DNA from: Rhodococcus sp. NBC_00297
GTDB lineage: Bacteria > Actinomycetota > Actinomycetes > Mycobacteriales > Mycobacteriaceae
Length of the DNA stretch: 64,000 nucleotides
Reading direction: 5' to 3'
Assembly (NCBI RefSeq): GCF_036173065.1
Contig: NZ_CP108041.1
Span: 1,364,001 to 1,428,000 of the forward strand
The notes beneath the pieces were generated by a model. That model saw only the letters and a program-made list of their open reading frames with translations. It did no database searches and was not told the origin of the DNA. Made by a program: the position numbers and the translations under genes. This document shows, in pieces, positions 1 to 64,000 of the stretch (its first letter is position 1; every line of letters starts with the position of its first letter).

Positions 1-326
1 CCACCGCCGACGCGTTCACGACGAGTCTGGCCGCACTGCGGGGTGCCGGCTCGTCGACCGATTCCGACGCAGCGACCCTGGCCGAGTGGATGAGCGGGAA
101 CGCCACGGGCGACGCACTCGTCCGCGCGGGGGCGCCGAGCGGATGGACGGTGGCCGACAAGTCGGGTGGCGCCGGGGCCGTGCGGAACGACATCGCCGTC
201 GTCACACCACCCGGCCGTCCCCCGCTGGTACTGACGGTGCTGACACGGAAGAACGACGCCTCGGCACCGTACGAGGACGCCGCGGTGAGCGAGAGCGCCG
301 CGGTCGTCCTGAACACCGTTAGGTAG
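1..326 (+). CDS. Class A beta-lactamase, C-terminal part (cut by window edge)
   Basis: The open frame enters from the left edge (codons start at base 3) and ends at 326. The visible ~107 residues match the end of a class A serine beta-lactamase. An amphipathic helix with LAEWMSGNATGDALVRAG is followed by WTVADKSGG, where KSG takes the place of the usual KTG active-site triad on strand B3. A hydrophobic PPLVLTVLTR strand and a terminal helix come next. The Ser-x-x-Lys and SDN motifs would lie outside the window. Family knowledge: periplasmic or exported beta-lactam hydrolysis. KSG instead of KTG is a known natural variant. Start, signal peptide and promoter cannot be judged. Confidence 0.85.
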   Translation, partial: TADAFTTSLAALRGAGSSTDSDAATLAEWMSGNATGDALVRAGAPSGWTVADKSGGAGAVRNDIAVVTPPGRPPLVLTVLTRKNDASAPYEDAAVSESAAVVLNTVR

Positions 327-337
327 TCTCGGAAAGT

Positions 338-1525
338 ATGATCGCCGCACTGCTCACCGACGACCTCGTTCTCGGTGCAGCCGAGCTCGAGCAGGTCGAA
401 CGCGGGGTACGCCCGCACCGTCTCCCCCGCGCAGTCCGTCAACGCGACGCGGATCCGCAGCTCGCGATGATGGAGGCGCAACCGTCCGGAGTGCGTATCG
501 CCGCGCGCACGACCGCCGTCCAGATGGTCCTCGAGGTCCACACCACGCGCATGACCTACCGGGGTGTGATGCGCGACCGGGGCGCCGTCGACGTGGTGGT
601 GAACGACTCGGTGCTTCAGTCGCACGTGCTCTCGGGCGGTGACACCGTCGAGATCGATCCGACCACCGGGACGAGCACGGTCCACCCGGGAACGACGGAA
701 CGCATCACCCTCACCGATCTGCCGGCCGGGGGGAAGACGGTCGAGATCTGGCTCCCCCACAACGAACAGGTGGATCTGGTCTCGCTGTCCGCTGATGCCG
801 TTCTGCACCCGGCGCCGACGAGCGGACCGAGGTGGCTGCACCACGGCAGCTCGATCAGCCAGGGATCCAACGCCGCGAGCCCTACGCGCATCTGGCCTGT
901 CGTCGCGGCCCGTCGTGCCGGCGTTCGGCTGCGCAACCTGGGTTTCGGGGGCAGCGCCTTCGTCGATCCGTTCATGGCTCGCGTCGTGCGGGACTCCCCC
1001 GCGGACGTCATCAGCATCAAGCTGGGCATCAACGTCGTCAACCTCGATGCTATGCGCCTTCGTTCGTTCGTTCCCGCAGTTCACGGGTTCCTCGACACCG
1101 TCCGCGACGGGCACCCGACCACACCGCTGCTGCTGATCTCGCCGATCCACTGCGCGATCCACGAGAACACTCCGGGACCCGGGGCGATCGATCCCGACTC
1201 GTTCGCCGCCGGCTCAGCGAGATTTCGCGCGACGGGCACGGAGGGCGACATCGCGCTCGGACGCCTGACACTTCGCGTGATCCGTGACGCGCTCGCTCAG
1301 ATCGTCGACAGTCGATCGGACGACCCGAACCTCCACCACCTCGACGGACTGCTGCTCTTCGGCGAGGACGACGAACGGCGCCAACCACTTCCGGACAACC
1401 TGCATCCCGACACCGACGCCCACGCCGTCATGGGACAGCGTTTCGCGGACATCGCCTTCGGCCCGTCAGGGCCGTTCGCGCCGACGACGACAGACGACGT
1501 GCCCGACGACGCGTCGAGAGGGTGA
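338..1525 (+). CDS. SGNH/GDSL-type hydrolase (SsfX3-like two-domain esterase)
   Basis: 395 residues. The N-terminal ~160 residues (GAAELE, SGVRI, MTYRG) look like the beta-sandwich lead domain of SsfX3-like esterases. The C-terminal part is an SGNH hydrolase: block I HHGSSIS (catalytic Ser, GSS in place of GDS), block II GFGGSAF (oxyanion Gly), block III KLGIN (Asn), and block V with NLHPD near residue 355 supplying Asp and His. It has no signal peptide, so it is probably a cytoplasmic esterase or acyl-hydrolase of unknown substrate. The start at 338 is preferred because the first 60 residues look homologous to the family. It follows the beta-lactamase by 11 bases on the same strand and could be co-transcribed. 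Confidence 0.8.
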   Translation: MIAALLTDDLVLGAAELEQVERGVRPHRLPRAVRQRDADPQLAMMEAQPSGVRIAARTTAVQMVLEVHTTRMTYRGVMRDRGAVDVVVNDSVLQSHVLSGGDTVEIDPTTGTSTVHPGTTERITLTDLPAGGKTVEIWLPHNEQVDLVSLSADAVLHPAPTSGPRWLHHGSSISQGSNAASPTRIWPVVAARRAGVRLRNLGFGGSAFVDPFMARVVRDSPADVISIKLGINVVNLDAMRLRSFVPAVHGFLDTVRDGHPTTPLLLISPIHCAIHENTPGPGAIDPDSFAAGSARFRATGTEGDIALGRLTLRVIRDALAQIVDSRSDDPNLHHLDGLLLFGEDDERRQPLPDNLHPDTDAHAVMGQRFADIAFGPSGPFAPTTTDDVPDDASRG

Positions 1526-1675
1526 CGGTGGCTACGGCCGGATCCGCCGCCACCTCGGGCGTCGACGAGTTGCCGGACGGTGTGTGGAGTCGCGGCGGCC
1601 CGGGTATCACTCGTTCACCATGACCAGTGGGCGCGTTGCAGTCGTTCGCGCAACCAGAAGGGACAACCACCCTCG

Positions 1676-2350
1676 ATGGTGAGCGCGGGGAACCACGACG
1701 GCGGGCTTCGCACGTCGATCATCACCGACATCGTGGATGTCTGTGTCGATCTGACGGGCGCCGACGGCGCCGCCCTGGTTCTGGTCCCGCCCGGCGACTG
1801 GTCGGTGCAGAATGTCGCGCACGTGACAGACGCGACGGCGGCCCGCGTCGCACGGGAACTCCAGGCAATCGGGCTCGGTCCGGTCGTCGACGCTCTCGCC
1901 GACGGTGCGGTCCACGATGCCGCGGTGGAGGATTCACTCGATCGCCTGCGGTGGCCGCAGGTGACCGGCGCCCTGAGCGTCCTGGGCGTCGGGTGGCTAC
2001 GGGTGTTCCCTGTGGGCCCCCGCGCCCGACCGTCGGGAACCTTGCAACTTCACCGACGCACCTGGAGAGGTCGAGGGTGGTCGACGGAGCTCGACGGCCC
2101 TCTCGGCCGACTGGCGCACTCTCTCGGCACTCTGTGCGCCACCGACTTCGCCGCCGAGAACGGTGCACAGCCCGGCCCCGACACCGACGTGGTGCACACG
2201 GCGATCGGGATGATGGCCGCCAGCCACGAGCTTTCCGTATCCGCCGCATCCGCACTTCTGCGCGCGGTCGCTGATTCTCACGGGCGCTCGTCGGTGGCGC
2301 AGGCACGGGTCATCGTCGATTCAGTCGGGCGACGGGGAACCGGCACCTGA
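1676..2350 (+). CDS. GAF-ANTAR domain protein (putative RNA-binding antiterminator)
   Basis: 224 residues from the ATG at 1676, which has an AGAAGGGA ribosome site about 12 bases upstream. An upstream in-frame start at 1580 would add 32 low-quality residues. Residues ~10-130 resemble a degenerate GAF sensor domain (DLTGADGAALVLVPPG...VQNVAHV; GTLQLHRR). Residues ~160-215 are an ANTAR domain with the AIGMMAASHELSVSAASALL helix and the AQARVIVDS end. ANTAR proteins bind paired hexaloop hairpins in mRNA to block termination. The ligand and targets are unknown. A paralogue with the same GAF tail (VQLHRRS) and ANTAR domain is cut by the right edge of the window. Confidence 0.8.
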   Translation: MVSAGNHDGGLRTSIITDIVDVCVDLTGADGAALVLVPPGDWSVQNVAHVTDATAARVARELQAIGLGPVVDALADGAVHDAAVEDSLDRLRWPQVTGALSVLGVGWLRVFPVGPRARPSGTLQLHRRTWRGRGWSTELDGPLGRLAHSLGTLCATDFAAENGAQPGPDTDVVHTAIGMMAASHELSVSAASALLRAVADSHGRSSVAQARVIVDSVGRRGTGT

Positions 2351-2367
2351 CCTCGTTGATTGCGTTA

Positions 2368-2386
2368 TAAGGGCAGCCTACCCTTA
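2368..2386 (+). promoter_or_regulatory. IdeR/DtxR-type iron box
   Basis: The 19 bases TAAGGGCAGCCTACCCTTA form an inverted repeat (TAAGGG...CCCTTA). They match the IdeR consensus TWAGGTWAGSCTWACCTWA at 16 of 19 positions. The box sits 10 bases before the start of the siderophore-binding lipoprotein gene. The inference is that this gene is repressed by iron-loaded IdeR. Confidence 0.75.
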
Positions 2387-2396
2387 GCATCAAGGC

Positions 2397-3446
2397 ATGA
2401 TGCGTATTCCCGGCAGCGTTCCACGATGGACGAGACGCTCGATCACAGTTCTCATCGCCGCCGTGGCGGTGACCGCGCACCTCGTCGGCTGCAGCTCGTC
2501 GGACCCCGCTGACCCCGGTTCGGCGACGACCGCCGATGCGTCGTTCCCGAAGACGTTGCGGCACATGTACGGCGAGACTGTCCTCGACTCGACACCCGCC
2601 CGCGTGGCCACCTGGGGTGCCGGCGCCACGGATGCCGTGCTGGCTCTCGGGGTGATGCCGGTGGCCATGCCGTCGACCACGTACGGCGGCGGTGACGACC
2701 TGACGTACCCGTGGATCGCCGAGTCGATCGCCCGGAACGGCGGTGAGGCACCGGCTCTCCTGGACGACGTTTTGGGTCCCCTGTCGGTCGAGAAGCTCGT
2801 CGCAGCCGACCCCGACGTCCTGCTGGCACCACATTCCGGCCTCACTCGGAGCGAGTACGACGCGGTCACATCGGCCGGCATTCCCGTGGTCGCACCGCCG
2901 TCCGAGCTCTGGTCGACTCCGTGGCGAGACACGATCGGTGTCACCGGTGAGGTTCTCGGAAAGAGCGTCGAGGCAACGGAACTCGTGTCAGAACTGGACC
3001 AGCAGGTCGTCGATGCCGGCGCAGGACACCCCGAGTTCCGAGACCGAACCATCGCCTACGTGTCCGAGGCGCAGGACGTCTACTACCTCCTGCTTCCCTC
3101 GGACCCGCGCGTCGAGTTGCTCGAGAACCTGGGATTCACGTCCGATCCGTCCGTCACCGAACTGGCGACCGGTGATTCCACGTTCTCGACCGCGGTGTCG
3201 TCCGAGGAGATCTCCCGAATCGATGCCTCTGTCGTCTTCACACAGGTGGACACGGACGCGGCACTCCGGGAGTTCCTGTCATCCGACGTGTCGCGGCAGA
3301 TCCCCGCTGTGGCGGCAGGTGCCGTCGCCGGATTCGTCGGCCAGGAAGCCGGGGCCGCCATCGGCCCGACGGCACTGACGATTCCCTACTTCCTCCCGAC
3401 TCTCGTCGACGGCTTGGCGACGGCGGTCAACGCAACGGAGCGGTGA
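2397..3446 (+). CDS. Iron-siderophore ABC transporter binding lipoprotein (FecB/FepB-like)
   Basis: 349 residues (or one fewer from the second ATG). A basic start and hydrophobic stretch end in a lipobox, HLVG-Cys32, so it is a lipoprotein anchored to the outer face of the membrane. The mature part has the class III periplasmic-binding fold pattern: a TPARVATWGAGATDAVLALGV strand-helix entry, a KLVAADPDVLLAPHSG hinge region and a C-terminal lobe ending in TLVDGLATAV. The family delivers ferric siderophores to an FecCD permease. No permease or ATPase gene is next to it, so it is an orphan binding protein. The iron box at 2368-2386 supports an iron role. It is convergent with ilvD. Confidence 0.85.
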   Translation: MMRIPGSVPRWTRRSITVLIAAVAVTAHLVGCSSSDPADPGSATTADASFPKTLRHMYGETVLDSTPARVATWGAGATDAVLALGVMPVAMPSTTYGGGDDLTYPWIAESIARNGGEAPALLDDVLGPLSVEKLVAADPDVLLAPHSGLTRSEYDAVTSAGIPVVAPPSELWSTPWRDTIGVTGEVLGKSVEATELVSELDQQVVDAGAGHPEFRDRTIAYVSEAQDVYYLLLPSDPRVELLENLGFTSDPSVTELATGDSTFSTAVSSEEISRIDASVVFTQVDTDAALREFLSSDVSRQIPAVAAGAVAGFVGQEAGAAIGPTALTIPYFLPTLVDGLATAVNATER

Positions 3447-3459
3447 CGAACCACGGGAC

Positions 3460-5298
3460 TCACCGGAGCGAATCGACGTCGCGCACCGCACCCTTGTCTG
3501 CGGACAGTGCGAGCGCGGCGTACGCACGGAGAGCGACGCTCACCTCGCGCTGCCTGTGGCGGGGCCGGAAGCCGTCGAGGGCAGAACGCCGTTGCGCGAG
3601 CACGCTGTCGGCGACGTCCAGTGTGATCGAGCGGTGCGGGATGTCGATGGTGATGCTGTCCCCGTCCTCGACCAGAGCGATCACGCCACCCGCGGCCGCC
3701 TCCGGAGACACGTGCCCGATCGACAGACCCGATGTCCCGCCGGAGAAGCGGCCGTCGGTGATCAGCGCACACGAAGCCCCGAGGCCGCGACCCTTGAGAA
3801 ATGCTGTCGGATAGAGCATCTCCTGCATTCCGGGCCCACCGCGCGGACCCTCGTACCGCACGACCAGCACGTCGCCGGCCACGATCCGTCCGGACAGGAT
3901 GGCGTCACATGCGTCCTCCTGCGACTCCACGACCACGGCCGGGCCGGTGAAGGTGAGGATGGAGTCGTCGACGCCCGCCGTCTTCACCACACACCCGTCG
4001 GCGGAAAGGTTGCCGCGCAGAACCGCCAGGCCGCCGTCGGCCGAGTACGCGTGCTCCACATCGCGGATGCATCCGCCGGCGGAGTCGAGATCCAACGTCT
4101 CCCAACGCTCGGACTGCGAGAACGCCGTGGCGGAACGCACGCATCCCGGTGCGGCGTGGAACAACTCGATCGCGGCCTCGTCGGCACACCCGGACCGGAC
4201 GTCCCACCGGTCGAGCCAGTCGGCGAGAGACTCCGAATGCACCGTGTGCACGTGATCGTGCAGATGCCCGCCCCTGCGGAGCTCACCGAGAATGGCGGGC
4301 ACTCCACCGGCGCGGTGCACGTCCTCGACGAGGTAGTGCCCGTTGGGTGCCACCTTGCACAGACATGGGACCATCCGCGAACGCTTTTCGATGTCGTCGA
4401 GGCTGTAGTCGAGTTCAGCCTCGCGTGCCGCGGCCAGGAGATGCAGGATCGTGTTCGTCGATCCACCCATCGCGATGTCTAGGGCCATGGCGTTGTCGAA
4501 CGCAGCGCGTGAGGCGATCTGCCGAGGAAGGACCGACTCGTCGTCGTGGTCGTACCACCGACGGCACAGATCGACCACGGTGCGCCCGGCATTCTCGTAG
4601 AGGTCCCGACGCGCCGTGTGCGTGGCGAGCGTGGTCCCGTTGCCCGGCAGAGCGAGCCCCAGCGCTTCGGTCAGGCAGTTCATCGAGTTTGCCGTGAACA
4701 TGCCCGAGCAGCTCCCGCACGTGGGGCACGCTGACTCCTCCACGCGTTCCAGGTCCTCGTCCGAGACGTCACCGGCGGCGGCATCGGACATGGCGGACAC
4801 CAGGGTGAGTCGGGTTCGCACGGTGCCGTCGACGAGCACTGCGGTGCCACCCTCCATCGGACCGCCCGAGACGAACACCACCGGGATGTTCAGTCGCAGT
4901 GCGGCCATGAGCATCCCGGGGGTGATCTTGTCGCAGTTCGAGATGCACACGAGAGCGTCCGCGCAGTGTGCGTTCACCATGTACTCGACGGAGTCGGCGA
5001 TGAGATCGCGGGAGGGCAGCGAGTAGAGCATCCCGCCGTGTCCCATCGCGATGCCGTCGTCGACCGCGATCGTGTTGAACTCGCGCGGAATGCCGCCGGC
5101 TGCGGTGATCGCGTCCGAGACGATGCGGCCGACCGGCTGGAGATGGGTGTGGCCGGGAACGAACTCGGTGAAGCTGTTCGCGACGGCGATGATCGGCTTA
5201 CCGAAATCGTCGCCGTTCACCCCCGCGGCGCGTAGTAGCGCGCGGGCCCCCGCCATGTTGCGTCCGTGCGTGACGGTTCTCGATCGAAGTGCAGGCAT
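3460..5298 (-). CDS. ilvD: Dihydroxy-acid dehydratase
   Basis: 612 residues, the full family length. It converts 2,3-dihydroxy-isovalerate and 2,3-dihydroxy-3-methylvalerate to the 2-oxo acids of valine and isoleucine synthesis. Visible motifs are NCDKITPGM (cluster Cys122), [11 protein letters not shown] at 191-201 with further Fe-S cluster cysteines, VDDGIAMGH with metal-binding Asp, and [14 protein letters not shown] near residue 515-530 with the catalytic Ser of the family. The start [12 protein letters not shown] gives the typical N-terminus. It is a monocistronic gene here, with no other ilv gene nearby. The 13 bases to the lipoprotein end hold no clear terminator. Confidence 0.96.
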
Positions 5299-5397
5299 GG
5301 GGACGACGATGCCGGTCGAGTGCCGCCGCAGGAAGACAGCTCCGGTACTGGTATCACCACCACCACCTTCACGCGTGGACGATCGTAGAGTTGCCGT

Positions 5398-6234
5398 GTG
5401 ACCACCGACCGGGACTTCGCCGCGCGCCGTGAGCTGGGAGCTTTCCTGCGCGCCCGCCGCTCGGCACTGCCACGGTCGCGGCTCGGGTTGCCGCCCGTTC
5501 CGCGGGGCCGGTCGACAGGCTTACGTAGAGAGGACGTCTCGTCGCTGTCCCATGTCAGCGTCACCTGGTACACCTGGCTCGAACAAGGGCGGGACATCCA
5601 CCCGTCACGCCAAGTCCTCGATGCCGTCGCCGCGACGCTGCACCTCACGCCTGCCGAGCACGATTACGTTCTCGACCTCGCGGGACACCCGCCGACGCCG
5701 ACCCCGTCGAGCGCGGAGACGACGCCTCCGGCCGTGCAACGTCTGCTCGATGCCCTCACCGATTTCCCCGCGTTCGCTCTCCGTCCGGAGTGGACGATCG
5801 CCGGATGGAATCGTGCGTACCGTGCGTTGTTCCCCCGCATCGAGACCGTGGAGGCAGCGGACCGAAACCTTCTGTGGCTGGTCTTCACCGACCCGTACGT
5901 GCGCGAGTTGCTCCCGCACTGGGAGTCCGACAGCAGACGCTTCCTCGCAGAGTTCCGGGCAGACGGAGGCGCCGCCCTCGGCACTCCCTCCTTCACGGAC
6001 CTGGTCGATCGGCTCCGCTCGACGAGTGACACGTTCGCCGACGGGTGGGACAACCGCGACATCGAGGGATTCGCCTCGCGTGAGCGCGTCTTCCGGCACC
6101 CTGTCGTCGGAGAGTTGCGCTTCGAGCACCACCAGTTGGCGCCGACCGATCACAAGGACGTGAACATCGTCGTCTACCTTCCTGTCGCGGGCACCGACAC
6201 TCGCGAGAAGGTGCAGCGCCTGATCGGCGAGTGA
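5398..6234 (+). CDS. XRE-family regulator with MmyB-like ligand-binding domain
   Basis: 278 residues from a GTG start. The N-terminus carries the typical layout of this family: [17 protein letters not shown], then [41 protein letters not shown], an HTH_3-type helix-turn-helix. Residues ~100-270 ([18 protein letters not shown]...[19 protein letters not shown]) form the MmyB-like PAS-related sensor domain. Such proteins often repress an adjacent oxidoreductase gene. Here the divergent neighbour is ilvD and the 3'-neighbour is an LLM monooxygenase on the opposite strand, only 3 bases away. A GGTAC-tg-GTATC dyad at 5344-5355 in the ilvD/regulator gap is a possible operator. Confidence 0.85.
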
Positions 6235-6237
6235 CGA

Positions 6238-7572
6238 TCAGACGTCGGCACGGCCTGTCACACGTGGATCGGGTCCGTACAGCGCCGGGACGTCGAGGTG
6301 GTCGCGCAGGGTGGTCCCCTCGTACTCTCGGTGGAACAGGCCGCGGTCCTGCAGGACCGGGACGACTCCGTCGACGAGGGCGTCGATCCCTCCGTCGTAG
6401 ACGTCCGGGGAGACCCAGAAGCCGTCGACTGCTCCCGCCTCGAACCATTCCTGCATGTGATCGGCGGCGTCGGAGGCCGGACCGACGATGACAGGGTGGT
6501 AGTCGATGACCCCGTGCGCGAGCACGTCTCGGACGGTCCAGCCCTCACGCGCGATCGCCAGAGCGTGCACCGATCGGGGGTCGCCCGGTGACGGGCGGGC
6601 CGCGGACAACTGCTGGGCCGACACTGGTTCGTCGAGGTGCGTGTGATCGAGGTGCAGTCCCAGCATGCGTCCGAGGTAGACCGCGCGCTGCGGGAAAGTC
6701 CGCCCGCTGAGCAGGATTCGACGATCGAGGGCGTCCCTCCGCGTATCGGCGATCGACGTCATCAGACCGGCGAAGAACCGGATCTCATCGGGGTCTCGCC
6801 CGGCCAGCTCGGCCGCGCGTCGGAACGCATCGCGCTGCGCACGTGCGTCCTCGATGGTGAACGCGGCACCGATGACGGCGTCGGCGAAACGACCGGCGAG
6901 CTCGAGAGAATTCGCGCTTCCACCGGCATGGAAGATGACCGGTTGTCCCTGCTCGGACGGCGGGATGTACAGCGGACCGCGTGAGGCGACATGGGCACCA
7001 CCGAGGTTGATCGGAGCGATCTGATCGGCATCCGCGAAGCGGCCGGTCTCCTGGTCGTGCACCCAGGCGGATTCTCCCCAGCTGCCCCAGAGCGACTGCA
7101 CCAGCTGCACTGTCTCGTGTGCTCGCCCGTAGCGCTCGGGTCCGGAGGGCAGTGACCTGCCATAGTTGGCCGCGACGTCCTCGCCGCTCGAGGTGACGGC
7201 GTTCCACCCCGTCCTACCGTGACTCAGGACGTCCAGCGCCTTGAACTGCCTCGCGAGGGTGAACGGCTCGGTGAAGGTGGTCGAACCGGTTGCCACCAAG
7301 CCGATCCGGCTCGTCTCGCGCGCGACAGCCGCCACGGTGACCATGACGTCCAGGTTGAAGTTCGGGGGCTCGTTCTCGATGTCGCCGACATGGGTCGGCC
7401 CGTCGGGCAGGAACAGGAACTGCAGCTTTCCTCTCTCGGCCGCCTGCGCGTGCCGCACCTTCGCGTCGAAGCTCGCATAGCTGGTGGGATCGACTCCAGG
7501 TGCCCGCCAGGAGCCGGGCAGGTTGCCGTACCCATTGCCCAGATGCATGCCGATGATCATCTGTTCGGACAT
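6238..7572 (-). CDS. LLM-class flavin-dependent monooxygenase (NtaA/SnaA/DszA family)
   Basis: 444 residues from the ATG at 7572, which has an AAAGAGGA ribosome site. A longer frame would only add unlikely residues from the control region. The TIM-barrel family pattern is clear: GMHLGNGYGNLPGSWR, FLPDGPTHV, TSRIGLVATGSTTFTEPF, VLSHGRTGWNAVTS (the signature of NtaA-like members), QPVIFHAGGS and a C-terminal GFWVSPDVY. These enzymes use reduced FMN from a partner reductase to oxygenate sulfur, nitrogen or carbon centres of small molecules. The substrate is unknown. It is divergent from a TetR gene with an inverted repeat between them. The NADP/F420-type protein at 8393-9100 may help supply reductant, but this is only inference from position. 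Confidence 0.88.
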   Translation of the reverse strand: MSEQMIIGMHLGNGYGNLPGSWRAPGVDPTSYASFDAKVRHAQAAERGKLQFLFLPDGPTHVGDIENEPPNFNLDVMVTVAAVARETSRIGLVATGSTTFTEPFTLARQFKALDVLSHGRTGWNAVTSSGEDVAANYGRSLPSGPERYGRAHETVQLVQSLWGSWGESAWVHDQETGRFADADQIAPINLGGAHVASRGPLYIPPSEQGQPVIFHAGGSANSLELAGRFADAVIGAAFTIEDARAQRDAFRRAAELAGRDPDEIRFFAGLMTSIADTRRDALDRRILLSGRTFPQRAVYLGRMLGLHLDHTHLDEPVSAQQLSAARPSPGDPRSVHALAIAREGWTVRDVLAHGVIDYHPVIVGPASDAADHMQEWFEAGAVDGFWVSPDVYDGGIDALVDGVVPVLQDRGLFHREYEGTTLRDHLDVPALYGPDPRVTGRADV

Positions 7573-7652
7573 CGTGTCCTCTTTCCGTGGCAGAGCAGTG
7601 TGGTCGCGATCGGGAGACGACCGGCTGTCGACATCGACGACAAGAGGAGGTA

Positions 7653-7679
7653 GTCTCCACTTCAGCAAGATATGGAGAC
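7653..7679. promoter_or_regulatory. Putative TetR operator between LLM monooxygenase and TetR gene
   Basis: The arms GTCTCCA (7653-7659) and TGGAGAC (7673-7679) are perfect inverted repeats separated by 13 bases. They lie in the 140-base divergent gap, about 34 bases before the regulator start. A palindromic site in a TetR/monooxygenase intergenic region is the usual place for the repressor. Binding is inferred, not shown. Confidence 0.6.
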
Positions 7680-7712
7680 ACTCCCCGCTTTGTCAACAGA
7701 GAGGTGACCGAC

Positions 7713-8336
7713 GTGGCCGACGACGCGATCAGCAAGGTTCGCGCCCCGCGAGCCGACGCACGCCGCAACAGGGACCACATCCTCGGCGTCGCCGAGCAGT
7801 TCTTCTCCGAGCACGGAGTCAGCGGTTCCCTCGACGCGATCGCGAAGCAGGCCGGCGTCGGAGCAGGCACGCTGTACCGCCACTTCCCCAGCAGGGAAGC
7901 ACTTCTCGCCGCACTGCTCACAGCACGAGACGACGCACTGGTCTCCCGACGTGACGAGCTCCGCACCCGATCGACGACCGCGGCCGACGCCCTCGACGGG
8001 TGGCTCGATGCACTGACCGACTGGGCGAGCGCGTTCGACGGGCTACCCGAACCCCTGCGGGCCGCGACGACGACGGACCAGTCCCCGCTCGCCACGACGT
8101 GTCAGGGTTTCATCACCACGACCGAAGAATTCCTCGAGGCCGCACAGCGGGAAGGCAGTGCACGCTCCGACGTCCGAGCACGCGACCTGTTCCTCGCCGG
8201 CCTCGCCACGAGTTGGGTCCGAGGTGCGGCGATGGCCGACCGCGACTCCGCCGCAGCACTGGCCACCCTCACCCGCCGAGGGTGGGAGACCACCACACGC
8301 ACCCGCGACACGACCGGCGAACCCGCCGAGACGTGA
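7713..8336 (+). CDS. TetR-family transcriptional regulator
   Basis: 207 residues from GTG at 7713, with AGAGAGG nine bases upstream; GTG at 7704 is the alternative. The N-terminal domain is standard: ARRNRDHILGVAEQFFSEHGVSGSLDAIAKQAGVGAGTLYRHFPSREALLAALL, with the recognition helix around GAGTLYRHF. The C-terminal ligand domain (residues ~80-195) is of the SBP-type TetR class often seen with FMN or NADP oxidoreductases. It is divergent from the LLM monooxygenase and 56 bases upstream of the F420/NADP oxidoreductase gene. It probably represses both units through the site at 7653-7679. Confidence 0.88.
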   Translation: MADDAISKVRAPRADARRNRDHILGVAEQFFSEHGVSGSLDAIAKQAGVGAGTLYRHFPSREALLAALLTARDDALVSRRDELRTRSTTAADALDGWLDALTDWASAFDGLPEPLRAATTTDQSPLATTCQGFITTTEEFLEAAQREGSARSDVRARDLFLAGLATSWVRGAAMADRDSAAALATLTRRGWETTTRTRDTTGEPAET

Positions 8337-8347
8337 TCGACGACCTC

Positions 8348-8369
8348 TCGTTTCACGACCGTGAGACGA
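8348..8369 (+). promoter_or_regulatory. Inverted repeat before NADP/F420 oxidoreductase gene
   Basis: TCGTTTCAC (8348-8356) and GTGAGACGA (8361-8369) pair over 9 positions with one G-T wobble and a 4-base loop. The element lies in the gap between the TetR gene and the oxidoreductase. It could be an attenuating hairpin or a second operator, because its GAGAC core is also part of the 7653-7679 site. The function is uncertain. Confidence 0.35.
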
Positions 8370-8392
8370 CATCGACAGAAGGAGACAGCGCC

Positions 8393-9100
8393 ATGACACG
8401 CTTGGGAATCATCGGCAGCGGATCGATCGGATCCGCGGTGGCCCGACTCGCCGTCGCCGCGGGCCACGAGGTCCTGATCGCGAATTCGCGAGGGCCGGAG
8501 TCCCTGACGGACCTGATCGACGAGTTGGGACCCGGCGCTCGGGCGGGCACGGTCCGCGACGCCGCGGAGTTCGGGGACATCCCGCTGCTGTCCGTGCCGC
8601 TCGGAGCGTACGGGAACCTCCCGGTCGACGCCTTCGCCGGAAAGACCGTCCTCTCCACCGGCAACTACTACCCACATCGTGACGGACGCATCGCACAACT
8701 CGACTCCCTCGACAGCACCACCGCCGAGTACGAGCAGGCACTGCTACCCGACACCACAATCGTCAAGGCGTTCAACAACATCCTGTTCCACCACATCCCG
8801 AACCTGGCCAACTCCACACCCCGCACGGCACTGCCGATCGCCGGGGACGACGCCGATGCCAAGGCACGCGTGGCGGCCATCGTGAACGCCCTCGGCTTCG
8901 ACACCGTCGACGCCGGAACCCTCGCCGAGTCCTGGAGCTTCGAACCCGAATCCGGTGCCTACACGCCGATCTACGCTGCCGATCAAGCCGCACTCGCCGC
9001 CGACTACCTCGCCGACCCCGGCGCGCCGGTCCCCGCCGACCGACTCCGTGAACTTCTCGACGCCTCCCACCGCCCCGACGTCGCCGCCCGGCAGTTCTGA
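8393..9100 (+). CDS. NADP/F420-dependent oxidoreductase-like protein (F420_oxidored fold)
   Basis: 235 residues with a GAAGGAG ribosome site 8 bases before the ATG. It opens with a Rossmann dinucleotide motif, LGIIGSGSIGSAVARLAVAAGHEV, followed by ANSRGPESL, the NADP-2'-phosphate-binding pattern of the NADPH:F420 reductase family. LSVPLGAYGNLP, VLSTGNYYPHRDG and VKAFNNILFHHI follow. Whether it binds F420 or only NADP cannot be told. It probably forms a unit with the upstream TetR gene and the divergent LLM monooxygenase. It ends 63 bases before the convergent tartrate dehydrogenase gene, with no evident terminator hairpin. Confidence 0.82.
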   Translation: MTRLGIIGSGSIGSAVARLAVAAGHEVLIANSRGPESLTDLIDELGPGARAGTVRDAAEFGDIPLLSVPLGAYGNLPVDAFAGKTVLSTGNYYPHRDGRIAQLDSLDSTTAEYEQALLPDTTIVKAFNNILFHHIPNLANSTPRTALPIAGDDADAKARVAAIVNALGFDTVDAGTLAESWSFEPESGAYTPIYAADQAALAADYLADPGAPVPADRLRELLDASHRPDVAARQF

Positions 9101-9163
9101 GGCGAGCGGACCTTGCGCAGTGGGTGATCGGGCGCCGACTCGACTGCTCGGCCCTACCTGGCC

Positions 9164-10237
9164 TCAGCCCATGCAGCGGACGATCGCGTCGCCGAGGCTC
9201 CCAGTCGTGCCGGTACCACCCATATCGGGCGTGAGGGAGTCGCCTCCGCGTGCGAGGACCTCTTCGACGGCGGTGAGAATCGCTGCGGCAGCATCCTTCT
9301 CACCGAGGTGTTCGAGCATCATCGACGCACTCCAGATCTGACCGATCGGGTTGGCGACGCCACGGCCGGCGATGTCGGGAGCGGAGCCGTGCACCGGCTC
9401 GAACAGACTGGGGAATCGCCGCTCCGGGTTGATGTTTCCGCTGGGCGCGATTCCGATGGTGCCGGTGCACGCCGGTCCGAGGTCGGAGAGGATGTCGCCG
9501 AACAGGTTGCTCCCGACCACGACGTCGAACCAGTCCGGGTGGAGCACGAAGTTCGCGGTGAGAATGTCGATGTGGTACTTGTCCACGCGCACATCGTCGT
9601 AGTGAGCGGCCATGGCCTCGACCCGCTTGTCCCAGTACGGCATCGAGATCGAGATCCCGTTGCTCTTGGTGGCGGAGGTCAGGTGCTTCTTCGGGCGGGT
9701 CCGGGCGAGGTCGAAGGCGTACTTCAGAATTCGGTCGACGCCCACACGGGTCATCACCGTCTCCTGGAGAACGGTCTCCCTGTCGGTGCCCTCGAAGATC
9801 GTGCCACCGACGCTCGAGTACTCGCCCTCCGTGTTCTCCCGTACGACGTAGAAGTCGATGTCACCGGGTTCGCGCCCGGCCAACGGACTGGTGACACCCG
9901 GAAGCAGCTTGACCGGGCGGAGACTGACGTACTGGTCGAAGTGCCGGCGGAACTGCAGCAGGCTGCCCCACAGGGAGACGTGATCGGGGACGGTGTCGGG
10001 CCATCCGACAGCACCGAAGAAGATCGAGTCGAATCCGACGAGTTCGTCGAACCAGCCGTCGGGCATCATTTTTCCGTGCCGTGTGTAGTAGTCGGCACTG
10101 GCGTAGTCGAACTGTTCGTGGTCGAGGGTGAAGTCGAATGCCTTCGCGGCTGCTTCGAGGACCTTGATGCCCTCGGGTACTACTTCCTTACCGATTCCGT
10201 CTCCGGGGATGACGGCGATGCGATGAGTGGAACCCAT
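9164..10237 (-). CDS. Tartrate dehydrogenase / D-malate-type decarboxylating dehydrogenase
   Basis: 357 residues from ATG 10237, with AAAGGTAGG upstream. It belongs to the isocitrate/isopropylmalate dehydrogenase superfamily: IAVIPGDGIGKEVVPEG, RPVKLLPGVTSPL, VVRENTEGEYSSVGG (substrate Arg and the TEGEYS loop typical of tartrate and D-malate enzymes), KSNGIS, NLFGDILSDLGP (metal Asp residues) and EPVHGSAPDIAGRGVANP. Family knowledge: Mn2+ and NAD-dependent oxidation or decarboxylation of tartrate or D-malate to oxaloglycolate, glycerate or pyruvate. It lies 43 bases downstream of the GntR regulator on the same strand and next to a D-tartrate dehydratase, which supports tartrate over malate. 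Confidence 0.88.
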   Translation of the reverse strand: MGSTHRIAVIPGDGIGKEVVPEGIKVLEAAAKAFDFTLDHEQFDYASADYYTRHGKMMPDGWFDELVGFDSIFFGAVGWPDTVPDHVSLWGSLLQFRRHFDQYVSLRPVKLLPGVTSPLAGREPGDIDFYVVRENTEGEYSSVGGTIFEGTDRETVLQETVMTRVGVDRILKYAFDLARTRPKKHLTSATKSNGISISMPYWDKRVEAMAAHYDDVRVDKYHIDILTANFVLHPDWFDVVVGSNLFGDILSDLGPACTGTIGIAPSGNINPERRFPSLFEPVHGSAPDIAGRGVANPIGQIWSASMMLEHLGEKDAAAAILTAVEEVLARGGDSLTPDMGGTGTTGSLGDAIVRCMG

Positions 10238-10280
10238 GGGGTGCCTACCTTTCGGTGTGTGGGAGTCGCTGACGGAGGCG

Positions 10281-10976
10281 TCAGGCAGAGTCCTGATGGT
10301 GGGTGAGCTCGTCACCTTCGAGCGCGTCGATCGCTGCGGCGGTGAGGCTGTTCAGAATGTGCTTGCGTGTCAGCTCTCCCGCCGCGTGGCTGTCACCCGA
10401 GACGACGAGTTCGAGGATCTGGAAGTGCTCGTCGAGATCGATGGTGCGGGGTTCCGCACCCGGTGGCAGTTCCAGGCCCACCCGCCGATACCTGTCGGAC
10501 TTGTCCCACAGGTCTTCCAGCAGGTGGATGAGTACGTCGTTGTGGGACGCGAGGTACAGGGTGCGGTGGAACTCGCGGTGCGCGATCAGCCCCTCCTCCC
10601 CCCACTTCTGAGTCACCGGGACCAGTCGAGACGCCGCGGCCCGCATGTCGACGATGTCGCGTTCGGTGCGCCGCTGTGCAGCCAGTTCCACAGCGGTGGG
10701 GTCGAGCGACAGACGCACCTCGAAGAGCTGTCGCGCCTGAGTGGACGACATTGGTGCGATGCGCACGTTCTTGTGACTGTCGAGTTCTATCAGCCCCTCA
10801 CTGCTCAGGCGCCGCACCGCCTCCCGTAGAGGGGTGATGCTCATCTGCAGGCGGTCGGCCAGTTCGTACTGCGCCAGACGCGAGCCCGCGGGCAGAGTTC
10901 CCAGCAGGATCCAGCTGCGGAGCTGGGCGTAGGCGACGTCTCCCTTGCTGGAGAAGACATTCTGCGCAACGGCCAC
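10281..10976 (-). CDS. GntR-family regulator (FCD subfamily), likely tartrate-responsive
   Basis: 231 residues. A winged helix (DVAYAQLRSWILLGTLPAGSRLAQYELADRLQMSITPLREAVRRLSSEGLI, residues ~12-65) is followed by an all-helical FCD ligand domain: ARQLFEVRLSLDPTAVELAA, HREFHRTLYLASHN and DEHFQILELVVSGD. The D...H...H pattern matches FCD metal/carboxylate binders. It is divergent from the D-tartrate dehydratase, with a palindrome in between (11037-11057), and is co-directional with tartrate dehydrogenase. It probably represses the tartrate genes and itself until a hydroxy-dicarboxylate binds. Confidence 0.88.
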   Translation of the reverse strand: MAVAQNVFSSKGDVAYAQLRSWILLGTLPAGSRLAQYELADRLQMSITPLREAVRRLSSEGLIELDSHKNVRIAPMSSTQARQLFEVRLSLDPTAVELAAQRRTERDIVDMRAAASRLVPVTQKWGEEGLIAHREFHRTLYLASHNDVLIHLLEDLWDKSDRYRRVGLELPPGAEPRTIDLDEHFQILELVVSGDSHAAGELTRKHILNSLTAAAIDALEGDELTHHQDSA

Positions 10977-11036
10977 GATGGTCCGCCTCTCGACAGGGGG
11001 TTGTGCTCTCGGTCACGGCGAGTATAGCTTGGAAAC

Positions 11037-11057
11037 ATCTTATAAGACTTACAAGAT
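11037..11057. promoter_or_regulatory. Putative GntR operator of the tartrate unit
   Basis: A 21-base imperfect palindrome starts ATCTTATAAG and ends CTTACAAGAT. All positions are symmetric except positions 6 and 16 and the centre base. It lies 16 bases before the D-tartrate dehydratase start, in the 97-base divergent gap, and overlaps a possible -10 (TATAAG). It has the TNGT/ACNA-like half-site style of FadR/FCD regulators. Confidence 0.65.
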
Positions 11058-11073
11058 ACAAGAGAGGTCCACC

Positions 11074-12237
11074 ATGAAGATCACCTCCGTCCACGAGGGC
11101 ACCGTTCCGATCAGCTCCTCCATCCGCAATGCCTGGATCGATTTCAGCAAGATGGACTGCTCCATCGTCGCCATCGTGAGTGACGTGGTGCGCGACGGCG
11201 AGCCCGTCGTCGGGTACGGCTTCAATTCCAACGGCCGCTACAGCGCCGGCGAGATCCTGCGGCGCCGCATCATCCCGCGCCTGCTCGACGCAACGCCGGA
11301 CTCGCTCCTCGACGCAGAGGGCGAACTCGATCCCACCATCGCGTGGGACGCCATGATGAGCAACGAGAAGCCGGGCGGACACGGCGAGCGATCGGTCGCC
11401 GTCGGTGTGGTGGACATGGCACTGTTCGACCTCGCATCGAAGATCGCCGAGAAGCCGCTCTACCGCTGGCTCTCCGACAAGCACGGTGACGGTGCACCCG
11501 ACGACTCCGTGTTCGTCTACGCCGCCGGTGGCTACTACGCCCCCGGAAAGACACTCGCGGATCTACAGGACGAGATGCGCGGATTCCTCGACCAGGGTTA
11601 TCACGTGGTCAAGATGAAGATCGGCGGCGCCGACCTCGCCGAGGACCTGCGCCGCATCGAGGCAGTCCTCGAGGTGCTCGACGGTGACGGTTCACGTCTC
11701 GCAGTCGACGTCAACGGTCGTTTCGACCTGGCGGCCGCCCTCGAGTACGGCAAGGCCATCGAGCCCTACGGCCTCTTCTGGTACGAGGAGGTCGGTGACC
11801 CCCTCGACTACCGCCTGAATGCTGTTCTCTCCGAGAACTACTCGGGCCGCATCGCCACCGGCGAGAATCTGTTCTCCCTCCAGGACGCCCGCAATCTCGT
11901 GCGGTACGCCGGCATGCGTCCGGACCGCGACATCATCCAGGTCGACCCCGCGCTGAGCTACGGCCTGACCGAGTACCTGCGCATCCAGTCGATGCTGAAG
12001 GACCACGGCTGGTCCTCCCGCCAGTGCATCCCGCACGGCGGTCACCAGTTCTCCCTGCACATCGCCGCCGCACTCAAGCTGGGCGGCAACGAGTCCTACC
12101 CCGGCGAGTTCCAACCCACCGGCGGATTCGCCGACGGCGCCGTCGTCGAACGGAGCCAGGTGGGACTCACCGAGAGCCCCGGCATCGGGTTCGAGGAGAA
12201 GGCCGCCTTCTACAAGGTGCTGCGCGAGCTGCACTGA
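11074..12237 (+). CDS. tarD: D(-)-tartrate dehydratase (enolase superfamily)
   Basis: 387 residues. It dehydrates D-tartrate to oxaloacetate with Mg2+. The sequence resembles the characterised Bradyrhizobium D-tartrate dehydratase along its whole length: SSIRNAWIDFSKM, GYGFNSNGRY, NEKPGGHGERSVAVG with Lys99, VVKMKIGG with the Lys180-Met-Lys182 catalytic dyad, metal ligands Asp212 (VDVNGRF), Glu238 (WYEEVGDPLDY) and Glu264 (ATGENLFS), and His321 in CIPHGGHQ. All positions correspond to known catalytic residues within one or two residues. The start at 11074 follows AGAGAGG. It is divergent from its probable GntR regulator and upstream of a DASS carboxylate transporter. Confidence 0.92.
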   Translation: MKITSVHEGTVPISSSIRNAWIDFSKMDCSIVAIVSDVVRDGEPVVGYGFNSNGRYSAGEILRRRIIPRLLDATPDSLLDAEGELDPTIAWDAMMSNEKPGGHGERSVAVGVVDMALFDLASKIAEKPLYRWLSDKHGDGAPDDSVFVYAAGGYYAPGKTLADLQDEMRGFLDQGYHVVKMKIGGADLAEDLRRIEAVLEVLDGDGSRLAVDVNGRFDLAAALEYGKAIEPYGLFWYEEVGDPLDYRLNAVLSENYSGRIATGENLFSLQDARNLVRYAGMRPDRDIIQVDPALSYGLTEYLRIQSMLKDHGWSSRQCIPHGGHQFSLHIAAALKLGGNESYPGEFQPTGGFADGAVVERSQVGLTESPGIGFEEKAAFYKVLRELH

Positions 12238-12282
12238 CCACGTCGTGACAGCCCGAGGGCTCGACGCATGACGGAGGGGGAA

Positions 12283-12318
12283 GCGCTACCCGCGGGACCG
12301 ATACTCAGCGGGTAGCGC
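12283..12318 (+). terminator. Strong hairpin after D-tartrate dehydratase
   Basis: GCGCTACCCGC (12283-12293) and GCGGGTAGCGC (12308-12318) are perfect 11-base inverted repeats with a 14-base loop, 46 bases after the tarD stop. There is no T-run, so it is either a T-less actinobacterial terminator or an mRNA-processing/attenuation stem that sets the transporter level below tarD. Confidence 0.6.
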
Positions 12319-12614
12319 AGTCCGTTCCTCGCGCCCGGTAACCACTCCACAGAACGACGAGCCCCGTCGCTGGGCCCTGTCCCGCACTGCCGGAGTTTCA
12401 CCCTGCGCACCATCGAGTGCGTTCCGCACAGGTGTCTCCGCGCGCGACTCTCCCTTGCAAAGCAGATCGACAGTCACCGAACGTGACTCTGTGCGGCACG
12501 TGCTGTTCGGCGATCCGGGCACACAGCATCAGCACGATCGACTCGACGCCGGGTCACGACCCCGGCGCGTCACACGTAGCTCACGAACATTCGCAACCTC
12601 GAGAAAGGTACGTC
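12319..12614. other. Intergenic stretch before the DASS transporter, no gene seen
   Basis: With the hairpin before it, this makes a 377-base gap between tarD and the transporter. I see no convincing coding frame. Several in-frame codons precede the transporter ATG, but their composition is poor and the GAGAAAGG ribosome site at 12601-12608 marks the ATG at 12615. A promoter for the transporter may lie here, but I cannot point to clear -35/-10 boxes. Confidence 0.5.
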
Positions 12615-14303
12615 ATGTCAGCCTATTCGGTCCACCGGGTATGGGACGAGTTGTGGGAATCACACCGGCAGATCAAGAGATTCGTCCTCTACTCCGTCGG
12701 GAAAGGCTCGCCCAGATCCGAGTCGGTCGGCGTCCGTACGACCAGGAACTCGTCCACAACGACGTATCGACCGGACATGGCGCCGAACGAGGACGATCAG
12801 CCCCGTAGCGGGCCACCGGGTGGTTACACGACTCCCCGGCTGGTCGGCCTTGCTCTCGGTCCTTTGTTGTTCGCAGTGACTCTGCTGTTCTTCCAGTCGG
12901 AAGGTCTGTCCCGCGACGGCGTGGCCGTGCTCGCGGCAACCCTGTGGATCGGTACCTGGTGGATCACCGAAGCCATCCCGATTCCCGTCACGTCCTTGCT
13001 CCCGGTCGTGCTGCTTCCTCTCACCGGCGCGGTGGACGGCGACCTCGTCGTCTCGTCGTACGGGAACGACATCATCTTTCTGTTCCTTGGTGGTTTCTCC
13101 TTGGCCATTGCCATGGAGAAATGGGACCTCCACAAGCGGATCGCGCTGACCATCGTGGCGATGATCGGAACCAGCCCGCGGCGCATCATTCTCGGGTTCA
13201 TGATCGCCACCGCGTTCCTGTCGATGTGGGTCTCCAACACCGCGGCCACGATGATGATGATCCCAGTCGGTCTCGCTGTGGCCTATCAGGCTGCGCAGGC
13301 GCTCCGCGACGGCGAGCATGTTGACGAGATTCCGAAATTCGAGAAGTGCATCGTCTTCTGCATCGGGTATGCCGCGACGATCGGCGGGCTCGGCACGCTC
13401 ATCGGAACTCCTCCGCTCGCCGTACTCGCCGCAGTGTCGGGCGAACTGTTCGGGCAGACCATCAGTTTCGGCTCGTGGATGCTGTTCGGAGTGCCGATCG
13501 TCGTTCTACTCCTGGCGTTCGCGTGGTTCTACCTGACGTTCGTCACCTATCGATTCGGGTTCACCGAGCTTCCCGGTGGGAAGAACGTGATCCTGGAAGA
13601 ACGACGACAGCTCGGAGTTCTCAGCTACGAGGAGAAGATCGTCCTGGCGATCTTCGTCGGCACCGCGTTCATGTGGATCACCCGAGGCTTCATCTGGGAC
13701 GACCTCCTGCCGGGTATCAGCGACGGAGTGATCGCCGTCGTCGCAGCGATCCTGTTGTTCATGGTGCCGACTCGGCGCGGTGACCAGAGCCGAATTCTGG
13801 AATGGGAGGACTCCAAGAAGATCCCGTGGGGAATTCTGGTTCTCTTCGGCGGCGGTCTGGCCATCGCCGCAGGGTTCGTGGAGTCAGGACTGTCGGAATG
13901 GGTCGGCGACCGCCTGCTGGTCCTCGATGGAGTTCACATCGTGCTGACTGTGCTCGTGGCTGCCGCGCTCGTCCTGTTCCTCACCGAGATCACGTCGAAT
14001 GCCGCGACGGCGACCATGATCCTTCCGGTGATGGCAGCTTTCGGTGTGGCACTGGGAGTCCACCCCTACGCTCTGATGATTCCCACCGCGATGGCAGCGA
14101 ACTGTGCTTTCATGTTGCCCGTGGGAACACCGCCGAACGCGGTGATGTTCGGAACCGGCAAGATCGCGATCATGGACATGGTGCGACTCGGTTTCTGGCT
14201 CAACATCGCCGCACTCGTCCTCCTCGTCGCTGCGACGTTCCTCTACCTCCCGCACATCTGGGGACTCGACCTGTCCGTCGTGCCCGCGGACTTCGACCAG
14301 TAG
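12615..14303 (+). CDS. DASS-family (SLC13) sodium/anion symporter, probable tartrate/dicarboxylate importer
   Basis: 562 residues. About 70 hydrophilic N-terminal residues precede a membrane domain with roughly 11-12 segments. Both family Ser-Asn-x signatures are present: SNTAATMMMIPVG (~residue 205) and TSNAATATMILPV (~455). The following LPVGTPPNAVMFGTG near residue 505 is the DASS signature end, and ITEAIPIPVTSLLPVVLLPL marks the scaffold. The family takes up C4-C6 di- and tricarboxylates with Na+ or H+. Its position between D-tartrate dehydratase and a hydroxyacid dehydrogenase suggests tartrate import. The long soluble N-terminal tail is unusual for the family and may be partly mis-started, but the good ribosome site supports 12615. 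Confidence 0.88.
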   Translation: MSAYSVHRVWDELWESHRQIKRFVLYSVGKGSPRSESVGVRTTRNSSTTTYRPDMAPNEDDQPRSGPPGGYTTPRLVGLALGPLLFAVTLLFFQSEGLSRDGVAVLAATLWIGTWWITEAIPIPVTSLLPVVLLPLTGAVDGDLVVSSYGNDIIFLFLGGFSLAIAMEKWDLHKRIALTIVAMIGTSPRRIILGFMIATAFLSMWVSNTAATMMMIPVGLAVAYQAAQALRDGEHVDEIPKFEKCIVFCIGYAATIGGLGTLIGTPPLAVLAAVSGELFGQTISFGSWMLFGVPIVVLLLAFAWFYLTFVTYRFGFTELPGGKNVILEERRQLGVLSYEEKIVLAIFVGTAFMWITRGFIWDDLLPGISDGVIAVVAAILLFMVPTRRGDQSRILEWEDSKKIPWGILVLFGGGLAIAAGFVESGLSEWVGDRLLVLDGVHIVLTVLVAAALVLFLTEITSNAATATMILPVMAAFGVALGVHPYALMIPTAMAANCAFMLPVGTPPNAVMFGTGKIAIMDMVRLGFWLNIAALVLLVAATFLYLPHIWGLDLSVVPADFDQ

Positions 14304-14348
14304 CCGCGAGTGCACGACACCACGACCGTTCCCGAGGAAGGCAACACC

Positions 14349-15308
14349 GTGTCCACTGTCCTCATCACCACCGACTACCTCCACCCCGGCGACGACGTCG
14401 ACACCTTGCTCCGTGCGCACGGTCACGAGACCCTCCACTCCCCCGCCGTCGGGCCTCGCCCCGACGGTGAGATGGCCGCGCTCCTCGCCGCGAGTGACGC
14501 TGCCATCATCGCCAGCGAACCCGTCACCGCCGCCATGCTGCGCGCGGCCCCGTCCCTCAGCGTGATCGCGCGCAGCGGAGTCGGATACGACTCGATCGAC
14601 ATCGAGGCCGCCACCGCTCACGGCGTCCTCGTCTGCAACACCCCCGGAGCCAACCGCCATGCGGTGGCCGAGATGACCCTCGCTCTGCTCCTGATGTGCG
14701 CGAGGCGGATCGGCGAGACCACCGACGGCGTGCGGCGCGGAGAGTGGCCACGCCACGACACTCGACAGCTACGGGGCGCGACTCTCGGCATCATCGGCCT
14801 CGGGCCGAGCGGACGGGCCGTCGTGGACCTCGCTCACGCGTTCGGCATGACCGTCCTGATCTCCACCGGCCATCCCGACCCCACACTCGAGGTCACCTAC
14901 CTCGACAGAACCACTCTGCTCCGCGAGTCCGATTTCGTCAGCCTCCACGCCCGTGCCGGCGGCGCACCCGTCATCGACGCCGCGGCACTGGCCCAGATGA
15001 AACCCTCTGCCTACCTGGTCAACACGGCCCGCGGATCGATGGTCGACGAGGATGCCCTCGTCGACGCGCTCCGCGACCACACCATCGCGGGAGCGGCGCT
15101 CGACGTCTTCGCCACCGAACCACCGAACCCGGACAACCCGCTCCTGGCCATGCCCACGGTCGTGGCCACCTCACACCTGGCCGGTCAGACCCGCGAGGCG
15201 CGCACCGATGCGGGTACCGCGGCCGCCGAGTCCGTCGTCGCAGCACTGGCCGGTCGGCCGGCCGCGGGTGCGATCAACGAGTCGGCGGTGGCGACGAGAC
15301 GACCCTGA
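14349..15308 (+). CDS. D-isomer-specific 2-hydroxyacid dehydrogenase (SerA/GyaR-like)
   Basis: 319 residues from GTG 14349, with GAGGAAGG seven bases upstream; ATG 14310 is the less likely alternative. The family hallmarks are present: VIARSGVGYDSID, GANRHAVAEMTLALLL, the NAD motif LGIIGLGPSGRAVV, NTARGSMVDEDAL (substrate Arg), FATEPP (Glu) and ATSHLAGQT (catalytic His). It reduces a 2-oxoacid or oxidises a D-2-hydroxyacid with NAD(P). In the tartrate unit it could act on hydroxypyruvate, tartronate semialdehyde or oxaloglycolate-related intermediates. It lies 45 bases after the transporter and is probably co-transcribed. Confidence 0.85.
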   Translation: MSTVLITTDYLHPGDDVDTLLRAHGHETLHSPAVGPRPDGEMAALLAASDAAIIASEPVTAAMLRAAPSLSVIARSGVGYDSIDIEAATAHGVLVCNTPGANRHAVAEMTLALLLMCARRIGETTDGVRRGEWPRHDTRQLRGATLGIIGLGPSGRAVVDLAHAFGMTVLISTGHPDPTLEVTYLDRTTLLRESDFVSLHARAGGAPVIDAAALAQMKPSAYLVNTARGSMVDEDALVDALRDHTIAGAALDVFATEPPNPDNPLLAMPTVVATSHLAGQTREARTDAGTAAAESVVAALAGRPAAGAINESAVATRRP

Positions 15309-15360
15309 GCCGCCGCCGGACGGGGCCCCTGGACCATGCAGGAGTACCCCCCGGTCGGCG

Positions 15361-16314
15361 TCAGGTCGACGAGCTCGTGCGGTCGACGGCGTCCGCAAGG
15401 CGGTCGAGCCAGTCCGCGTACTCGGCATAGGTGGTGGGACGCTTGTCGTCCCAGTCCAGAACATGGCCCGAGGTGACCGCAGGAATGGAACCGTAGACGG
15501 GTGAGGCGTCCAGCACCTCACGGCTCGCGGGGTACTCGAGAACGATGTCGGCAGGGTACTGAGCAACGTTCTCCCAGCTCACCGTCGCCCACGGTCCGTC
15601 GAATCCCGGACCCGCGAGACTCACACCGAGGTCCGAGAGCAGTCCCAGCACCGACAACTGTTCCGTTCCGATGTACACGGCGTCGGCGGCCGCGTCGACG
15701 GGCAGCACCGTCACGCCGGGATTCGCGGCCACAGCATCGCGCACCCGCTGTTTCGCCGCGTCGTAGTCCGCACGGTCGGATGCGATCTCCGGGGAGTCCA
15801 CGTCGGCGCCCAGTGATGCTGCGAGCGAACGGTATTGATCCAGCGTTCCGTCGAGCGACGAGGACGGGTCGATGCCCAGGAAGGGAGCGACGACGTTGAT
15901 CTGCTCGGCCTGCGCTGCCTCCCACCAGATCCAGGACGTGGGATCGGTCTCGGCGGAAAAGCCGACGACGAGGTCGACGCCCATATTCGCCGCCACCTCC
16001 GTCTCGAACACCGCATCCGTACCCACGACGGTCATGGAATCGAGGTCCGCGTCACCGAGACCCAGCCCGTTGGTGATGCCGTAGCCGTAGACCCCGGCAG
16101 GGCGAACACCGTAGTCCCACAGTGCGGCAGCCGAGTACGCGTCGACGACCACCGTGTCCGGCGGTGCGTCCAGCGACACGGTGTTGCCGAAGGCAGTGGT
16201 GTGAGACCACTCTTCCCCACCGGAACTGCTCCCGGACTCGGTGGAACACCCGGCGACAGCCAGAGCGAGGGTAGCGAGGAGAGCGCCGGCGCGCCCGGCG
16301 GACATGGTCGACAT
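15361..16314 (-). CDS. Iron-siderophore ABC transporter binding lipoprotein (second copy)
   Basis: 317 residues with a signal peptide ending in a lipobox, AVAG-Cys23, then a Ser/Gly linker. The mature class III binding fold includes VVVDAYSAAALWDYGVRPAGVYGYG, ANMGVDLVVGFSAE, SLAASLGADVDSPEI and a final YAEYADWLDRLADAVD helix. It is distantly related to the protein at 2397-3446, is likewise without a permease nearby, and is preceded by its own IdeR-like box. It probably hands ferric siderophores to an importer encoded elsewhere. It is convergent with the 2-hydroxyacid dehydrogenase gene. Confidence 0.83.
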   Translation of the reverse strand: MSTMSAGRAGALLATLALAVAGCSTESGSSSGGEEWSHTTAFGNTVSLDAPPDTVVVDAYSAAALWDYGVRPAGVYGYGITNGLGLGDADLDSMTVVGTDAVFETEVAANMGVDLVVGFSAETDPTSWIWWEAAQAEQINVVAPFLGIDPSSSLDGTLDQYRSLAASLGADVDSPEIASDRADYDAAKQRVRDAVAANPGVTVLPVDAAADAVYIGTEQLSVLGLLSDLGVSLAGPGFDGPWATVSWENVAQYPADIVLEYPASREVLDASPVYGSIPAVTSGHVLDWDDKRPTTYAEYADWLDRLADAVDRTSSST

Positions 16315-16323
16315 GTCCGAATG

Positions 16324-16342
16324 TTAGCGCAGGCTTACCTCA
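16324..16342 (-). promoter_or_regulatory. IdeR/DtxR-type iron box
   Basis: TTAGCGCAGGCTTACCTCA (plus strand) matches the IdeR consensus at 15 of 19 positions, with an intact AGGCTTACCT core. It starts 10 bases upstream of the binding-lipoprotein start (16314). That is the same spacing as the box at 2368-2386. Confidence 0.7.
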
Positions 16343-16352
16343 CTTCGGTGAG

Positions 16353-16565
16353 TCACCGTCTGCGTGAACGGCGGGCCCCTCCGAGATTGACGACCAGCGC
16401 AACGAGCGCCAGCACTACCGCCACGACCCACCCATCCGGGTCCACCGCGTGGACGAGGATAACGGCACCGAGAACGACGAGCGCAGCAAGCGCGACCACC
16501 CCGAGCCCGGGGCCGCCGAGCGCTGTGCGGGTGCGACGGTCCAGAGCACCGAGTCGTGTCCTCAC
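16353..16565 (-). CDS. Small two-segment membrane protein, unknown
   Basis: 70 residues from GTG 16565, with AGGG about seven bases upstream. Two hydrophobic segments (VVALAALVVLGAVILVHAV and WVVAVVLALVALVVNL) are flanked by basic ends (MRTRLGALDRRTR; ARRSRRR), which predicts a hairpin in the membrane. I do not recognise a family. It lies 76 bases downstream of another small gene on the same strand and 38 bases before the siderophore-binding gene, whose iron box is squeezed in between. Confidence 0.55.
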   Translation of the reverse strand: MRTRLGALDRRTRTALGGPGLGVVALAALVVLGAVILVHAVDPDGWVVAVVLALVALVVNLGGARRSRRR

Positions 16566-16641
16566 ACGTCGACCCTACGACGTCGAGTCCACCGCACCGG
16601 ATCGCGTCGATCCCGTTCGCGGAGGTTCCAGAGTTCGGATC

Positions 16642-16878
16642 TCAGGCCAGCGCGAACCGGGTGCGCAAATTTTGCGTCTGCCGGTGCAGCTCTCGCAGAG
16701 TCCGCTTGTGTGTCGCGGCCTGCTGCTCGTGCCACGTACCGGTGGGCGCGTCCCCCCTGGCCCGAGCTTCTGCGGCGAGCCGACGCGCGTCCTCGAGTTG
16801 AACCGATACGGTCGCGATCTCGTCGTCCAGCGCCGCGAGAAACACCCGCGCCTGCGCCACGTCCGAATCGTCCGCCAC
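16642..16878 (-). CDS. Small helical/coiled-coil protein, unknown
   Basis: 78 residues from GTG 16878, with a good GGAGG ribosome site seven bases upstream. The sequence is charged and almost all helix-forming: ARVFLAALDDEIATVSVQLEDARRLAAEARARG, then HEQQAATHKRTLRELHRQTQNLRTRFA. That gives two antiparallel helices with a short TGTW turn. No family is recognised. It is probably transcribed with the small membrane protein that follows. Confidence 0.6.
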   Translation of the reverse strand: MADDSDVAQARVFLAALDDEIATVSVQLEDARRLAAEARARGDAPTGTWHEQQAATHKRTLRELHRQTQNLRTRFALA

Positions 16879-16977
16879 CCCGGTTCGCCTCCATCGTCAT
16901 CGACCGTGCCGGTCCAGTCACTCACGATAGCGAGCCGAGCCTGCTGCCACACCCCTCACAACTCCCGTGTGGCGGAC

Positions 16978-17024
16978 GATCCGGTGCAGTGAACCGTGTC
17001 CAGCACGGTCAGCTGCACCGGATC
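16978..17024. repeat. Long near-perfect stem-loop in a divergent gap
   Basis: The outer arms GATCCGGTGCAG and CTGCACCGGATC (16978-16989, 17013-17024) pair perfectly over 12 bases. A 3x3 internal loop separates them from a second perfect 6-base stem (ACCGTG 16993-16998, CACGGT 17004-17009) around a 5-base loop, TCCAG. It lies upstream of both the coiled-coil gene (minus) and the VOC gene (plus), so it is not a normal 3' terminator. It may be an operator, a cruciform, or a structured 5' leader of the VOC gene. Confidence 0.6.
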
Positions 17025-17104
17025 ACGCACAGCGGTCGCGTGGTCGATGAGTTCCCGACCTCGCGCCGGTCCACATCAGTGACATCCGACGAGAGGACGA
17101 GCCC

Positions 17105-17455
17105 ATGATCGACCACGTACTGACCGTCGTACCCGTGCGCGACATCGATGTCGCACGCGAGTGGTACACGCGCCTGCTGGGACGCGAACCCGACAACAAC
17201 CCCATGCCGGGTCTGATCGAGTGGCAGATCGTGCCGGGGGCGTGGATGCAGGTGTTCCTCGATGCCGACCGGGCCGGCCGGACGCGGTCGAACCTCGCCG
17301 TCGACGACCTCGACGCTCACACCACCGAGCTCGCGGGCCGCGGACTCGCCGTCGGCGACACCACGGACGCCACCAACGGAGTTCGACTCGCGCCGATCAC
17401 CGATCCCGACGGCAACGTCATCACCCTGATAGGCGGTTTCCGGACGGTGTACTGA
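17105..17455 (+). CDS. VOC-family (glyoxalase/bleomycin-resistance fold) protein
   Basis: 116 residues, the length of a single VOC unit with two beta-alpha-beta-beta-beta modules. It starts IDHVLTVVPVRDIDVAREWYTRLLGREPDN (metal-type His at the family position) and ends RLAPITDPDGNVITLIGGF, where the DPDGN turn is typical. The ribosome site is GAGAGGACGAG, 5-10 bases before the ATG. VOC proteins are metal-dependent dioxygenases, isomerases, lyases or antibiotic-binding proteins; the reaction here is unknown. The long hairpin at 16978-17024 lies in its presumed leader. Confidence 0.85.
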   Translation: MIDHVLTVVPVRDIDVAREWYTRLLGREPDNNPMPGLIEWQIVPGAWMQVFLDADRAGRTRSNLAVDDLDAHTTELAGRGLAVGDTTDATNGVRLAPITDPDGNVITLIGGFRTVY

Positions 17456-17608
17456 CCGACCCGACGATCGGGACGAATGTGTGCAGCCGAGTCACACGAT
17501 GCGATAGAAAGTCAGAGTCATCCACGGTGCCCATGTCCTGTAGACGTTCGGATCAGCTCGAGCAGAACGGGTGACCGCGGGACAGCTCGTACGCCAGTGT
17601 CGGAGTAC

Positions 17609-18961
17609 ATGACTGCCCTCACCGACTCGGCCTCGTTCGAACCCGATGCCGACCGGCGCAAGCGCCTTCGCACGGTCGTGGCGTCGAGCCTCCTCGGCAC
17701 CACCGTCGAGTGGTACGACTTCTTCCTCTACGCCACGGCGGCGAGTGTGGTGTTCAATCGCCTGTTCTTCCCGGATCAGTCGTCCTTCGTCGGCACCATG
17801 CTGTCTTTCGCCACCTTCGCCGTCGGATTCGTGGTGCGCCCCATCGGTGGAGTCGTCTTCGGATACTTCGGAGACCGTATCGGCCGCAAGAAGACACTGG
17901 CGTTGTCGATGCTGATCATGGGTGTGGCGACCACCCTGATGGGCGTCCTGCCGACGACCGAGGACGTCGGTCTGCTGGCTCCGATTCTGTTGTTGCTGTT
18001 GCGCATCGCACAGGGTTTCGCTCTCGGCGGCGAGTGGGCCGGTGCCGTGCTTCTGGCCGTCGAGCACAGCCCGGCGCGTCGGCGTGGATTGTTCGGAAGC
18101 ATCCCGCAGGTGGGTCTCGCGCTCGGCCTCGCGTTGGGCACCGGAATGTTCGCCCTGCTGCAGGTGATCTTCGACGAAGAGCAATTCCTCTCCTACGGCT
18201 GGCGCATCGCGTTCCTCGTCAGTCTCGTTCTGGTGATCGTCGGTCTGGTCGTGCGCCTGAAGGTGGAGGAGACGCCGGCGTTCCGCGAGGTGTCGGAACT
18301 CCAGCAGCGATCGAGCGCACCGATCAAGGAGGTGTTCGCACGGCGCCATGCGCGACGCACCGTCCTCGGACTGCTGTCGCGATGGGGCGAGGGTGCCGCC
18401 TTCAACACGTGGGGTGTCTTCGCCATCACCTACGCGACGACACAACTGAAGTTCGACAAGGTCTCGGTCCTGCTCTTGGTCACCGTGGCGGCAGTGGTGA
18501 TGGCGGTGCTCATCCCGGTGTCCGGGGTGCTCGTGGACAGGGTGGGCGCCAAGCGTGTGTACATCACCGGCATCGCGGCCTACGGGCTGGCCGTGTTTCC
18601 CGTGTTCGCCCTCTTCGACACGGGCAGCCTGTGGCTCTTCGGACTCGGACTGGTCCTGGTGTTCGGCATCGTCCACGCCACCTTCTACGGAGCACAGGGC
18701 ACGCTGTACGCGAGCCTGTATCCGACCGAGATCCGCTACACCGGCCTGTCCGTGGTCTACCAGTTCTCCGGGATCTACGCCTCGGGCGTGACGCCTCTCG
18801 TTCTCACCGCACTGGTCGCCGCGGCGAGCGGGTCACCCTGGCTCGCGTGCGGCTTCCTCGTCGGCACGTCGGTGATCAGCGTCATCGCCACGGCGCTCGT
18901 TCGCGAGGACGATCTGCATCTGTCGCGCCCTCGCTCCGACGCGGAGACAGAGCACGACTGA
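17609..18961 (+). CDS. MFS metabolite:H+ symporter (ShiA/KgtP-like)
   Basis: 450 residues from ATG 17609; an in-frame GTG lies at 17597. It shows the MHS-type signature: ASSLLGTTVEWYDFFLYATAA at segment 1, GGVVFGYFGDRIGRKKTLALSM for the loop 2-3 motif, RIAQGFALGGEWAGAVLLAVEHSP for segments 4-5, and PTEIRYTGLSVVYQFSGIYASGVTPL for segments 10-11. Twelve membrane segments are expected. The family imports organic acids such as shikimate, 2-oxoglutarate or aromatic acids with protons. It stands alone between the VOC gene and a GGDEF-EAL gene, so the substrate cannot be assigned. Confidence 0.88.
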   Translation: MTALTDSASFEPDADRRKRLRTVVASSLLGTTVEWYDFFLYATAASVVFNRLFFPDQSSFVGTMLSFATFAVGFVVRPIGGVVFGYFGDRIGRKKTLALSMLIMGVATTLMGVLPTTEDVGLLAPILLLLLRIAQGFALGGEWAGAVLLAVEHSPARRRGLFGSIPQVGLALGLALGTGMFALLQVIFDEEQFLSYGWRIAFLVSLVLVIVGLVVRLKVEETPAFREVSELQQRSSAPIKEVFARRHARRTVLGLLSRWGEGAAFNTWGVFAITYATTQLKFDKVSVLLLVTVAAVVMAVLIPVSGVLVDRVGAKRVYITGIAAYGLAVFPVFALFDTGSLWLFGLGLVLVFGIVHATFYGAQGTLYASLYPTEIRYTGLSVVYQFSGIYASGVTPLVLTALVAAASGSPWLACGFLVGTSVISVIATALVREDDLHLSRPRSDAETEHD

Positions 18962-18980
18962 GGTGAACGGTTCACACCTC
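18960..18980. terminator. Weak convergent hairpin
   Basis: GAGGTG (18960-18965) and CACCTC (18975-18980) can form a 6-base stem with a 9-base loop between the convergent MFS and GGDEF-EAL genes. There is no T-run, and it overlaps both gene ends. It is a possible bidirectional terminator. Confidence 0.35.
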
Positions 18981-20873
18981 GTGAACCGTCTCCGCCCGTG
19001 GCGCACGGAGCTCCAGCACGGCGGTGGTGCGCTCGGCGTCGACGGGTCTGCCGAGCAGGAACCCCTGCGCCAGATCGCATCCCGTCTCGGCGAGTGCATC
19101 GAGTTGCGCGCGGGTCTCGACGCCTTCTCCCACGACGATCATCTCGTACGCCTTGGCCAACGCGACGATGGCGGTGACGACCGCACGGCCCCGCCGGGTG
19201 TCGAGTGCGTCGATGTATCCCTTGTCGATCTTGAAGCACTCGAACACCGGAAACCGTTCGAGGTAGGCCAGGCTGCTGTGACCGGCGCCGACGTCGTCGA
19301 GGAGCAGCGCGACGCCCATCTCGGTCACCGCGCTGAGGTTCCGGGCGACGCGTCCGGTGTCGGCGAGCCACACCGTCTCGGTCACCTCGAGCCCCAGGGC
19401 CTGTGGCGGTAGGCCGGTCTCCCGGAGCACCGACGCGACCCGGCCGGGGAACGCCGGATCTCGCAACTGGAGCGCGCTGACGTTGACCCGCACGGTGATC
19501 GAGAAGTCCCTGCGCCATGTCGCCGCCTGGCGGCACGCAGTGCGTAGCGCCCAATCCCCCAGTACCGCAGCCAGACCGGTGCGCTCGGCCACCGCTACGA
19601 ACTCGGACGGCTCGATCTGCCCGAGCGTCGGGTGATTCCAGCGTGCGAGTGCTTCGACGGACACCACCTCCCCTGTCGCGATGTGCACCAAGGGTTGGTA
19701 CGCGAGGGTCAACTCGTCCTCGGCCAGGGCAGCCCGCAGGTCGACCGACAGGGAGCGGACGCGGTCGGCGTCGTAGTGATCGTCCTCGGCGTCGAAGACG
19801 GCATGCGCTCCGCCGCCGCCGTCCTTGGCGCGGTGCAGCGCCAGATCGACGCGCCGCAGCAACTCCCGCACCGTGACGCCGGGCTCGGACACCGCGATAC
19901 CTATCGAGGCACTCATCGGAATGGGGGCATCGGCCGCGGACGGCGGCGCGGCGAGCGCGGCGGTGACACGGAACGCGAGATCCTCGGCGTTCCGGGCGTC
20001 GTCGAAGCCCCCGCAGACGACGAGAAACTCGTCACCTCCGAAGCGATACACCGCGTCCCGCGTTCGGACCGCGGCGACGAGACGCTCGGCGAACCGGACC
20101 AACGCGCGGTCCCCGGTGTCGTGTCCGAGGCTGTCGTTGATGATCGCGAAATCGTCGACGTCGAGGAGGAGCAACGCCACCTCGTCGCCCTGCGCACGCG
20201 CACGAGTCAACGCATCGCCCACCGCCGAGTAGGCCCGCGTGCGGTCCGGAAGTCCCGTGAGTGGATCGTGATCGGTCTGTTCCCGGAGAAGCCGCGAGAG
20301 GTCGACGCGTTCGAGCGCTGCGGAGAACACTCCGGCCACCGCCGACAGAAACGCGATGTCCGTGTCGTCGAACAGATTGGGTTCCGCCCCGAACACGATC
20401 AGCGCGCCCCACACCCCGGCGCTCGTCGTGATCGGCACAGCGGCGCCGCTGCGAAAGCCGACCGACGACATGGTGGACGTGTCGAACCGTGTCTCTGTCT
20501 CGCCGTCCGAGCAGACGGTCAATCGACCGTGCGCCAGAGCGAATCCGGCCAGGGAGCCGGCGCCGGACCGCACCTCGACATCGGTGCGCAGCACGTGGGT
20601 GACCGCGTCGATGCGCAGAAACGGATCCTCCGGACTCTCGTGCCGAGCGAGCGCCGCGGACGCCACCCCCACCAGGGTCGCCGCGGTGGAAGTCGCTGCG
20701 GCGGACACCTCGTCCAGGTCGGCGGAGACGGCGAGCCCACTGAGCCTGGCGAGCGCGGTCTGCGCCAGCGCGAAGCGTCGGGATGCACGAACGTCCGCGA
20801 GGACACGGGCGGGGATCGTCACCATCACTCCGTTCGGCGTCTGTGAGTCGATGGTCGGTTCGACCACGGGCAC
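18972..20873 (-). CDS. GAF-GGDEF-EAL c-di-GMP enzyme (bifunctional cyclase/phosphodiesterase)
   Basis: 633 residues from GTG 20873; ATG 20825 with GGAG upstream is an alternative start. A GAF-type sensor occupies residues ~40-190. The GGDEF domain follows with DHDPLTGLPDR, the intact motif GGDEF at 279-283 and an RxxD inhibitory site (RTRD, 270-273). The EAL domain then shows EAL at 407-409, NVSALQL, EVTET, LLLDDVGAGHSSL, FKIDKGYID and GEGVET-AQGFLLGRP. Both catalytic centres look usable, with the small change DDVGAG for DDFGTG. It makes and/or degrades cyclic di-GMP depending on its GAF ligand. No membrane segment is seen, so it is cytoplasmic. Confidence 0.93.
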   Translation of the reverse strand: MPVVEPTIDSQTPNGVMVTIPARVLADVRASRRFALAQTALARLSGLAVSADLDEVSAAATSTAATLVGVASAALARHESPEDPFLRIDAVTHVLRTDVEVRSGAGSLAGFALAHGRLTVCSDGETETRFDTSTMSSVGFRSGAAVPITTSAGVWGALIVFGAEPNLFDDTDIAFLSAVAGVFSAALERVDLSRLLREQTDHDPLTGLPDRTRAYSAVGDALTRARAQGDEVALLLLDVDDFAIINDSLGHDTGDRALVRFAERLVAAVRTRDAVYRFGGDEFLVVCGGFDDARNAEDLAFRVTAALAAPPSAADAPIPMSASIGIAVSEPGVTVRELLRRVDLALHRAKDGGGGAHAVFDAEDDHYDADRVRSLSVDLRAALAEDELTLAYQPLVHIATGEVVSVEALARWNHPTLGQIEPSEFVAVAERTGLAAVLGDWALRTACRQAATWRRDFSITVRVNVSALQLRDPAFPGRVASVLRETGLPPQALGLEVTETVWLADTGRVARNLSAVTEMGVALLLDDVGAGHSSLAYLERFPVFECFKIDKGYIDALDTRRGRAVVTAIVALAKAYEMIVVGEGVETRAQLDALAETGCDLAQGFLLGRPVDAERTTAVLELRAPRAETVHEV

Positions 20874-20980
20874 ACGTCACGAGCGACAAACCCCGACATT
20901 CACGGCTTATGACCCGTCCAGCATCGCACGTCGATCGTTCCGTGGCCGTGCGAACGCCGACGGAGCCGAATGCACTCGTG

Positions 20981-21460
20981 TCAGGGGGCGGTCGGATAGT
21001 GACCGTCGGGTGCGTTGCTGACCACCAGGCTGCGACCCCGAAGGTCGTCGGGGAGCATGTCACGCCATCGCAGCGCCTCGTCGAGGTCGGTACTGGTCCA
21101 CAGAGCCGACACCAGTTCGTCACGTCCCGTCGCGCGCGGCGATCGCAGTTCCACCGTGTACACGTACGGCAACGGATGGGGGCCGGTCATCGATGGTTCC
21201 CAGTCCGCGCGGTCGACTATCCGGCCGTCCGGACCCTCGATGTACTGCACCCGTGCTCCCCAGGCTGCGCAGTACGCGCGAGCCGTCCGCACCGCCGACG
21301 ACACGTCGGCCGCTGCCCGCACCACCACGGTGTCGCGGTCGTCGATCAACCACACCAGGAACCGACTCGAGGGTTCGATGTCGGACGTGCCCATCACCTC
21401 GAGGAAGTCACACGAGCGCGGCGTCGGTTGAGTGCGATGAACCATGAAACACATTCGCAC
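20981..21460 (-). CDS. Hypothetical protein, unknown
   Basis: Up to 159 residues from GTG 21460; ATG 21394 (MGTSDIEPSS) preceded by GAGG is a plausible shorter start. Codon use is like the neighbours, and no shadow gene explains the frame. Visible pieces are RFLVWLIDDRDTVVVRAAADVSSAVRTARAYCAAWGARVQYIEGPDGRIV and a repeat-like VYTVELRSP...DLDEALRWRDMLPDDLRGRSLVV. The two halves each suggest a beta-alpha-beta unit, perhaps an internal duplication. No known family is recognised. It stands 107 bases upstream of the GGDEF-EAL gene on the same strand. Confidence 0.55.
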   Translation of the reverse strand: MRMCFMVHRTQPTPRSCDFLEVMGTSDIEPSSRFLVWLIDDRDTVVVRAAADVSSAVRTARAYCAAWGARVQYIEGPDGRIVDRADWEPSMTGPHPLPYVYTVELRSPRATGRDELVSALWTSTDLDEALRWRDMLPDDLRGRSLVVSNAPDGHYPTAP

Positions 21461-21524
21461 ACGATCGCCGATCGGGATGCGTGCTCTTCCTCACCACGCG
21501 TGGTGAGGGTCCGGCGCCCGGTAG

Positions 21525-22463
21525 TCAGTCCGGGAACCCGACTCCGGCGAGCTCGGTCGACAGTTCCCAGACCCGTCGCGCCTCCGCACGATCGCGCAGC
21601 CGCGAGTACAGCTTCTGCGGTCCGGGACGCCCACCGAGGTGCCCGAGTCCCGCCGGCCCGTGGAAACTTCCGGACGTCACGTCGACGGCGGTCGCCGCGT
21701 ACAGAGCCGGCAGCGCAGCGGTCTCGGTGGTGCCGACCAGTAATCCGCGACGGGACAGGGCCTCGATCACGCGACGGCTCGTCGTCTGCGAGGTCCGGTC
21801 GAGCTCGGGTCGCGCGGCGAGCAGACCTGTCGGCGCGATTCCGGGGTGCGACAGATGACTCGAGATACCCCAGCCACGCTGCGCGCTGAGCCGTCCCAGT
21901 TCGAGGCCGAACAGTCCGAAGGCGATCTTCGACTGGCTGTAGGCGCGCATTCCGTCGTACGACCGTTCCCAGTTCAGGTCGTCCCAGTTGATCGATCCGC
22001 TGTTCGCGGCAATGCTGATCTGTGAGACGACGCGGGCGCGCCCTGCTCGCAGCAGGGGAAGCAGACGGCTCACGAGCGCGACGTGGCCGAGGTGGTTCGT
22101 ACCGAACTGCAGCTCGAATCCGTCCGACGTCGTCCGTCGCGACGGTGGAGTCATCACGCCGGCATTGTTCACGAGGATGCCGATCGGTCTGCCCTCCGAC
22201 GACAGCGTGTCCGCGAGTGCGGACACGGAGTCGAGCGACGAGAGATCGAGGCGCCGGAGTGAGACGTCGGCGCTGGGATGAGCCTGCCTGATCGCGTCGA
22301 TTGCCGCCTCCCCCTTGCTCTGCGAGCGAACGGGCAGGACCACCTCCGCCCCTGCTGCCGCGAGGCGACGGGAGAGGCCGAGGCCGATGCCGTCACTGCC
22401 GCCGGTGACGACAGCTCGGATACCGGAGAGATCGGGGACGGCGATGTCGATGGTGTGTCTCAT
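21525..22463 (-). CDS. SDR oxidoreductase (retinol-dehydrogenase-like)
   Basis: 312 residues from ATG 22463, with AGGAG upstream. Classical SDR motifs are present: [17 protein letters not shown] (cofactor loop), RSQSKGEAA (NADP preference), LVNNAGVM and the [17 protein letters not shown] segment. The active site shows SIAANSG plus a tyrosine in [13 protein letters not shown], the YxxxK motif. The extended C-terminus ([22 protein letters not shown]) is typical of the long retinol-dehydrogenase-like group. The substrate is unknown. It is divergent from an XRE/MmyB regulator across a 176-base gap with a large inverted repeat. Confidence 0.88.
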
Positions 22464-22537
22464 GGGTCGCTCCTGATGGGTGTGAGGTGTCGTGTCGACG
22501 ACGTGTGACCTCACCGTGCCGGGGTTCTCCCCCGACA

Positions 22538-22608
22538 ACCAGGACTCGTCGATCCCCCGATGGCCGGGGCACCCCTTGCGCGTGAGAGGGGGATCGACAG
22601 ACCCTGGT
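22538..22608. repeat. Large two-tier inverted repeat in the SDR/XRE divergent promoter
   Basis: GTCGATCCCCC (22548-22558) and GGGGGATCGAC (22588-22598) are perfect 11-base arms. Exactly four bases outside them lie ACCAGG (22538-22543) and CCTGGT (22603-22608), a second perfect 6-base pair. The 29-base loop holds GGGG-ca-CCCC. The symmetry on both levels points to an operator pair or cruciform for the divergent SDR and XRE genes rather than chance. Confidence 0.6.
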
Positions 22609-22639
22609 CGGCGCACGCGCCACGCGATAGGAAGAAGCA

Positions 22640-23494
22640 ATGGAGATCGACAGAGCAGGGCTGGCCCAGTTTCTCCGGGGTCGCCGCAGCGCACTGCAAC
22701 CCGAGGACGTGGGTCTTCCACGAGGGCTGCGACGTCGGACCGACGGGTTGAGGCGCGAAGAGGTCGCGGCACTGAGCCACATGTCGACCGACTACTACGC
22801 CCGTATCGAGCGGGAGCGAGGACCCCAACCGTCCGAACAGATGGTCGCCTCGATCGCACAGGGACTGCATCTCTCGCTACCCGAACGCGACCACTTGTTC
22901 CGGCTCGCCGGCCACACCCCACCGACACGCGGGGCCGTCGGCGATCACATCGGTCCGGGCCTGCTGCGCATATTCGACCGACTGCACGACACTCCCGCCG
23001 AGATCGTCACAGAGTTGGGAGAGACGCTGCGGCAGACGGCACTCGGTGTCGCGCTCACCGGTGATCAGTCCGGCTGGACCGGGCCCTCACGCAGCATCGG
23101 GTATCGGTGGTTCGCCGACCCGGCGAGCAGGAACCTGTACGCCCCCGAGGATCACGCGCACCTCACCCGAACATGGGTGTCCGGCCTACGCGAGGTCGCC
23201 ACTCTTCGCGGACCCGACTCGCGCGCTGCGCGTCTCGCGGCGACGCTGCTTCAGGAGAGCGACGAATTCCGCACCGTCTGGGAGCGGCACGAAGTAGGAG
23301 TGCGGCCGGCCGAGACGAAGCGATTCGTCCACCCGGATCTCGGCCGCCTCGAACTGTCCTGCCAGACGCTCGTCGATCCGCTGCAGTCCCATTTCCTTCT
23401 GGTCTACACCGCAGTTCCCGGCAGCCCGAGTCACGAGAAGCTTCAGCTGCTCCCCGCGCTGGGAACACGAACGTCCACGACACCGGGCCCGTGA
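22640..23494 (+). CDS. XRE-family regulator with MmyB-like ligand-binding domain
   Basis: 284 residues with an AGGAAGAAG ribosome site. The N-terminal pattern [63 protein letters not shown] is the family-specific HTH. The MmyB-like domain follows ([46 protein letters not shown]...), ending in a [26 protein letters not shown] strand pair. It is divergent from the SDR gene and presumably controls it. A second copy of the same SDR/XRE layout follows immediately at 23548-25141. Confidence 0.88.
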
Positions 23495-23547
23495 CGAACA
23501 CGCAGTCACGTCGAGGAATCTGTGCCATCAGCCGAACGACCGCCTGC

Positions 23548-24228
23548 TCACAACTCGATCCGCCCGGTGCGGTCGTGGAACTCCCCCGTGGGTCCGTCGC
23601 TGCCGAGCAGGGCCAGGCGAACGGTGGCGTCGGTTCCCTCCGCGACGGTCTGATGCCCGGTGTTCCCGTTGAGGTCGGTGGCCGTGTAGCCGGGGTCGGA
23701 GGCGTTGATTCGTATCTCGGGGAGGTTCTTGGCGTACTGCACGGTGAGAGTGATGACGGCCGCCTTCGAGGCGGCGTACGGGATGGCGGCGACAGGGAAC
23801 TCGTCTCGGCCGGGATCCTGGAGGAAGCGGCCCATTCCCACACCCGAGGCTACGTTGACGATCACCGGATTCGACGACTGCCGCAGCAGCGGCAGCGCTG
23901 CTTGCGTCACCCGGACGATGCCGACGACGTTGGTGTCGAGGGTGTCCGCCATGGAGTCGGCGTCCAGGTCGTCGACACCGCCGCCGTGTCCGATGACGCC
24001 GGCGTTGTTGATCAGGACGTCCAGTCGGGGAAGTGACGACACCGACGCGGTGACCGAGTCGGTGTCCGTCACGTCCAGTCGTAGTACGTGTGCGCCGAGT
24101 GCGCGGACGTCGTCTGCCCTGTCGGGGTCGCGGACGCCGGCGTACACGTCGACACCGGAGTCGACGAGTCGTCGCGCCGTCTCGAGTCCGAGGCCCTTGT
24201 TCGCTCCCGTGACGAGTGCTGTTGTCAT
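23548..24228 (-). CDS. SDR oxidoreductase (carbonyl-reductase-like)
   Basis: 226 residues. ALVTGANKGLGLETARRLVDSG is the cofactor loop, AGVRDPDRADD suggests NADP, and VLINNAGVIGHGG, NVASGVGMG and PYAASKAAVITLT (YxxxK) complete the classical SDR active site. It ends NGNTGHQTVAEGTDATVRLALLGSDGPTGEFHDRTGRI, typical of short carbonyl-reductase-like SDRs. The substrate is unknown. It is divergent from an XRE/MmyB gene 85 bases away, with a GGTAC-N5-GTACC palindrome in the gap. Confidence 0.87.
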   Translation of the reverse strand: MTTALVTGANKGLGLETARRLVDSGVDVYAGVRDPDRADDVRALGAHVLRLDVTDTDSVTASVSSLPRLDVLINNAGVIGHGGGVDDLDADSMADTLDTNVVGIVRVTQAALPLLRQSSNPVIVNVASGVGMGRFLQDPGRDEFPVAAIPYAASKAAVITLTVQYAKNLPEIRINASDPGYTATDLNGNTGHQTVAEGTDATVRLALLGSDGPTGEFHDRTGRIEL

Positions 24229-24263
24229 GTCTCGATCCTGTGGCCCGGTGACGTGCAAGTCCA

Positions 24264-24278
24264 GGTACTGCCGGTACC
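24264..24278. promoter_or_regulatory. Possible XRE operator (GGTAC-N5-GTACC)
   Basis: A perfect 5-base inverted repeat with a 5-base centre lies in the middle of the 85-base SDR/XRE divergent gap. A related dyad (GGTAC-tg-GTATC) lies before the XRE gene at 5398. No equivalent is seen before the XRE gene at 22640. Confidence 0.4.
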
Positions 24279-24313
24279 ACCCGCGCTCCGGCGACGCGGT
24301 GCACGATGGTGGC

Positions 24314-25141
24314 ATGAGTGAACTGTCGACGGTGCTCCGGGCTTGGCGGGACCGGACTCGACCGGAGGAGGTCGGCCTGCCCGCCGTCCCCGGCAGACGA
24401 GCTCCCGGACTGCGCCGTGAGGAACTCGCCACGTTGGCGTCCATCAGCGTCGACTACATCGTCCGCCTCGAGCAGGGGCGGGCGCGGCACCCGTCGGCGC
24501 AGACCGTCGCCGCGTTGGCGCGAGCGCTGCGACTGAACGACGAGGAAGTGGATCACCTGTATCGGGTGGCCGGACTGGCATCACCGAACGGGCGCCTCGT
24601 ACCGCACCACATCGGGCCCGGCGTGCGGCGCATGGTCGACCGCCTGGACGACGTGCCACTGGCGGTCTTCACGGCCGCGTGGGACATCGTCCATCACAAC
24701 GGCCTCTGGGCAGCCATCAGCGGGGACCCCGCACTGCGACACGGTGTCGACCGCAATGTGGTGTGGCGCCATTTCACCGACGACTTCACCGGCGTCGGCT
24801 ACGACGACCGCCATCACGAGGAATTCGGCGAGGACCTCGTCGCCGATCTTCGAGCGGCACACGCCCGCTATCCCGACGACCCGTATCTGACCACCCTCGT
24901 CACCCGACTCCGGGCGAGGAGTGCGGACTTCGACGCTCGCTGGGGTCGCGCCACCATGTCGGTGCACAAGGCAAGCCGCAAGGTGATGACGACGCCGGTG
25001 GGACCGATCGCCGTCGACTGCGATGTGCTCACGGCACCGGGCAGCGATCTGCGCATCGTGGTCTACACCACCGTTCCCGGCTCCGAGGACGAGCAACGTC
25101 TGGAGTTGCTGCGCGTCGTCGGCACGCAGACTCTGGTGTGA
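24314..25141 (+). CDS. XRE-family regulator with MmyB-like ligand-binding domain
   Basis: 275 residues from ATG 24314. RAWRDRTRPEEVGLPAVPGRRAPGLRREELATLASISVDYIVRLEQGRARHPSAQTVAALARALRL gives the HTH. The MmyB-like sensor follows: DVPLAVFTAAWDIVHHNGLWAAI, NVVWRHFTDDF and a final LRIVVYTTVPGSEDEQRLELLRVVG. The open frame runs further upstream, but that part is the complement of the SDR gene. It probably represses the divergent SDR at 23548-24228. It ends 19 bases before the convergent LysR gene. Confidence 0.87.
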   Translation: MSELSTVLRAWRDRTRPEEVGLPAVPGRRAPGLRREELATLASISVDYIVRLEQGRARHPSAQTVAALARALRLNDEEVDHLYRVAGLASPNGRLVPHHIGPGVRRMVDRLDDVPLAVFTAAWDIVHHNGLWAAISGDPALRHGVDRNVVWRHFTDDFTGVGYDDRHHEEFGEDLVADLRAAHARYPDDPYLTTLVTRLRARSADFDARWGRATMSVHKASRKVMTTPVGPIAVDCDVLTAPGSDLRIVVYTTVPGSEDEQRLELLRVVGTQTLV

Positions 25142-25160
25142 GCCGGTCGCGGGGAGCGGG

Positions 25161-26045
25161 TCAGGAGCGGCGTGTACCGATGCCCCGCGACACGAGATCG
25201 GCCACGAATCTTTGTGTCAGCGCGTCCGATTCCGCCCCGACCATCACGACGACCGACCTCGTCAGTGGAGGTGTCATCGACTTGACGATCCCGGCGAAGC
25301 GAGCGGGAACGGCGGTGGCCGGCACGAGCGCGACCCCCAACCCTGCGTGAGCGAGTTGTGCTGCCGTCGTGGCATGTCGAGTGTGCGTGACAGCGTCGAA
25401 CTGGACTCCGTGCGTCGCAGCCACGGTGTCGAACCATCCACGAAGGCCGTTCGACGGGTGGTAGTGCACGATCGGCCTGCCGGCGAGGTTCGGCCAGGAG
25501 ACGGCGTCCTCGTCGGCGAGATCGAGACCTTCCGGAATCACGACCAGGATCTCCTCGGTCCCGATCTCGGTCATCGCTGCGGACCCGCGCGACGGCGCCG
25601 GCCCCACTGCGATGTCGAGGTCGCCGTCCGTGATCGCCGTCGCCATCGCGTCGGCGCTGGTGTACTCGGTCAGATCCAGACCGATGTCCGGGTGCTTCCG
25701 GGTCCAGGTGCGCAACGTCGGCGCCAGGGTCTGGACGGTCATGCTCTCCGCACACCCCAGGCGTAGCCGGCCCGCATCACCCTGTGCCGCAGCGTGTCCG
25801 GTTCGCAGAACGCGCTCGGCCGCTGCCAACGCGATCCGCGCATCGACGAGAACGGCACGGCCGGTGGGCGTGGGACGCACGCCTCGCGGAAGCCGCTCCA
25901 GCAGAGGACTCCCGATCTCCGTCTCCAACGACGCGAGGTGATGGGAGAGCGCGGGCTGCGACAGATGCAGCTGGGCTGCTCCCGCGGTGACAGAGCCGGC
26001 GTCGACGACGGCCACGAAGCATTCCAGGGCTCGCAGAGTCGGCAC
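25161..26045 (-). CDS. LysR-family transcriptional regulator
   Basis: 294 residues from GTG 26045; longer frames upstream overlap the exporter gene. The N-terminal winged HTH is textbook: LRALECFVAVVDAGSVTAGAAQLHLSQPALSHHLASLETEIGSPLLERLPRGVRPTPTG. Residues ~90-290 are the periplasmic-binding-like effector domain (GRLRLGCAESMTVQTLAPTLRTW; DGDLDIAVGPAPSRG; LPVVHYHP-like segment; AGLGVALVPATAVP). The gene follows the DHA2 exporter by 14 bases on the same strand, so the pair may be one transcript under TetR control. Its targets are unknown. Confidence 0.88.
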   Translation of the reverse strand: MPTLRALECFVAVVDAGSVTAGAAQLHLSQPALSHHLASLETEIGSPLLERLPRGVRPTPTGRAVLVDARIALAAAERVLRTGHAAAQGDAGRLRLGCAESMTVQTLAPTLRTWTRKHPDIGLDLTEYTSADAMATAITDGDLDIAVGPAPSRGSAAMTEIGTEEILVVIPEGLDLADEDAVSWPNLAGRPIVHYHPSNGLRGWFDTVAATHGVQFDAVTHTRHATTAAQLAHAGLGVALVPATAVPARFAGIVKSMTPPLTRSVVVMVGAESDALTQRFVADLVSRGIGTRRS

Positions 26046-26059
26046 CGATGGAGCGTATG

Positions 26060-27646
26060 TCAGCGGCGCACGCTCACGTCGGGGTGATCGTGCGACTCGT
26101 CGTCGGAATGCGGAGGGAGGGGATGCGAGGGGAGAAAGACCAGCGTCAACACACCGGCCACGGCGGTGACCATCCCGGCGACGAGACTGCCGGTGGTGAA
26201 GCCGTCGACGAAGCGTTCGCGTGCGAGATCGGACAGTTGCGACCCGAGCAGTGCCCCGGTGGCACCCAACGAGTCCGCCGCCTGGCGTGCGGCTTCGAGC
26301 GCGGCGCCCACCGACTCCTGCGCGGGTTCCATCAGGACGGTCGGCAACTGCGTCGTGTTCAGACCGTCCCGGTACACCGACAGAGCGACCGACCCGATCA
26401 CGGCGACACCGAGTGTTCCGCCGAGCTCGCGGGTGGCATCGTTGACCGCTGATCCCATCCCGGCCTTGTCGGTCGGAACGACTCCCATGATCGCCTCCGT
26501 CGCAGGGGCACTCGTCAGACCCAGGCCTGCGCCCAGCAGCACCATCTGACCCGCGATCTGCAGGTAGGACGTGCCCGTGTCGATCTGCGAGATCCACAGG
26601 AACGCAGCCGTCAACGATGCCAGGCCGGCGGCCACCACGATCTTGGAACCGACCAGTACCGCCAGGCGGGGACCCACCAGCGAGAACACTGCCAGCGATC
26701 CCGCGACGGGCAGCATGCGCACGCCGGTCTCGAGGGCACCGAAGCCGCGCACGGACTGGAAGTACTGGGTGACGAGGAAGATGAACCCGAACAGCGCGAA
26801 GAACGCACTGGTGACCGCCCCACTGGCAGCCGTGAAGCGCATGTTCGTGAACAGCCGCACGTCCAGCATCGGGTGGCGAGCGCGCGACTCCCGGAGAACG
26901 AAGGTGACCAGCAACGCGGCGGCCACACCGAATCCGAGCGCCGTCGACGCCGAGGACCACCCGCGGCCGGGGCCTTCGATGATGGCGTGCACCAGTGACC
27001 CCAGGGCCAGCACGGACAGAAGCAAGCCCGACTTGTCCAGCGGCGGGGTCGACGGATCACGGGAGTTCGGCACGAAACGCACTGCGAGAGCGATGGTTGC
27101 GACAGCAGCGAGGCCGTTGAAGACGAAGATCGATCCCCACCAGAAATGTTCGATCAACGCCCCACCCACCACGGGTCCGACCGCGACCGAGACGCCGGTC
27201 GCCGCGCCCCACAGTCCGATGGCCATGACGCGTTCGGACCGCTCCTGGAACACGTTGGTCAGAATCGACAGCGTCACCGGGTACACCACGGCAGCCGCGA
27301 CACCGGCCAGCGCCCGCCACGCGATCAGCTGGGCGGGCTCACCACTCCACGCCCCACCCACCGATGCGACCGCGAAGAGCACGAGCCCGCCCACGAGGAA
27401 GGGACGGCGACCGAACCGGTCGCTGAGCGATCCCCCGGCCAGCACCAACGCAGCGAATGCCAGATTGAAGGCATCGACCACCCACAGCAGATCGCGCGTG
27501 GACGCCCCCAGGTCCTCGACGAGGGTGGGCAGCGCGATGTTGACGATCGTGGTGGACACGTTGACCACGAACACCGCGCAGCACAGCGTCACCAGGGCGG
27601 CCATCTTGCGCGAGCGGAGGGCCGGCACCGCGGCGAGGAACGTCAT
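26060..27646 (-). CDS. DHA2-family MFS multidrug exporter (EmrB/QacA-like, 14 segments)
   Basis: 528 residues from ATG 27646. Family motifs are VVNVSTTIVNIALPTL (motif D1), WVVDAFNLAFAALVLAGGSLSDRFGRRPFLVGGL (motif A), WRALAGVAAAVVYPVTLSIL (motif B region) and GLWGAATGVSVAVGPVVGGAL (motif C, the antiporter signature). The C-terminal repeat gives 14 predicted segments, and TRELGGTLGVAVIGSVALSVY is typical of DHA2. It exports drugs or toxic organics against protons. Its start codon overlaps the palindrome at 27645-27657 and it is divergent from a TetR gene, so repression by that TetR is likely. Confidence 0.9.
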   Translation of the reverse strand: MTFLAAVPALRSRKMAALVTLCCAVFVVNVSTTIVNIALPTLVEDLGASTRDLLWVVDAFNLAFAALVLAGGSLSDRFGRRPFLVGGLVLFAVASVGGAWSGEPAQLIAWRALAGVAAAVVYPVTLSILTNVFQERSERVMAIGLWGAATGVSVAVGPVVGGALIEHFWWGSIFVFNGLAAVATIALAVRFVPNSRDPSTPPLDKSGLLLSVLALGSLVHAIIEGPGRGWSSASTALGFGVAAALLVTFVLRESRARHPMLDVRLFTNMRFTAASGAVTSAFFALFGFIFLVTQYFQSVRGFGALETGVRMLPVAGSLAVFSLVGPRLAVLVGSKIVVAAGLASLTAAFLWISQIDTGTSYLQIAGQMVLLGAGLGLTSAPATEAIMGVVPTDKAGMGSAVNDATRELGGTLGVAVIGSVALSVYRDGLNTTQLPTVLMEPAQESVGAALEAARQAADSLGATGALLGSQLSDLARERFVDGFTTGSLVAGMVTAVAGVLTLVFLPSHPLPPHSDDESHDHPDVSVRR

Positions 27647-27657
27647 AACAAAGTTAT
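27645..27657. promoter_or_regulatory. TetR operator overlapping the exporter start codon
   Basis: ATAAC-aaa-GTTAT is a perfect 13-base palindrome in the 64-base gap between exporter and TetR gene, and it includes part of the exporter's ATG. No room remains for a normal ribosome site downstream of it, so the exporter mRNA may be leaderless or start very close to the ATG. Confidence 0.65.
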
Positions 27658-27710
27658 AGCAGGCGCGGCGGGCTCGTCGCATCCGGACGTCATCGTGGGA
27701 CCATGACGTC

Positions 27711-28397
27711 ATGGCCGCTCGACGAGACACCGACCGCACGGCGGACGACGGATCCACCCGCGAGCGCCTCGTCGACGCCGCCGTCGCTGTCCTGGCAGAG
27801 GAAGGCCCTGCCGAGATGAAGGTCCGTCGCATCAGCGACAGGGCAGGCTCCTCGACGATCACGGTCTACCACCACTTCGGGAACGTGGGCGGGCTGCTCG
27901 ACGCTGTCGTGGTGCGGGGATACGCGACGCTGACAGGGACTCTCGAGGACGCGGCCGCGTCGAACGACGACCCCGGTGTGCAGCTCTTCGCCATGGCCCT
28001 GGGAGCCAGAGGTTTCGCGCAGCGCAATCCGCACCTCTACGACCTGATGTTCGGACTCTCGCCGCGCGGAACCTACCGCGCGTCCGCTCCCCTTGTGCCA
28101 CAACAGCATTTCCGCAGGGCCTACGCCGTTCTGGTACGCAGCTGCCACCGACTGGTGACGGCCGGTCGCGTCGACATCGACGACCCGGAACAGATCGCCG
28201 CCCAGTTGTGGAGCCTGGTACACGGGTTCGTCTCACTCGAAGCGGCCGGCCACTTCGCCGATCACAGCGACCCAGTCGCGAGCGTCCTCGCGCCCATGGC
28301 TGTCGCCCAGCTCGTCGGTATCGGCGACGACCGCGCTCGGGCCACCCGCGGAGCGCTCGACGCCTACGCGACCTGGACCGCGACGGCAGTCGAGTAA
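27711..28397 (+). CDS. TetR-family transcriptional regulator of the DHA2 exporter
   Basis: 228 residues. STRERLVDAAVAVLAEEGPAEMKVRRISDRAGSSTITVYHHFGNVGGLLDAVVVRGY is the N-terminal HTH domain. The C-terminal part (NPHLYDLMFGLSPRGTY, AQLWSLVHGFVSLEAAGHF) matches the TetR_C_33/WHG-type ligand domain. It is divergent from the exporter at 26060-27646, with ATAAC-N3-GTTAT between. It is probably a local repressor induced by the exported compound, and not the regulator of the catabolic island that follows, whose operator is different. Confidence 0.88.
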   Translation: MAARRDTDRTADDGSTRERLVDAAVAVLAEEGPAEMKVRRISDRAGSSTITVYHHFGNVGGLLDAVVVRGYATLTGTLEDAAASNDDPGVQLFAMALGARGFAQRNPHLYDLMFGLSPRGTYRASAPLVPQQHFRRAYAVLVRSCHRLVTAGRVDIDDPEQIAAQLWSLVHGFVSLEAAGHFADHSDPVASVLAPMAVAQLVGIGDDRARATRGALDAYATWTATAVE

Positions 28398-28523
28398 GAG
28401 AACGCCCTGCCCGCTCGAGAGCTCGCCGATCGCGACTGCGACAACCTCGCAACCCGGATCGCGGCGCGCGGAGATGGGCACAGGCCCGTCGTGCCCGTCG
28501 TCGCACTGCCCTCACCTGCGTGA

Positions 28524-28552
28524 TTGACATCACAAGGACGTCATACTACTTT
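28524..28552 (+). promoter_or_regulatory. Sigma70-type promoter of the ABC importer operon
   Basis: TTGACA (28524-28529) is a perfect -35 box. After exactly 17 bases comes TACTTT (28547-28552) as the -10. The island operator begins at the very next base, so a bound repressor would cover the transcription start. Confidence 0.65.
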
Positions 28553-28570
28553 CAAACTGACATCAGTTCA
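28553..28570. promoter_or_regulatory. Island operator, site A (ABC importer operon)
   Basis: CAAACTGACATCAGTTCA matches the palindrome TGAACTGA-NN-TCAGTTCA at 14 of 16 arm positions; the right arm is perfect. It directly follows the -10 box and precedes the first binding lipoprotein gene by 57 bases. Confidence 0.7.
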
Positions 28571-28627
28571 GGAAGTCCACTCGCACCGACAGCCGAGCGG
28601 CCCTGTGAGTCCGAGAGAGGTCTGACC

Positions 28628-29662
28628 ATGCGGAGGATTCCCCGAGCCATCGCCACCGTTGCCATGGCAGCGTCGGCGTTCGCGCTCACAGCGTGCGGCG
28701 GCAGCACCACCCCGTCCGGGCCCGTCGAGGGCAGCTGGGACGACGTCGTCGCCGCGGCGAAGACGGAGGGCAGCGTGATGCTCTACTCCAGCCAGAAGCC
28801 TGCGAACCTCGACGCGCTGAAGGCCGCGTTCACGCAGAAGTACCCGGAGATCTCCATGGACTTCGTGCGCGGAACGGATTCCGAGATCAATCCCCGTGTC
28901 GAGACCGAGAACCGCACGGGTACAGGCATTGCCGACGTCCACATGGTGACCGACGCCTCGTGGATCGCCAGCGCGTCCGAGTCCGGCACCTTCTCCACCG
29001 AGATCGTGGGTCCGGACTTCGACGCACCCGACTACGACCGCGCGGCCAGCGTGAAGAACGACCGCTTTTTCCTCTCGTCCGCCGCTGTCTTCGGCCTCGG
29101 GTGGAACACCGCCGCGGTGCCCGACGGTCTCGAGACCCCGCAGGACATTCTGGACCCGGCCTACCGCGGCCGCATCGGCATCGTCAATCCGACGGGCATC
29201 GCGTCGTACGTCGACCTGTATCGGCACTACGCCGAGAACTACGGCGAGGACTACTGGGACAAGCTGGCCGAACTGCAGCCGCGTGTCTACCCGAGCGCCC
29301 TGGCCGTCGCGCAGGCCCTGACGTCGGGTGAAGTGGTGGTCTCGCCCAGCGTCCAGCCGCTCGTCACCGAGGTCGACGCGGGCGCTCCCGTCGACTGGGT
29401 GCTGCCGGAGAACCCTTGGGGCACACCGTGGTACACCGAGGTCCTGAGTGCGGCGCCGCATCCGAACGCGGCTCAGGTCCTGGCGGACTTCATGGTGACC
29501 GCCGAGGGACAGGCCGCGCTGAACGGTGGCTACGCCGCCGCGCTGCCGGATGTTCCGGGCGCCGTCGAGCGGGCACAGAACATCGCCTCACCCGATCCCG
29601 CCGATCTGACCCCCGAGAACGTCGACCGGTACTCGCAGGAATGGTCGCAGCTCTTCCAGTGA
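28628..29662 (+). CDS. ABC importer binding lipoprotein 1 (Fbp/AfuA-like family 1 solute-binding)
   Basis: 344 residues. The signal peptide ends in a lipobox, LTA-Cys23, then GGSTT. The mature protein begins EGSWDDVVAAAKTEGSVMLYSSQKPANLDALKAAFTQKYP and contains GTDSEINPRVETENRTGTGIADVHMVTD, GRIGIVNPTGIASYVDLYRHY and AAPHPNAAQVLADFMVTAEGQAAL, the layout of FbpA/AfuA/PhnS-like binding proteins. Two close paralogues lie at 48433-49470 and 57407-58462. Although the family is often called ferric-binding, the catabolic surroundings and non-IdeR operator suggest an organic ligand. It is the first gene of the importer operon. Confidence 0.9.
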   Translation: MRRIPRAIATVAMAASAFALTACGGSTTPSGPVEGSWDDVVAAAKTEGSVMLYSSQKPANLDALKAAFTQKYPEISMDFVRGTDSEINPRVETENRTGTGIADVHMVTDASWIASASESGTFSTEIVGPDFDAPDYDRAASVKNDRFFLSSAAVFGLGWNTAAVPDGLETPQDILDPAYRGRIGIVNPTGIASYVDLYRHYAENYGEDYWDKLAELQPRVYPSALAVAQALTSGEVVVSPSVQPLVTEVDAGAPVDWVLPENPWGTPWYTEVLSAAPHPNAAQVLADFMVTAEGQAALNGGYAAALPDVPGAVERAQNIASPDPADLTPENVDRYSQEWSQLFQ

Positions 29663-29714
29663 CGGGGACGCGACCGCTCTCGACCATCCGAACTCGTCAT
29701 CCAGGGAGGTGATC

Positions 29715-30500
29715 ATGGACGCTCGGACAGCGCCTTCACACGGCTCACGTGTGCTCGTCACCGGCGCCGCGCGCGGCATCGGTGCGGCATGTGCCGCGCG
29801 CTTCGCCTCTTCCGGAGCGACCGTGTACGTCACGGACGTGGACGACGAAGGTGGTCGCGCGGTCGCCGACACCCTCGGACCGTCGGTTCGCTACCTGCAT
29901 CTGGACGTGGCGTCGGAAGCCGAGTGGGACGCGTGCGTGCAGAGAATCGAAGCGGACGGTGGAGGCCTCGACGTGCTGGTGGCCAACGCCGGGGCGGCGC
30001 ACCGCGGCGACATCGCCGACACCTCACTGGCCGACTTCCGCCGCATGCTCGACATCAACCTGGTCGGCACCTTCCTCGCCCTCAGGACGGCGAGCACCGC
30101 CGTGAAGTCCGGCGGTTCCGTGATCACGGTGTCGTCCCTGCGCGGAATCCTCGCGACAGCAAAGCTCGGCGCCTATGGCGCCTCGAAGTTCGGTGTGCGG
30201 GCCCTCACCCGAGTGGCTGCGCTCGAGCTCGCCGAGCGGGGGATCCGAGTCAACTCGGTGTGCCCCGGAAGCATCGACACCGACATCACCGGTAGCGAGG
30301 ACTTCGCCGACCACGATGTCGCCGGCTATGTGCGCACCATTCCGATGCAGCGGCGGGGCACCACCGGCGACGTCGCGGACGCCGTCGTGTTCCTCGCCGG
30401 ATCCGAGAGCAGCTACATCACAGGAACCGACCTCGTCGTCGACGGTGGTCTGGCGGCCGGCGCGCGAACACCCACACACACCTCTGGACAGAAGGCATGA
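29715..30500 (+). CDS. SDR dehydrogenase inside the ABC importer operon
   Basis: 261 residues from ATG 29715, with AGGGAGG six bases upstream; GTG 29709 is also open. The classical SDR pattern is present: VLVTGAARGIGAACAARFASSG, VTDVDDEG (Asp, NAD preference), LVANAGAAHRGD, ITVSSLRGI, AYGASKFGVRALTR (YxxxK) and NSVCPGSIDTDI. It sits between the binding lipoprotein and the ATPase, one base before the latter, so it is certainly co-transcribed with the importer. It probably oxidises a hydroxyl of the imported compound. Confidence 0.88.
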   Translation: MDARTAPSHGSRVLVTGAARGIGAACAARFASSGATVYVTDVDDEGGRAVADTLGPSVRYLHLDVASEAEWDACVQRIEADGGGLDVLVANAGAAHRGDIADTSLADFRRMLDINLVGTFLALRTASTAVKSGGSVITVSSLRGILATAKLGAYGASKFGVRALTRVAALELAERGIRVNSVCPGSIDTDITGSEDFADHDVAGYVRTIPMQRRGTTGDVADAVVFLAGSESSYITGTDLVVDGGLAAGARTPTHTSGQKA

Positions 30501-30501
30501 G

Positions 30502-31668
30502 ATGACCGATCGCTTCACCATTTCCGGACTGACCAAGACGTACGGCAGCACGAAGGTCGTGGACGGTCTCGACATCGACATCGAGCAGGGCGAGTTCCTG
30601 GTTCTTCTCGGCCCGAGTGGCTGTGGAAAGACCACCACGCTGCGGTGCCTCGCGGGGCTCGAGACGCCCCAGGGCGGGCGTATCTCGTTCAAGGACAGGA
30701 CGGTCTTCGACGCGGACCAGCGAGTCGACGTCCCCGCGCACAAGCGCAACATCGGCATGGTTTTTCAGTCCTACGCCCTGTGGCCGCACATGACGGTGCG
30801 CCGCAACATCAAGTACCCCCTCGACGTCCGCGGACTCACCAAGTCCTTCGGACCGGGAGCCGTCGAGGCAGCGGCCGACATGGTGGACTGCGGCGCACTG
30901 CTCGACCGGTATCCGTCGCAACTCAGTGGTGGCCAACAGCAGCGCGTGGCGGTCGCCCGCGGGCTGGTCGCGCGTCCGGACCTCATCCTCTTCGACGAGC
31001 CGCTCAGCAACCTCGATGCCCGGCTGCGCGATCAGGTCCGGTCCCAGATCCACCGCCTGCACCGCGAACTCGGGTTCACCGCCGTGTTCGTGACCCACGA
31101 CCAGTCCGAGGCATTCGCACTGGGCGATCGTCTGGCCATCATGAAATCGGGTCGCATCGAGCAGCTCGACACGCCGTCGAGCGTGTTCGAGAACCCAGGC
31201 TCGGACTACGTCGCGGCATTCATCGGCATGGCCAACAAGCTCGAACTGCGCAGGGCGCACGACGGCTGGCAGACCTCCGCGGGTGACGCGATCGATCTCC
31301 GCGACTCGGTGGTCCGCGATCGTGCCGACGAGGGCGATTCCGCGGTCGCACGGCTGCGTCCGGACGACCTGCTCCTGCACCGCAGCATGGCCGAGGTTCC
31401 GCCCGGCCACGTCGGACTGCACGCCGCCCTCGTCGATCACGAGTACGGAGGTCGGCACTTCGATGTGACCGTGCGGTCCGGCGCCGAGACACTCACCCTG
31501 CGTGCGTCGGCCGCCGAGCACGGCCTCGCGCTGCGTTCGGCCGAGCCGGGTGACGCCGTGGTCGTCTCCTTCTCCCCCGCAGCGCTGCGGGTGTTCCCCT
31601 CGGCGCCCTCCACCGCGACCGCCGCGGACACCGCACCCGTCGCCGCAGCAGTGGGGAGCGCATCGTGA
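30502..31668 (+). CDS. ABC importer ATPase (FbpC/PotA-like)
   Basis: 388 residues. Walker A is [20 protein letters not shown], the Q-loop [13 protein letters not shown], the signature [15 protein letters not shown], Walker [17 protein letters not shown] and the H-loop [12 protein letters not shown]-terminal TOBE domain of ~120 residues follows ([34 protein letters not shown]). It is the CUT1/Fbp type of ATPase energising the permease with which it overlaps by GTGA at 31665-31668. The only ABC ATPase in the window, it may serve all three paralogous binding proteins. Confidence 0.93.
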
Positions 31669-33389
31669 CCGCCACCCTCACACCCCCCGACACCGACACG
31701 ACGCCGCCGCCGGCGGGACGACGGTCACGGCTGACCGGCCCCTGGCGTGCCCGGCTCGGTTACGGCATTCTTCTCGCCGTTCTCGCCTATCTGGTCGTCC
31801 TCCCCATGGTGCGTCTGCAGATGCTCGCGTTCGAGGACGGAGCGCGGGGCTACCGCAGCCAGTACGGACGGTTCGACATCGCCCAGACACTGTGGACAAC
31901 AGTGATTCTGGCGCTGGGATCGCTCGTCATCGCGCTCGTTCTCGGCACCCTGCTCGCCTACGCCGCGAGCCGCCTTCCGGCGCGACTCGGGTTCCTCAAG
32001 ATGATTCCCATCCTGCCCATCGTGCTTCCCGCGGTCGCCAACATCGTCGGCTGGGCCTTCCTGCTGTCACCAGGACCCGGCTACCTCAATGTCGTACTGC
32101 GCGCGCTGCCCTGGTGGAGCGATCTCGAGAGCGGCCCCGTGGACGTCTACACGGTGCCGTGGATCGTCATCCTGACCGGATTCGGTCTGACGTCGTTCGT
32201 CTATCTCTTCGTGTCCTCGGGAATGGACAACATTAGTTCGGAGCACCTCGAGGCCGCTCGGATCAGCGGATCGTCCTCGATGGGTGTGTTCTTCCGTATC
32301 GTTCTCCCCCTGCTCCGTCCGTCGCTCATCTACGGCGGTGGTATCGCGTTCCTCCTCGGTCTCGGCCAGTTCACCGGACCACTCCTGTTGGGTCAGAACA
32401 GCGGAGTGAAGGTCCTCACCACCGAGATGTACCGGCGGGTGTCGGAATCACCGTCCGACTTCGCGGCCGCCGCAGCTGCCGGTTCACCCCTCGTCCTGTT
32501 CGGACTGGCGCTGGTTCTGGTGCAGAAGATGTTGCTGGGCAATCAGAGCCGGTTCGTCACTCACGGCGGCAAGGCGTTCTCCGCACCCTCGGGCCGCGGA
32601 ACGTGGGCGGCCGTCACCATCAGTGTGTACGCCCTGTTCGCGCTGCTGATCCCCATCGTCGGACTCGTCATCGTGTCGCTGACCCCGTACTGGTCGGACA
32701 CCCTGACCCTGGATCTGTTGACGCTGGACAACTTCCGGGCCCTCATCTCCGACGACGCGATCGTCTCGTCCGTACTCACCAGCATCCTCACGTCCCTCGC
32801 CGCGGTGGCCGTGTGCATCCCCATCGGGTACGTCATGGCCAACCTGTTGGTCCGCGGTCGTCGCTTCCGCGTCCTGGGCATGATCGGCGACTTCATCACC
32901 GCCCTGCCACTGGGTATCCCCGCGGTCATCTTCGGTGTGGGGTTCCTGCTCACGTACACCGAACCTCCGTTGATCCTCTACGGCACTCGCACGGTGATCG
33001 TGCTCGTCTACATCGTGCTGATGTTGCCGTTCTCGGTCCGACTGCAGATGACGGCGATGCTCGCGCTGGGCAACACCTACACCGAGGCCTCGGCCACCAG
33101 CGGCGCCTCGCCCGTGGTGACCAATCTTCGAATTCTGTTGCCACTCATGCGAGGAGCCATCTTCGGCGCCGTCGCCCTGATGTTCATCCTTCTGACTCAC
33201 GAGTTCGCCGCCTCGCTGCTCGTCCGCGCCTCGACGACCCAGGTCATGGGCACCCTGCTCTACGACATGTGGCAGAACGGCTCGTACCCGCTCGTCGCGG
33301 CGATGGCGCTGCTCATGACCGCGGTGACCACCACGGGAGTCGCGATCGCCATGCTCGTCGGCGGTCGCAACGTCCTCAGCAAGCTCTGA
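31665..33389 (+). CDS. ABC importer permease, fused two-domain type (FbpB-like)
   Basis: 574 residues from a GTG overlapping the ATPase stop. About 12 membrane segments form two binding-protein-dependent transport domains. The two EAA loops are visible: EAARISGSSSMGVFFRIVLPLLRPSLIYGG near residue 200 and EASATSGASPVVTNLRILLPLMRGAIFGA near residue 475. The fused FbpB-type layout fits a single-polypeptide permease working with a dimeric ATPase. It is followed 10 bases later by another SDR gene in the same operon. Confidence 0.92.
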   Translation: MTATLTPPDTDTTPPPAGRRSRLTGPWRARLGYGILLAVLAYLVVLPMVRLQMLAFEDGARGYRSQYGRFDIAQTLWTTVILALGSLVIALVLGTLLAYAASRLPARLGFLKMIPILPIVLPAVANIVGWAFLLSPGPGYLNVVLRALPWWSDLESGPVDVYTVPWIVILTGFGLTSFVYLFVSSGMDNISSEHLEAARISGSSSMGVFFRIVLPLLRPSLIYGGGIAFLLGLGQFTGPLLLGQNSGVKVLTTEMYRRVSESPSDFAAAAAAGSPLVLFGLALVLVQKMLLGNQSRFVTHGGKAFSAPSGRGTWAAVTISVYALFALLIPIVGLVIVSLTPYWSDTLTLDLLTLDNFRALISDDAIVSSVLTSILTSLAAVAVCIPIGYVMANLLVRGRRFRVLGMIGDFITALPLGIPAVIFGVGFLLTYTEPPLILYGTRTVIVLVYIVLMLPFSVRLQMTAMLALGNTYTEASATSGASPVVTNLRILLPLMRGAIFGAVALMFILLTHEFAASLLVRASTTQVMGTLLYDMWQNGSYPLVAAMALLMTAVTTTGVAIAMLVGGRNVLSKL

Positions 33390-33399
33390 AAGGCACACC

Positions 33400-34164
33400 A
33401 TGCCCGAAGGCAGTACCCGTCTGACCGACAAGGTGATCCTCGTGACCGGCGCGACCGGCGGGATCGGTGTCGACATCGTGACGAGGCTGGCGTCCGAGGG
33501 AGCCAGCGTGATCGTCACCGATGTCGACCAGAGCGCCTGCGACGCAGCGGCGCACGCGCTGGAACGCCCCGACTCGCATCTGGCGTGCGCGCTGGACATC
33601 ACCGACGAGGAGCAGTGGGCGGCGACCCTCGCCCTCGTGGAGGACCGTCACGGCACGCTCGACGCCGTCGTCAACAACGGTGCGATCGGATCGCTCGCCA
33701 CCGTCGTCGACGAGACGGTGGAGCAGTATCGCCGCGTCGTCGAGGTGAGTCAGACCGGTACGTGGCTGGGGATGAAGCACGCCGGCGCCCTGATCGAGCG
33801 GACCGGCGGCGGATCGGTGGTCAACATCTGCTCCATCCTCGGCAGCGTCGGCGGACTGGGCAACAGCATCGCCTACGCCGCGGCGAAGGGTGCCGTGCGG
33901 ACCATGACGAAGAACGCGGCGCTGCACTGGGCCCGCCTCGGGGTGCGGGTCAACTCGATCCACCCCGGTTTCATCGCGACCCCGCCACTGCTCGCGCGCT
34001 ACGAGGGCACACCGCGCCACGAGGCCATGCTGGCCGGCACACCGATGGGACGACTGGGTTCCGGCGCGGAAGTCGCTGCCGCGGTGGCGTTCCTGGCCGG
34101 TGACGATGCACGCTTCGTGACCGGTACCGAGCTGTACGTCGACGGCGGGTGGACCGCCGCCTGA
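33400..34164 (+). CDS. SDR dehydrogenase, last gene of the importer operon
   Basis: 254 residues. VILVTGATGGIGVDIVTRL, VTDVDQSACD (NAD-type Asp), VVNNGAIGS (NNAG replaced by NNGA), VNICSILGSVGG and AYAAAKGAVRTMTKNAALHW (YxxxK) are followed by RVNSIHPGFIATPPL. The C-terminal GTELYVDGGWTA is typical of classical SDRs. It lies ten bases after the permease. The family oxidises secondary alcohols, including 3-hydroxyacyl-CoA and ring hydroxyls; the exact substrate is unknown. It is convergent with the MBL-fold gene, three bases apart. Confidence 0.87.
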   Translation: MPEGSTRLTDKVILVTGATGGIGVDIVTRLASEGASVIVTDVDQSACDAAAHALERPDSHLACALDITDEEQWAATLALVEDRHGTLDAVVNNGAIGSLATVVDETVEQYRRVVEVSQTGTWLGMKHAGALIERTGGGSVVNICSILGSVGGLGNSIAYAAAKGAVRTMTKNAALHWARLGVRVNSIHPGFIATPPLLARYEGTPRHEAMLAGTPMGRLGSGAEVAAAVAFLAGDDARFVTGTELYVDGGWTAA

Positions 34165-34167
34165 GTC

Positions 34168-35184
34168 TCAGGCGACGCTGAACACGTCGACGCCGTCCTG
34201 GTTCTCCACACGCAGCACGCCCCGGTGGACGTCCAGATCGAGGTGGGCCAGGGTCTCGCAGACCGCGACCATGCGATCGAACGTTCCGAGATCCGCGAAC
34301 GGGCGATCACGACGGGTCCACGGAAGGCGCTCGGCCACATCGAGGCCGGTCGCCCGGGTCAGGTCGGCGACGACCGCACGGGTCGCCGCCAAGCGGCGGG
34401 CGTGGTGATCGAGGAGTTCGCGCACGCGCGCGTGCAGACCGACACCGGTGTCCCCGTGAGCGGGCAGCACCGTGCGATCCCGATCGTCGAGCATCATCTC
34501 CAACGACTTCAGGTAGTGCCCCAGGGGCAGGTCCCACTCACCGAGTTCGAATCCGATCGACGGGGTGATGGTCGGCAGAACGTGGTCGCCCGTGTAGCTG
34601 ATGTCTCGGTCGAGATCGTGGAACACCATGTGGCCCTTGGTGTGGCCGGGCGTGTGCACCGCGGTCAACCGGTGTCCGGGGATGTCGAGGGCGCCCTCGG
34701 TGAGCCACGCGTCCGGCGGCTCCCAGTCGTCCGAGTCGAAGTCCTCGTCGCTGGTGTCCAGGCGAACCGCTCGCGCGATGTCGTCGGCGCCGGCCCGTTC
34801 CAGCTCACGCAGTGACGATGTCGGCATGTTGGAGGCAAGCTCCCCGATGGCGACGATCCCCGGCGCCTCGGCCGACCCGAGGTGGATGCGGCAGCCGTGT
34901 CGACGGCGGAGGTCGACGGCGAAGGTGTAGTGGTCACGGTGGACGTGAGTGACGAACACGTCGTGTACGTCGTCCGGTCGGCAACCGAATTCGCCCAGCG
35001 CGGTGGAGAACTCGTCATATGTACCCGGCCGTCGCCATCCGCCGTCGATCAGCGCCAGGCCCCTGTCGGTCTCCAGGGCATAGACGTTGATGGCACGGAG
35101 TCCGTCGGACGGCATCTGCAGTGGCACCCGGTGGATGCCGTCCGCGATCCGAACGGATCCCGGATCGGACCACCGGGCGGTCAC
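34168..35184 (-). CDS. Metallo-beta-lactamase-fold hydrolase
   Basis: 338 residues from a GTG that overlaps the EthD stop (GTGA). The zinc-binding motif VTHVHRDHYTF is HxHxDH. It is followed by AVHTPGHTKGHMVFHD (third His), YTGDHVLP (bridging Asp) and LPAHGDTG (last His), so the dinuclear site is complete. The C-terminal ~90 residues (VRELLDHHARRLAATRAVVADLT...) form the helical extension seen in the LACTB2-like/MBL group. Such enzymes open lactones, thioesters or cyclic amides. A lactonase or thioesterase role in the island is plausible but unproven. Confidence 0.88.
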   Translation of the reverse strand: MTARWSDPGSVRIADGIHRVPLQMPSDGLRAINVYALETDRGLALIDGGWRRPGTYDEFSTALGEFGCRPDDVHDVFVTHVHRDHYTFAVDLRRRHGCRIHLGSAEAPGIVAIGELASNMPTSSLRELERAGADDIARAVRLDTSDEDFDSDDWEPPDAWLTEGALDIPGHRLTAVHTPGHTKGHMVFHDLDRDISYTGDHVLPTITPSIGFELGEWDLPLGHYLKSLEMMLDDRDRTVLPAHGDTGVGLHARVRELLDHHARRLAATRAVVADLTRATGLDVAERLPWTRRDRPFADLGTFDRMVAVCETLAHLDLDVHRGVLRVENQDGVDVFSVA

Positions 35185-35516
35185 GAGGTGGTCGACGTGT
35201 CGGCGACCATGGTCCGCTCGTCGCCGTACCAGATCATCCGTCGCCCACGCATGGTTCCGACGTGCTCGACGGCGACCTTCCACTCCGGACTGGCGAGCGC
35301 GGTCTTGAGATCGTCGCGCGAGGCGAAGCTCAGAATGGACAGTCCGTCCCACCCGGCGCTGCGCTCGTCTATCGAGTGGACGATGTCGATGTGCTGCCAC
35401 CGCAGCAGGCCCGGGAGCGGGTAGGTCACCTCCGCGTGCTCACCGCGCCACCACGTCATGAACTGCTCGTGCGTCCAGTCGTTCGGACGGGCGGCGAGAA
35501 CCATCAGATCGAACAT
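35181..35516 (-). CDS. EthD-domain protein
   Basis: 111 residues, a single dimeric alpha+beta-barrel unit: MFDLMVLAARPNDWTHEQFMTWWRGEHAEVTYPLPGLLRW, then DGLSILSFASRDDLKTALASPEW. The WWRGEHA helix with its His is the EthD signature. Relatives assist ring or ether catabolism, act as small decarboxylases or cyclases, or have unknown roles. It is translationally coupled to the downstream MBL-fold gene, and a weak island operator lies 21 bases upstream of its start. Confidence 0.85.
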   Translation of the reverse strand: MFDLMVLAARPNDWTHEQFMTWWRGEHAEVTYPLPGLLRWQHIDIVHSIDERSAGWDGLSILSFASRDDLKTALASPEWKVAVEHVGTMRGRRMIWYGDERTMVADTSTTS

Positions 35517-35536
35517 GATTTCCTCCAGGGTGTGGT

Positions 35537-35554
35537 CAACATGAATTCGGTTCG
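35537..35554. promoter_or_regulatory. Weak island operator candidate, site G (EthD)
   Basis: On the minus strand CGAACCGA-AT-TCATGTTG matches the island palindrome at 10 of 16 arm positions, with the left arm better (6 of 8). It is placed between the TetR gene end and the EthD start. It is the weakest member and could be chance. Confidence 0.3.
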
Positions 35555-35608
35555 GTATGGATAGACGTGATCGACACGAATGACCGAGCCGGGCTCAGCG
35601 CCCAGCGG

Positions 35609-36232
35609 TCAGGGGCGCACCATCTTGAGCACCGCGGTGGTGACGGTCTCGGCGATCTCGTCGAGGGTGGCGGGGCCGTTCGGCCGGTACCACCGCCACA
35701 CGCTGATGACGAGGGCGAGGACCAGGCGTCCCACCGTCTTCGGATCTCCCTCGGCGAAGACCCCGTCGTCCATGCCACTGGCGATCAATCTCGTCCACCG
35801 ACGCTCGATCTCCTGGACCAGCTCTCGGGACTGGAGACGCTCGGCCTCCTCCTTCCCCGACTGCCGCTCCGTCGCCAGAAGGTCCATGTGGTTCTGCAGG
35901 ATCCGGCGCTGCAGAGCGTCCAGCGGCGAGGCCTGGAGAGCTCCCGCGACGGCGGCTCGCAGTGCCGCCTCCGGGTCGCTCCGGTCGGCCGTGGCCGCGT
36001 CGAAGCGCTCGACGGAATCCGCCAGTTCCAGACGCATGATGGTGAGCAGACAGTGCGCTTTGGATTCGAAGTAGTGGTAGAGCGCGGTCTGGCCTATTCC
36101 GACCTCGTCCGCCACCGACGCCCACTTGGTGTGGTCGTAGCCCACCCTGCCGAACTGCTCGATGGCGACGGTGAGAATACGAGACCGCTTGGAGCGCGGG
36201 CTCTCGCGGCGTGCCGTCGTTCCGACGCTCAT
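35609..36232 (-). CDS. TetR-family regulator, candidate repressor of the catabolic island
   Basis: 207 residues from ATG 36232; an in-frame extension to 36280 is unlikely. The HTH is KRSRILTVAIEQFGRVGYDHTKWASVADEVGIGQTALYHYFESKAHCLLTIM. The C-terminal domain (ALQRRILQNHMDLLATERQSGKEEAERLQSRELVQEIERRW...) resembles acyl-CoA-responsive TetR regulators such as KstR2. It lies inside the island, between the acyl-CoA synthetase and EthD genes on the same strand. It is the best candidate for binding TGAACTGA-NN-TCAGTTCA, with an acyl-CoA intermediate as inducer. Its own promoter shows no clear copy of that site. Confidence 0.85.
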   Translation of the reverse strand: MSVGTTARRESPRSKRSRILTVAIEQFGRVGYDHTKWASVADEVGIGQTALYHYFESKAHCLLTIMRLELADSVERFDAATADRSDPEAALRAAVAGALQASPLDALQRRILQNHMDLLATERQSGKEEAERLQSRELVQEIERRWTRLIASGMDDGVFAEGDPKTVGRLVLALVISVWRWYRPNGPATLDEIAETVTTAVLKMVRP

Positions 36233-36256
36233 CGCGGCAACCTCGAAGACTGGCCC

Positions 36257-36271
36257 GGCCGGCCTCCGGCC
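36257..36271. promoter_or_regulatory. GC-rich dyad between acyl-CoA synthetase and TetR genes
   Basis: GGCCGG-cct-CCGGCC is a perfect 15-base dyad, 24 bases before the TetR start and 30 bases after the synthetase stop on the minus strand. It could be a short terminator stem or an additional operator. It does not resemble the island palindrome. Confidence 0.35.
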
Positions 36272-36301
36272 TCCCCGCAACGTGTCAGCATCGTGCTCAT
36301 G

Positions 36302-37819
36302 TTACTCGTCCCGAGGTGAATTCGGATCGGGAACACCGGCGAGACGCGCTGCCATCCGCACGGCATCGGGTCGGGAGAGCTTCCCGACACGGTTCTGCGG
36401 CAGATCGTCCACAGCGAAGACGTACTCCGGCCAGTTGTGTCGTGGCACGCCGCGACGGGACAATCCGTCCGTCACCTCGGCCAGACCGAGAGCGCGTCCG
36501 TCGGTCACCACGAGGGCTCCGGCGCGCTCGGACAGCAGCTCGTCCGGGATCGGCACCACGCAGACCTGCACGATGCCGGGGACGCCGGCCACCGCCGCCT
36601 CGACCTCGTTGATGTCGATGTTGCGACCACCACGGATGATGATCTGCTTCTGCCTGCCCATCACGGTGATGGTGCCGTCGGTCGCCACCTCGACGAGGTC
36701 ACCGGTCGGCAGGTATCCGTCGTCGGTCAGTGTCGGTGCCGCGACCTGTCCTCCCCGTGCATACCCGACGAACATCGAGGGTCCGCGGACCTGCGCGTCA
36801 CCGATCTCCCCGGTGCCCACGTCCTCCCCCGCACCGTTCACGGCCCGCACGATCGTGCCGGGGAACGGCCGTCCGTCCGTACCGAGGCGAAGTCGAGGAT
36901 CGTCGTCCGGGGTCGCGGTCGTGTGACCGAGGCACTCCGACATGCCGAACACCCGGAGGAACGTCGTTCCCAGGAACTGCTCGGCCCGTTCGAGAGCCGA
37001 CGCGTTCATGGGCCCGCCGCCGACCGTCATCGCCCGCATCCCCGCGAGTCGACCGGCCCCGTTCTCGACGAGGGACAGCTGCAGCGCCATCGTCGGCACC
37101 AGCATCGTCCAGCGGACGTCGTGGGCGGCCATCGCGTCGAGTGCGGCCGCCGGTGACCACTTGCCGATCGACACCATCGGTCCGCCCACGAACAGCGGCA
37201 GATACATCCCGAAACATGCTGCGGCGACGGAGGACAGGGGGACGAAGGCGCCCACCGCGTCGCCCGGCCGCAGACCCACGGCGTCCCTCGTGCACGAACA
37301 GGCGTAGCGCAGTGCGTCCTCGGACTGGACGACGCACTTCGGGCGACCGGTGGATCCGGAGGTCATCGCGATGACACTGCCTCCGTTCCAGCGCGACACA
37401 CCTCGCGGATCACCACGGCGAGCACGCAGATGACGGTCACCGACCGCCGCGTCGCCCGACGGGAAGTCCTGGTCGGACACCCCCCACTGTTCGAGTGTGC
37501 GAAGGTCGGCCACCACCATGTCGGGGTCGACGTCCTCGACGGCGAGCACGAATTCCGATGCTGTGGCATGCGGGCTGAGCACGGCGACCACGCCTCCGCG
37601 CAGACCGACCGACAGTGCGGTGGCCACCGTCTGCCAGGTGTTGTCCGCCTGGATCAGCACAGTGGGAGGTGTGGGGTCGTGCTGTGCCATGTGCTCGGCT
37701 CCGCGTTCGGCGGCAGCCATCACGTCGGCCAGTCGATGGGTGCCGTGCAGGTCGATCACGGCGATCGCGTCGGGGTGTTCCCGGACGCGGTCTCGCAGTT
37801 CGAGCGCGAGAGTCTTCAC
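36302..37819 (-). CDS. Acyl-CoA synthetase (AMP-binding, class I)
   Basis: 505 residues. The adenylate-forming motifs are all present: P-loop IAMTSGSTGRPKCVVQ (~150-165), FGMSECLGHTT (A5), YLPTGDLVEVATDGTITVMGRQKQIIIRGGRNIDINEVE (A7-A8 hinge) and the catalytic Lys in NRVGKLSRPD (~480). It activates a carboxylic acid to acyl-AMP and then acyl-CoA in the cytoplasm. The start overlaps the MDR stop by ATGA, so it belongs to the long minus-strand operon. It is probably the entry enzyme that adds CoA to the imported acid. Confidence 0.92.
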   Translation of the reverse strand: MKTLALELRDRVREHPDAIAVIDLHGTHRLADVMAAAERGAEHMAQHDPTPPTVLIQADNTWQTVATALSVGLRGGVVAVLSPHATASEFVLAVEDVDPDMVVADLRTLEQWGVSDQDFPSGDAAVGDRHLRARRGDPRGVSRWNGGSVIAMTSGSTGRPKCVVQSEDALRYACSCTRDAVGLRPGDAVGAFVPLSSVAAACFGMYLPLFVGGPMVSIGKWSPAAALDAMAAHDVRWTMLVPTMALQLSLVENGAGRLAGMRAMTVGGGPMNASALERAEQFLGTTFLRVFGMSECLGHTTATPDDDPRLRLGTDGRPFPGTIVRAVNGAGEDVGTGEIGDAQVRGPSMFVGYARGGQVAAPTLTDDGYLPTGDLVEVATDGTITVMGRQKQIIIRGGRNIDINEVEAAVAGVPGIVQVCVVPIPDELLSERAGALVVTDGRALGLAEVTDGLSRRGVPRHNWPEYVFAVDDLPQNRVGKLSRPDAVRMAARLAGVPDPNSPRDE

Positions 37820-38910
37820 TGACGGTGGTCCTTTCCGGCATCACGTTCTGGGGTGGGCTCGTCGGACGTGGTGGGCAGGAGCACGGTTCGGCCGGCGTCC
37901 TCCCCGGCACGCAGACGCGCATAGGCGTCGATCGCCTCGTCGAGAGGTCGCGTGGTCACCTCGGGCAGCAGCGCCCCGGACTCCGCGAGCGCCACCACCT
38001 CCACCAGATCCGCCCGACTGCCCCAGAAGGGGGCCGAGACCTGCCACCCGGCGGCGATCCCCCGGTTCTTGGCCACCGACACGGACCCTCCGGCGCCCCC
38101 CACCACGACGAGGCGTCCTCCGGGTACGAGCGTGGCCAGCCCCTCGGCCATCGTGTCGTCGCTGCCGACGAAGTCGAACACCACGTCGACGCCCCCGAGA
38201 TCTCTCGTGGCAGAGGCCGCCTCGGCCAGTGACGAGTACACCGCGGCGGCGCCCATGGTCGTCGCGGATCTCCGAGCCGCGTCGCGCGGATCGACGGCCA
38301 CCACGTGGCCGGCTCCCAGCAGCGACGCCATTCGGACCGCGAGGTGACCGAGACCGCCGACACCGACGATCGCGACCACGGCGTTCGAGTCGAGGAGGTC
38401 GGCCTGACCGCTGACGGCGTGATGCACGGTGGCGCCCGCATCGGCGAGGGGCGCTGCGAGTTCCGGTGCCAGGGAACCGGTGTCGACCAGCACCCCACCG
38501 TGCGGAACCACCATGTACTCGGCCAGTCCGCCCGGCGCGCCGAGGCCGTTGCCGATCACGGCGAGCCTGCCGTCGACCGGCCGCAGTGCCAGACAGTAGT
38601 TCTCCCGACCCCGGCGGCAGTTGCGGCAGGTTCTGCAGGACCACACGCCGTGGACGACCACGGACGATCCCACCGTGCTCCCGTCGGCATCGGGGCCGGC
38701 AGCGACGACGCGTCCGGCCACCTCGTGTCCCAGCGTGAGTGGCAACGGGTAGTCGAACCGTCCGGCCGGCGCATCGCAGACGGACAGATCGCTACGACAC
38801 AGACCCGCCGCCGTGACTTCGAGCAGCAACTGCTCGCCCGTCGGTTCGGGAACGGGAATGTCCCGCAGCTCGGGAGCGGAGCCCCACTCGAGCAGTTGCA
38901 CGGCCAGCAT
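37816..38910 (-). CDS. Zinc-dependent medium-chain alcohol dehydrogenase
   Basis: 364 residues. Catalytic zinc ligands lie in GLCRSDLSVC (Cys) and LGHEVAGRV (His-Glu). The structural zinc site CRTCRNCRRGRENYC has its four Cys. The Rossmann part is VVAIVGVGGLGHLAVRMASLLGAGHVVAVDP, where the Asp suggests NAD. Its ATG shares one base with the stop of the upstream SDR (TGATG), and its stop overlaps the synthetase start (ATGA). It oxidises a primary or secondary alcohol or reduces an aldehyde or ketone. Placed just before the acyl-CoA synthetase, it may make the aldehyde on the way to the acid. Confidence 0.9.
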   Translation of the reverse strand: MLAVQLLEWGSAPELRDIPVPEPTGEQLLLEVTAAGLCRSDLSVCDAPAGRFDYPLPLTLGHEVAGRVVAAGPDADGSTVGSSVVVHGVWSCRTCRNCRRGRENYCLALRPVDGRLAVIGNGLGAPGGLAEYMVVPHGGVLVDTGSLAPELAAPLADAGATVHHAVSGQADLLDSNAVVAIVGVGGLGHLAVRMASLLGAGHVVAVDPRDAARRSATTMGAAAVYSSLAEAASATRDLGGVDVVFDFVGSDDTMAEGLATLVPGGRLVVVGGAGGSVSVAKNRGIAAGWQVSAPFWGSRADLVEVVALAESGALLPEVTTRPLDEAIDAYARLRAGEDAGRTVLLPTTSDEPTPERDAGKDHRQ

Positions 38911-39692
38911 CAGCGCGCCGTCCAGCCGCCGTCGACCACCAGGGTGTGCCCGGTGACGTACGACGAGGCATCGGAGGCGAGGAACAGCACCGCGCCGTCC
39001 ACCTCGCCCGCAGTACCCCCGCGACCGAGCATCGTGTTGCGCCGCACCCACCCGGCCGACTTCTCGTTCTCGAAGAGCCCGTCGGTCATCTCGGTGTCGA
39101 ACCACCCGGGGACCACCGCGTTCACGCGGATCCGTCGTCGTCCCCACTGCCCGGCGAGTTCACGGGTCAGGCCGAGCACACCAGCCTTGGACGCCGCGTA
39201 ACTCGCACCGCCGATGGGGGCGGTCGAGACGAGACCGACGACCGACGAGATGTTGACGATGGAGACCGGGGCGGAGTCCGGCGTCGTCGAGGCGACGTGC
39301 ACCGCCAGGTGGAAGCCTGCGAGGAGGTTCACCTCCAGGATCGCCGAGAAGCCCTCCGCGGTCTCCTGTTCCGCGTCCGGCGGGCCGGGCATGCCGGCAT
39401 TGTTGATCAGGATGTCCAGGCGCCCGGTCTCCTCGCGGCACCGATCCACCAACGCTCGACGGTCCTCGTCCGAGGTCACATCGCATCGCACGGGAACGAG
39501 GCCAGGGACCGTCTCCGCCACCGCGGCCAGACGATCCGCGCGGCGTGCCGCCGCGTACACCGTGGCTCCTGCGGCGGCGAGCGTACGGGCGAACCCGAGA
39601 CCGAGACCGGACGACGCTCCGGTCACCACCGCAGTTCGACCGGTCAGATCGAACAGGGCACTGGGGGTCGGGGTGTCGTTCATGTCCGTCAC
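38910..39692 (-). CDS. SDR dehydrogenase
   Basis: 260 residues from GTG 39692, chosen because GAGGAGG lies about eight bases upstream; ATG 39683 is too far from it. AVVTGASSGLGLGFARTLAAAG, ARRADRLAAVAE (NADP-type Arg), ILINNAGMPGPP, VNISSVVGLVST, SYAASKAGVLGLTRELA and RVNAVVPGWFDTEM form a complete classical SDR. It ends GHTLVVDGGWTAR. It is the third SDR of the island and the second in this operon, coupled to the MDR gene. It is a likely beta-hydroxyacyl-CoA or ring-alcohol dehydrogenase. Confidence 0.88.
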   Translation of the reverse strand: MTDMNDTPTPSALFDLTGRTAVVTGASSGLGLGFARTLAAAGATVYAAARRADRLAAVAETVPGLVPVRCDVTSDEDRRALVDRCREETGRLDILINNAGMPGPPDAEQETAEGFSAILEVNLLAGFHLAVHVASTTPDSAPVSIVNISSVVGLVSTAPIGGASYAASKAGVLGLTRELAGQWGRRRIRVNAVVPGWFDTEMTDGLFENEKSAGWVRRNTMLGRGGTAGEVDGAVLFLASDASSYVTGHTLVVDGGWTAR

Positions 39693-39705
39693 GTCGTTGT
39701 CCTCC

Positions 39706-40467
39706 TCAGTAGACCGCGGTGCGGCCGCCGTCGACGGGAATGATGGCACCCGTCGTGTACGACGAGGCGTCACTCGCGAGATGTACGACGAGACCGGCGA
39801 TCTCCTCGGGGCGACCCAGACGTCCCGACGGCAGCCGGTCGACGATCTTGCCGACGAACTCGTCGTCCCAGTGCTCGGCCATGTCCGTGGCAAATCCCCC
39901 GGGCATCACGCAGTTCACTCGCACGTGCGGCGCGTACTCCTGTGCGAACGCCATGGTCAGCGCATTGAGGCCGTTCTTGGCCGCGGCGTACATGGCTTCG
40001 GGCGGACTCGGTCGTACGGCGCCGATGCTCGAGATGTTGATGATCGACCCGCGCCCGGCGGCCGCCATCCGCGCTCCGGCCACTGCCATCAGCCTGAACG
40101 GACCCTTGAGGTTGACCTCGATGGTTTTGTCCCACAACCCTTCCGTCACTCCGACGAGGTTCTTGGACAGCGGTGCGATGCCGGCGTTGTTGACCACGAC
40201 GTCGAGTGAGCCGAACTCGTCGACGATGGCGTCGACCGCGGGTTCGATCTCGTCCCAGCGACCGACGTGCAGAGCGTGGGCGTGAGCGCTGCCCACCGTC
40301 GACGGTCCGAGTGAGGCGACTGCTTCCTCGCACGCCTCGAGTTTGCGGCTGGACACCACGACGGTGGCTCCCGCGTCGCGCAGTCCACGAGCGATGGCGA
40401 GGCCGAGGCCGCGGCTCGCGCCGGTCACGAGAGCCACTCTGCCGGTGAGGGAATGCGTATCGGTCAT
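39706..40467 (-). CDS. SDR dehydrogenase
   Basis: 253 residues starting four bases inside the acyl-CoA dehydrogenase stop (ATGA overlap). ALVTGASRGLGLAIARGLRDAG, SSRKLEACEEA (NADP-type), VVNNAGIAPLSKNL, INISSIGAV, MYAAAKNGLNALTMAFAQEY (YxxxK) and RVNCVMPGGFATDMAEHW are the SDR features, ending in TTGAIIPVDGGRTAVY. It is tightly coupled to the ACAD11-like dehydrogenase and kinase pair, which makes a 3-hydroxyacyl-CoA dehydrogenase role like LvaD attractive. Confidence 0.88.
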   Translation of the reverse strand: MTDTHSLTGRVALVTGASRGLGLAIARGLRDAGATVVVSSRKLEACEEAVASLGPSTVGSAHAHALHVGRWDEIEPAVDAIVDEFGSLDVVVNNAGIAPLSKNLVGVTEGLWDKTIEVNLKGPFRLMAVAGARMAAAGRGSIINISSIGAVRPSPPEAMYAAAKNGLNALTMAFAQEYAPHVRVNCVMPGGFATDMAEHWDDEFVGKIVDRLPSGRLGRPEEIAGLVVHLASDASSYTTGAIIPVDGGRTAVY

Positions 40468-41666
40468 CGGTACTTCTTCGTCTCGAGGCGGGCGATCGTG
40501 CGGAGATGCACCTCGCTGGGTCCGTCCGCGATCTGGAGGGCGCGGGTGATGGCGTGCAGGCGGGCCAGGACGAAATCGTCGCTGACCCCGGCCGCTCCGA
40601 ACGTCTGGACAGCACGGTCGACCACCTTGTGCGCCACCTCCATCGCCGCGACCTTGATCGCGGCGACCTCGGAGCGCGCCGAGGCGTTACCGCGGGTGTC
40701 CATCATCCAGGACGACTTCAGGACCAACAGTCGGATCTGGTCGATCTCGATACGACTGCGTGCGATCCACTCACGCACGACACCGCGATCGGCGAGCGGG
40801 GCACCGAAGGCCACTCGGTCGAGCGAACGGCGGCACATCATCTCCAGAGCGCGCTCGGCCATGCCGACGGCGCGCATGGCGTAGTGCATCCGGCCGGGGC
40901 CGAGACGACCCTGCGCGATGGCGAAACCGTCGCCCTCGGCTCCCAGCATGTTCGAGGCCGGCACCCGGACATCGGTGAACTGGACGTCGCCGTGCCCGAG
41001 ACGGTCGTGGAAACCGAACATCGGGAGATCGCGCAGGACCTCGATGCCGGGACTGTCGGCGGGAACCAGGATCATGCTCTGCTGACGGTAGGTCGGACCG
41101 TCCGGATCCGACTTGCCCATGAAGATGATGAGCTTGCAGTCCGGGTCGAGAACACCCGAGGTGTACCACTTTCGGCCGTTGAGCACGTACTCGTCACCGT
41201 CGCGCCGGATCGTCGAGGTGATGTTGGTGGCGTCGGAGCTGGCCACGGCCGGTTCGGTCATGGCGAACGCGGACCGGATACGACAGTCGAGCAGGGGCTC
41301 GAGCCAGTCCTTCTTCTGCTCCTCGGTACCGAACATGGCGAGGATCTCCATGTTGCCGGTGTCCGGGGCGGAGCAGTTGATGGCCTCGTTGCCGATGATC
41401 GAGCGCCCGACCACCTCGGCGAGAGGGGCGTACTCGAGGTTGGTGAGTCCGGCCCCGAGCCCGTCGTGCGTCATGAACAGGTTCCACAGTCCCTGCGAGC
41501 GCGCGGTCTCCTGCAGTTCGCGCATCACCGCCGGCTGCTCGTGCTTGTTCGTGTTCGCCGCGATCTGCGCGTCGTACACCTTCTCGGCGGGCAGAACATG
41601 GTCGGTCATGAATGTCTCGAGGGTCTCGAGCAGCGCGTCGGTACGAGCACTGTAGGAGAAGTCCAC
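40464..41666 (-). CDS. Acyl-CoA dehydrogenase, ACAD10/11-like
   Basis: 400 residues. It shows the FAD-binding AFAMTEPAVASSDATNITSTIRRDGDEYVLNGRKWYTSG, the middle beta domain (DVQFTDVRVPASNML), and the C-terminal helices with VQTFGAAGVSDDFVLARLHAITRALQIADGPSEVHLRTIARLE. The terminal DGPSEVH pattern is typical of the ACAD10/11 and LvaC group rather than classical fatty acyl-CoA dehydrogenases. The gene directly upstream encodes an APH-like kinase, giving the same kinase-then-dehydrogenase order that is fused in ACAD11. Inferred job: elimination of phosphate from 4-phosphoacyl-CoA or dehydrogenation of a substituted acyl-CoA. Confidence 0.88.
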   Translation of the reverse strand: MDFSYSARTDALLETLETFMTDHVLPAEKVYDAQIAANTNKHEQPAVMRELQETARSQGLWNLFMTHDGLGAGLTNLEYAPLAEVVGRSIIGNEAINCSAPDTGNMEILAMFGTEEQKKDWLEPLLDCRIRSAFAMTEPAVASSDATNITSTIRRDGDEYVLNGRKWYTSGVLDPDCKLIIFMGKSDPDGPTYRQQSMILVPADSPGIEVLRDLPMFGFHDRLGHGDVQFTDVRVPASNMLGAEGDGFAIAQGRLGPGRMHYAMRAVGMAERALEMMCRRSLDRVAFGAPLADRGVVREWIARSRIEIDQIRLLVLKSSWMMDTRGNASARSEVAAIKVAAMEVAHKVVDRAVQTFGAAGVSDDFVLARLHAITRALQIADGPSEVHLRTIARLETKKYR

Positions 41667-41718
41667 GGTTGGCCTCCTGGAGGACGGATCGGGCGAGTGG
41701 ATACGAGGGCGAGGGAGC

Positions 41719-42690
41719 TCAGGCGAGCAGGGCGGTGCCGGTGTCGATCAGCCGAGAGATGGTGGCGGGCAGCTTCTCCTGGTCCGGATCGTGATGACGG
41801 CCCTCCCGGTGACGACGCAGGTTGTGCCCCATGATGGCGGCCATCTTGAGTCGTCCCAGGGCGTCGAACCACGGCAGGTCGGGCAGGTCACGTCCCGCAC
41901 CGGCGTAGATCTCCACCAACTCGTCGGCGCTCGGCAGACCGGGGACGGACCGCCCGACACCGGGGAAGTTGTCGCCGTCGGCGAAGACGAGGAACCACCC
42001 CAGCTCGACTCGGGGGTCGCCCACACTCCAGATCTCCCAGTCGATGAGCGCGACCGGCTCGGTGCCGTCCGCGATCAGGTTGCCCAGGCGATAGTCACCG
42101 TGCACCAGCGTCGACGAGACCGCGTCCGGGACGCGGGCACCGAGGAGGCTCAGCAGTCTGTCTCCGCCCTCCACCAGTTCCGGTGGAACGGCGCCCAGAG
42201 TGCGAGCCCACCGGGCGAGTTCGTCACCCGGTGTGAGTGTGGGGCCGGCGTCGGGCACTGCTCGGTGATCGACCGAGTGCAGCTCGGGCAGGACCGCTGC
42301 CGCACGCCGCATGCGCGCTGCCGCCAGCTCCGGGTCGACCGCCGGATCGTCCAGAACAGGCTCGAGCGACTCACCGCGGACGAATGTCATGGCGTACCAG
42401 GAGGGCTCGGTGTCGTCCACCATCACAATCGTGGGCACCGGCACCGACGTACCTGCGAGTTCCCGCATGATGGTCGCCTGCCGCAGCATGTCGTGGCGCC
42501 CGACGGGGCGCTGCCCCGCGGGCACGGCCTTGACCACCAAGTCGGTGTCGTCGGTCCGCACGCGGTAGGTCAGGCCGGAGTGTCCTCCGAGGAGTGGATC
42601 GAAGCTGCGCAGCGATCCGAGGCCGCCGGTCTCGAGCTTCTCGGCGACGCGTTGCTGTAGTGCGGAGTGTGTCGTGTCGTCGGTGGTCAC
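41719..42690 (-). CDS. APH-like phosphotransferase (LvaA/ACAD10-11 kinase-domain type)
   Basis: 323 residues from GTG 42690, overlapping the upstream dehydrogenase stop (GTGA). The kinase-like fold shows FDPLLGGHSGLTYRV (nucleotide loop), DLVVKAVP (Lys), the catalytic loop LVHGDYRLGNLI (HGDxxxxN, ~205) and metal-binding LIDWEIWSVGDPRVELGW. These are Brenner-type motifs of aminoglycoside phosphotransferases, but the position between two acyl-CoA dehydrogenases excludes resistance as the likely role. Known relatives LvaA and ACAD10/11 phosphorylate the 4-hydroxyl of 4-hydroxyacyl-CoA. A second such kinase lies at 61260-62279. Confidence 0.88.
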   Translation of the reverse strand: MTTDDTTHSALQQRVAEKLETGGLGSLRSFDPLLGGHSGLTYRVRTDDTDLVVKAVPAGQRPVGRHDMLRQATIMRELAGTSVPVPTIVMVDDTEPSWYAMTFVRGESLEPVLDDPAVDPELAAARMRRAAAVLPELHSVDHRAVPDAGPTLTPGDELARWARTLGAVPPELVEGGDRLLSLLGARVPDAVSSTLVHGDYRLGNLIADGTEPVALIDWEIWSVGDPRVELGWFLVFADGDNFPGVGRSVPGLPSADELVEIYAGAGRDLPDLPWFDALGRLKMAAIMGHNLRRHREGRHHDPDQEKLPATISRLIDTGTALLA

Positions 42691-43895
42691 GGCCTCGGCT
42701 CTCGGGGAAGGCCGAGAACGCGCTCGGCGATGATGTTGTGTTGGATCTCGTCGGTGCCGCCGGCGATGCGGTATCCGGGCGCGCCCAGGACGTGTTCCGT
42801 CCAGGCGAACGTGCCCCATTCACCGGTGTCGGACACCAGATCGGAGCCGAGCATCCGCCGGACCGCCGCCGACGTCCGGGACATCGTGGTGGTCGCGAGC
42901 AGTTTGCCGACGGACGCCTCGGGGCCGGGATCGCGTCCGGAGACGACGACGCCGGCGACGCGCATGGCGGTGACGCGCTGAACATGGCTGTGCACGACGA
43001 GATCGGCAACCTGATCCAGCTCGATCTCGGTGAGGGGCCGACCCAGATTGCGTGCCAGTTCCACGGCACGGTCGGCGTTCGCCAGTCCGAGGTTGCCACC
43101 GTCGAGTCGTTCGGCCGCCAGCACGGTGAGAGCGACCTGCCACCCCTGCCCCTCCGGGCCGAGACGGTGCGCATCGGTCAGCCGCACGTTCTCGAGGTAC
43201 ACCTCGTTGAACGAGCTGCCACCCGTCATCTGCCGGATGGGGCGGACGGAGACGCCCTCCGCGTCCATCGGGACCAGGAAAACGGTGAGGCCCTTGTGCT
43301 TAGGCACCGAGGAATCGGTGCGGCACACTGCCACCCCGATGTCCGAGACCGTGGCTCCCGACGTCCAGACCTTGTGGCCGTTCAGCACCCACCCGTCGCC
43401 GTCACGGACCGCGCGGGTGCGGACGGCCGCGAGGTCGGAACCGGCCTCGGTCTCCGAGAAGAGTTGGCAGGCCATGAGGTCGGTGCGCAGCATCGCTCGC
43501 ACGTACGTGGCGCGCTGCTCCGGCGTGCCCCATTTCTCGATCGTGGGCGCCACCAGTTGCTGTGTCACGGAGAACATCTCGGTGCGGCGCGGGACATCGA
43601 ACCGGTCCTCCGCGCGGCGGAAGGCGAGTACGTGGGAGAGCGGAAGATCTCGTCCACCGTATTCCGCGGGCCAGTCGAGCGGACCCCACCCGGCGTCGAA
43701 CTTCCGCCGTTCGTAGTCGCGGACGACGTCCGTGTGTCGTCGTTCCTCCTCGGGCGTCCAGTTCTCGAAGACGGCCACCGAGTCGGAGCCCTCGCCCCAC
43801 GTCGTGCTGGTCCGCGGTGCGGCCACGCTGCTGAGCCACTCCGTCGCCTCGGCGGTGAAGGCTCGGACGTCGGACGACACGGTGCTGGTACTCAT
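42687..43895 (-). CDS. Acyl-CoA dehydrogenase (FadE-like, actinobacterial catabolic type)
   Basis: 402 residues. LDWPAEYGGRDLPLSHVLAF, CQLFSETEAGSDLAAVRTRAVRDGDGWVLNGHKVWTSG (FAD-binding), LTVFLVPMDAEGV, FNEVYLENVRL and the C-terminal APGYRIAGGTDEIQHNIIAERVLGLPREPRP are clear. GGTDEIQ-N-I-ERVLGLPR is the hallmark of FadE-type subunits from sterol and branched acid pathways. It may pair with the dehydrogenase at 46394-47548 as a heteromer; that pairing is inference. Its stop overlaps the APH-like kinase start, so the two are made together. Confidence 0.9.
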   Translation of the reverse strand: MSTSTVSSDVRAFTAEATEWLSSVAAPRTSTTWGEGSDSVAVFENWTPEEERRHTDVVRDYERRKFDAGWGPLDWPAEYGGRDLPLSHVLAFRRAEDRFDVPRRTEMFSVTQQLVAPTIEKWGTPEQRATYVRAMLRTDLMACQLFSETEAGSDLAAVRTRAVRDGDGWVLNGHKVWTSGATVSDIGVAVCRTDSSVPKHKGLTVFLVPMDAEGVSVRPIRQMTGGSSFNEVYLENVRLTDAHRLGPEGQGWQVALTVLAAERLDGGNLGLANADRAVELARNLGRPLTEIELDQVADLVVHSHVQRVTAMRVAGVVVSGRDPGPEASVGKLLATTTMSRTSAAVRRMLGSDLVSDTGEWGTFAWTEHVLGAPGYRIAGGTDEIQHNIIAERVLGLPREPRP

Positions 43896-43926
43896 GGACT
43901 GACCTCGCTGGTCGGATCGGACTGGT

Positions 43927-45078
43927 TCAGACGGACAGAACGGTGCAGGCGCTGATGCCCGGTGCCCCGTAGACATGGGTGAAGCCGATGGACGGCCCGC
44001 CCGGCACCTGACGATCGCCGGCCTCCCCGCGCAACTGGGTGACCACCTCGTGCACCTGGCGCAGACCGGAGGCGCCGATCGGTTCACCGTTCGCGATGCA
44101 CCCACCGTCGGTGTTGACGGGTAGACGTCCGCCGATCTCGGTGGCTCCCTCGGCGATCCACTGCTCCTGCTCGCCGTGCTCGCAGAAGCCGCACTCGGCC
44201 ATGTGCATGAGCTCGGCGCCACTCTCGGTGTCCTGCAGTTGGGCCACGTCGACATCCGACGGGGAGATCCCGGCCTGCTCGAACGCGGCTGCCGCGGCAT
44301 CCGCGCTGACGCTGGTCGGCTCGCCGACGCCCTGGACGGACGGACTGAAGACCTCGAACGAGCCGAATCGCCGCGTCCGATGGGTGATGGCGCGCAAGCG
44401 GATCGGCCGGCCCGTCAGCCGCTCGGCCACCTCGGGTGAGGCCACGATCACGGCCGCACCGCCTTCGCCGGGAGAACAGAACATGTACCGCGTGAGGGGA
44501 TCGTTCACCATGTCGGCGGAGGCGATCGCCTCGGCCGACATGGGTTCGCGGCGCCACGCATTGGGATTGAGTGCGCCGTTGCGGTAGGACTTCTCGGCGA
44601 CTCGCGCGAGGGTGTCCGGGGTGATGCCGTGCTGCCGCATGTACCGGGAGATCTTCGCGCCGAAGAACTGCGTGGTCACCATCAGACCCGCCTCGCCGTA
44701 CCCCTCGGACAGACCCCACTCCGCGGGCGTGGGATCGAAAGCACCACGCGGGTGCTTGTCGAAGCCCACGGCCAGGCCGATCGACGCCGATCCCGCACGA
44801 ACGGCGTTGACCGCCGAGAACAGGGCGCTGCCGCCCGTGGCGCAGCCGTTCCGCACGTTGGTGAACGGCAGTCCGGTGAAACCGAGTTCACTGACGAGCG
44901 TGTCGGCGAGGCCCGCGGAGTCGCTGCCGCCGAACGCCACATCGACGTCCGGCCAGGCGATGCCCGCGTCGGCGAGCGCGGCGGTGATGGCCGAGACGGC
45001 CATCGCTCGCCCGCTGACACCGGGCTGGCGACCGAACTTCGACAATCCCACTCCGACGATGACCACGGACTCGCTCAT
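43927..45078 (-). CDS. Thiolase-fold lipid-transfer-type aldolase (Ltp2-like)
   Basis: 383 residues, coupled to the DUF35 gene by ATGA. It has the thiolase fold, with NVRNGCATGGSALFSAVNAVRAG (Cys79) and a C-terminal DGGCIANGEPIGASGLRQVHEVVTQLRG. The canonical GHP-x-GxTG His is replaced by Glu (GEPIGASG), as in so-called lipid-transfer proteins. The end, THVYGAPGISACTVLSV, carries a Tyr that may correspond to a catalytic Tyr of Ltp2. With a Zn-ribbon/OB partner directly upstream this is the arrangement of Ltp2-DUF35 retro-aldolases, which cleave a 3-hydroxy-2-methylacyl-CoA side chain, rather than a CoA-thiolytic enzyme. A plain thiolase remains possible. Confidence 0.8.
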   Translation of the reverse strand: MSESVVIVGVGLSKFGRQPGVSGRAMAVSAITAALADAGIAWPDVDVAFGGSDSAGLADTLVSELGFTGLPFTNVRNGCATGGSALFSAVNAVRAGSASIGLAVGFDKHPRGAFDPTPAEWGLSEGYGEAGLMVTTQFFGAKISRYMRQHGITPDTLARVAEKSYRNGALNPNAWRREPMSAEAIASADMVNDPLTRYMFCSPGEGGAAVIVASPEVAERLTGRPIRLRAITHRTRRFGSFEVFSPSVQGVGEPTSVSADAAAAAFEQAGISPSDVDVAQLQDTESGAELMHMAECGFCEHGEQEQWIAEGATEIGGRLPVNTDGGCIANGEPIGASGLRQVHEVVTQLRGEAGDRQVPGGPSIGFTHVYGAPGISACTVLSV

Positions 45079-45479
45079 ACGGTGTCTCCCAGTGTGCTCG
45101 GTGCGGACGACGGGCCGGCCGCGACGACCTCGAACCGGGGAACCGGCACGACGGCCGTGAGGTGGACGAGCGCTCCGTGCAGATCGTCGACGTTCTCGGT
45201 GTCGAGAATCGCCTCGATGCGGATGCCCTCGCTCAACTCGACCCAGCCGACCGCGAACGGGGTGAACCCGCCCGCGGGTGGCACGTACGGCGGCGACTTG
45301 GGCGGGAAGCGCTGCACCGTGTGGGCCCACACGGTGCCCGACGTACTCAGGTCGACGGGTTCTGCCGTGGGCGTGACGCACCGGGAGCAGAGACTCGACG
45401 CCGGGTACGCGACCGTGCCGCACACAGTGCATCTACTTCCCTGCAACACCACCCGCTGTGTCCCGAGACCGTTCGTCAT
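45075..45479 (-). CDS. Zn-ribbon/OB-fold (DUF35-type) partner protein
   Basis: 134 residues from ATG 45479, with GGGAGGATC upstream. The N-terminal zinc ribbon is CTVCGTVAYPASSLCSRC (C-x2-C-x10-C-x2-C). An OB fold follows (GTVWAHTVQRFPPKSPPYVPPAGGFTPFAVGWVELSEGIRIEAIL). DUF35 proteins support thiolase-fold enzymes by binding acyl-CoA; ChsH2 carries such a domain for Ltp2. The PPKSPPYVPPAG-PFAVG-VEL run is the family's substrate-tunnel loop. The overlap with the thiolase-fold gene implies a complex. Confidence 0.88.
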   Translation of the reverse strand: MTNGLGTQRVVLQGSRCTVCGTVAYPASSLCSRCVTPTAEPVDLSTSGTVWAHTVQRFPPKSPPYVPPAGGFTPFAVGWVELSEGIRIEAILDTENVDDLHGALVHLTAVVPVPRFEVVAAGPSSAPSTLGDTV

Positions 45480-45534
45480 CGTGATCCTCCCGCTCCCCGC
45501 CGACCGTCGTTCCTCGTTCGTGTCTCGCTGAGGA

Positions 45535-46323
45535 TCAGCGACCGACCCACTTCGGCTCACGCTTCTCGAGGAACGCGGTGACGCCTTCTCGCCCGTCCTC
45601 GGACTGCAGGGCGTTGCCCACGGCGAGATGCTCCATGACCATGAGGGACTGGATGTCCGCGTCGAGGCCGCGGTCGATCGTCATCTTGGTCAGCTTCATC
45701 ATGAACGGGCTCTTGTCGGTGAGCTGCGCGATGAACTCCTCGACGGTCTTGTCCAGCTCGGCTGCCGGCGCGGACGCGTTGATGAGATCGAAGTCCGCAG
45801 CCTCGACACCGGAGAGCAGCTTGCCGGTCAGCATCAGTTCCTTGGTCTTGCGGATGCCGATCATGCGCGGGAGGCGGTAGATGGGGCCCGCACCGCCGAA
45901 CAGTGCACGGCGGATGTGGAAGTCGCCGATCTTGGCGTCGTCGTCGGCGATGGCGAAATCACAGGAGATCATGAGCTCGAACCCACCGGCGGTGACGTAG
46001 CCCTCGAGGACCGCGACGGACGGAGTGTTCATGGAGTACAGGCGATCGCAGACCCTGGCCGAGAGCACGGCCACGTCCATGGCGTTGGTACTGCCGACGT
46101 AGTCGGACAGCAGGATGTCGAGGTCGAACCCCGAGCAGAAGGTGTTGTTCACACCGCGCAGGACCAGGACCTTGAGGTTCGGGTCGGCGTCGACCTCGGC
46201 GATGATCTCGTCGAGTCGGTACAGCAGCTCCGGAGTCACCGCGTTCTTCTTGTGCGGGCGGTTGAGCCAGACGCGAGCGACGTCGCCGTCCTTCTCGAGC
46301 AGGATGTGGTCGGTGTCGATCAT
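45535..46323 (-). CDS. Enoyl-CoA hydratase/isomerase (crotonase) with altered active site
   Basis: 262 residues. The crotonase fold is clear: VWLNRPHKKNAVTPELL, VLRGVNNTFCSGFDLDIL (oxyanion hole), VLEGYVTAGGFELMISCDFAIADDDAKIGDFHIRRALFGGAG. Of the two catalytic Glu residues of hydratases the first is kept (Glu116 in GGFEL), but the second, normally in the GxPE motif, is replaced by His136 (GDFH). So it may be an isomerase, hydrolase or an atypical hydratase. It starts the long minus-strand operon, with a full promoter and the island operator upstream at 46351-46397. Confidence 0.88.
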   Translation of the reverse strand: MIDTDHILLEKDGDVARVWLNRPHKKNAVTPELLYRLDEIIAEVDADPNLKVLVLRGVNNTFCSGFDLDILLSDYVGSTNAMDVAVLSARVCDRLYSMNTPSVAVLEGYVTAGGFELMISCDFAIADDDAKIGDFHIRRALFGGAGPIYRLPRMIGIRKTKELMLTGKLLSGVEAADFDLINASAPAAELDKTVEEFIAQLTDKSPFMMKLTKMTIDRGLDADIQSLMVMEHLAVGNALQSEDGREGVTAFLEKREPKWVGR

Positions 46324-46350
46324 GGGATCTCCTTGGGCTGCGTCACGATT

Positions 46351-46368
46351 TGAACTGGATTCACTTCA
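46351..46368. promoter_or_regulatory. Island operator, site B (crotonase operon)
   Basis: TGAACTGGATTCACTTCA matches TGAACTGA-NN-TCAGTTCA at 14 of 16 arm positions. On the minus strand it begins at the base following the -10 box, the same geometry as site A. Confidence 0.7.
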
Positions 46369-46397
46369 GTTTTACGGCATGGGGTCGAGCGCGTCAA
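46369..46397 (-). promoter_or_regulatory. Sigma70-type promoter of the crotonase-led operon
   Basis: On the minus strand TTGACG (46397-46392) and TAAAAC (46374-46369) are separated by exactly 17 bases. The -35 overlaps the end of the upstream acyl-CoA dehydrogenase gene. The operator at 46351-46368 follows immediately. Confidence 0.65.
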
Positions 46398-47548
46398 CCC
46401 TCGAATCGAACCGGGTTGAGCCCGATGAGGTCGGCGATGCGGCGGCGGTGGTACACCGCATCGCCGAGCAGCGCCTCGTCACCGGTAGCTCGGCGAAAGT
46501 ATCTGTGCGCCTGGTGCTCCCACGTGAAGCCGACGCCACCGTGCAGCTGCACCGCCTCGGCGACCGACTCGGACGCGACCTCCGTGCACACGGCGCCGGC
46601 GATCGCGACCGCGAGCGCGGCACGGTCCCGGGAGCTGTCGTACAGCGCAGCAGCGAAGCGGGATGCCGATCGCGCTCGTTCGAGAGAGAGGAGCAGGTCG
46701 GCAAGTCGGTGCTTCACGGCCTGGAAGGAGCCGACGGGCCGGCCGAACTGCTGCCTGGTGGTGACGTACTCGACCGTCATCTCCAGCATGCGGTCGGCGA
46801 TTCCCGTGTGCTCGCTCGCCAGCCCGATCGTCGCTCGCGCTCTCAGGTCGTCGAGAGCGGAGACCGTGCCTGCCACCTCGGTGAGCGCGGACGCCGCTGC
46901 CGAGTCGAGGTGCACGTCGGCGCGCGTCCGCGTCGGGTCGATGACCGTCCGCGGGACGGCGCGCACCGCATCGGAGAGTGGTACGGCGAACACTCGGGCG
47001 CCGTCGGCCGTGTGCGCCCCGACCACGACGACATCGGCCGACGCACCGTGAACGATGTCGTTCACGACACCGCTCAGACGCCATCCGTCCGCCGTATGGT
47101 CGGCCGTGATCACCTGCGCGGCAGCGCGTCCCGTCTGCGTCACGGGCAGATGCACCGCGACGCGGAGCTCACCGGCCAGGGCACCGGACACCATCGCGTC
47201 CACGGTTCCGGCCGGCGCAAGCAGGAGCGCGTGCACGCCGACACCCGCCCCGAACAGCACCGGTTCCGACACGAGCGCTCGGCCGCACTCCTCCAGGACC
47301 ACGGCCATGTCCGTCATCCCATACCCGAGGCCGCCGCGATTCTCGGGAACGGACAGCATGGTCACGGCCATGTCGTCCACGAGGGCCCGCCACAGTGCCG
47401 TCGGAGTCCCCTCGTCTCGCCCACTGTGCCGTGCAAGTACTGCGCGCATCGCGGACCGGAGATCGGCCTGCTCCGGCCCGGGAATCAGGCCCGCGGGCTC
47501 GGCTTCCGGCCAGGGCGAGTAGGTGACGTCATCGTTCGCTACAGACAT
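46394..47548 (-). CDS. Acyl-CoA dehydrogenase (small-subunit-like, FadE type)
   Basis: 384 residues. The N-terminal half is short of the classical FAD-binding threonine/serine motifs (GELRVAVHLPVTQTGRAAAQVITADHTADGWRLSGVVNDIVHGASADV). The C-terminal part is strong: TRQQFGRPVGSFQAVKHRLADLLLSLERARS and AEAVQLHGGVGFTWEHQAHRYFRRATGDEALLGDA. The QLHGGVGFTWEH helix is typical of FadE subunits that form alpha2beta2 heteromers in actinobacterial side-chain degradation. It probably teams with another dehydrogenase of the island. It is divergent from the SnoaL gene, with two operator copies in the 86-base gap. Confidence 0.88.
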   Translation of the reverse strand: MSVANDDVTYSPWPEAEPAGLIPGPEQADLRSAMRAVLARHSGRDEGTPTALWRALVDDMAVTMLSVPENRGGLGYGMTDMAVVLEECGRALVSEPVLFGAGVGVHALLLAPAGTVDAMVSGALAGELRVAVHLPVTQTGRAAAQVITADHTADGWRLSGVVNDIVHGASADVVVVGAHTADGARVFAVPLSDAVRAVPRTVIDPTRTRADVHLDSAAASALTEVAGTVSALDDLRARATIGLASEHTGIADRMLEMTVEYVTTRQQFGRPVGSFQAVKHRLADLLLSLERARSASRFAAALYDSSRDRAALAVAIAGAVCTEVASESVAEAVQLHGGVGFTWEHQAHRYFRRATGDEALLGDAVYHRRRIADLIGLNPVRFEG

Positions 47549-47556
47549 AACACTCC

Positions 47557-47574
47557 TGAGTCGAGTTCAGTTCT
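47557..47574. promoter_or_regulatory. Island operator, site C (acyl-CoA dehydrogenase side)
   Basis: On the minus strand AGAACTGA-AC-TCGACTCA matches the island palindrome at 12 of 16 arm positions, with seven of eight in the left arm. It is nine bases from the dehydrogenase start, so it would overlap its ribosome site. Confidence 0.55.
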
Positions 47575-47617
47575 GTTTCGAGAGTATCGGCGAAATCGAG
47601 GACGTGCGGACTTTTCT

Positions 47618-47635
47618 TGAACTAAGTTCGGTTCA
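47618..47635. promoter_or_regulatory. Island operator, site D (SnoaL side), touching the start codon
   Basis: TGAACTAAGTTCGGTTCA matches the palindrome at 14 of 16 arm positions. Its last base is the first base of the SnoaL ATG, so transcription must begin at or very near the start codon. Confidence 0.65.
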
Positions 47636-48027
47636 TGCTTGGAATCGAGTCTTATTACGCCACCCTCGACAGCGGTGATCTCGAGCGGGCCACCGACATG
47701 CTGGCCGAGAACGTCGCCTTCGTGATGATCGTTCCGACGGGAGCCCGAGCCGGCACCGGTCGCGCCGCGATGCTCGACTACCTCACCGGACGTCCCCCTG
47801 TCGGCCGGCAACATCGACTGCTGCGTCGCGCACAGGACGGCGACGTCCAGTTCGCCCAGGGAGCCGTCACCGAGCACGGCGATGTCGTCACGGGCTATTT
47901 CGTCGCGGCGATGCACCTCGACGAGAACGGACTGATCGACCGCTACCAGGTCTCGTTCGATCCTGACCACGCACTGGTGCCGTGGACCGGTTCCGACGCG
48001 ACCTCCACCGACCCGACAGGAGCATGA
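47635..48027 (+). CDS. SnoaL/NTF2-like protein
   Basis: 130 residues with the cone-shaped NTF2 fold pattern: GIESYYATLDSGDLERATDMLAENVAFVMIVPTGARAGTGRAAMLDYL, then QHRLLRRAQDGDVQFAQGAVTEHGDVVTGYFVAAMHLDENGLIDRYQVSF. Such proteins act as small isomerases, cyclases or dehydratases, or bind hydrophobic ligands; the reaction is unknown here. It has no ribosome site because the operator abuts the ATG, so it is a likely leaderless mRNA. It is the first gene of a transcript with a second SnoaL protein and binding lipoprotein 2. Confidence 0.82.
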   Translation: MLGIESYYATLDSGDLERATDMLAENVAFVMIVPTGARAGTGRAAMLDYLTGRPPVGRQHRLLRRAQDGDVQFAQGAVTEHGDVVTGYFVAAMHLDENGLIDRYQVSFDPDHALVPWTGSDATSTDPTGA

Positions 48028-48029
48028 CG

Positions 48030-48401
48030 ATGACGATTGATGCGACAGCAATCCTACGAACATGGTTCTCGTACATGGACTCCGAAGATCCCGACCGGGT
48101 GCTGACCATGATCACGGACGACTTCCGGATGTCCGTGCAGTTCTCCCGTGGGGAGGGAGCGTCCGCCGAATTCGTCGGCGACAGAGAGGGACTCGTCCTC
48201 TACCTCGCCCAGCGTGAGAAGAGCACCCTCGTTCATCACATCGACGTCGGATCCCGGGTGGGCGACGTGGAACTCGTACTGGGGCGGACCACGCGAGACG
48301 GCGACTTCGAGGCGTCCTTCAACGCGACCGCGTCGGTCGACGCGGCCGGCTCGATACGCCGGTTGCTCATCTGCCGGACACCGGAACTCGCATTCGACTG
48401 A
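48030..48401 (+). CDS. SnoaL/NTF2-like protein (second copy)
   Basis: 123 residues from ATG 48030, which has AGGAG seven bases upstream; ATG 48024, overlapping the first SnoaL stop, is the alternative. AILRTWFSYMDSEDPDRVLTMITDDFRMSVQFSRGEG and FVGDREGLVLYLAQREKSTLVHHIDVGSRVGDVELVLGRTTRDGDFEASFNATASVD follow the NTF2 pattern. It is only remotely similar to the gene before it. The pair might form a hetero-oligomer; the reaction is unknown. Confidence 0.8.
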   Translation: MTIDATAILRTWFSYMDSEDPDRVLTMITDDFRMSVQFSRGEGASAEFVGDREGLVLYLAQREKSTLVHHIDVGSRVGDVELVLGRTTRDGDFEASFNATASVDAAGSIRRLLICRTPELAFD

Positions 48402-48432
48402 CGCCGTCGACCACAACTGACAGGAGACCCTC

Positions 48433-49470
48433 ATGAGCACGTGGTGTCGTACGCTCGCGGCGCTGACATCGGCAGCCGCAGTCGGGTTGTCGGCGGCCTG
48501 CAGCGGTGGGGCGACAGCGTCCGGACCGGTGTCGGGCACGTGGGACGACGTGGTCGCCGCGGCGAAGGACGAGGGATCCGTCTACCTGTACTCGTCGCAA
48601 CATCCCGAGAACCTCGCCTCGGTGAAGACCGGATTCGAGGCGACGTATCCCGGCATCACGCTGGAATTCACGCGGGGTTCCGACGTCGAACTGAACCCCC
48701 GCGTGGACGCGGAGCACAAGTCCGGGCGCGGGATCGGCGACGTCCACATGACCACCGACCCCGCGTGGATCCGCGCGGCCGCCGACTCGGGCGAGTACTC
48801 GGTGAACGTCGTCGGACCCTCGTTCGACAACCCCGACTACGGTCGAGACACCAGCGTGCTGGAGGACAAGCTCTTCCTCACCAGCGCCGCCGTTCTGGGG
48901 CTCGGCTGGAACACCACGGCATTACCGGACGGTCTCGACAGCCCGGAGGATCTGCTGGCTCCCGAACTGCGTGGACGTATCGGCGTCGTGAATCCGGCGG
49001 GCTTCGCCGCCGTGACCGATCAGTTCCGGTTCTTCGACCGCAACTGGTCACCCGACTACACCGACGAACTCGCGCAGAACGAGCCACGTGTCTATCCCGG
49101 TGTTCTGGCCGTCGCACAGGGCCTCGGGTCCGGAGAGATCATCGCCACGCCGATGGTCCAACCCCTCGTGCGCGAGCAGGAGGCAGGCGCACCCGTCGGG
49201 TGGTTCAGGCCGGACCCGGCGTGGGGCGCCCCCTACTACTCCCATGTTCTCGCGTCCGCACCGCACCCGAATGCAGCGCAACTTCTGGCCGACTTCCTCG
49301 TCTCCCCCGAGGGCCAGCAGGCGTTGTCGAAGGGGTACGCGAGTGTGCTGCCGAACATCCCGGAGTCGGTCGGACGCGCACAGGACCTCGCACTGACCGA
49401 CCCCGCGGACCTCGACCCCGCAGCGGTCACCGAGTACCAGGCGGAGTGGGAACAGCGTTTCATCCGGTGA
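48433..49470 (+). CDS. ABC importer binding lipoprotein 2 (paralogue)
   Basis: 345 residues with lipobox LSAA-Cys23. The mature part is closely related to lipoprotein 1 at 28628-29662: GTWDDVVAAAKDEGSVYLYSSQHPENLASVKTGFEATYPGI, GSDVELNPRVDAEHKSGRGIGDVHMTTD, LFLTSAAVLGLGWNTTALPDGLDSPEDLL and SAPHPNAAQLLADFLVSPEGQQAL. The ligand-loop region GFAAVTDQFRFFDRNWSPDY differs most from the other two copies (GIASYVDLYR...), suggesting a different ligand. There is no permease beside it; it probably docks to the importer at 30502-33389. It is co-transcribed with the SnoaL genes. Confidence 0.9.
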   Translation: MSTWCRTLAALTSAAAVGLSAACSGGATASGPVSGTWDDVVAAAKDEGSVYLYSSQHPENLASVKTGFEATYPGITLEFTRGSDVELNPRVDAEHKSGRGIGDVHMTTDPAWIRAAADSGEYSVNVVGPSFDNPDYGRDTSVLEDKLFLTSAAVLGLGWNTTALPDGLDSPEDLLAPELRGRIGVVNPAGFAAVTDQFRFFDRNWSPDYTDELAQNEPRVYPGVLAVAQGLGSGEIIATPMVQPLVREQEAGAPVGWFRPDPAWGAPYYSHVLASAPHPNAAQLLADFLVSPEGQQALSKGYASVLPNIPESVGRAQDLALTDPADLDPAAVTEYQAEWEQRFIR

Positions 49471-49519
49471 CGTCGGGCTTCATCCGGTGATGCCGGCGGG
49501 CGGCGAAGGGGCACAGGCC

Positions 49520-51121
49520 ATGACACGACCACCGACCGTCACACTCCTGACGCCGTTGCGTGTGCGCCGATTACGCATGATGTTGGGTTTCGAACTCGGC
49601 GCCGCCATCGGGATCTGGATCCTGGTTCTGGCGGTCCAGTGGACCCTGACTCGAGCAGGAGAATCCGCGTTCGCAGTGTCGGGCGTCCAGTTCGCCGCCA
49701 GCCTGCCCTTCTTTCTGCTCTCCCTCCCCCTCGGCGCGATAGCGGAGCACGCCGGCCATCGAACTCTGCTGACCGGCACGGCGATCGGGCTGCTGGTCAC
49801 GTCGGCAGCGCTCACGGTGCTCCAGGTCCTCGACCTCGCGACGATGCCGGTTCTGATGGCGGCCGTGTTCCTGTCGGGGTGCGGTCTGGCGTCGGTGGCG
49901 ATCGTCTGGCAATCGCTGCTGCCGACGCTGGCGACCCGCGAGATGATGACCGTCGTGCCCGCGATCGACGGCGCCATCTTCAACGGTGCACGCGCCATCG
50001 GTCCGGTACTCGGCGGGGCACTCCTGGCCGCATGGGGCGCCACCTCGACCTTCGCTCTCGTCACGGTCGTGTTCGCGATCTGCGTCGTCCTGGCGGCCGG
50101 TCAGATCCCGCCTCGGTCCGGGCGAGTTCCCAGGACCGAGTCGGTTCTCGAATCGGTGGCGACGAGTCTGCGGTTCATCCGTCATTCGCGATGGACGCGG
50201 AGACTGTTGTTCCGTGTCGTGATGTTCGGCCTGCCGGCGAGCTGCCTGTGGGCTCTGCTGCCGCTCGTGGCGTACGAGATGCTCCACGTGACGACGTTCG
50301 AGTTCGGAGTGTTGTCCGGGGCGATCGGTGTCGGCGCGGTGGCGGGCACCATCGCCTCGATGCCGCTTCGTCGACGCCTGAGCTGGAACGTGTTCGCGGC
50401 CCTGGGTTCTGCCGCGTACGCACTGGTTCTGCTCGGTCTCGCCTTCGTGCCGTGGATGCCGGTCGTGGTCGCTCTGTTGGTGATCGTCGGCGCGGCCTGG
50501 GTCGGCGTGCAGAGCACGTGGATGATCGCGACGCACGCGGTCGTGCCACCGTGGATCAAGGCCCGAGTCATCGCCGTCGTGATGCTGACGTTCCAGGGCA
50601 GCCAAGCGGTCGGTGCCCTTCTGTGGGGGCTCCTCGCCGACACGATGGGGCTCGTCTCCGCTGTCGCACTCTCCGCCGTCGCGATGTCGGTGTCGTCGAT
50701 CGGACTGCTGCGCCGAGGCATTCTGCCCAGCGACTCCATCGCGCCCGACCCGTCCGGTGCCGCCGGACCGCCGGAACTCGAACCGGGTCATCGTGGCGCG
50801 ACAATCGTCGTCGAGACGACGTACGTGGTCCGTCCGCAGCGGGCGGACCACTTCGTCCACGCCATGACTCGTCTGAGGTCGTCGCGCCTGCGCCTCGGCG
50901 CATCGCGATGGGCGCTGACCAGGGTGAGCGACTCCGCCTCGACGTACGTCGAGTTCTGCACCTTCCGGAACTGGGCCGAGTACTCCGCCCAGGAGACCGT
51001 GCGTCTCACCGTTCCGGAACGGCTCGTCCGAACGGACCTCGCGCTCGACCTGGCGGAGGAACCGCGTGTTCGAGTCCTCGTCCGCCCCAGAACACCCGCC
51101 GACAGAACCGAGTCCGCATGA
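49520..51121 (+). CDS. MFS transporter with C-terminal ABM-like domain (PF05977 type)
   Basis: 533 residues from ATG 49520, with AAGGGG eight bases upstream; an ATG at 49487 is also in frame. About 12 segments occupy residues ~15-410: LGFELGAAIGIWILVLAVQWTL, GVQFAASLPFFLLSLPLGAIAEHAGHRTLL, FNGARAIGPVLGGALLAAW. The last ~110 residues (ATIVVETTYVVRPQRADHFVHAMTRLRSSRLRLGASRWALTRVSDSASTYVEFCTFRNWAEYSAQ) form a soluble dimeric alpha/beta-barrel domain, as in the transmembrane secretion effector/EntS-like group. It may export a toxic intermediate or import substrate. Its stop overlaps the reductase start (ATGA). Confidence 0.87.
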   Translation: MTRPPTVTLLTPLRVRRLRMMLGFELGAAIGIWILVLAVQWTLTRAGESAFAVSGVQFAASLPFFLLSLPLGAIAEHAGHRTLLTGTAIGLLVTSAALTVLQVLDLATMPVLMAAVFLSGCGLASVAIVWQSLLPTLATREMMTVVPAIDGAIFNGARAIGPVLGGALLAAWGATSTFALVTVVFAICVVLAAGQIPPRSGRVPRTESVLESVATSLRFIRHSRWTRRLLFRVVMFGLPASCLWALLPLVAYEMLHVTTFEFGVLSGAIGVGAVAGTIASMPLRRRLSWNVFAALGSAAYALVLLGLAFVPWMPVVVALLVIVGAAWVGVQSTWMIATHAVVPPWIKARVIAVVMLTFQGSQAVGALLWGLLADTMGLVSAVALSAVAMSVSSIGLLRRGILPSDSIAPDPSGAAGPPELEPGHRGATIVVETTYVVRPQRADHFVHAMTRLRSSRLRLGASRWALTRVSDSASTYVEFCTFRNWAEYSAQETVRLTVPERLVRTDLALDLAEEPRVRVLVRPRTPADRTESA

Positions 51122-53049
51122 ACGACCACTTTCCCCACCTCTTCTCACCGATCCGGATCGGCGGACTCACGCTGAAGAACCGACTGGTCGCGCTCCCGGC
51201 GGGCACGTCGATGGCGGTCGACGGTGTGCCCACCCACGGGGACACCGAGCACGTCGAGCGTCTGGCCGCGGGTGGAGTGGGCTTGATCATCGGGGGTGCC
51301 ACGGTCGTGCACCCGACGACGACGCTGCGATCGCGCAAGCTGATCGAGGCCTACCGGGTCGAGGTCATTCCGAGCACAGCGGCCAAAGTGTCTGCGGCGC
51401 ATCGACACGACGCACGATTCATCGGCCAACTCTGCCATCTCGGACGTGAATTCATCGGCGGCGAATCGGATGCGCCACCCTCCGCGCCCTCGGCGATCAA
51501 GACCGCGCGCGACGCCTACCCACCCCACGAACTGTCGGTCGCGGAGATCGAGGACATCGTCGAGGGATGGCGCACCTCGACGCGAAACCTGGTGCGAGCA
51601 GGCGTCGACGGGGTGGAGCTCCATGCTGCGCACGGGTACCTCCCCGCTCAGTTCATGTCCCCGCTCACGAACCGACGGACGGACGATTTCGGCGGCTCGT
51701 TCGACGGCCGAATGCGCTTCACCCGTATGGTGATCGAGGCGATGCGGTCGGAGATGCCCGCGGGGCTCGTGCTCGGAGTGAGGTTGAGCGGGGAGGAGGA
51801 GATCCCCGGCGGAATGTCGATCGACGACTGCGTTCGCATCGCCGAGAACGTGGCCGCGGTCGGCGTCGACTACTTCAGCATCACCCACGGCACCCGCGGG
51901 AAGTACGTCAAGGATTCCACCGGCGCGGACGCGGTCGCGATCCCGTCGGCTGCGAGGGTCCGATCGGCGACCGGGACACCGACTCTCGTCGGACAGCGGA
52001 TTCGCGATGCGGGCGTTGCGGACCACGCCATCAAGACCGGACAGGTGGACATGGTCGGCATGGCGCGGGCGCTGATCGCGGACCCCGAACTGCCGAACAA
52101 GTCCCGAACCGGTCGCCTCGACGAGATACGCGGCTGCCTCGGCGTCAACCAGGACTGCAGGGCCTTCGACCCGCATCTGCACTGCGCGGTCAATGCCGAG
52201 ATCGGGCGCGGTCGACACGTCGACGTCGGTCGACGAGCCCGCGCGACGAAGGACGTCGTCGTGATCGGCGGCGGCCCCGCCGGTCTCGAAGCCGCTCGCG
52301 TGGCCGCAGGGAGGGGCCACCGAGTCACGGTGTTCGAGAAGAGCGGTGCCCTCGGCGGATCTGTGCGGGTGGCTGCCTCGGCACCCCATCGCGCGACACT
52401 CATCGACATCGTCGACTATCTGGAACGGGAGATGCGTCGGCTGAAGGTCGAGGTTCACCTGTCGGCCGGAATCGGCCAGGACGATCTGGACGAGATTCGC
52501 TCTGCGTCGGACCACATCGTGGTGGCGACCGGATCGCGTCCCGCGGACGTGACCCCGTCCCTCCGGACGCGGACCGCCTACAGCGTCGACGACGTTCTGC
52601 TCGGCCGCGTCTCGGCCGATGCGGGCAGGGTGGTGGTGTTCGACGACGGTGACGGCTTCTGGCCGGCGTACAGCGCAGCCGAAGCACTCGTGCAGCGTGG
52701 CTGGGAGGTCACCGTGGCCACGACGCTCACGGCTCTCGCGTCCCGAATCCCCACCGAGAGTGCAGGACCGCTGCTCGATCGACTGGGTGACGCAGGGGTC
52801 GACGTCAAGGTCGCGCATGCCCTTCACGTTCCCGACGACCCGGCAGATCCGGTGACCTTGCGCCCGATCTTCGGGGCCGGCGACCTGCCCTACGAGGACG
52901 CCGCCATCGTGTGGCACCAGCCGCGAGTGGCACTGTCGTCGTTCGGACTGGACTCGAGCTCCACCGTCAGCGTCATCGGAGATTGCGTCACACCACGGCG
53001 CATCGGTCACGCGATCGCAGAGGGATATCGAACAGGCGCAGAACTCTAG
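51118..53049 (+). CDS. NADH:flavin oxidoreductase / 2,4-dienoyl-CoA reductase-type enzyme with incomplete cluster site
   Basis: 643 residues. The N-terminal old-yellow-enzyme barrel shows LFSPIRIGGLTLKNRLVALPAG, ELHAAHGYLPAQFMSPLTNRRTDDFGGSFDGRMRF and MVGMARALIADPELPNK. The middle Fe-S region has Cys340, Cys347 and Cys356, but the second ligand of the usual CxGC motif is Val343 (CLGVNQDC). The C-terminal half is an FAD/NAD domain (DVVVIGGGPAGLEAARVAAGRGHRVTVFEKSGALGG). Relatives reduce 2,4-dienoyl-CoA, bile-acid enoyl groups or trimethylamine. It presumably removes a double bond in the island's pathway. The cluster may be absent or 3-Cys ligated. Confidence 0.9.
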   Translation: MNDHFPHLFSPIRIGGLTLKNRLVALPAGTSMAVDGVPTHGDTEHVERLAAGGVGLIIGGATVVHPTTTLRSRKLIEAYRVEVIPSTAAKVSAAHRHDARFIGQLCHLGREFIGGESDAPPSAPSAIKTARDAYPPHELSVAEIEDIVEGWRTSTRNLVRAGVDGVELHAAHGYLPAQFMSPLTNRRTDDFGGSFDGRMRFTRMVIEAMRSEMPAGLVLGVRLSGEEEIPGGMSIDDCVRIAENVAAVGVDYFSITHGTRGKYVKDSTGADAVAIPSAARVRSATGTPTLVGQRIRDAGVADHAIKTGQVDMVGMARALIADPELPNKSRTGRLDEIRGCLGVNQDCRAFDPHLHCAVNAEIGRGRHVDVGRRARATKDVVVIGGGPAGLEAARVAAGRGHRVTVFEKSGALGGSVRVAASAPHRATLIDIVDYLEREMRRLKVEVHLSAGIGQDDLDEIRSASDHIVVATGSRPADVTPSLRTRTAYSVDDVLLGRVSADAGRVVVFDDGDGFWPAYSAAEALVQRGWEVTVATTLTALASRIPTESAGPLLDRLGDAGVDVKVAHALHVPDDPADPVTLRPIFGAGDLPYEDAAIVWHQPRVALSSFGLDSSSTVSVIGDCVTPRRIGHAIAEGYRTGAEL

Positions 53050-53107
53050 AATCCCGATGCCACTGAACCGCAGCAGCGGCACATCACGAAAGAAATGGAG
53101 ACACATC

Positions 53108-53821
53108 ATGTCGTTCGTACTCGTGCACGGTGCCGGAATGGGCGCGTCGTGTTGGGACCGCCTCGTACCGCGTTTGACCGGTCGCGTGGTCGCGGTCGAC
53201 CTTCCCGGCCGCGGTGAACGCGCAGACATCGACCTGCGCACCGTCACACTGGAGGACTGCGCCGACGCGATCGTCGCGGACGTGGAGCGGGAGGATGTCA
53301 CCGACATCGTGCTGGTGGCCCACTCGTTCGCCGGAGTGTCGGTTCCTCGCGTTCTCGACAGGCTGCAGGACCGTGTCCGGCACGTCGTCTTCCTGGCCGC
53401 GGTAGTCCCGACGGACGGAACGGCGGTGATCGACGGGATCGATCCTGCGGTTCGCGACATCGTGAAGGCGTCCATCGTGGGCGGCAGATACGTCCAGGGC
53501 CCCGAGGGGGCACAGGCCATGTTGTGCAACGACATGGACGACGAACAGACCGCGTGGACTCTCGAGCAGCTCGTCGACGACTCCGGCGCGCTGCTCACCG
53601 AGACCGTCGATCTCTCCGGCCTCCAGGTCGACGTCCCCCGCACCTACATCCGGACGGCGAGGGACATGTGCTATCCACCAGCACTGCAGGAAGCCTCGTC
53701 CGCACTGGTCCGCGCCGGAGCCGGGTCGGGGCACGTCGTGCACATGGACTCCGGACACATGCCGATGATCAGCGCCCCCGACCGCCTCGCAACGCTGCTC
53801 GACTCCCTCTCCGCCGACTGA
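53108..53821 (+). CDS. Alpha/beta hydrolase (small esterase type)
   Basis: 237 residues. FVLVHGAGMGASCWDRLVPRL (oxyanion HG), VVAVDLPGRGERADID, the nucleophile motif VLVAHSFAGVSVPRVLD (Ser in AHSFAG), VPRTYIRTARDMCYPP (acid strand) and HMDSGHMPMISAPDRL (catalytic His) form a complete triad. Size and motifs match the small salicylate-esterase/hydroxynitrile-lyase-like group. It lies 58 bases after the reductase on the same strand. It could hydrolyse an ester or lactone in the pathway. Confidence 0.87.
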   Translation: MSFVLVHGAGMGASCWDRLVPRLTGRVVAVDLPGRGERADIDLRTVTLEDCADAIVADVEREDVTDIVLVAHSFAGVSVPRVLDRLQDRVRHVVFLAAVVPTDGTAVIDGIDPAVRDIVKASIVGGRYVQGPEGAQAMLCNDMDDEQTAWTLEQLVDDSGALLTETVDLSGLQVDVPRTYIRTARDMCYPPALQEASSALVRAGAGSGHVVHMDSGHMPMISAPDRLATLLDSLSAD

Positions 53822-53845
53822 GTTCCGACGGTGACGCCCGCGAGG

Positions 53846-54880
53846 TCATCCCAGTCGGACGAGCGTCTTACCTATGTTCTCCCCTGCCAGCATCGAGACC
53901 AGTGCGGCCGGGGCCGAATCGAGTCCGTCGAATACCCATTCGTCGTACCCGAGACGGCCCGCGTCGATGAGGGAGGTGATCTCCGCGCGCATGTCGGCTT
54001 CGAGGTGCAGGAACGATCCGGCCCGGTACCCCCGCATCGACAGATTCTTCGACACGAACTGGAACAGGTTGCCGGGAAGACTCGGCGCGTCGGCCGCGTC
54101 GTACTGGGACATCTGGCCGCACATCGCGATACGTCCGTTCGGTCGAAGTGCGTCGATCGCTGCAGTCAGGTGATCACCGCCGACACAGTCGAAGTACGCG
54201 TCGATGCCGTCCGGCGCCGCGGCGGCCACCGCCGCGGGCAGCGATTCGTGATGATCGAAGGCGTCCGCCAGGCCGGACGCTCGCAGATGGGCCACCTTGG
54301 CCGCTGACCCTGCCGATCCGATGACGGTGGCCCCTCGTGCCACCGCGAGTCCCGCCGCGAGCCCACCGACCGCACCGGCAGCGGACGACACCCAGACCGT
54401 GTCCGCGGGCCCCACGTCGAGGATGCCGATCATCCCCGCGTACGCGGTGAGACCGGAACTGCCCAGGGGCCCGAGGAACCACTGTTCGGGCAGACCGCCC
54501 GGACGGACGACGGTGGGCGACCCGTAGCCGCCGATCGTCGCGGTGTCGGCCGAGATGAGGGCGTACTCACGGAAACCCAGTGTGTGAGTGACGATGTCAC
54601 CGACAGCGAAAGCGGAGCTCTCCGATCGTTCGACGACGCCGAGAGCGAGACCTTCCAGTGCCTGCCCCGGCGCGAAGGGCGGCAGATAGCCTCCCGGCGT
54701 CTGCCTCGACAGCCGGATGCGGATCGACGGATCGATCGAGAGCCACGTGTTGCGGACGAGCACGTCGCCGGAACGGAGCTCGGGCACCGGCGCCTCCACC
54801 ACCTCGAGGTCACCACTCGTCAGTGCGCCGTTCGGCCACGAGCGCAACACGACGTGACGGGTCGAGATCACCCCGGTCAT
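53846..54880 (-). CDS. NADP-dependent enone/alkenal reductase (zinc-independent MDR, PTGR/YncB-like)
   Basis: 344 residues from ATG 54880, overlapping the AraC stop. NTWLSIDPSIRIRLSRQTPGGYLPPFAPGQALEGLALGVVE at the N-terminus and the Rossmann VWVSSAAGAVGGLAAGLAVARGATVIGSAGSAAKVAHL are typical of the leukotriene B4/prostaglandin reductase and curcumin reductase group. So are DAYFDCVGGDHLTAAIDALRPNGRIAMCGQMSQYD and the FVSKNLSMRGYRAGSF loop. There are no zinc ligands. It reduces conjugated C=C bonds with NADPH. It is the last gene of a fully overlapping DUF1254-AraC-MDR operon. Confidence 0.88.
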   Translation of the reverse strand: MTGVISTRHVVLRSWPNGALTSGDLEVVEAPVPELRSGDVLVRNTWLSIDPSIRIRLSRQTPGGYLPPFAPGQALEGLALGVVERSESSAFAVGDIVTHTLGFREYALISADTATIGGYGSPTVVRPGGLPEQWFLGPLGSSGLTAYAGMIGILDVGPADTVWVSSAAGAVGGLAAGLAVARGATVIGSAGSAAKVAHLRASGLADAFDHHESLPAAVAAAAPDGIDAYFDCVGGDHLTAAIDALRPNGRIAMCGQMSQYDAADAPSLPGNLFQFVSKNLSMRGYRAGSFLHLEADMRAEITSLIDAGRLGYDEWVFDGLDSAPAALVSMLAGENIGKTLVRLG

Positions 54881-55218
54881 GCCGCACCGACCGCGCTCGG
54901 CGTCATCCCGGTCCACCGGCGGAAGGCGCGCCGGAACGCCCGTGGTTCCGAGTAGCCCAATCGGGCCGACACGATGTCCAGGGCCTCGCCGCGCCGCAGT
55001 GCCTCCACCGCACGCGCGGCGTCGTGTCGAGCACGCAGAGCGCCCAGCGTGGTCGATTCACCGGCGAGCAGGCGCCGTAGGTGCGGCTCGCTGATGTGGA
55101 GAGCACGGGCCACCGCGGTGGTGCTCGGCAGGGGTCCGCGGCCACAGGATGCGAACTCGTCGAGCACCCTGAGTGATACCGGTCCGAGTTCGATCCCTCC
55201 GGATCGCGTGTCGGTCAT
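54877..55218 (-). CDS. Minimal AraC-type DNA-binding protein (HTH only)
   Basis: 113 residues from ATG 55218, overlapping both neighbours by ATGA. STTAVARALHISEPHLRRLLAGESTTLGALRARHDAARAVEALRRGEALDIVSARLGYSEPRAFRRAFRRWTGMTPSA is a complete two-HTH AraC domain. There is no N-terminal effector domain, only ~35 residues (GGIELGPVSLRVLDEFASCGRG). It is encoded between a DUF1254 and a reductase gene. It may be a local activator whose signal comes from elsewhere. Confidence 0.85.
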   Translation of the reverse strand: MTDTRSGGIELGPVSLRVLDEFASCGRGPLPSTTAVARALHISEPHLRRLLAGESTTLGALRARHDAARAVEALRRGEALDIVSARLGYSEPRAFRRAFRRWTGMTPSAVGAA

Positions 55219-56561
55219 CGGTCCCCCACGGTCCGAGACGACCTGGCGGGCGTCCGCCGCACGACTGGCGGGCTCCACGCCCGGTCCGAGGGTCCGTACA
55301 GCCGCAGCATCAACCGGAAGTCTCCGGACGGAGTCGGGAGCCAGTTGCTCGTCCCTTCCGCGGGCGGGGTCGACGCGAGTCGAACGGTCAGGGATCCGTC
55401 GTGCGCCACCGTCACGCCGGGCGTCCGGTCGGTGATTGCATATCGGCCGATCGAGTTCTCGCACAGCAGTCCTCGCTTGTGGTAGACGGTGAGGGACCAG
55501 AAGAAGCGCGCCGGCGGCGCCTCGCCGGCAGCGAAAGTGATGTCGTAGGAATGCGCACCCGACAAGGGGCGCCCACCGTCGTCCACCTCACACACCGGGT
55601 ACAGCGCCTCGTCCGCCGGGTTGACGTAGATCTGAGACAACGCGACGGCCGCGCGCAGAAGATGGTCGTCGCCGAAATCCGTGCCGAGTTCGTTGACCGA
55701 CCAGCCGTTCGTCGTCCGGCCCAGCGACCTCACCCGGTCGGCGATCGCATCCAGGCCGTCGGACAACCCTGCTGCGAACTGCGAACGTGCTCGCGTGAAC
55801 TGTTCCCCTGCGTGCAGCGCTCTACGCAGTCGCGCCAAGCTCTCGCGGACCGCGGGTGGCACGTCCGCCGCCGCGACACCGGCGACGGCGTGGTCCAGCG
55901 AGTCGAGAAAGGCTTCCGGATCGCGTAGTTCGTCATCGCGTTCACGGAGGACGAGCGTGCGGGTGGCAGCGTCGCACGCAGCTCCGGGCGCACGCGGCCC
56001 GTCCAGCACGATGGCGTCCTGCACGGCGATCACTCGCCGGAGATCCTCGGCATCGTCCGGTCGCACCAGGATGCGCACTGCAACCATGACATGACGTGTT
56101 CGGCAGGCCACCAGTAGTTCGTCGTCCGCCATGACCACCTCGCTGCCCGAGCGGACGATATGCAGTGTCGGCAAACGGCTCCCGTGTGTCCGCTGACCCT
56201 GTACCGCGATGGTCGTCGAGTCGGCCTCACCTAGCTGAATGCAGTAGTAGCGGTCACCGAGATCGGGCATTCGAAGCGTGAACGACCCGACATCGAGGTC
56301 GACGAAGGCCAGTGAGTAGAGCGTGTCCACGTTGGGAGCCACTCCTGCGGTGAGGGTGGGATCGGACAACCTGCGCTGATGGCCCATCGTGTTCAGCGCT
56401 GCACCCGCCGATGTGAGCGGCCGGTCCACGTCAGGCTCCAGCGGGGATGTGAACCGGAGACGCAGTCGCTGAGCGAAGACGAGCGGAAATCCCCAGATCT
56501 GCAGCGCGCGCGCGTCGCGGAACAGCTCGTCGCCACCATCCGAGCAGTCGGGTGCAGTCAC
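55215..56561 (-). CDS. DUF1254/DUF1214 protein (copy 1)
   Basis: 448 residues. The N-terminal DUF1254 shows LQIWGFPLVFAQRLRLRF and the family signature VAPNVDTLYSLAFVDLDVGSFTLRMPDLGDRYYCIQLGEADSTTI. The C-terminal DUF1214 shows HSYDITFAAGEAPPARFFWSLTVYHKRGLLCENSIGRYAITDR and SNWLPTPSGDFRLMLRLYGPS. The biochemical function of the family is not established. There is no signal peptide. A copy sharing the same plan lies at 58565-59986, and both stand beside an island operator. It is the first gene of the operon with AraC and reductase. Confidence 0.88.
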   Translation of the reverse strand: MTAPDCSDGGDELFRDARALQIWGFPLVFAQRLRLRFTSPLEPDVDRPLTSAGAALNTMGHQRRLSDPTLTAGVAPNVDTLYSLAFVDLDVGSFTLRMPDLGDRYYCIQLGEADSTTIAVQGQRTHGSRLPTLHIVRSGSEVVMADDELLVACRTRHVMVAVRILVRPDDAEDLRRVIAVQDAIVLDGPRAPGAACDAATRTLVLRERDDELRDPEAFLDSLDHAVAGVAAADVPPAVRESLARLRRALHAGEQFTRARSQFAAGLSDGLDAIADRVRSLGRTTNGWSVNELGTDFGDDHLLRAAVALSQIYVNPADEALYPVCEVDDGGRPLSGAHSYDITFAAGEAPPARFFWSLTVYHKRGLLCENSIGRYAITDRTPGVTVAHDGSLTVRLASTPPAEGTSNWLPTPSGDFRLMLRLYGPSDRAWSPPVVRRTPARSSRTVGDR

Positions 56562-56570
56562 ACCACGACC

Positions 56571-56588
56571 ATAACTGAAGTGAGTTCG
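56571..56588. promoter_or_regulatory. Island operator, site E (DUF1254-1 / DUF202 divergent gap)
   Basis: ATAACTGA-AG-TGAGTTCG matches TGAACTGA-NN-TCAGTTCA at 12 of 16 arm positions. It lies ten bases from the DUF1254 start and 54 bases before the DUF202 start. Confidence 0.5.
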
Positions 56589-56642
56589 ATTAGGCTAGGG
56601 ACTCTCAGTGACATTGCGAGCCCTCGACCGTCAGGAGAAGTC

Positions 56643-57017
56643 ATGTCCCAGGAGGAGGCGCACGATCGTCGGCGCCCGCGCCGGGTCTACGCCGTCGGTG
56701 CCGAACCGGACGCACGGTTCAGCCTGGCGAACGAGCGGACGTACCTCGCGTGGATTCGAACATCGTTGGCGTTCATGGCAGCCGGAGTCGCGCTCGACGT
56801 GTTCGAGGTCGGAGGGGACACGACGCCCGCACGCATCGCATCGGTGCTGCTGATCGGATGCTCCGTCGTTCTGCCGCTGCACGCGTGGTGGGCCTGGGGC
56901 GCAGTCGAATCGAGCCTGCGCCGTAATCGGCCGCTTCCGTCCCCTCGTGTCGGAGCACCCCTGGCCGTCCTGCTGGCGGTGGCCGCAGCGCTGGTCGTCT
57001 GGTCGGTCTTCTCGTGA
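56643..57017 (+). CDS. YidH/DUF202 small membrane protein (first copy)
   Basis: 124 residues. A soluble N-terminus precedes the DUF202 hallmark RFSLANERTYLAWIRTSLAFMAAGVALDVF. Two further segments follow (IASVLLIGCSVVLPLHAWWAWGAVE and VGAPLAVLLAVAAALVVWSVF), for three membrane spans. The YLAWIRT motif is invariant in the family. The function is unknown. It overlaps the next DUF202 gene by GTGA, and a pair of distinct DUF202 proteins is the common arrangement, suggesting a heteromeric membrane complex. Confidence 0.87.
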   Translation: MSQEEAHDRRRPRRVYAVGAEPDARFSLANERTYLAWIRTSLAFMAAGVALDVFEVGGDTTPARIASVLLIGCSVVLPLHAWWAWGAVESSLRRNRPLPSPRVGAPLAVLLAVAAALVVWSVFS

Positions 57018-57382
57018 CGGGACCACCCGAGGACAGGCCAGCGGGCGCACTCGGGGACGGTGGTCTCCAGGTCGAACGGACGGCGCTCGCCTGGCGGCGC
57101 ACCGAGTGCTCGGTGGCGGTGTGCGCCCTGGTGGGTCTGCGCCTGGCCACCCACCAGGGTGACGTACCGACGGCTGTAGCCGCCGGCGTCGTACTGACCG
57201 GCGCCGTCGCTGCGCTCGTCGTCGACATCGTTCGGCGACGGAAGCGCAGGCGCGCGGACGCCGGCCCGGACGCGCCGCGAGGAATCCCGGCGCGCGCTCA
57301 CGTACTGGCAGTCCTCACTGCGAGTCTCGGCGTCCTGGCACTGATCGTGGCCCGCACCGTGACGTTCGGCCCCGGGCACTGA
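57014..57382 (+). CDS. DUF202 small membrane protein (second copy)
   Basis: 122 residues from a GTG overlapping the first copy. GLQVERTALAWRRTECSVAVCALVGLRLA is the second DUF202 type (ERTxLAWxRT). Segments VAAGVVLTGAVAALVVDIV and AHVLAVLTASLGVLALIVA follow. Three spans are predicted. It ends inside the terminator hairpin at 57368-57392. Function unknown; it is presumably a partner of the preceding protein. Confidence 0.85.
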   Translation: MTGPPEDRPAGALGDGGLQVERTALAWRRTECSVAVCALVGLRLATHQGDVPTAVAAGVVLTGAVAALVVDIVRRRKRRRADAGPDAPRGIPARAHVLAVLTASLGVLALIVARTVTFGPGH

Positions 57383-57392
57383 GCCCGGGGCC
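57368..57392. terminator. Convergent terminator hairpin
   Basis: GGCCCCGGGC (57368-57377) and GCCCGGGGCC (57383-57392) are perfect 10-base arms around a 5-base loop, ACTGA. The hairpin lies between the convergent DUF202 and binding-lipoprotein genes. It includes the DUF202 stop codon and serves both strands by symmetry. Confidence 0.75.
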
Positions 57393-57406
57393 GTTCCGTG
57401 GCTCGG

Positions 57407-58462
57407 TCAGCCCTGGAACTTCTGCTCCCACTCACGTGATTCCCGCTCGATGAACTCGGGAGTGAGTTGTGTCGGATCGGGCCCGGCGATGTCATGGGCG
57501 TCGGCGGTCGCGCCGTCGATACCGGGCAGCGCAGTCGCGACCCCGATCGCCTGCGCTCGTTGACCTTCGGGGCTGACCAGGAAGTCGGCCAGAACCTGCG
57601 CAGCGTTGGGATGAGGCGCGACCGACGTGACGTGACCGTAGAACGGTGTTCCCCACGACGGCGTCGGGAGCGCCCAGTTCACCGGAGCTCCGGACGCGAC
57701 CTCCTGCACGAGAGGCTGGACCATGGGGGAGACGACGACCTCACCGGAGGTGAGTGCCTGCGCGACCCCCAGCGAGCTCGGGTAGATACGAGGCTGCTGC
57801 TCGGCGAGTTGATCCACGAAATCGTCGCCGAAGTTCTCGCGGTAGAAGCGGTAGAGATCCACGTAGGACGCGATGCCGACGGGGTTGACCACGCCCACCT
57901 TGCCTCGGTACTCGGGGCGCAGGACATCGCGCGGATCCGTGAGTCCGGTCGGCACGGTACCCGAGTTCCACCCCATGCCGAAGGTGGCGGCGACGTCGAG
58001 GAAGAACCTGTCGTTCTTGACGCTGCGGTCCCGTCCGTAGTCCGGATCGTCGAACGCGTCGCCCTTCAGAGACTGGGAGTACGCGCCGGACTCCGCCGCC
58101 GACGCGATCCATGCCGTGTCCGTGACCACGTGTACGTCCGCAGTGCCCTTGCCGGTCTTGTTCTCGGTCTCGACACGAGGATTCAGATCCGCGTCCGTTC
58201 CGCGAACGAAATCGAGAGTGATCTCGGGGTACGTCTGACTCCAGGCCTTCTTCACGCTGTCGAGGATCGTGGTGTTCTGGCTCGAGTACAACATCACCGA
58301 CCCCTCGGACTTCGCCGCGGCGACGACGTCGTCCCAGCTCCCCTCCACCGGAGAGGTACCCCCTCCACCGCTGCTGCCGCACGCCGTCATCGTCAGCGCC
58401 ACCACCCCGACCACAGCGATCGTGGTCGTCCGGATCGATCTACCGAGAGCACTCATGTCCAT
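57407..58462 (-). CDS. ABC importer binding lipoprotein 3 (paralogue)
   Basis: 351 residues with lipobox TMTA-Cys28 and a GSSGGGG linker. It is highly similar to lipoprotein 1: EGSWDDVVAAAKSEGSVMLYSSQNTTILDSVKKAWSQTYPEITLDFVRGTDADLNPRVETENKTG, VKNDRFFLDVAATFGMGWNS, NPVGIASYVDLYRFYRENFGDDF, ALTSGEVVVSPMVQPLVQEV and VAPHPNAAQVLADFLVSPEGQ. Together with copies 1 and 2 it forms a family of three with one permease/ATPase set. The perfect island palindrome lies 10 bases upstream, between it and DUF1254 copy 2. The gene is monocistronic. Confidence 0.91.
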   Translation of the reverse strand: MDMSALGRSIRTTTIAVVGVVALTMTACGSSGGGGTSPVEGSWDDVVAAAKSEGSVMLYSSQNTTILDSVKKAWSQTYPEITLDFVRGTDADLNPRVETENKTGKGTADVHVVTDTAWIASAAESGAYSQSLKGDAFDDPDYGRDRSVKNDRFFLDVAATFGMGWNSGTVPTGLTDPRDVLRPEYRGKVGVVNPVGIASYVDLYRFYRENFGDDFVDQLAEQQPRIYPSSLGVAQALTSGEVVVSPMVQPLVQEVASGAPVNWALPTPSWGTPFYGHVTSVAPHPNAAQVLADFLVSPEGQRAQAIGVATALPGIDGATADAHDIAGPDPTQLTPEFIERESREWEQKFQG

Positions 58463-58471
58463 CTCCTTTGT

Positions 58472-58489
58472 TGAACTGACCTCAGTTCA
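58472..58489. promoter_or_regulatory. Island operator, site F (perfect palindrome)
   Basis: TGAACTGACCTCAGTTCA is a perfect inverted repeat with 8-base arms and a 2-base centre. It lies between binding lipoprotein 3 (start 58462, minus) and DUF1254 copy 2 (start 58565, plus). On the minus strand a -10-like TACTTG (58496-58491) stands one base upstream of it, as at site A (TACTTT). Confidence 0.8.
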
Positions 58490-58564
58490 CCAAGTAGGGT
58501 GGGCAGAGTCAAGAGCGATGGCGGGTGCGCGTACAGGTCGGTGCGCCGGGTGAAGGAGTGTCGG

Positions 58565-59986
58565 ATGACTCGAGGACGAGAAGCGGCCACCGTGAGTGGC
58601 CCGACGCCGTACGACCCTGCTCGAACCGACCAGTACCAGGAATCGACGTCCGACGACGTCCGACCCGTGGCCGCCGACGAGGCGCTCACACTCGCGTCCG
58701 TGCTCGCGCAGCAGGCAGTGCTGTACGGCGTGCCCGCCGTCTACCAGTACGCGAATATGTGTGCACAGTGCGCTCCGGATGCCGACGGTGCACCGTGGTC
58801 CGTCAACACCTTGGTCCACGAGAGAAGCACGGCCGGTTCGGATTTCCGCCAGTTCCGGGTTCCGAACGTCGACACGGTCTACTCCAATGCCTGGCTGGAT
58901 CTGACCGACGGACCGGTGACCATCGAGCTACCCGACTTCGGTGGCAGGTACTACACCCTCGAATTCCTGGACGCCCACAGCAACGTGAGCAACGTCAGCG
59001 CGCGGACGCATCCGGACGGTCCACGCAGGATCATGGTGATCGCGCCGGGCCAGGACGGCCCCGACACCGCGCGGTCGTCCGACGTCGTGTCCTTTCCCGT
59101 GTCCACGCCGCTGATGTGGCTGCTCATGCGCATCCAGGTTCACGGCGCTCCCGACGACATCGACACGGTCAGGACACTGCAGGACTCGGTCGTCCTCACC
59201 GGTCCACCTCCCCGCTCCCGTTCGTGGCCCGTTCTGCTCCGGGAGGAGGTGGAGTCGTCCGCCGCCGCGTTCCTGACGGCCCTCGATGCCGTGGTGGCCG
59301 TCAACGGTGTTCCGGTGCAGGATGTGTCGCACGTTCACCAGTTCCGTCAGCTGAACGTCGGTCCCGGTACGCCGGAGGTCGGCGATCTCGACGAGGTGGT
59401 GTCACGAGGCGCCGATCTCGGCTTCACACGCGCCATGTCCCTGCTCGACACGTCCCGATCCCGCCTCGGGCGGCGCACGGCGTCCGGGTGGACGCGGGTA
59501 CTCGACAAGGGCGCACACGGACACAACTTCGTGGCACGCGCCGTCATGAACTTCGTGGGACTCGGAGCCAACGTCGTCGAGGAGAACTGCTCGTACAACA
59601 CGTACGTCGACTCGGACGGAACCGCACTGACGGGCCTCGGAGGCCGCACCTACGAGATCACTTTCTCCGAACCCCCACCCGCAGAAGCGTTCTGGAGCGT
59701 CACCTTGTACGAGGCCGATACCGGCTGGCTGTACGACGCACCCGGCGACGTGTTCTCCGTCGGATCGACCACCTCGCCGGACGGTGTGGTGTCCACTCCC
59801 TCTCGAATCGTGGTCGGGTACGCGAGACCCGATGACCTCGATAGTCGGGAATCCTGGCTTCCCGCCCCACCACGTCCGTTCTTCCTGGTACTACGCATGT
59901 ATCGACCTCACGAAGACGCGGTGACCGAACGTTGGTCACCGCCGCCTGTCGATCCGTCGAGGGTTCCGTCACCTACGGGCCCGTGA
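58565..59986 (+). CDS. DUF1254/DUF1214 protein (copy 2)
   Basis: 473 residues from ATG 58565, with GAAGGAG six bases upstream; a GTG at 58499 is in frame but lacks a ribosome site. LASVLAQQAVLYGVPAVYQYANM begins the DUF1254 part. The signature is RVPNVDTVYSNAWLDLTDGPVTIELPDFGGRYYTLEFLDAHSNVSNVSART. The DUF1214 part is GRTYEITFSEPPPAEAFWSVTLYEADTGWLYD and ESWLPAPPRPFFLVLRMYRPHEDAV. It shares the plan of copy 1, but has an additional ~45 residues near LTGPPPRSRSWPVLLREEVESSAAAFL. Function unknown. It shares site F with binding lipoprotein 3. Confidence 0.88.
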   Translation: MTRGREAATVSGPTPYDPARTDQYQESTSDDVRPVAADEALTLASVLAQQAVLYGVPAVYQYANMCAQCAPDADGAPWSVNTLVHERSTAGSDFRQFRVPNVDTVYSNAWLDLTDGPVTIELPDFGGRYYTLEFLDAHSNVSNVSARTHPDGPRRIMVIAPGQDGPDTARSSDVVSFPVSTPLMWLLMRIQVHGAPDDIDTVRTLQDSVVLTGPPPRSRSWPVLLREEVESSAAAFLTALDAVVAVNGVPVQDVSHVHQFRQLNVGPGTPEVGDLDEVVSRGADLGFTRAMSLLDTSRSRLGRRTASGWTRVLDKGAHGHNFVARAVMNFVGLGANVVEENCSYNTYVDSDGTALTGLGGRTYEITFSEPPPAEAFWSVTLYEADTGWLYDAPGDVFSVGSTTSPDGVVSTPSRIVVGYARPDDLDSRESWLPAPPRPFFLVLRMYRPHEDAVTERWSPPPVDPSRVPSPTGP

Positions 59987-60054
59987 GCCTCGAACCACGT
60001 CTCAGCACGACCCCACCGAGCGAACGCTCCTGGACCATGTGAAAGGGAACCACC

Positions 60055-61263
60055 ATGGCGATCGATCTGACCTACGACCCCGTCGTCCGCGAGTGGATCG
60101 AGCGCACCCGCACGTTCACCCGCGAGCACGTCCTGCCCATCGAGGACAAATTCCTCGGTGACGTCACCGCCGCCGGCGGCGACGACCTGCGCCGAGAGTT
60201 GCAGGCAGCGGCGAAGGACGCGGCGGTGTTCGCCCCCCACGCTCCCCGCGAGTACGGCGGCGGTGGACTGTCCATGAGCGACCGCGCCCCCGTGTTCGAG
60301 GAAGCGGGCTACTCCCTCTTCGGACCGATCGCGACGAACATCGGCGCCCCCGACGAGGGCAACGTCCACCTCCTCGCCCACGTCGCCTCCCCCGCCCAGA
60401 AGGAACAGTTCCTCGCCCCCCTCGCCCGCGGCGACGTGCGGTCCGCGTTCGCGATGACCGAACCCGCCCCCGGCGCCGGATCGGACCCCTCCGCCCTCAC
60501 CACCACCGCCACCCGCACCGACGGCGGCTGGCGCATCGACGGCCACAAATGGTTCATCACCGGCGCCGACGGCGCCGGATTCTTCATCGTCATGGCCCGC
60601 ACCTCCGGCACCCCCGGCGACCGCGGCGGCGCCACGATGTTCCTCGTCCCCGCCGACACCGCCGGCATCACCGTCGGCCGCCACATCAGCACCCTCGACC
60701 GCGCCATGATCGGCGGGCACTGCGAAGTCACCTTCGACCGCGTCGTCGTGCCCGAGGACAACGTCCTCGGCGCCGTCGACGAAGGATTCACCTACGCCCA
60801 GGTCCGCCTCGGACCCGCCCGCATGACCCACGTCATGCGCTGGCTCGGCGCCGCCCGACGCGGACACGACGTCGCCGTCGCCCACGTCGCCCACCGCGAA
60901 GGGTTCGGCAGCCGCCTCGGCGACCTCGGCATGGTGCAGAAGATGATCGCCGACAACGAGATCGACATCGCCGCCACCCGCGCCCTGCTCGTCACCGCCT
61001 GCCACGCACTCGACCTCGGCGACCCCGCGAGCAACGAGACCTCCATCGCCAAGACCTTCGCCGCCGAAGCCATCTTCCGCATCGTCGACCGCGGCGTGCA
61101 GATGTGCGGCGGACTCGGTGTCTCCGACGACCTGCCCCTCGCCCGACTCTCCCGCGAGGTCCGCCCCTTCCGCGTCTACGACGGCCCCTCCGAAGTGCAC
61201 CGGTGGGCCATCGCCAAACGCGCCGTCGGCGCCGCCCGCCGCGCCGCGAAGGCGCAGCCGTGA
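60055..61263 (+). CDS. Acyl-CoA dehydrogenase, ACAD10/11-like (second module)
   Basis: 402 residues. FAPHAPREYGGGGLSM, RSAFAMTEPAPGAGSDPSALTTTATRTDGGWRIDGHKWFITGADGAGF (FAD-binding), CEVTFDRVVVPEDNVLGAVDEGF and VQMCGGLGVSDDLPLARLSREVRPFRVYDGPSEVHRWAIAKR are clear. As in the dehydrogenase at 40464-41666, the DGPSEVH ending and an adjacent APH-like kinase mark the ACAD10/11/LvaC group. The following kinase gene overlaps it by GTGA. Codons here are markedly richer in C at the third position than in neighbouring genes. Confidence 0.9.
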   Translation: MAIDLTYDPVVREWIERTRTFTREHVLPIEDKFLGDVTAAGGDDLRRELQAAAKDAAVFAPHAPREYGGGGLSMSDRAPVFEEAGYSLFGPIATNIGAPDEGNVHLLAHVASPAQKEQFLAPLARGDVRSAFAMTEPAPGAGSDPSALTTTATRTDGGWRIDGHKWFITGADGAGFFIVMARTSGTPGDRGGATMFLVPADTAGITVGRHISTLDRAMIGGHCEVTFDRVVVPEDNVLGAVDEGFTYAQVRLGPARMTHVMRWLGAARRGHDVAVAHVAHREGFGSRLGDLGMVQKMIADNEIDIAATRALLVTACHALDLGDPASNETSIAKTFAAEAIFRIVDRGVQMCGGLGVSDDLPLARLSREVRPFRVYDGPSEVHRWAIAKRAVGAARRAAKAQP

Positions 61264-62279
61264 CCACCACCCTCCCCGGCATGAACGTCGCCGCACTCGA
61301 GACGTTCCTGCGCGACAACGGCATCGACATCACCGGAAAACTGTGCGTCGATCGCATCGCAGGAGGCCGGTCCAACCTCACCTACCGCGCCCACGACGAC
61401 ACCACATCCTGGATCGTGCGACGCCCCCCGGTCAGCGGACTGACCCCCTCCGCCCACGACATGGCCCGCGAGTGGACCGTCACCCGCGCCCTGGCCGGCA
61501 CCGACGTCCCCGTCGCCACCGCCGTCGCCTTCGACGCCGACGGCGCCACCCTCGGAGCGCCGATGACCGTCGTCGAGTTCGTCCCCGGACAGGTCGTGCG
61601 CACCCGCACCGACCTCGACGCCCTCACCGACGACGACATCGCCGCGAACACCAGCGAACTCGTCCGTGTCCTCGCCGCGCTGCACGCCGTCGACCACCAC
61701 GAGGTCGGACTCGCGGACTTCGGTCGGCCCGACGGATTCACCGCCCGACAGGTCGCCACCTGGGGACGGCAATGGCACCGCGTCAAGACCCGCGACCTGA
61801 ACGACATCGACCGACTGCACCAGGCCCTCACCGACGCCGTCCCCGCCCACTGCGCCGCCGCCATCGTGCACGGCGACTACCGCGTCGACAACACCATCCT
61901 CACCCACGGCGAGCCCGGAACCGTTGCCGCACTCGTCGACTGGGAGATGTCCACCCTCGGTGACCCCCTCACCGACATCGCCCTCATGTGCGCCTACCGG
62001 CAACCCATGTTCGACACCGTCCTCGGCGTCGACGCCGCCTGGACCTCCCCCCGCTACCCCGACGCCGACGACCTCGCCCAGCACTACGCCGCCGTATCCG
62101 GACGCGACCTCGCCCACTGGAACTTCTACCGCGCCCTCGCCGACTTCAAGATCGCCGTCATCGCCGAAGGCATCGCACACCGCGCCGCCACCTCCGACGA
62201 CACGGACGGCACCGCCGCAGCAGCCGCCCACGCCACAGCCGAATTCGCCGCAGCCGGGCTGCGCGCGTTCTCACGGTGA
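61260..62279 (+). CDS. APH-like phosphotransferase (second module)
   Basis: 339 residues from GTG 61260, overlapping the dehydrogenase stop; ATG 61281 is a possible alternative. IAGGRSNLTYRAHD (nucleotide loop), SWIVRRPPVSGLTPSAHDMAREWTVTRALAGTDVPVATAVAF, PMTVVEFVPGQVV, IVHGDYRVDNTIL (catalytic HGD-N) and LVDWEMSTLGDPLTDIALMCAY (metal DW-x(6)-GDP) follow the group found in ACAD10/11. The kinase and dehydrogenase are translationally coupled, which argues for sequential action on the same acyl-CoA. It shares the C-rich third positions of its partner. Confidence 0.9.
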   Translation: MTTTLPGMNVAALETFLRDNGIDITGKLCVDRIAGGRSNLTYRAHDDTTSWIVRRPPVSGLTPSAHDMAREWTVTRALAGTDVPVATAVAFDADGATLGAPMTVVEFVPGQVVRTRTDLDALTDDDIAANTSELVRVLAALHAVDHHEVGLADFGRPDGFTARQVATWGRQWHRVKTRDLNDIDRLHQALTDAVPAHCAAAIVHGDYRVDNTILTHGEPGTVAALVDWEMSTLGDPLTDIALMCAYRQPMFDTVLGVDAAWTSPRYPDADDLAQHYAAVSGRDLAHWNFYRALADFKIAVIAEGIAHRAATSDDTDGTAAAAAHATAEFAAAGLRAFSR

Positions 62280-62316
62280 CCCGCAGACACCACTTCTGAT
62301 CGAGAGGCCGACAGCA

Positions 62317-63639
62317 ATGAACGACATCGCGTGCGACGTACTGGTGATCGGCGGAGGGATGGCCGGTCTGACCGCCGGGGCCCGTGCCGCGTCCGCAGGT
62401 AGATCCGTCGTCGTGGTGGAGATCGGTGCGGATGTCGGCGGATCCGCGCGCTATGCCGGATACGTCTGGACGGCACCGGATCACACCGTCATGGATGCAC
62501 AGAACCCGCACGGTGACCCCGCCCTGAGACGACTACTGGTGGACCGGTTCCAGGACGGCGTGCAGTGGATACGTGACACCGGTGTGGAGGTGGGTGACGC
62601 TCAGCGAATCCTGTCCTTCGGGCGCGGACACAAATTCGACACCAACCAGTACGTCGATCTGTGTCGGCGCATCGTCCTCGAGTCCGGCGGAGCGGTCCTG
62701 CTGAACACGAGCACCGAGAGCCTGTCGTTCGAGAACGGCGTCGTCACCGGCGCGGTGATCCGGACCGGCACCGCGGAACCACAGGACGTGCGGGCGGCGC
62801 ACACCGTGCTCGCCACGGGCGGTTTCCAAGGGTCCGCAGCGCTGCTCGAGAAGCACGTTCATCCGAATGCAGGGCGCATGCAACTGCGCTCGAACCCCCA
62901 CAGCACGGGCGTGGGCCTGACACTCGCCGAGAGCGTCGGCGCTGCCGCCGGTGCGATGAACGCCGGCTTCTACGGGCACCTGATTCCCAGCGGGGTGACC
63001 CTGACGGACCCGTCCGATTTCGTCGACATGTCGCTGTACTACAGCGAACACGCGCTCCTGTTCGATCTCGACGGGACGCGCTTCGTCGACGAGACACTCG
63101 GTGATCACCTGACGACGATGGCTCTGCTCGACCGGCGCGAGGCACGCGGCCTCCTCGTGGCGGACGCTCGCGTGCACCGGGACTGGGTCCTGGCCTCGTA
63201 CGTCGAGGGCGCCGTGGCCGTCGACAAGTTCGCACTGGCGAGCAAGCGCGGGGGTCGGGTCGGACGCGCGGACACGCTGGAGGAGCTCGAATACCTACCG
63301 GAGGACTGGGGATACGACGGAGCCGCCATCGCGGCCGCGATCGCCGACTTCAACGAGTCCACCACGTCGGCGGAGGGACCGACACCGGGACGAGCGCTCG
63401 ATGCGAGCGCGCTGAGCGAACCCCCGTACTACGTCATCGAAGCTGTCCCGGCCGTCACCTTCCCGTTTCACGGCATCAGAGTCGACGGCGATGCCCGCGT
63501 TCTGACAGCGAACGGCGAGCCGATTCCGGGCCTGCTGGCAGCTGGTTCCGACACCGGCGGTCTGTGGAACCGGGCGTACGCAGGCGGTCTGGCGGCCGCT
63601 CTGGTGCTCGGACTCGTGGCCGCGGAGACTGCCGAGTGA
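62317..63639 (+). CDS. FAD-dependent oxidoreductase (fumarate-reductase/succinate-dehydrogenase flavoprotein family)
   Basis: 440 residues. VLVIGGGMAGLTAGARAASAGRSVVVVEIGADVGGSARYAG is the FAD-binding N-terminus. The capping domain and TVLATGGFQG, GVGLTLAESVGAAAGAMNAGFYGHLIPSGV follow. The end PFHGIRVDGDARVLTANGEPIPGLLAAGSDTGGLWNRAYAGGLAAALVLGLVA is typical of the soluble group that includes 3-ketosteroid dehydrogenases, urocanate reductases and tricarballylate dehydrogenase. There is no heme or FMN domain. It probably inserts or removes a double bond. It lies 37 bases after the kinase gene. Confidence 0.87.
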   Translation: MNDIACDVLVIGGGMAGLTAGARAASAGRSVVVVEIGADVGGSARYAGYVWTAPDHTVMDAQNPHGDPALRRLLVDRFQDGVQWIRDTGVEVGDAQRILSFGRGHKFDTNQYVDLCRRIVLESGGAVLLNTSTESLSFENGVVTGAVIRTGTAEPQDVRAAHTVLATGGFQGSAALLEKHVHPNAGRMQLRSNPHSTGVGLTLAESVGAAAGAMNAGFYGHLIPSGVTLTDPSDFVDMSLYYSEHALLFDLDGTRFVDETLGDHLTTMALLDRREARGLLVADARVHRDWVLASYVEGAVAVDKFALASKRGGRVGRADTLEELEYLPEDWGYDGAAIAAAIADFNESTTSAEGPTPGRALDASALSEPPYYVIEAVPAVTFPFHGIRVDGDARVLTANGEPIPGLLAAGSDTGGLWNRAYAGGLAAALVLGLVAAETAE

Positions 63640-63657
63640 CCCCTCTGGAAGGATGAT

Positions 63658-63685
63658 GCCGTGGTCACGCTGCGCGTGTCACGGC
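63658..63685. terminator. Convergent terminator hairpin
   Basis: GCCGTG (63658-63663) pairs with CACGGC (63680-63685), and inside CACGC (63666-63670) pairs with GCGTG (63674-63678) around a 3-base loop, with a small asymmetric bulge. It lies between the flavoprotein gene and the convergent GAF-ANTAR gene, overlapping the end of the latter. Confidence 0.6.
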
Positions 63686-64000
63686 CCCTCGCGGCCGTGG
63701 AGGGTGGCGATGATGCGCTGCGCCTCCTCCACCGACGAATGCTCCCGAGTGACCGCTCCGGCCCGCAACATCGCCGACGCGACATCGACCGCCACGGCAT
63801 GCCGCGCGACCAGGATGCCGATGGCCACGCTCGTGAGATCGGTTGCCTCGTCCCCGTCCACGGTCGCCAGCGCGGCGTCGCCTGCGACCACGGGCCCGAT
63901 GACCCGCACCAGGTGTCCGATCAAGACGTCAGTTCCTGCCGGCAACGGCCCGCTCCGCACCGAGCGCCGGTGCAGTTGCACGCACCCGAGGGGGGCGTCC
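63679..64000 (-). CDS. GAF-ANTAR protein, C-terminal part (cut by window edge)
   Basis: The frame is open to the right edge, so the gene starts outside the window. About 107 residues are visible. The end of a GAF domain (PLGCVQLHRRS) matches the corresponding PSGTLQLHRRT of the protein at 1676-2350. An ANTAR domain follows (TSVAIGILVARHAVAVDVASAMLRAGAVTREHSSVEEAQRIIATL). The two are clearly paralogues of the same GAF-ANTAR group. A putative antiterminator; targets unknown. Confidence 0.75.
   Translation of the reverse strand, partial: DAPLGCVQLHRRSVRSGPLPAGTDVLIGHLVRVIGPVVAGDAALATVDGDEATDLTSVAIGILVARHAVAVDVASAMLRAGAVTREHSSVEEAQRIIATLHGREGP

Follow-up and report, generated by a model that had tools for sequence, protein, structure and literature searches.

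A second dehydrogenase-kinase gene pair (pair 2, consisting of ACAD2 and KIN2) in a catabolic island of a 4.8-Mb Rhodococcus-type genome very probably encodes a split ACAD10/11 system of the LvaA/LvaC type, i.e., a 4-hydroxyacyl-CoA kinase and a phosphate-eliminating dehydrogenase, and is a latecomer to the island. ACAD10/11 and the bacterial LvaA/LvaC enzymes phosphorylate 4-hydroxyacyl-CoA and then eliminate the phosphate to produce 2-enoyl-CoA (PMC12440821, PMC11342911). By the chemistry of these published enzymes, KIN2 would place a phosphate on the 4-hydroxyl of 4-hydroxyacyl-CoA, and ACAD2 would expel the phosphate by means of FAD, the catalytic aspartate and an Arg/His/Arg pocket, giving 2-enoyl-CoA; there would be no net oxidation in the ACAD2 step, and the 2-enoyl-CoA would be completed by ordinary beta-oxidation. 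The 4-hydroxyacyl-CoA substrate class is taken from the published enzymes, and the placing of the hydroxyl at position 4 is an assumption based on relatives. We document for pair 2 its gene structure, protein family, active-site residues, conserved coupling and purifying selection. The enzyme type is already known; what is unusual is the capture of a cassette by a catabolic island, the codon composition of the cassette, and the occurrence of His and Tyr side by side at one active-site position.

Gene organization of pair 1 and pair 2

The window, i.e., the whole stretch of DNA that was analysed (64,000 nucleotides, C1:1364001-1428000), carries both pairs:

60055..61263, + strand: ACAD2, acyl-CoA dehydrogenase of the predicted ACAD10/11-LvaC type, 402 aa (Pfam, structure match, aligned residues)
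61260..62279, + strand: KIN2, APH-fold kinase of the predicted LvaA or ACAD10/11 kinase-domain type, 339 aa, GTG start codon (Pfam, structures, motifs)
61260..61263, + strand: GTGA overlap, KIN2 start codon over ACAD2 stop codon (sequence)
40464..41666, - strand: ACAD1, dehydrogenase of pair 1, Tyr at the H634 position (alignment)
41719..42819, - strand: KIN1, kinase of pair 1; the true start is probably nearer 42690

A sequence-only reading of this DNA had described a second, coupled dehydrogenase-kinase pair with a different gene order and clearly unlike the first, and in these respects it was accurate: both open reading frames are present with the 4-nt GTGA overlap at 61260-61263, the dehydrogenase gene comes first in pair 2 and the kinase gene first in pair 1 (minus strand), and the two ACADs and the two kinases are 36% and 34% identical, respectively. 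Because the ACAD gene is next to the kinase gene in 74 of 80 pair 2 ortholog loci and the ATGA/GTGA overlap is retained in 72 of 78, the coupling is not due to chance; pair 2 thus has the genetic coupling of an ACAD10/11-type module. Comparison with a strain of the same species, Rhodococcus sp. UNC23MFCrub1.1 (the nearest named relative among the loci compared), gives dN/dS values of 0.055 (ACAD2) and 0.16 (KIN2), and pair 2 is therefore under constraint; selection appears to keep it functional.

Amino acid sequence analysis of ACAD2 and KIN2

ACAD2 contains the Pfam domains Acyl-CoA_dh_1/M/N. When it was searched against all solved structures, the top match was mouse ACAD11 (8v3u, 205 bits), which no solved chain from the ACAD2 sub-branch outscored; no assayed enzyme of this subfamily was found in the literature consulted. 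R626, H634, R637 and the catalytic D753 are the diagnostic residues of ACAD10/11 (PMC12440821, PMC11342911). In the alignment to mouse ACAD11, equivalents of H597, R626, R631, H634, M636, R637 and D753 are all present in ACAD2. The three residues of the R626/H634/R637 phosphate pocket lie in the helix AQVRLGPARMTHVMR, in which C635 is replaced by V (HVMR vs HCMR), a position that is variable in other family members too, and the catalytic Asp (D753 of mouse ACAD11) is found in place of Glu in the segment YDGPSEVH. The diagnostic residues (AQxRLGPARMTHVMR, YDGPSEVH) are conserved in 80/80 ACAD2 orthologues. As controls, three conventional ACADs encoded by the host carry Glu as the base and are devoid of the phosphate pocket; in a fourth conventional ACAD of the host, the base position is readable as neither Glu nor Asp. 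A conventional ETF-linked ACAD is expected to have Glu and no pocket, whereas ACAD2 has Asp and the full pocket.

KIN2 matches the Pfam family APH with 150 bits. Its matches among solved structures include 3dxp and 9o56, and it also strongly matches mouse ACAD11 in the kinase domain (8v3v). Its catalytic Asp and Asn lie in VHGDYRVDN, which aligns with VHGDFKLDN of ACAD11 (D220/N225), and a second motif, DWEMSTLGDP, is also kept; the corresponding catalytic motifs occur in 74/74 KIN2 orthologues found.

The APH fold is broad, and KIN2 has weak matches to the APH(3') and thiamine kinase models, so that KIN2 could be imagined as an antibiotic or small-molecule phosphotransferase that lies by accident beside an ordinary fatty acyl-CoA dehydrogenase. 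We consider this explanation highly improbable: the matches are far under the cut-offs (31.5 bits against 205 for the APH(3') model NF033068 of NCBIfam, and 33.8 bits against 299 for thiamine kinase), ACAD2 carries ACAD11-specific residues, and the ACAD-kinase coupling is kept over many genera. KIN2 was rejected as an antibiotic-resistance kinase on the basis of these scores.

Codon composition

Pair 2 is a strong compositional outlier in the host genome. The fraction of codons with C at the third position is 0.737 in ACAD2 and 0.741 in KIN2 (background of 256 genes: mean 0.472, SD 0.065, maximum 0.665), and the fraction with T is 0.012 and 0.015, respectively. The skew runs along both genes and drops back at the gene borders. 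Among the 80 orthologues, with the same-species copy set aside, the third-position C content of the window pair is the highest, the next value being 0.645. High expression is a possible source of the C-ending codons, but the value for rpoB, 0.53, does not support it.

Island context and arrival of pair 2

The island core consists of genes for a CoA ligase, Zn-ADH, SDRs, ACAD1-KIN1, a further ACAD, thiolase and ECH, together with another ACAD, SnoaL-like proteins, an ABC transporter and a TetR protein. The core including pair 1 is found in eight sampled genomes and also on the 704-kb linear plasmid NZ_CP014942.1 of Rhodococcus sp. BH4. The BH4 plasmid island contains a 3-hydroxyacyl-CoA dehydrogenase and a thiolase, neither of which was found in the window version. 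Three related solute-binding proteins are encoded in the window island (28208-29662, 48433-49470 and 57407-58462), and only one ABC permease/ATPase set was seen. Two DUF1254/DUF1214 proteins (55215-56561 and 58565-59986) are also encoded there, and the DUF-SBP-DUF arrangement recurs as a conserved trio in other genomes. The papers searched yielded nothing relevant on the island substrate, for which jasmonate is a guess.

In the stretches compared from the eight genomes and the BH4 plasmid, no copy of pair 2 is present in the island; among the sampled island versions it occurs only in those of this species. The idea that pair 2 is an ancestral part of the island was discarded, the other sampled versions being without a copy. 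In the window, pair 2 is bordered by two ancestral members of the island:

58565..59986, + strand: DUF1254/DUF1214 protein, ancestral island member, probable first gene of the run (Pfam; island homologues elsewhere)
62317..63639, + strand: FAD-binding oxidoreductase (FAD_binding_2), ancestral island member (Pfam; 37 nt 3' of KIN2)

In other genomes, the island homologues of the DUF1254 gene do not have pair 2 adjacent, and the FAD oxidoreductase gene adjoins the island ABC-transporter genes.

At a threshold of E <= 1e-100, 36 of 61 relatives have an ACAD2 orthologue; no ACAD2 match at this threshold was detected in G002, the closest relative compared (93% nucleotide identity around rpoB). Pair 2 orthologues are widespread in Nocardia and are found in some mycobacteria, where they have a locus of their own. 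The usual locus in Rhodococcus, Nocardia and mycobacteria is arranged in the order TetR-ACAD-kinase-SDR with the 4-nt overlap kept, and beyond the TetR gene there are genes for a CoA ligase and an MFS carrier in several of these genomes, R. kroppenstedtii and R. corynebacterioides among them. Orthologues of the usual SDR and acyl-CoA synthetase (CoA ligase) are absent from the host genome; this absence, the third-position C skew and the lack of pair 2 in the other sampled island versions support a late arrival of the pair.

The neighbours in R. kroppenstedtii and R. corynebacterioides (CoA ligase, MFS carrier, TetR, SDR) resemble the set of an lva operon, and pair 2 might accordingly be a passenger that serves general use of 4-hydroxy or 4-keto acids (levulinate-like), outside the island pathway. 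This is possible but rather unlikely: those partners are missing here, and pair 2 is only 68 and 37 nt away from island genes on the same strand.

A phylogenetic tree of the pair with 75 rows places the window pair together with its counterparts from R. kroppenstedtii and R. corynebacterioides, at an SH-aLRT of 99. The host stretch C1:1346142-1355045 is collinear with the native locus of R. kroppenstedtii and contains other genes and no pair 2. A SulP neighbour gene located about 67 kb from pair 2, in the same relative orientation, had prompted the reading that pair 2 stayed at its native spot and the island was inserted beside it; this was rejected in view of the collinear stretch without the pair and the island genes on both flanks. 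The same two facts indicate that pair 2 was moved or re-acquired: in this species it came to lie between two old island genes either by relocation or by transfer from a near relative. Relocation with later change and transfer from an unsampled close relative are both possible, and they are not distinguishable because the tree position beside R. kroppenstedtii and R. corynebacterioides fits both. In a search for flanking repeats or transposase scars in the 59.9-62.4 kb region, only codon-composition repeats were seen. Pair 2 illustrates how a degradation island can gain a step by capture of a two-gene cassette.

Island palindrome and putative control of pair 2

58472..58489: TGAACTGACCTCAGTTCA, perfect 18-bp copy of the island palindrome, 5' of the gene at 58565
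28553-28570, 46351-46368, 47618-47635, 58472-58489: palindrome sites, candidate operator set
35609..36280, - strand: TetR-type island regulator that may recognize the palindrome (Pfam TetR_N, TetR_C_24)

A whole-genome scan for the palindrome TGAACTGANNTCAGTTCA with up to two mismatches (<=2) detected four sites, all in this island, and its reversed control pattern gave zero sites in the genome. Across 58565-63639 every gene has the same orientation, the successive spacings being 68, -4 and 37 nt, and only one terminator-like site on that strand was detected within the run, inside ACAD2, at a count near the shuffled expectation. Since a perfect palindrome precedes 58565, the genes of the run lie close together in one direction, and the terminator scan is as described, pair 2 is probably part of a palindrome-controlled transcript DUF1254-ACAD2-KIN2-FADox, which would start from the palindrome-bearing promoter region at ~58.5 kb. 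The earlier statement that no palindrome lies directly upstream of pair 2 holds for the 68-nt gap, but it misleads because an exact copy sits upstream of the co-directional gene 58565-59986 leading into the pair. The different control proposed for pair 2 on that ground is doubtful, as one of the four palindromes of the genome heads the run.

Divergence of the two pairs

ACAD1 scores 423 bits against ACAD11, compared with 205 bits for ACAD2, and ACAD2 is distant from the ACAD11-like ACAD1 (36-37% identity). H634 contacts the phosphate in ACAD11, and its change to Ala or Leu is among the most disruptive ACAD11 substitutions (PMC12440821). Tyr replaces this residue in ACAD1 and in 8/8 ACAD1 orthologues examined, and the pair 2 lineage has His; the His vs Tyr difference between the two modules is real and fixed. 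The sequence-only reading took the pairs to be independent modules, and the case is stronger than it claimed, with pair 1 in the island core and the pair 2 lineage in a separate locus elsewhere. An origin of pair 2 by internal duplication of pair 1 was rejected in view of the 36%/34% identity and the separate orthologue groups. Different substrates for pairs 1 and 2, such as the two hydroxyl-bearing intermediates or two chain lengths proposed in the sequence-only reading, are plausible.

A third pair (SDR-ACAD-kinase) is located outside the island at C1:3516140-3518133, within C1:3515308-3518406. Its ACAD is 56% identical to ACAD1, and it contains the full HCMR motif.

The two pairs have the reaction type and the island in common and possibly share palindrome-based control, and pair 2 could have been fixed as extra capacity for the same island intermediate as pair 1. 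Such redundancy is somewhat doubtful given the 36%/34% identity, the different ancestral gene neighbourhoods, the fixed His vs Tyr at a phosphate-contacting residue and the purifying selection on pair 2. We tentatively suggest, as another possibility, two non-redundant hydroxyl-removing modules (His and Tyr) that would differ in the enantiomer, ring or chain position they handle, with the second captured as a stand-alone cassette from outside the island; if so, the captured cassette would widen the substrate range of the island. The His vs fixed Tyr difference at the phosphate-contacting site is a natural contrast within one genome, and the role of this residue and substrate choice are therefore open to test.

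Comparison with known systems

The mammalian ACAD10 and ACAD11 enzymes serve in the catabolism of 4-hydroxy acids (PMC12440821, PMC11342911). Pair 2 resembles them in being a kinase plus ACAD unit with the catalytic Asp, the R626/H634/R637 pocket and the kinase residues D220/N225, and differs from them in consisting of two separate proteins, with the dehydrogenase gene first, HVMR for HCMR, and a distant ACAD. The actinobacterial pair, usually labelled "acyl-CoA dehydrogenase" and "phosphotransferase", is now tied to recent ACAD10/11 chemistry. Among stand-alone bacterial proteins, 3dxp and 9o56 (APH-fold kinases) and 4hr3 (an ACAD, and the best solved-structure match of ACAD1) are counterparts of the two domains, and their structure titles give no function.

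LvaA and LvaC of Pseudomonas putida belong to the lva operon for levulinate (PMC6692424). Like them, pair 2 has a split kinase and ACAD with the genes side by side, and the likeness extends in pair 2 orthologues elsewhere to an adjacent SDR gene and, in some, to a CoA ligase and a transporter. Unlike the lva operon (lvaABCDE), the window pair has no LvaD-type SDR or LvaE-type CoA ligase beside it and is located in another catabolic island; LvaB (DUF6285, PF19802) was not found in the host genome in a search in which the positive control plasmid gave a match. Kinase, ACAD and SDR genes also occur together on Cupriavidus and Azotobacter plasmids. The Azotobacter plasmid (L236:4266-13122) has an lva-like kinase-DUF6285-ACAD-SDR-CoA ligase arrangement with transposases adjoining.

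A further comparison is within the island itself: pair 1 and its orthologues share the enzyme types of pair 2, but there the kinase gene comes first, Tyr stands for His634, and the genes belong to the island core.
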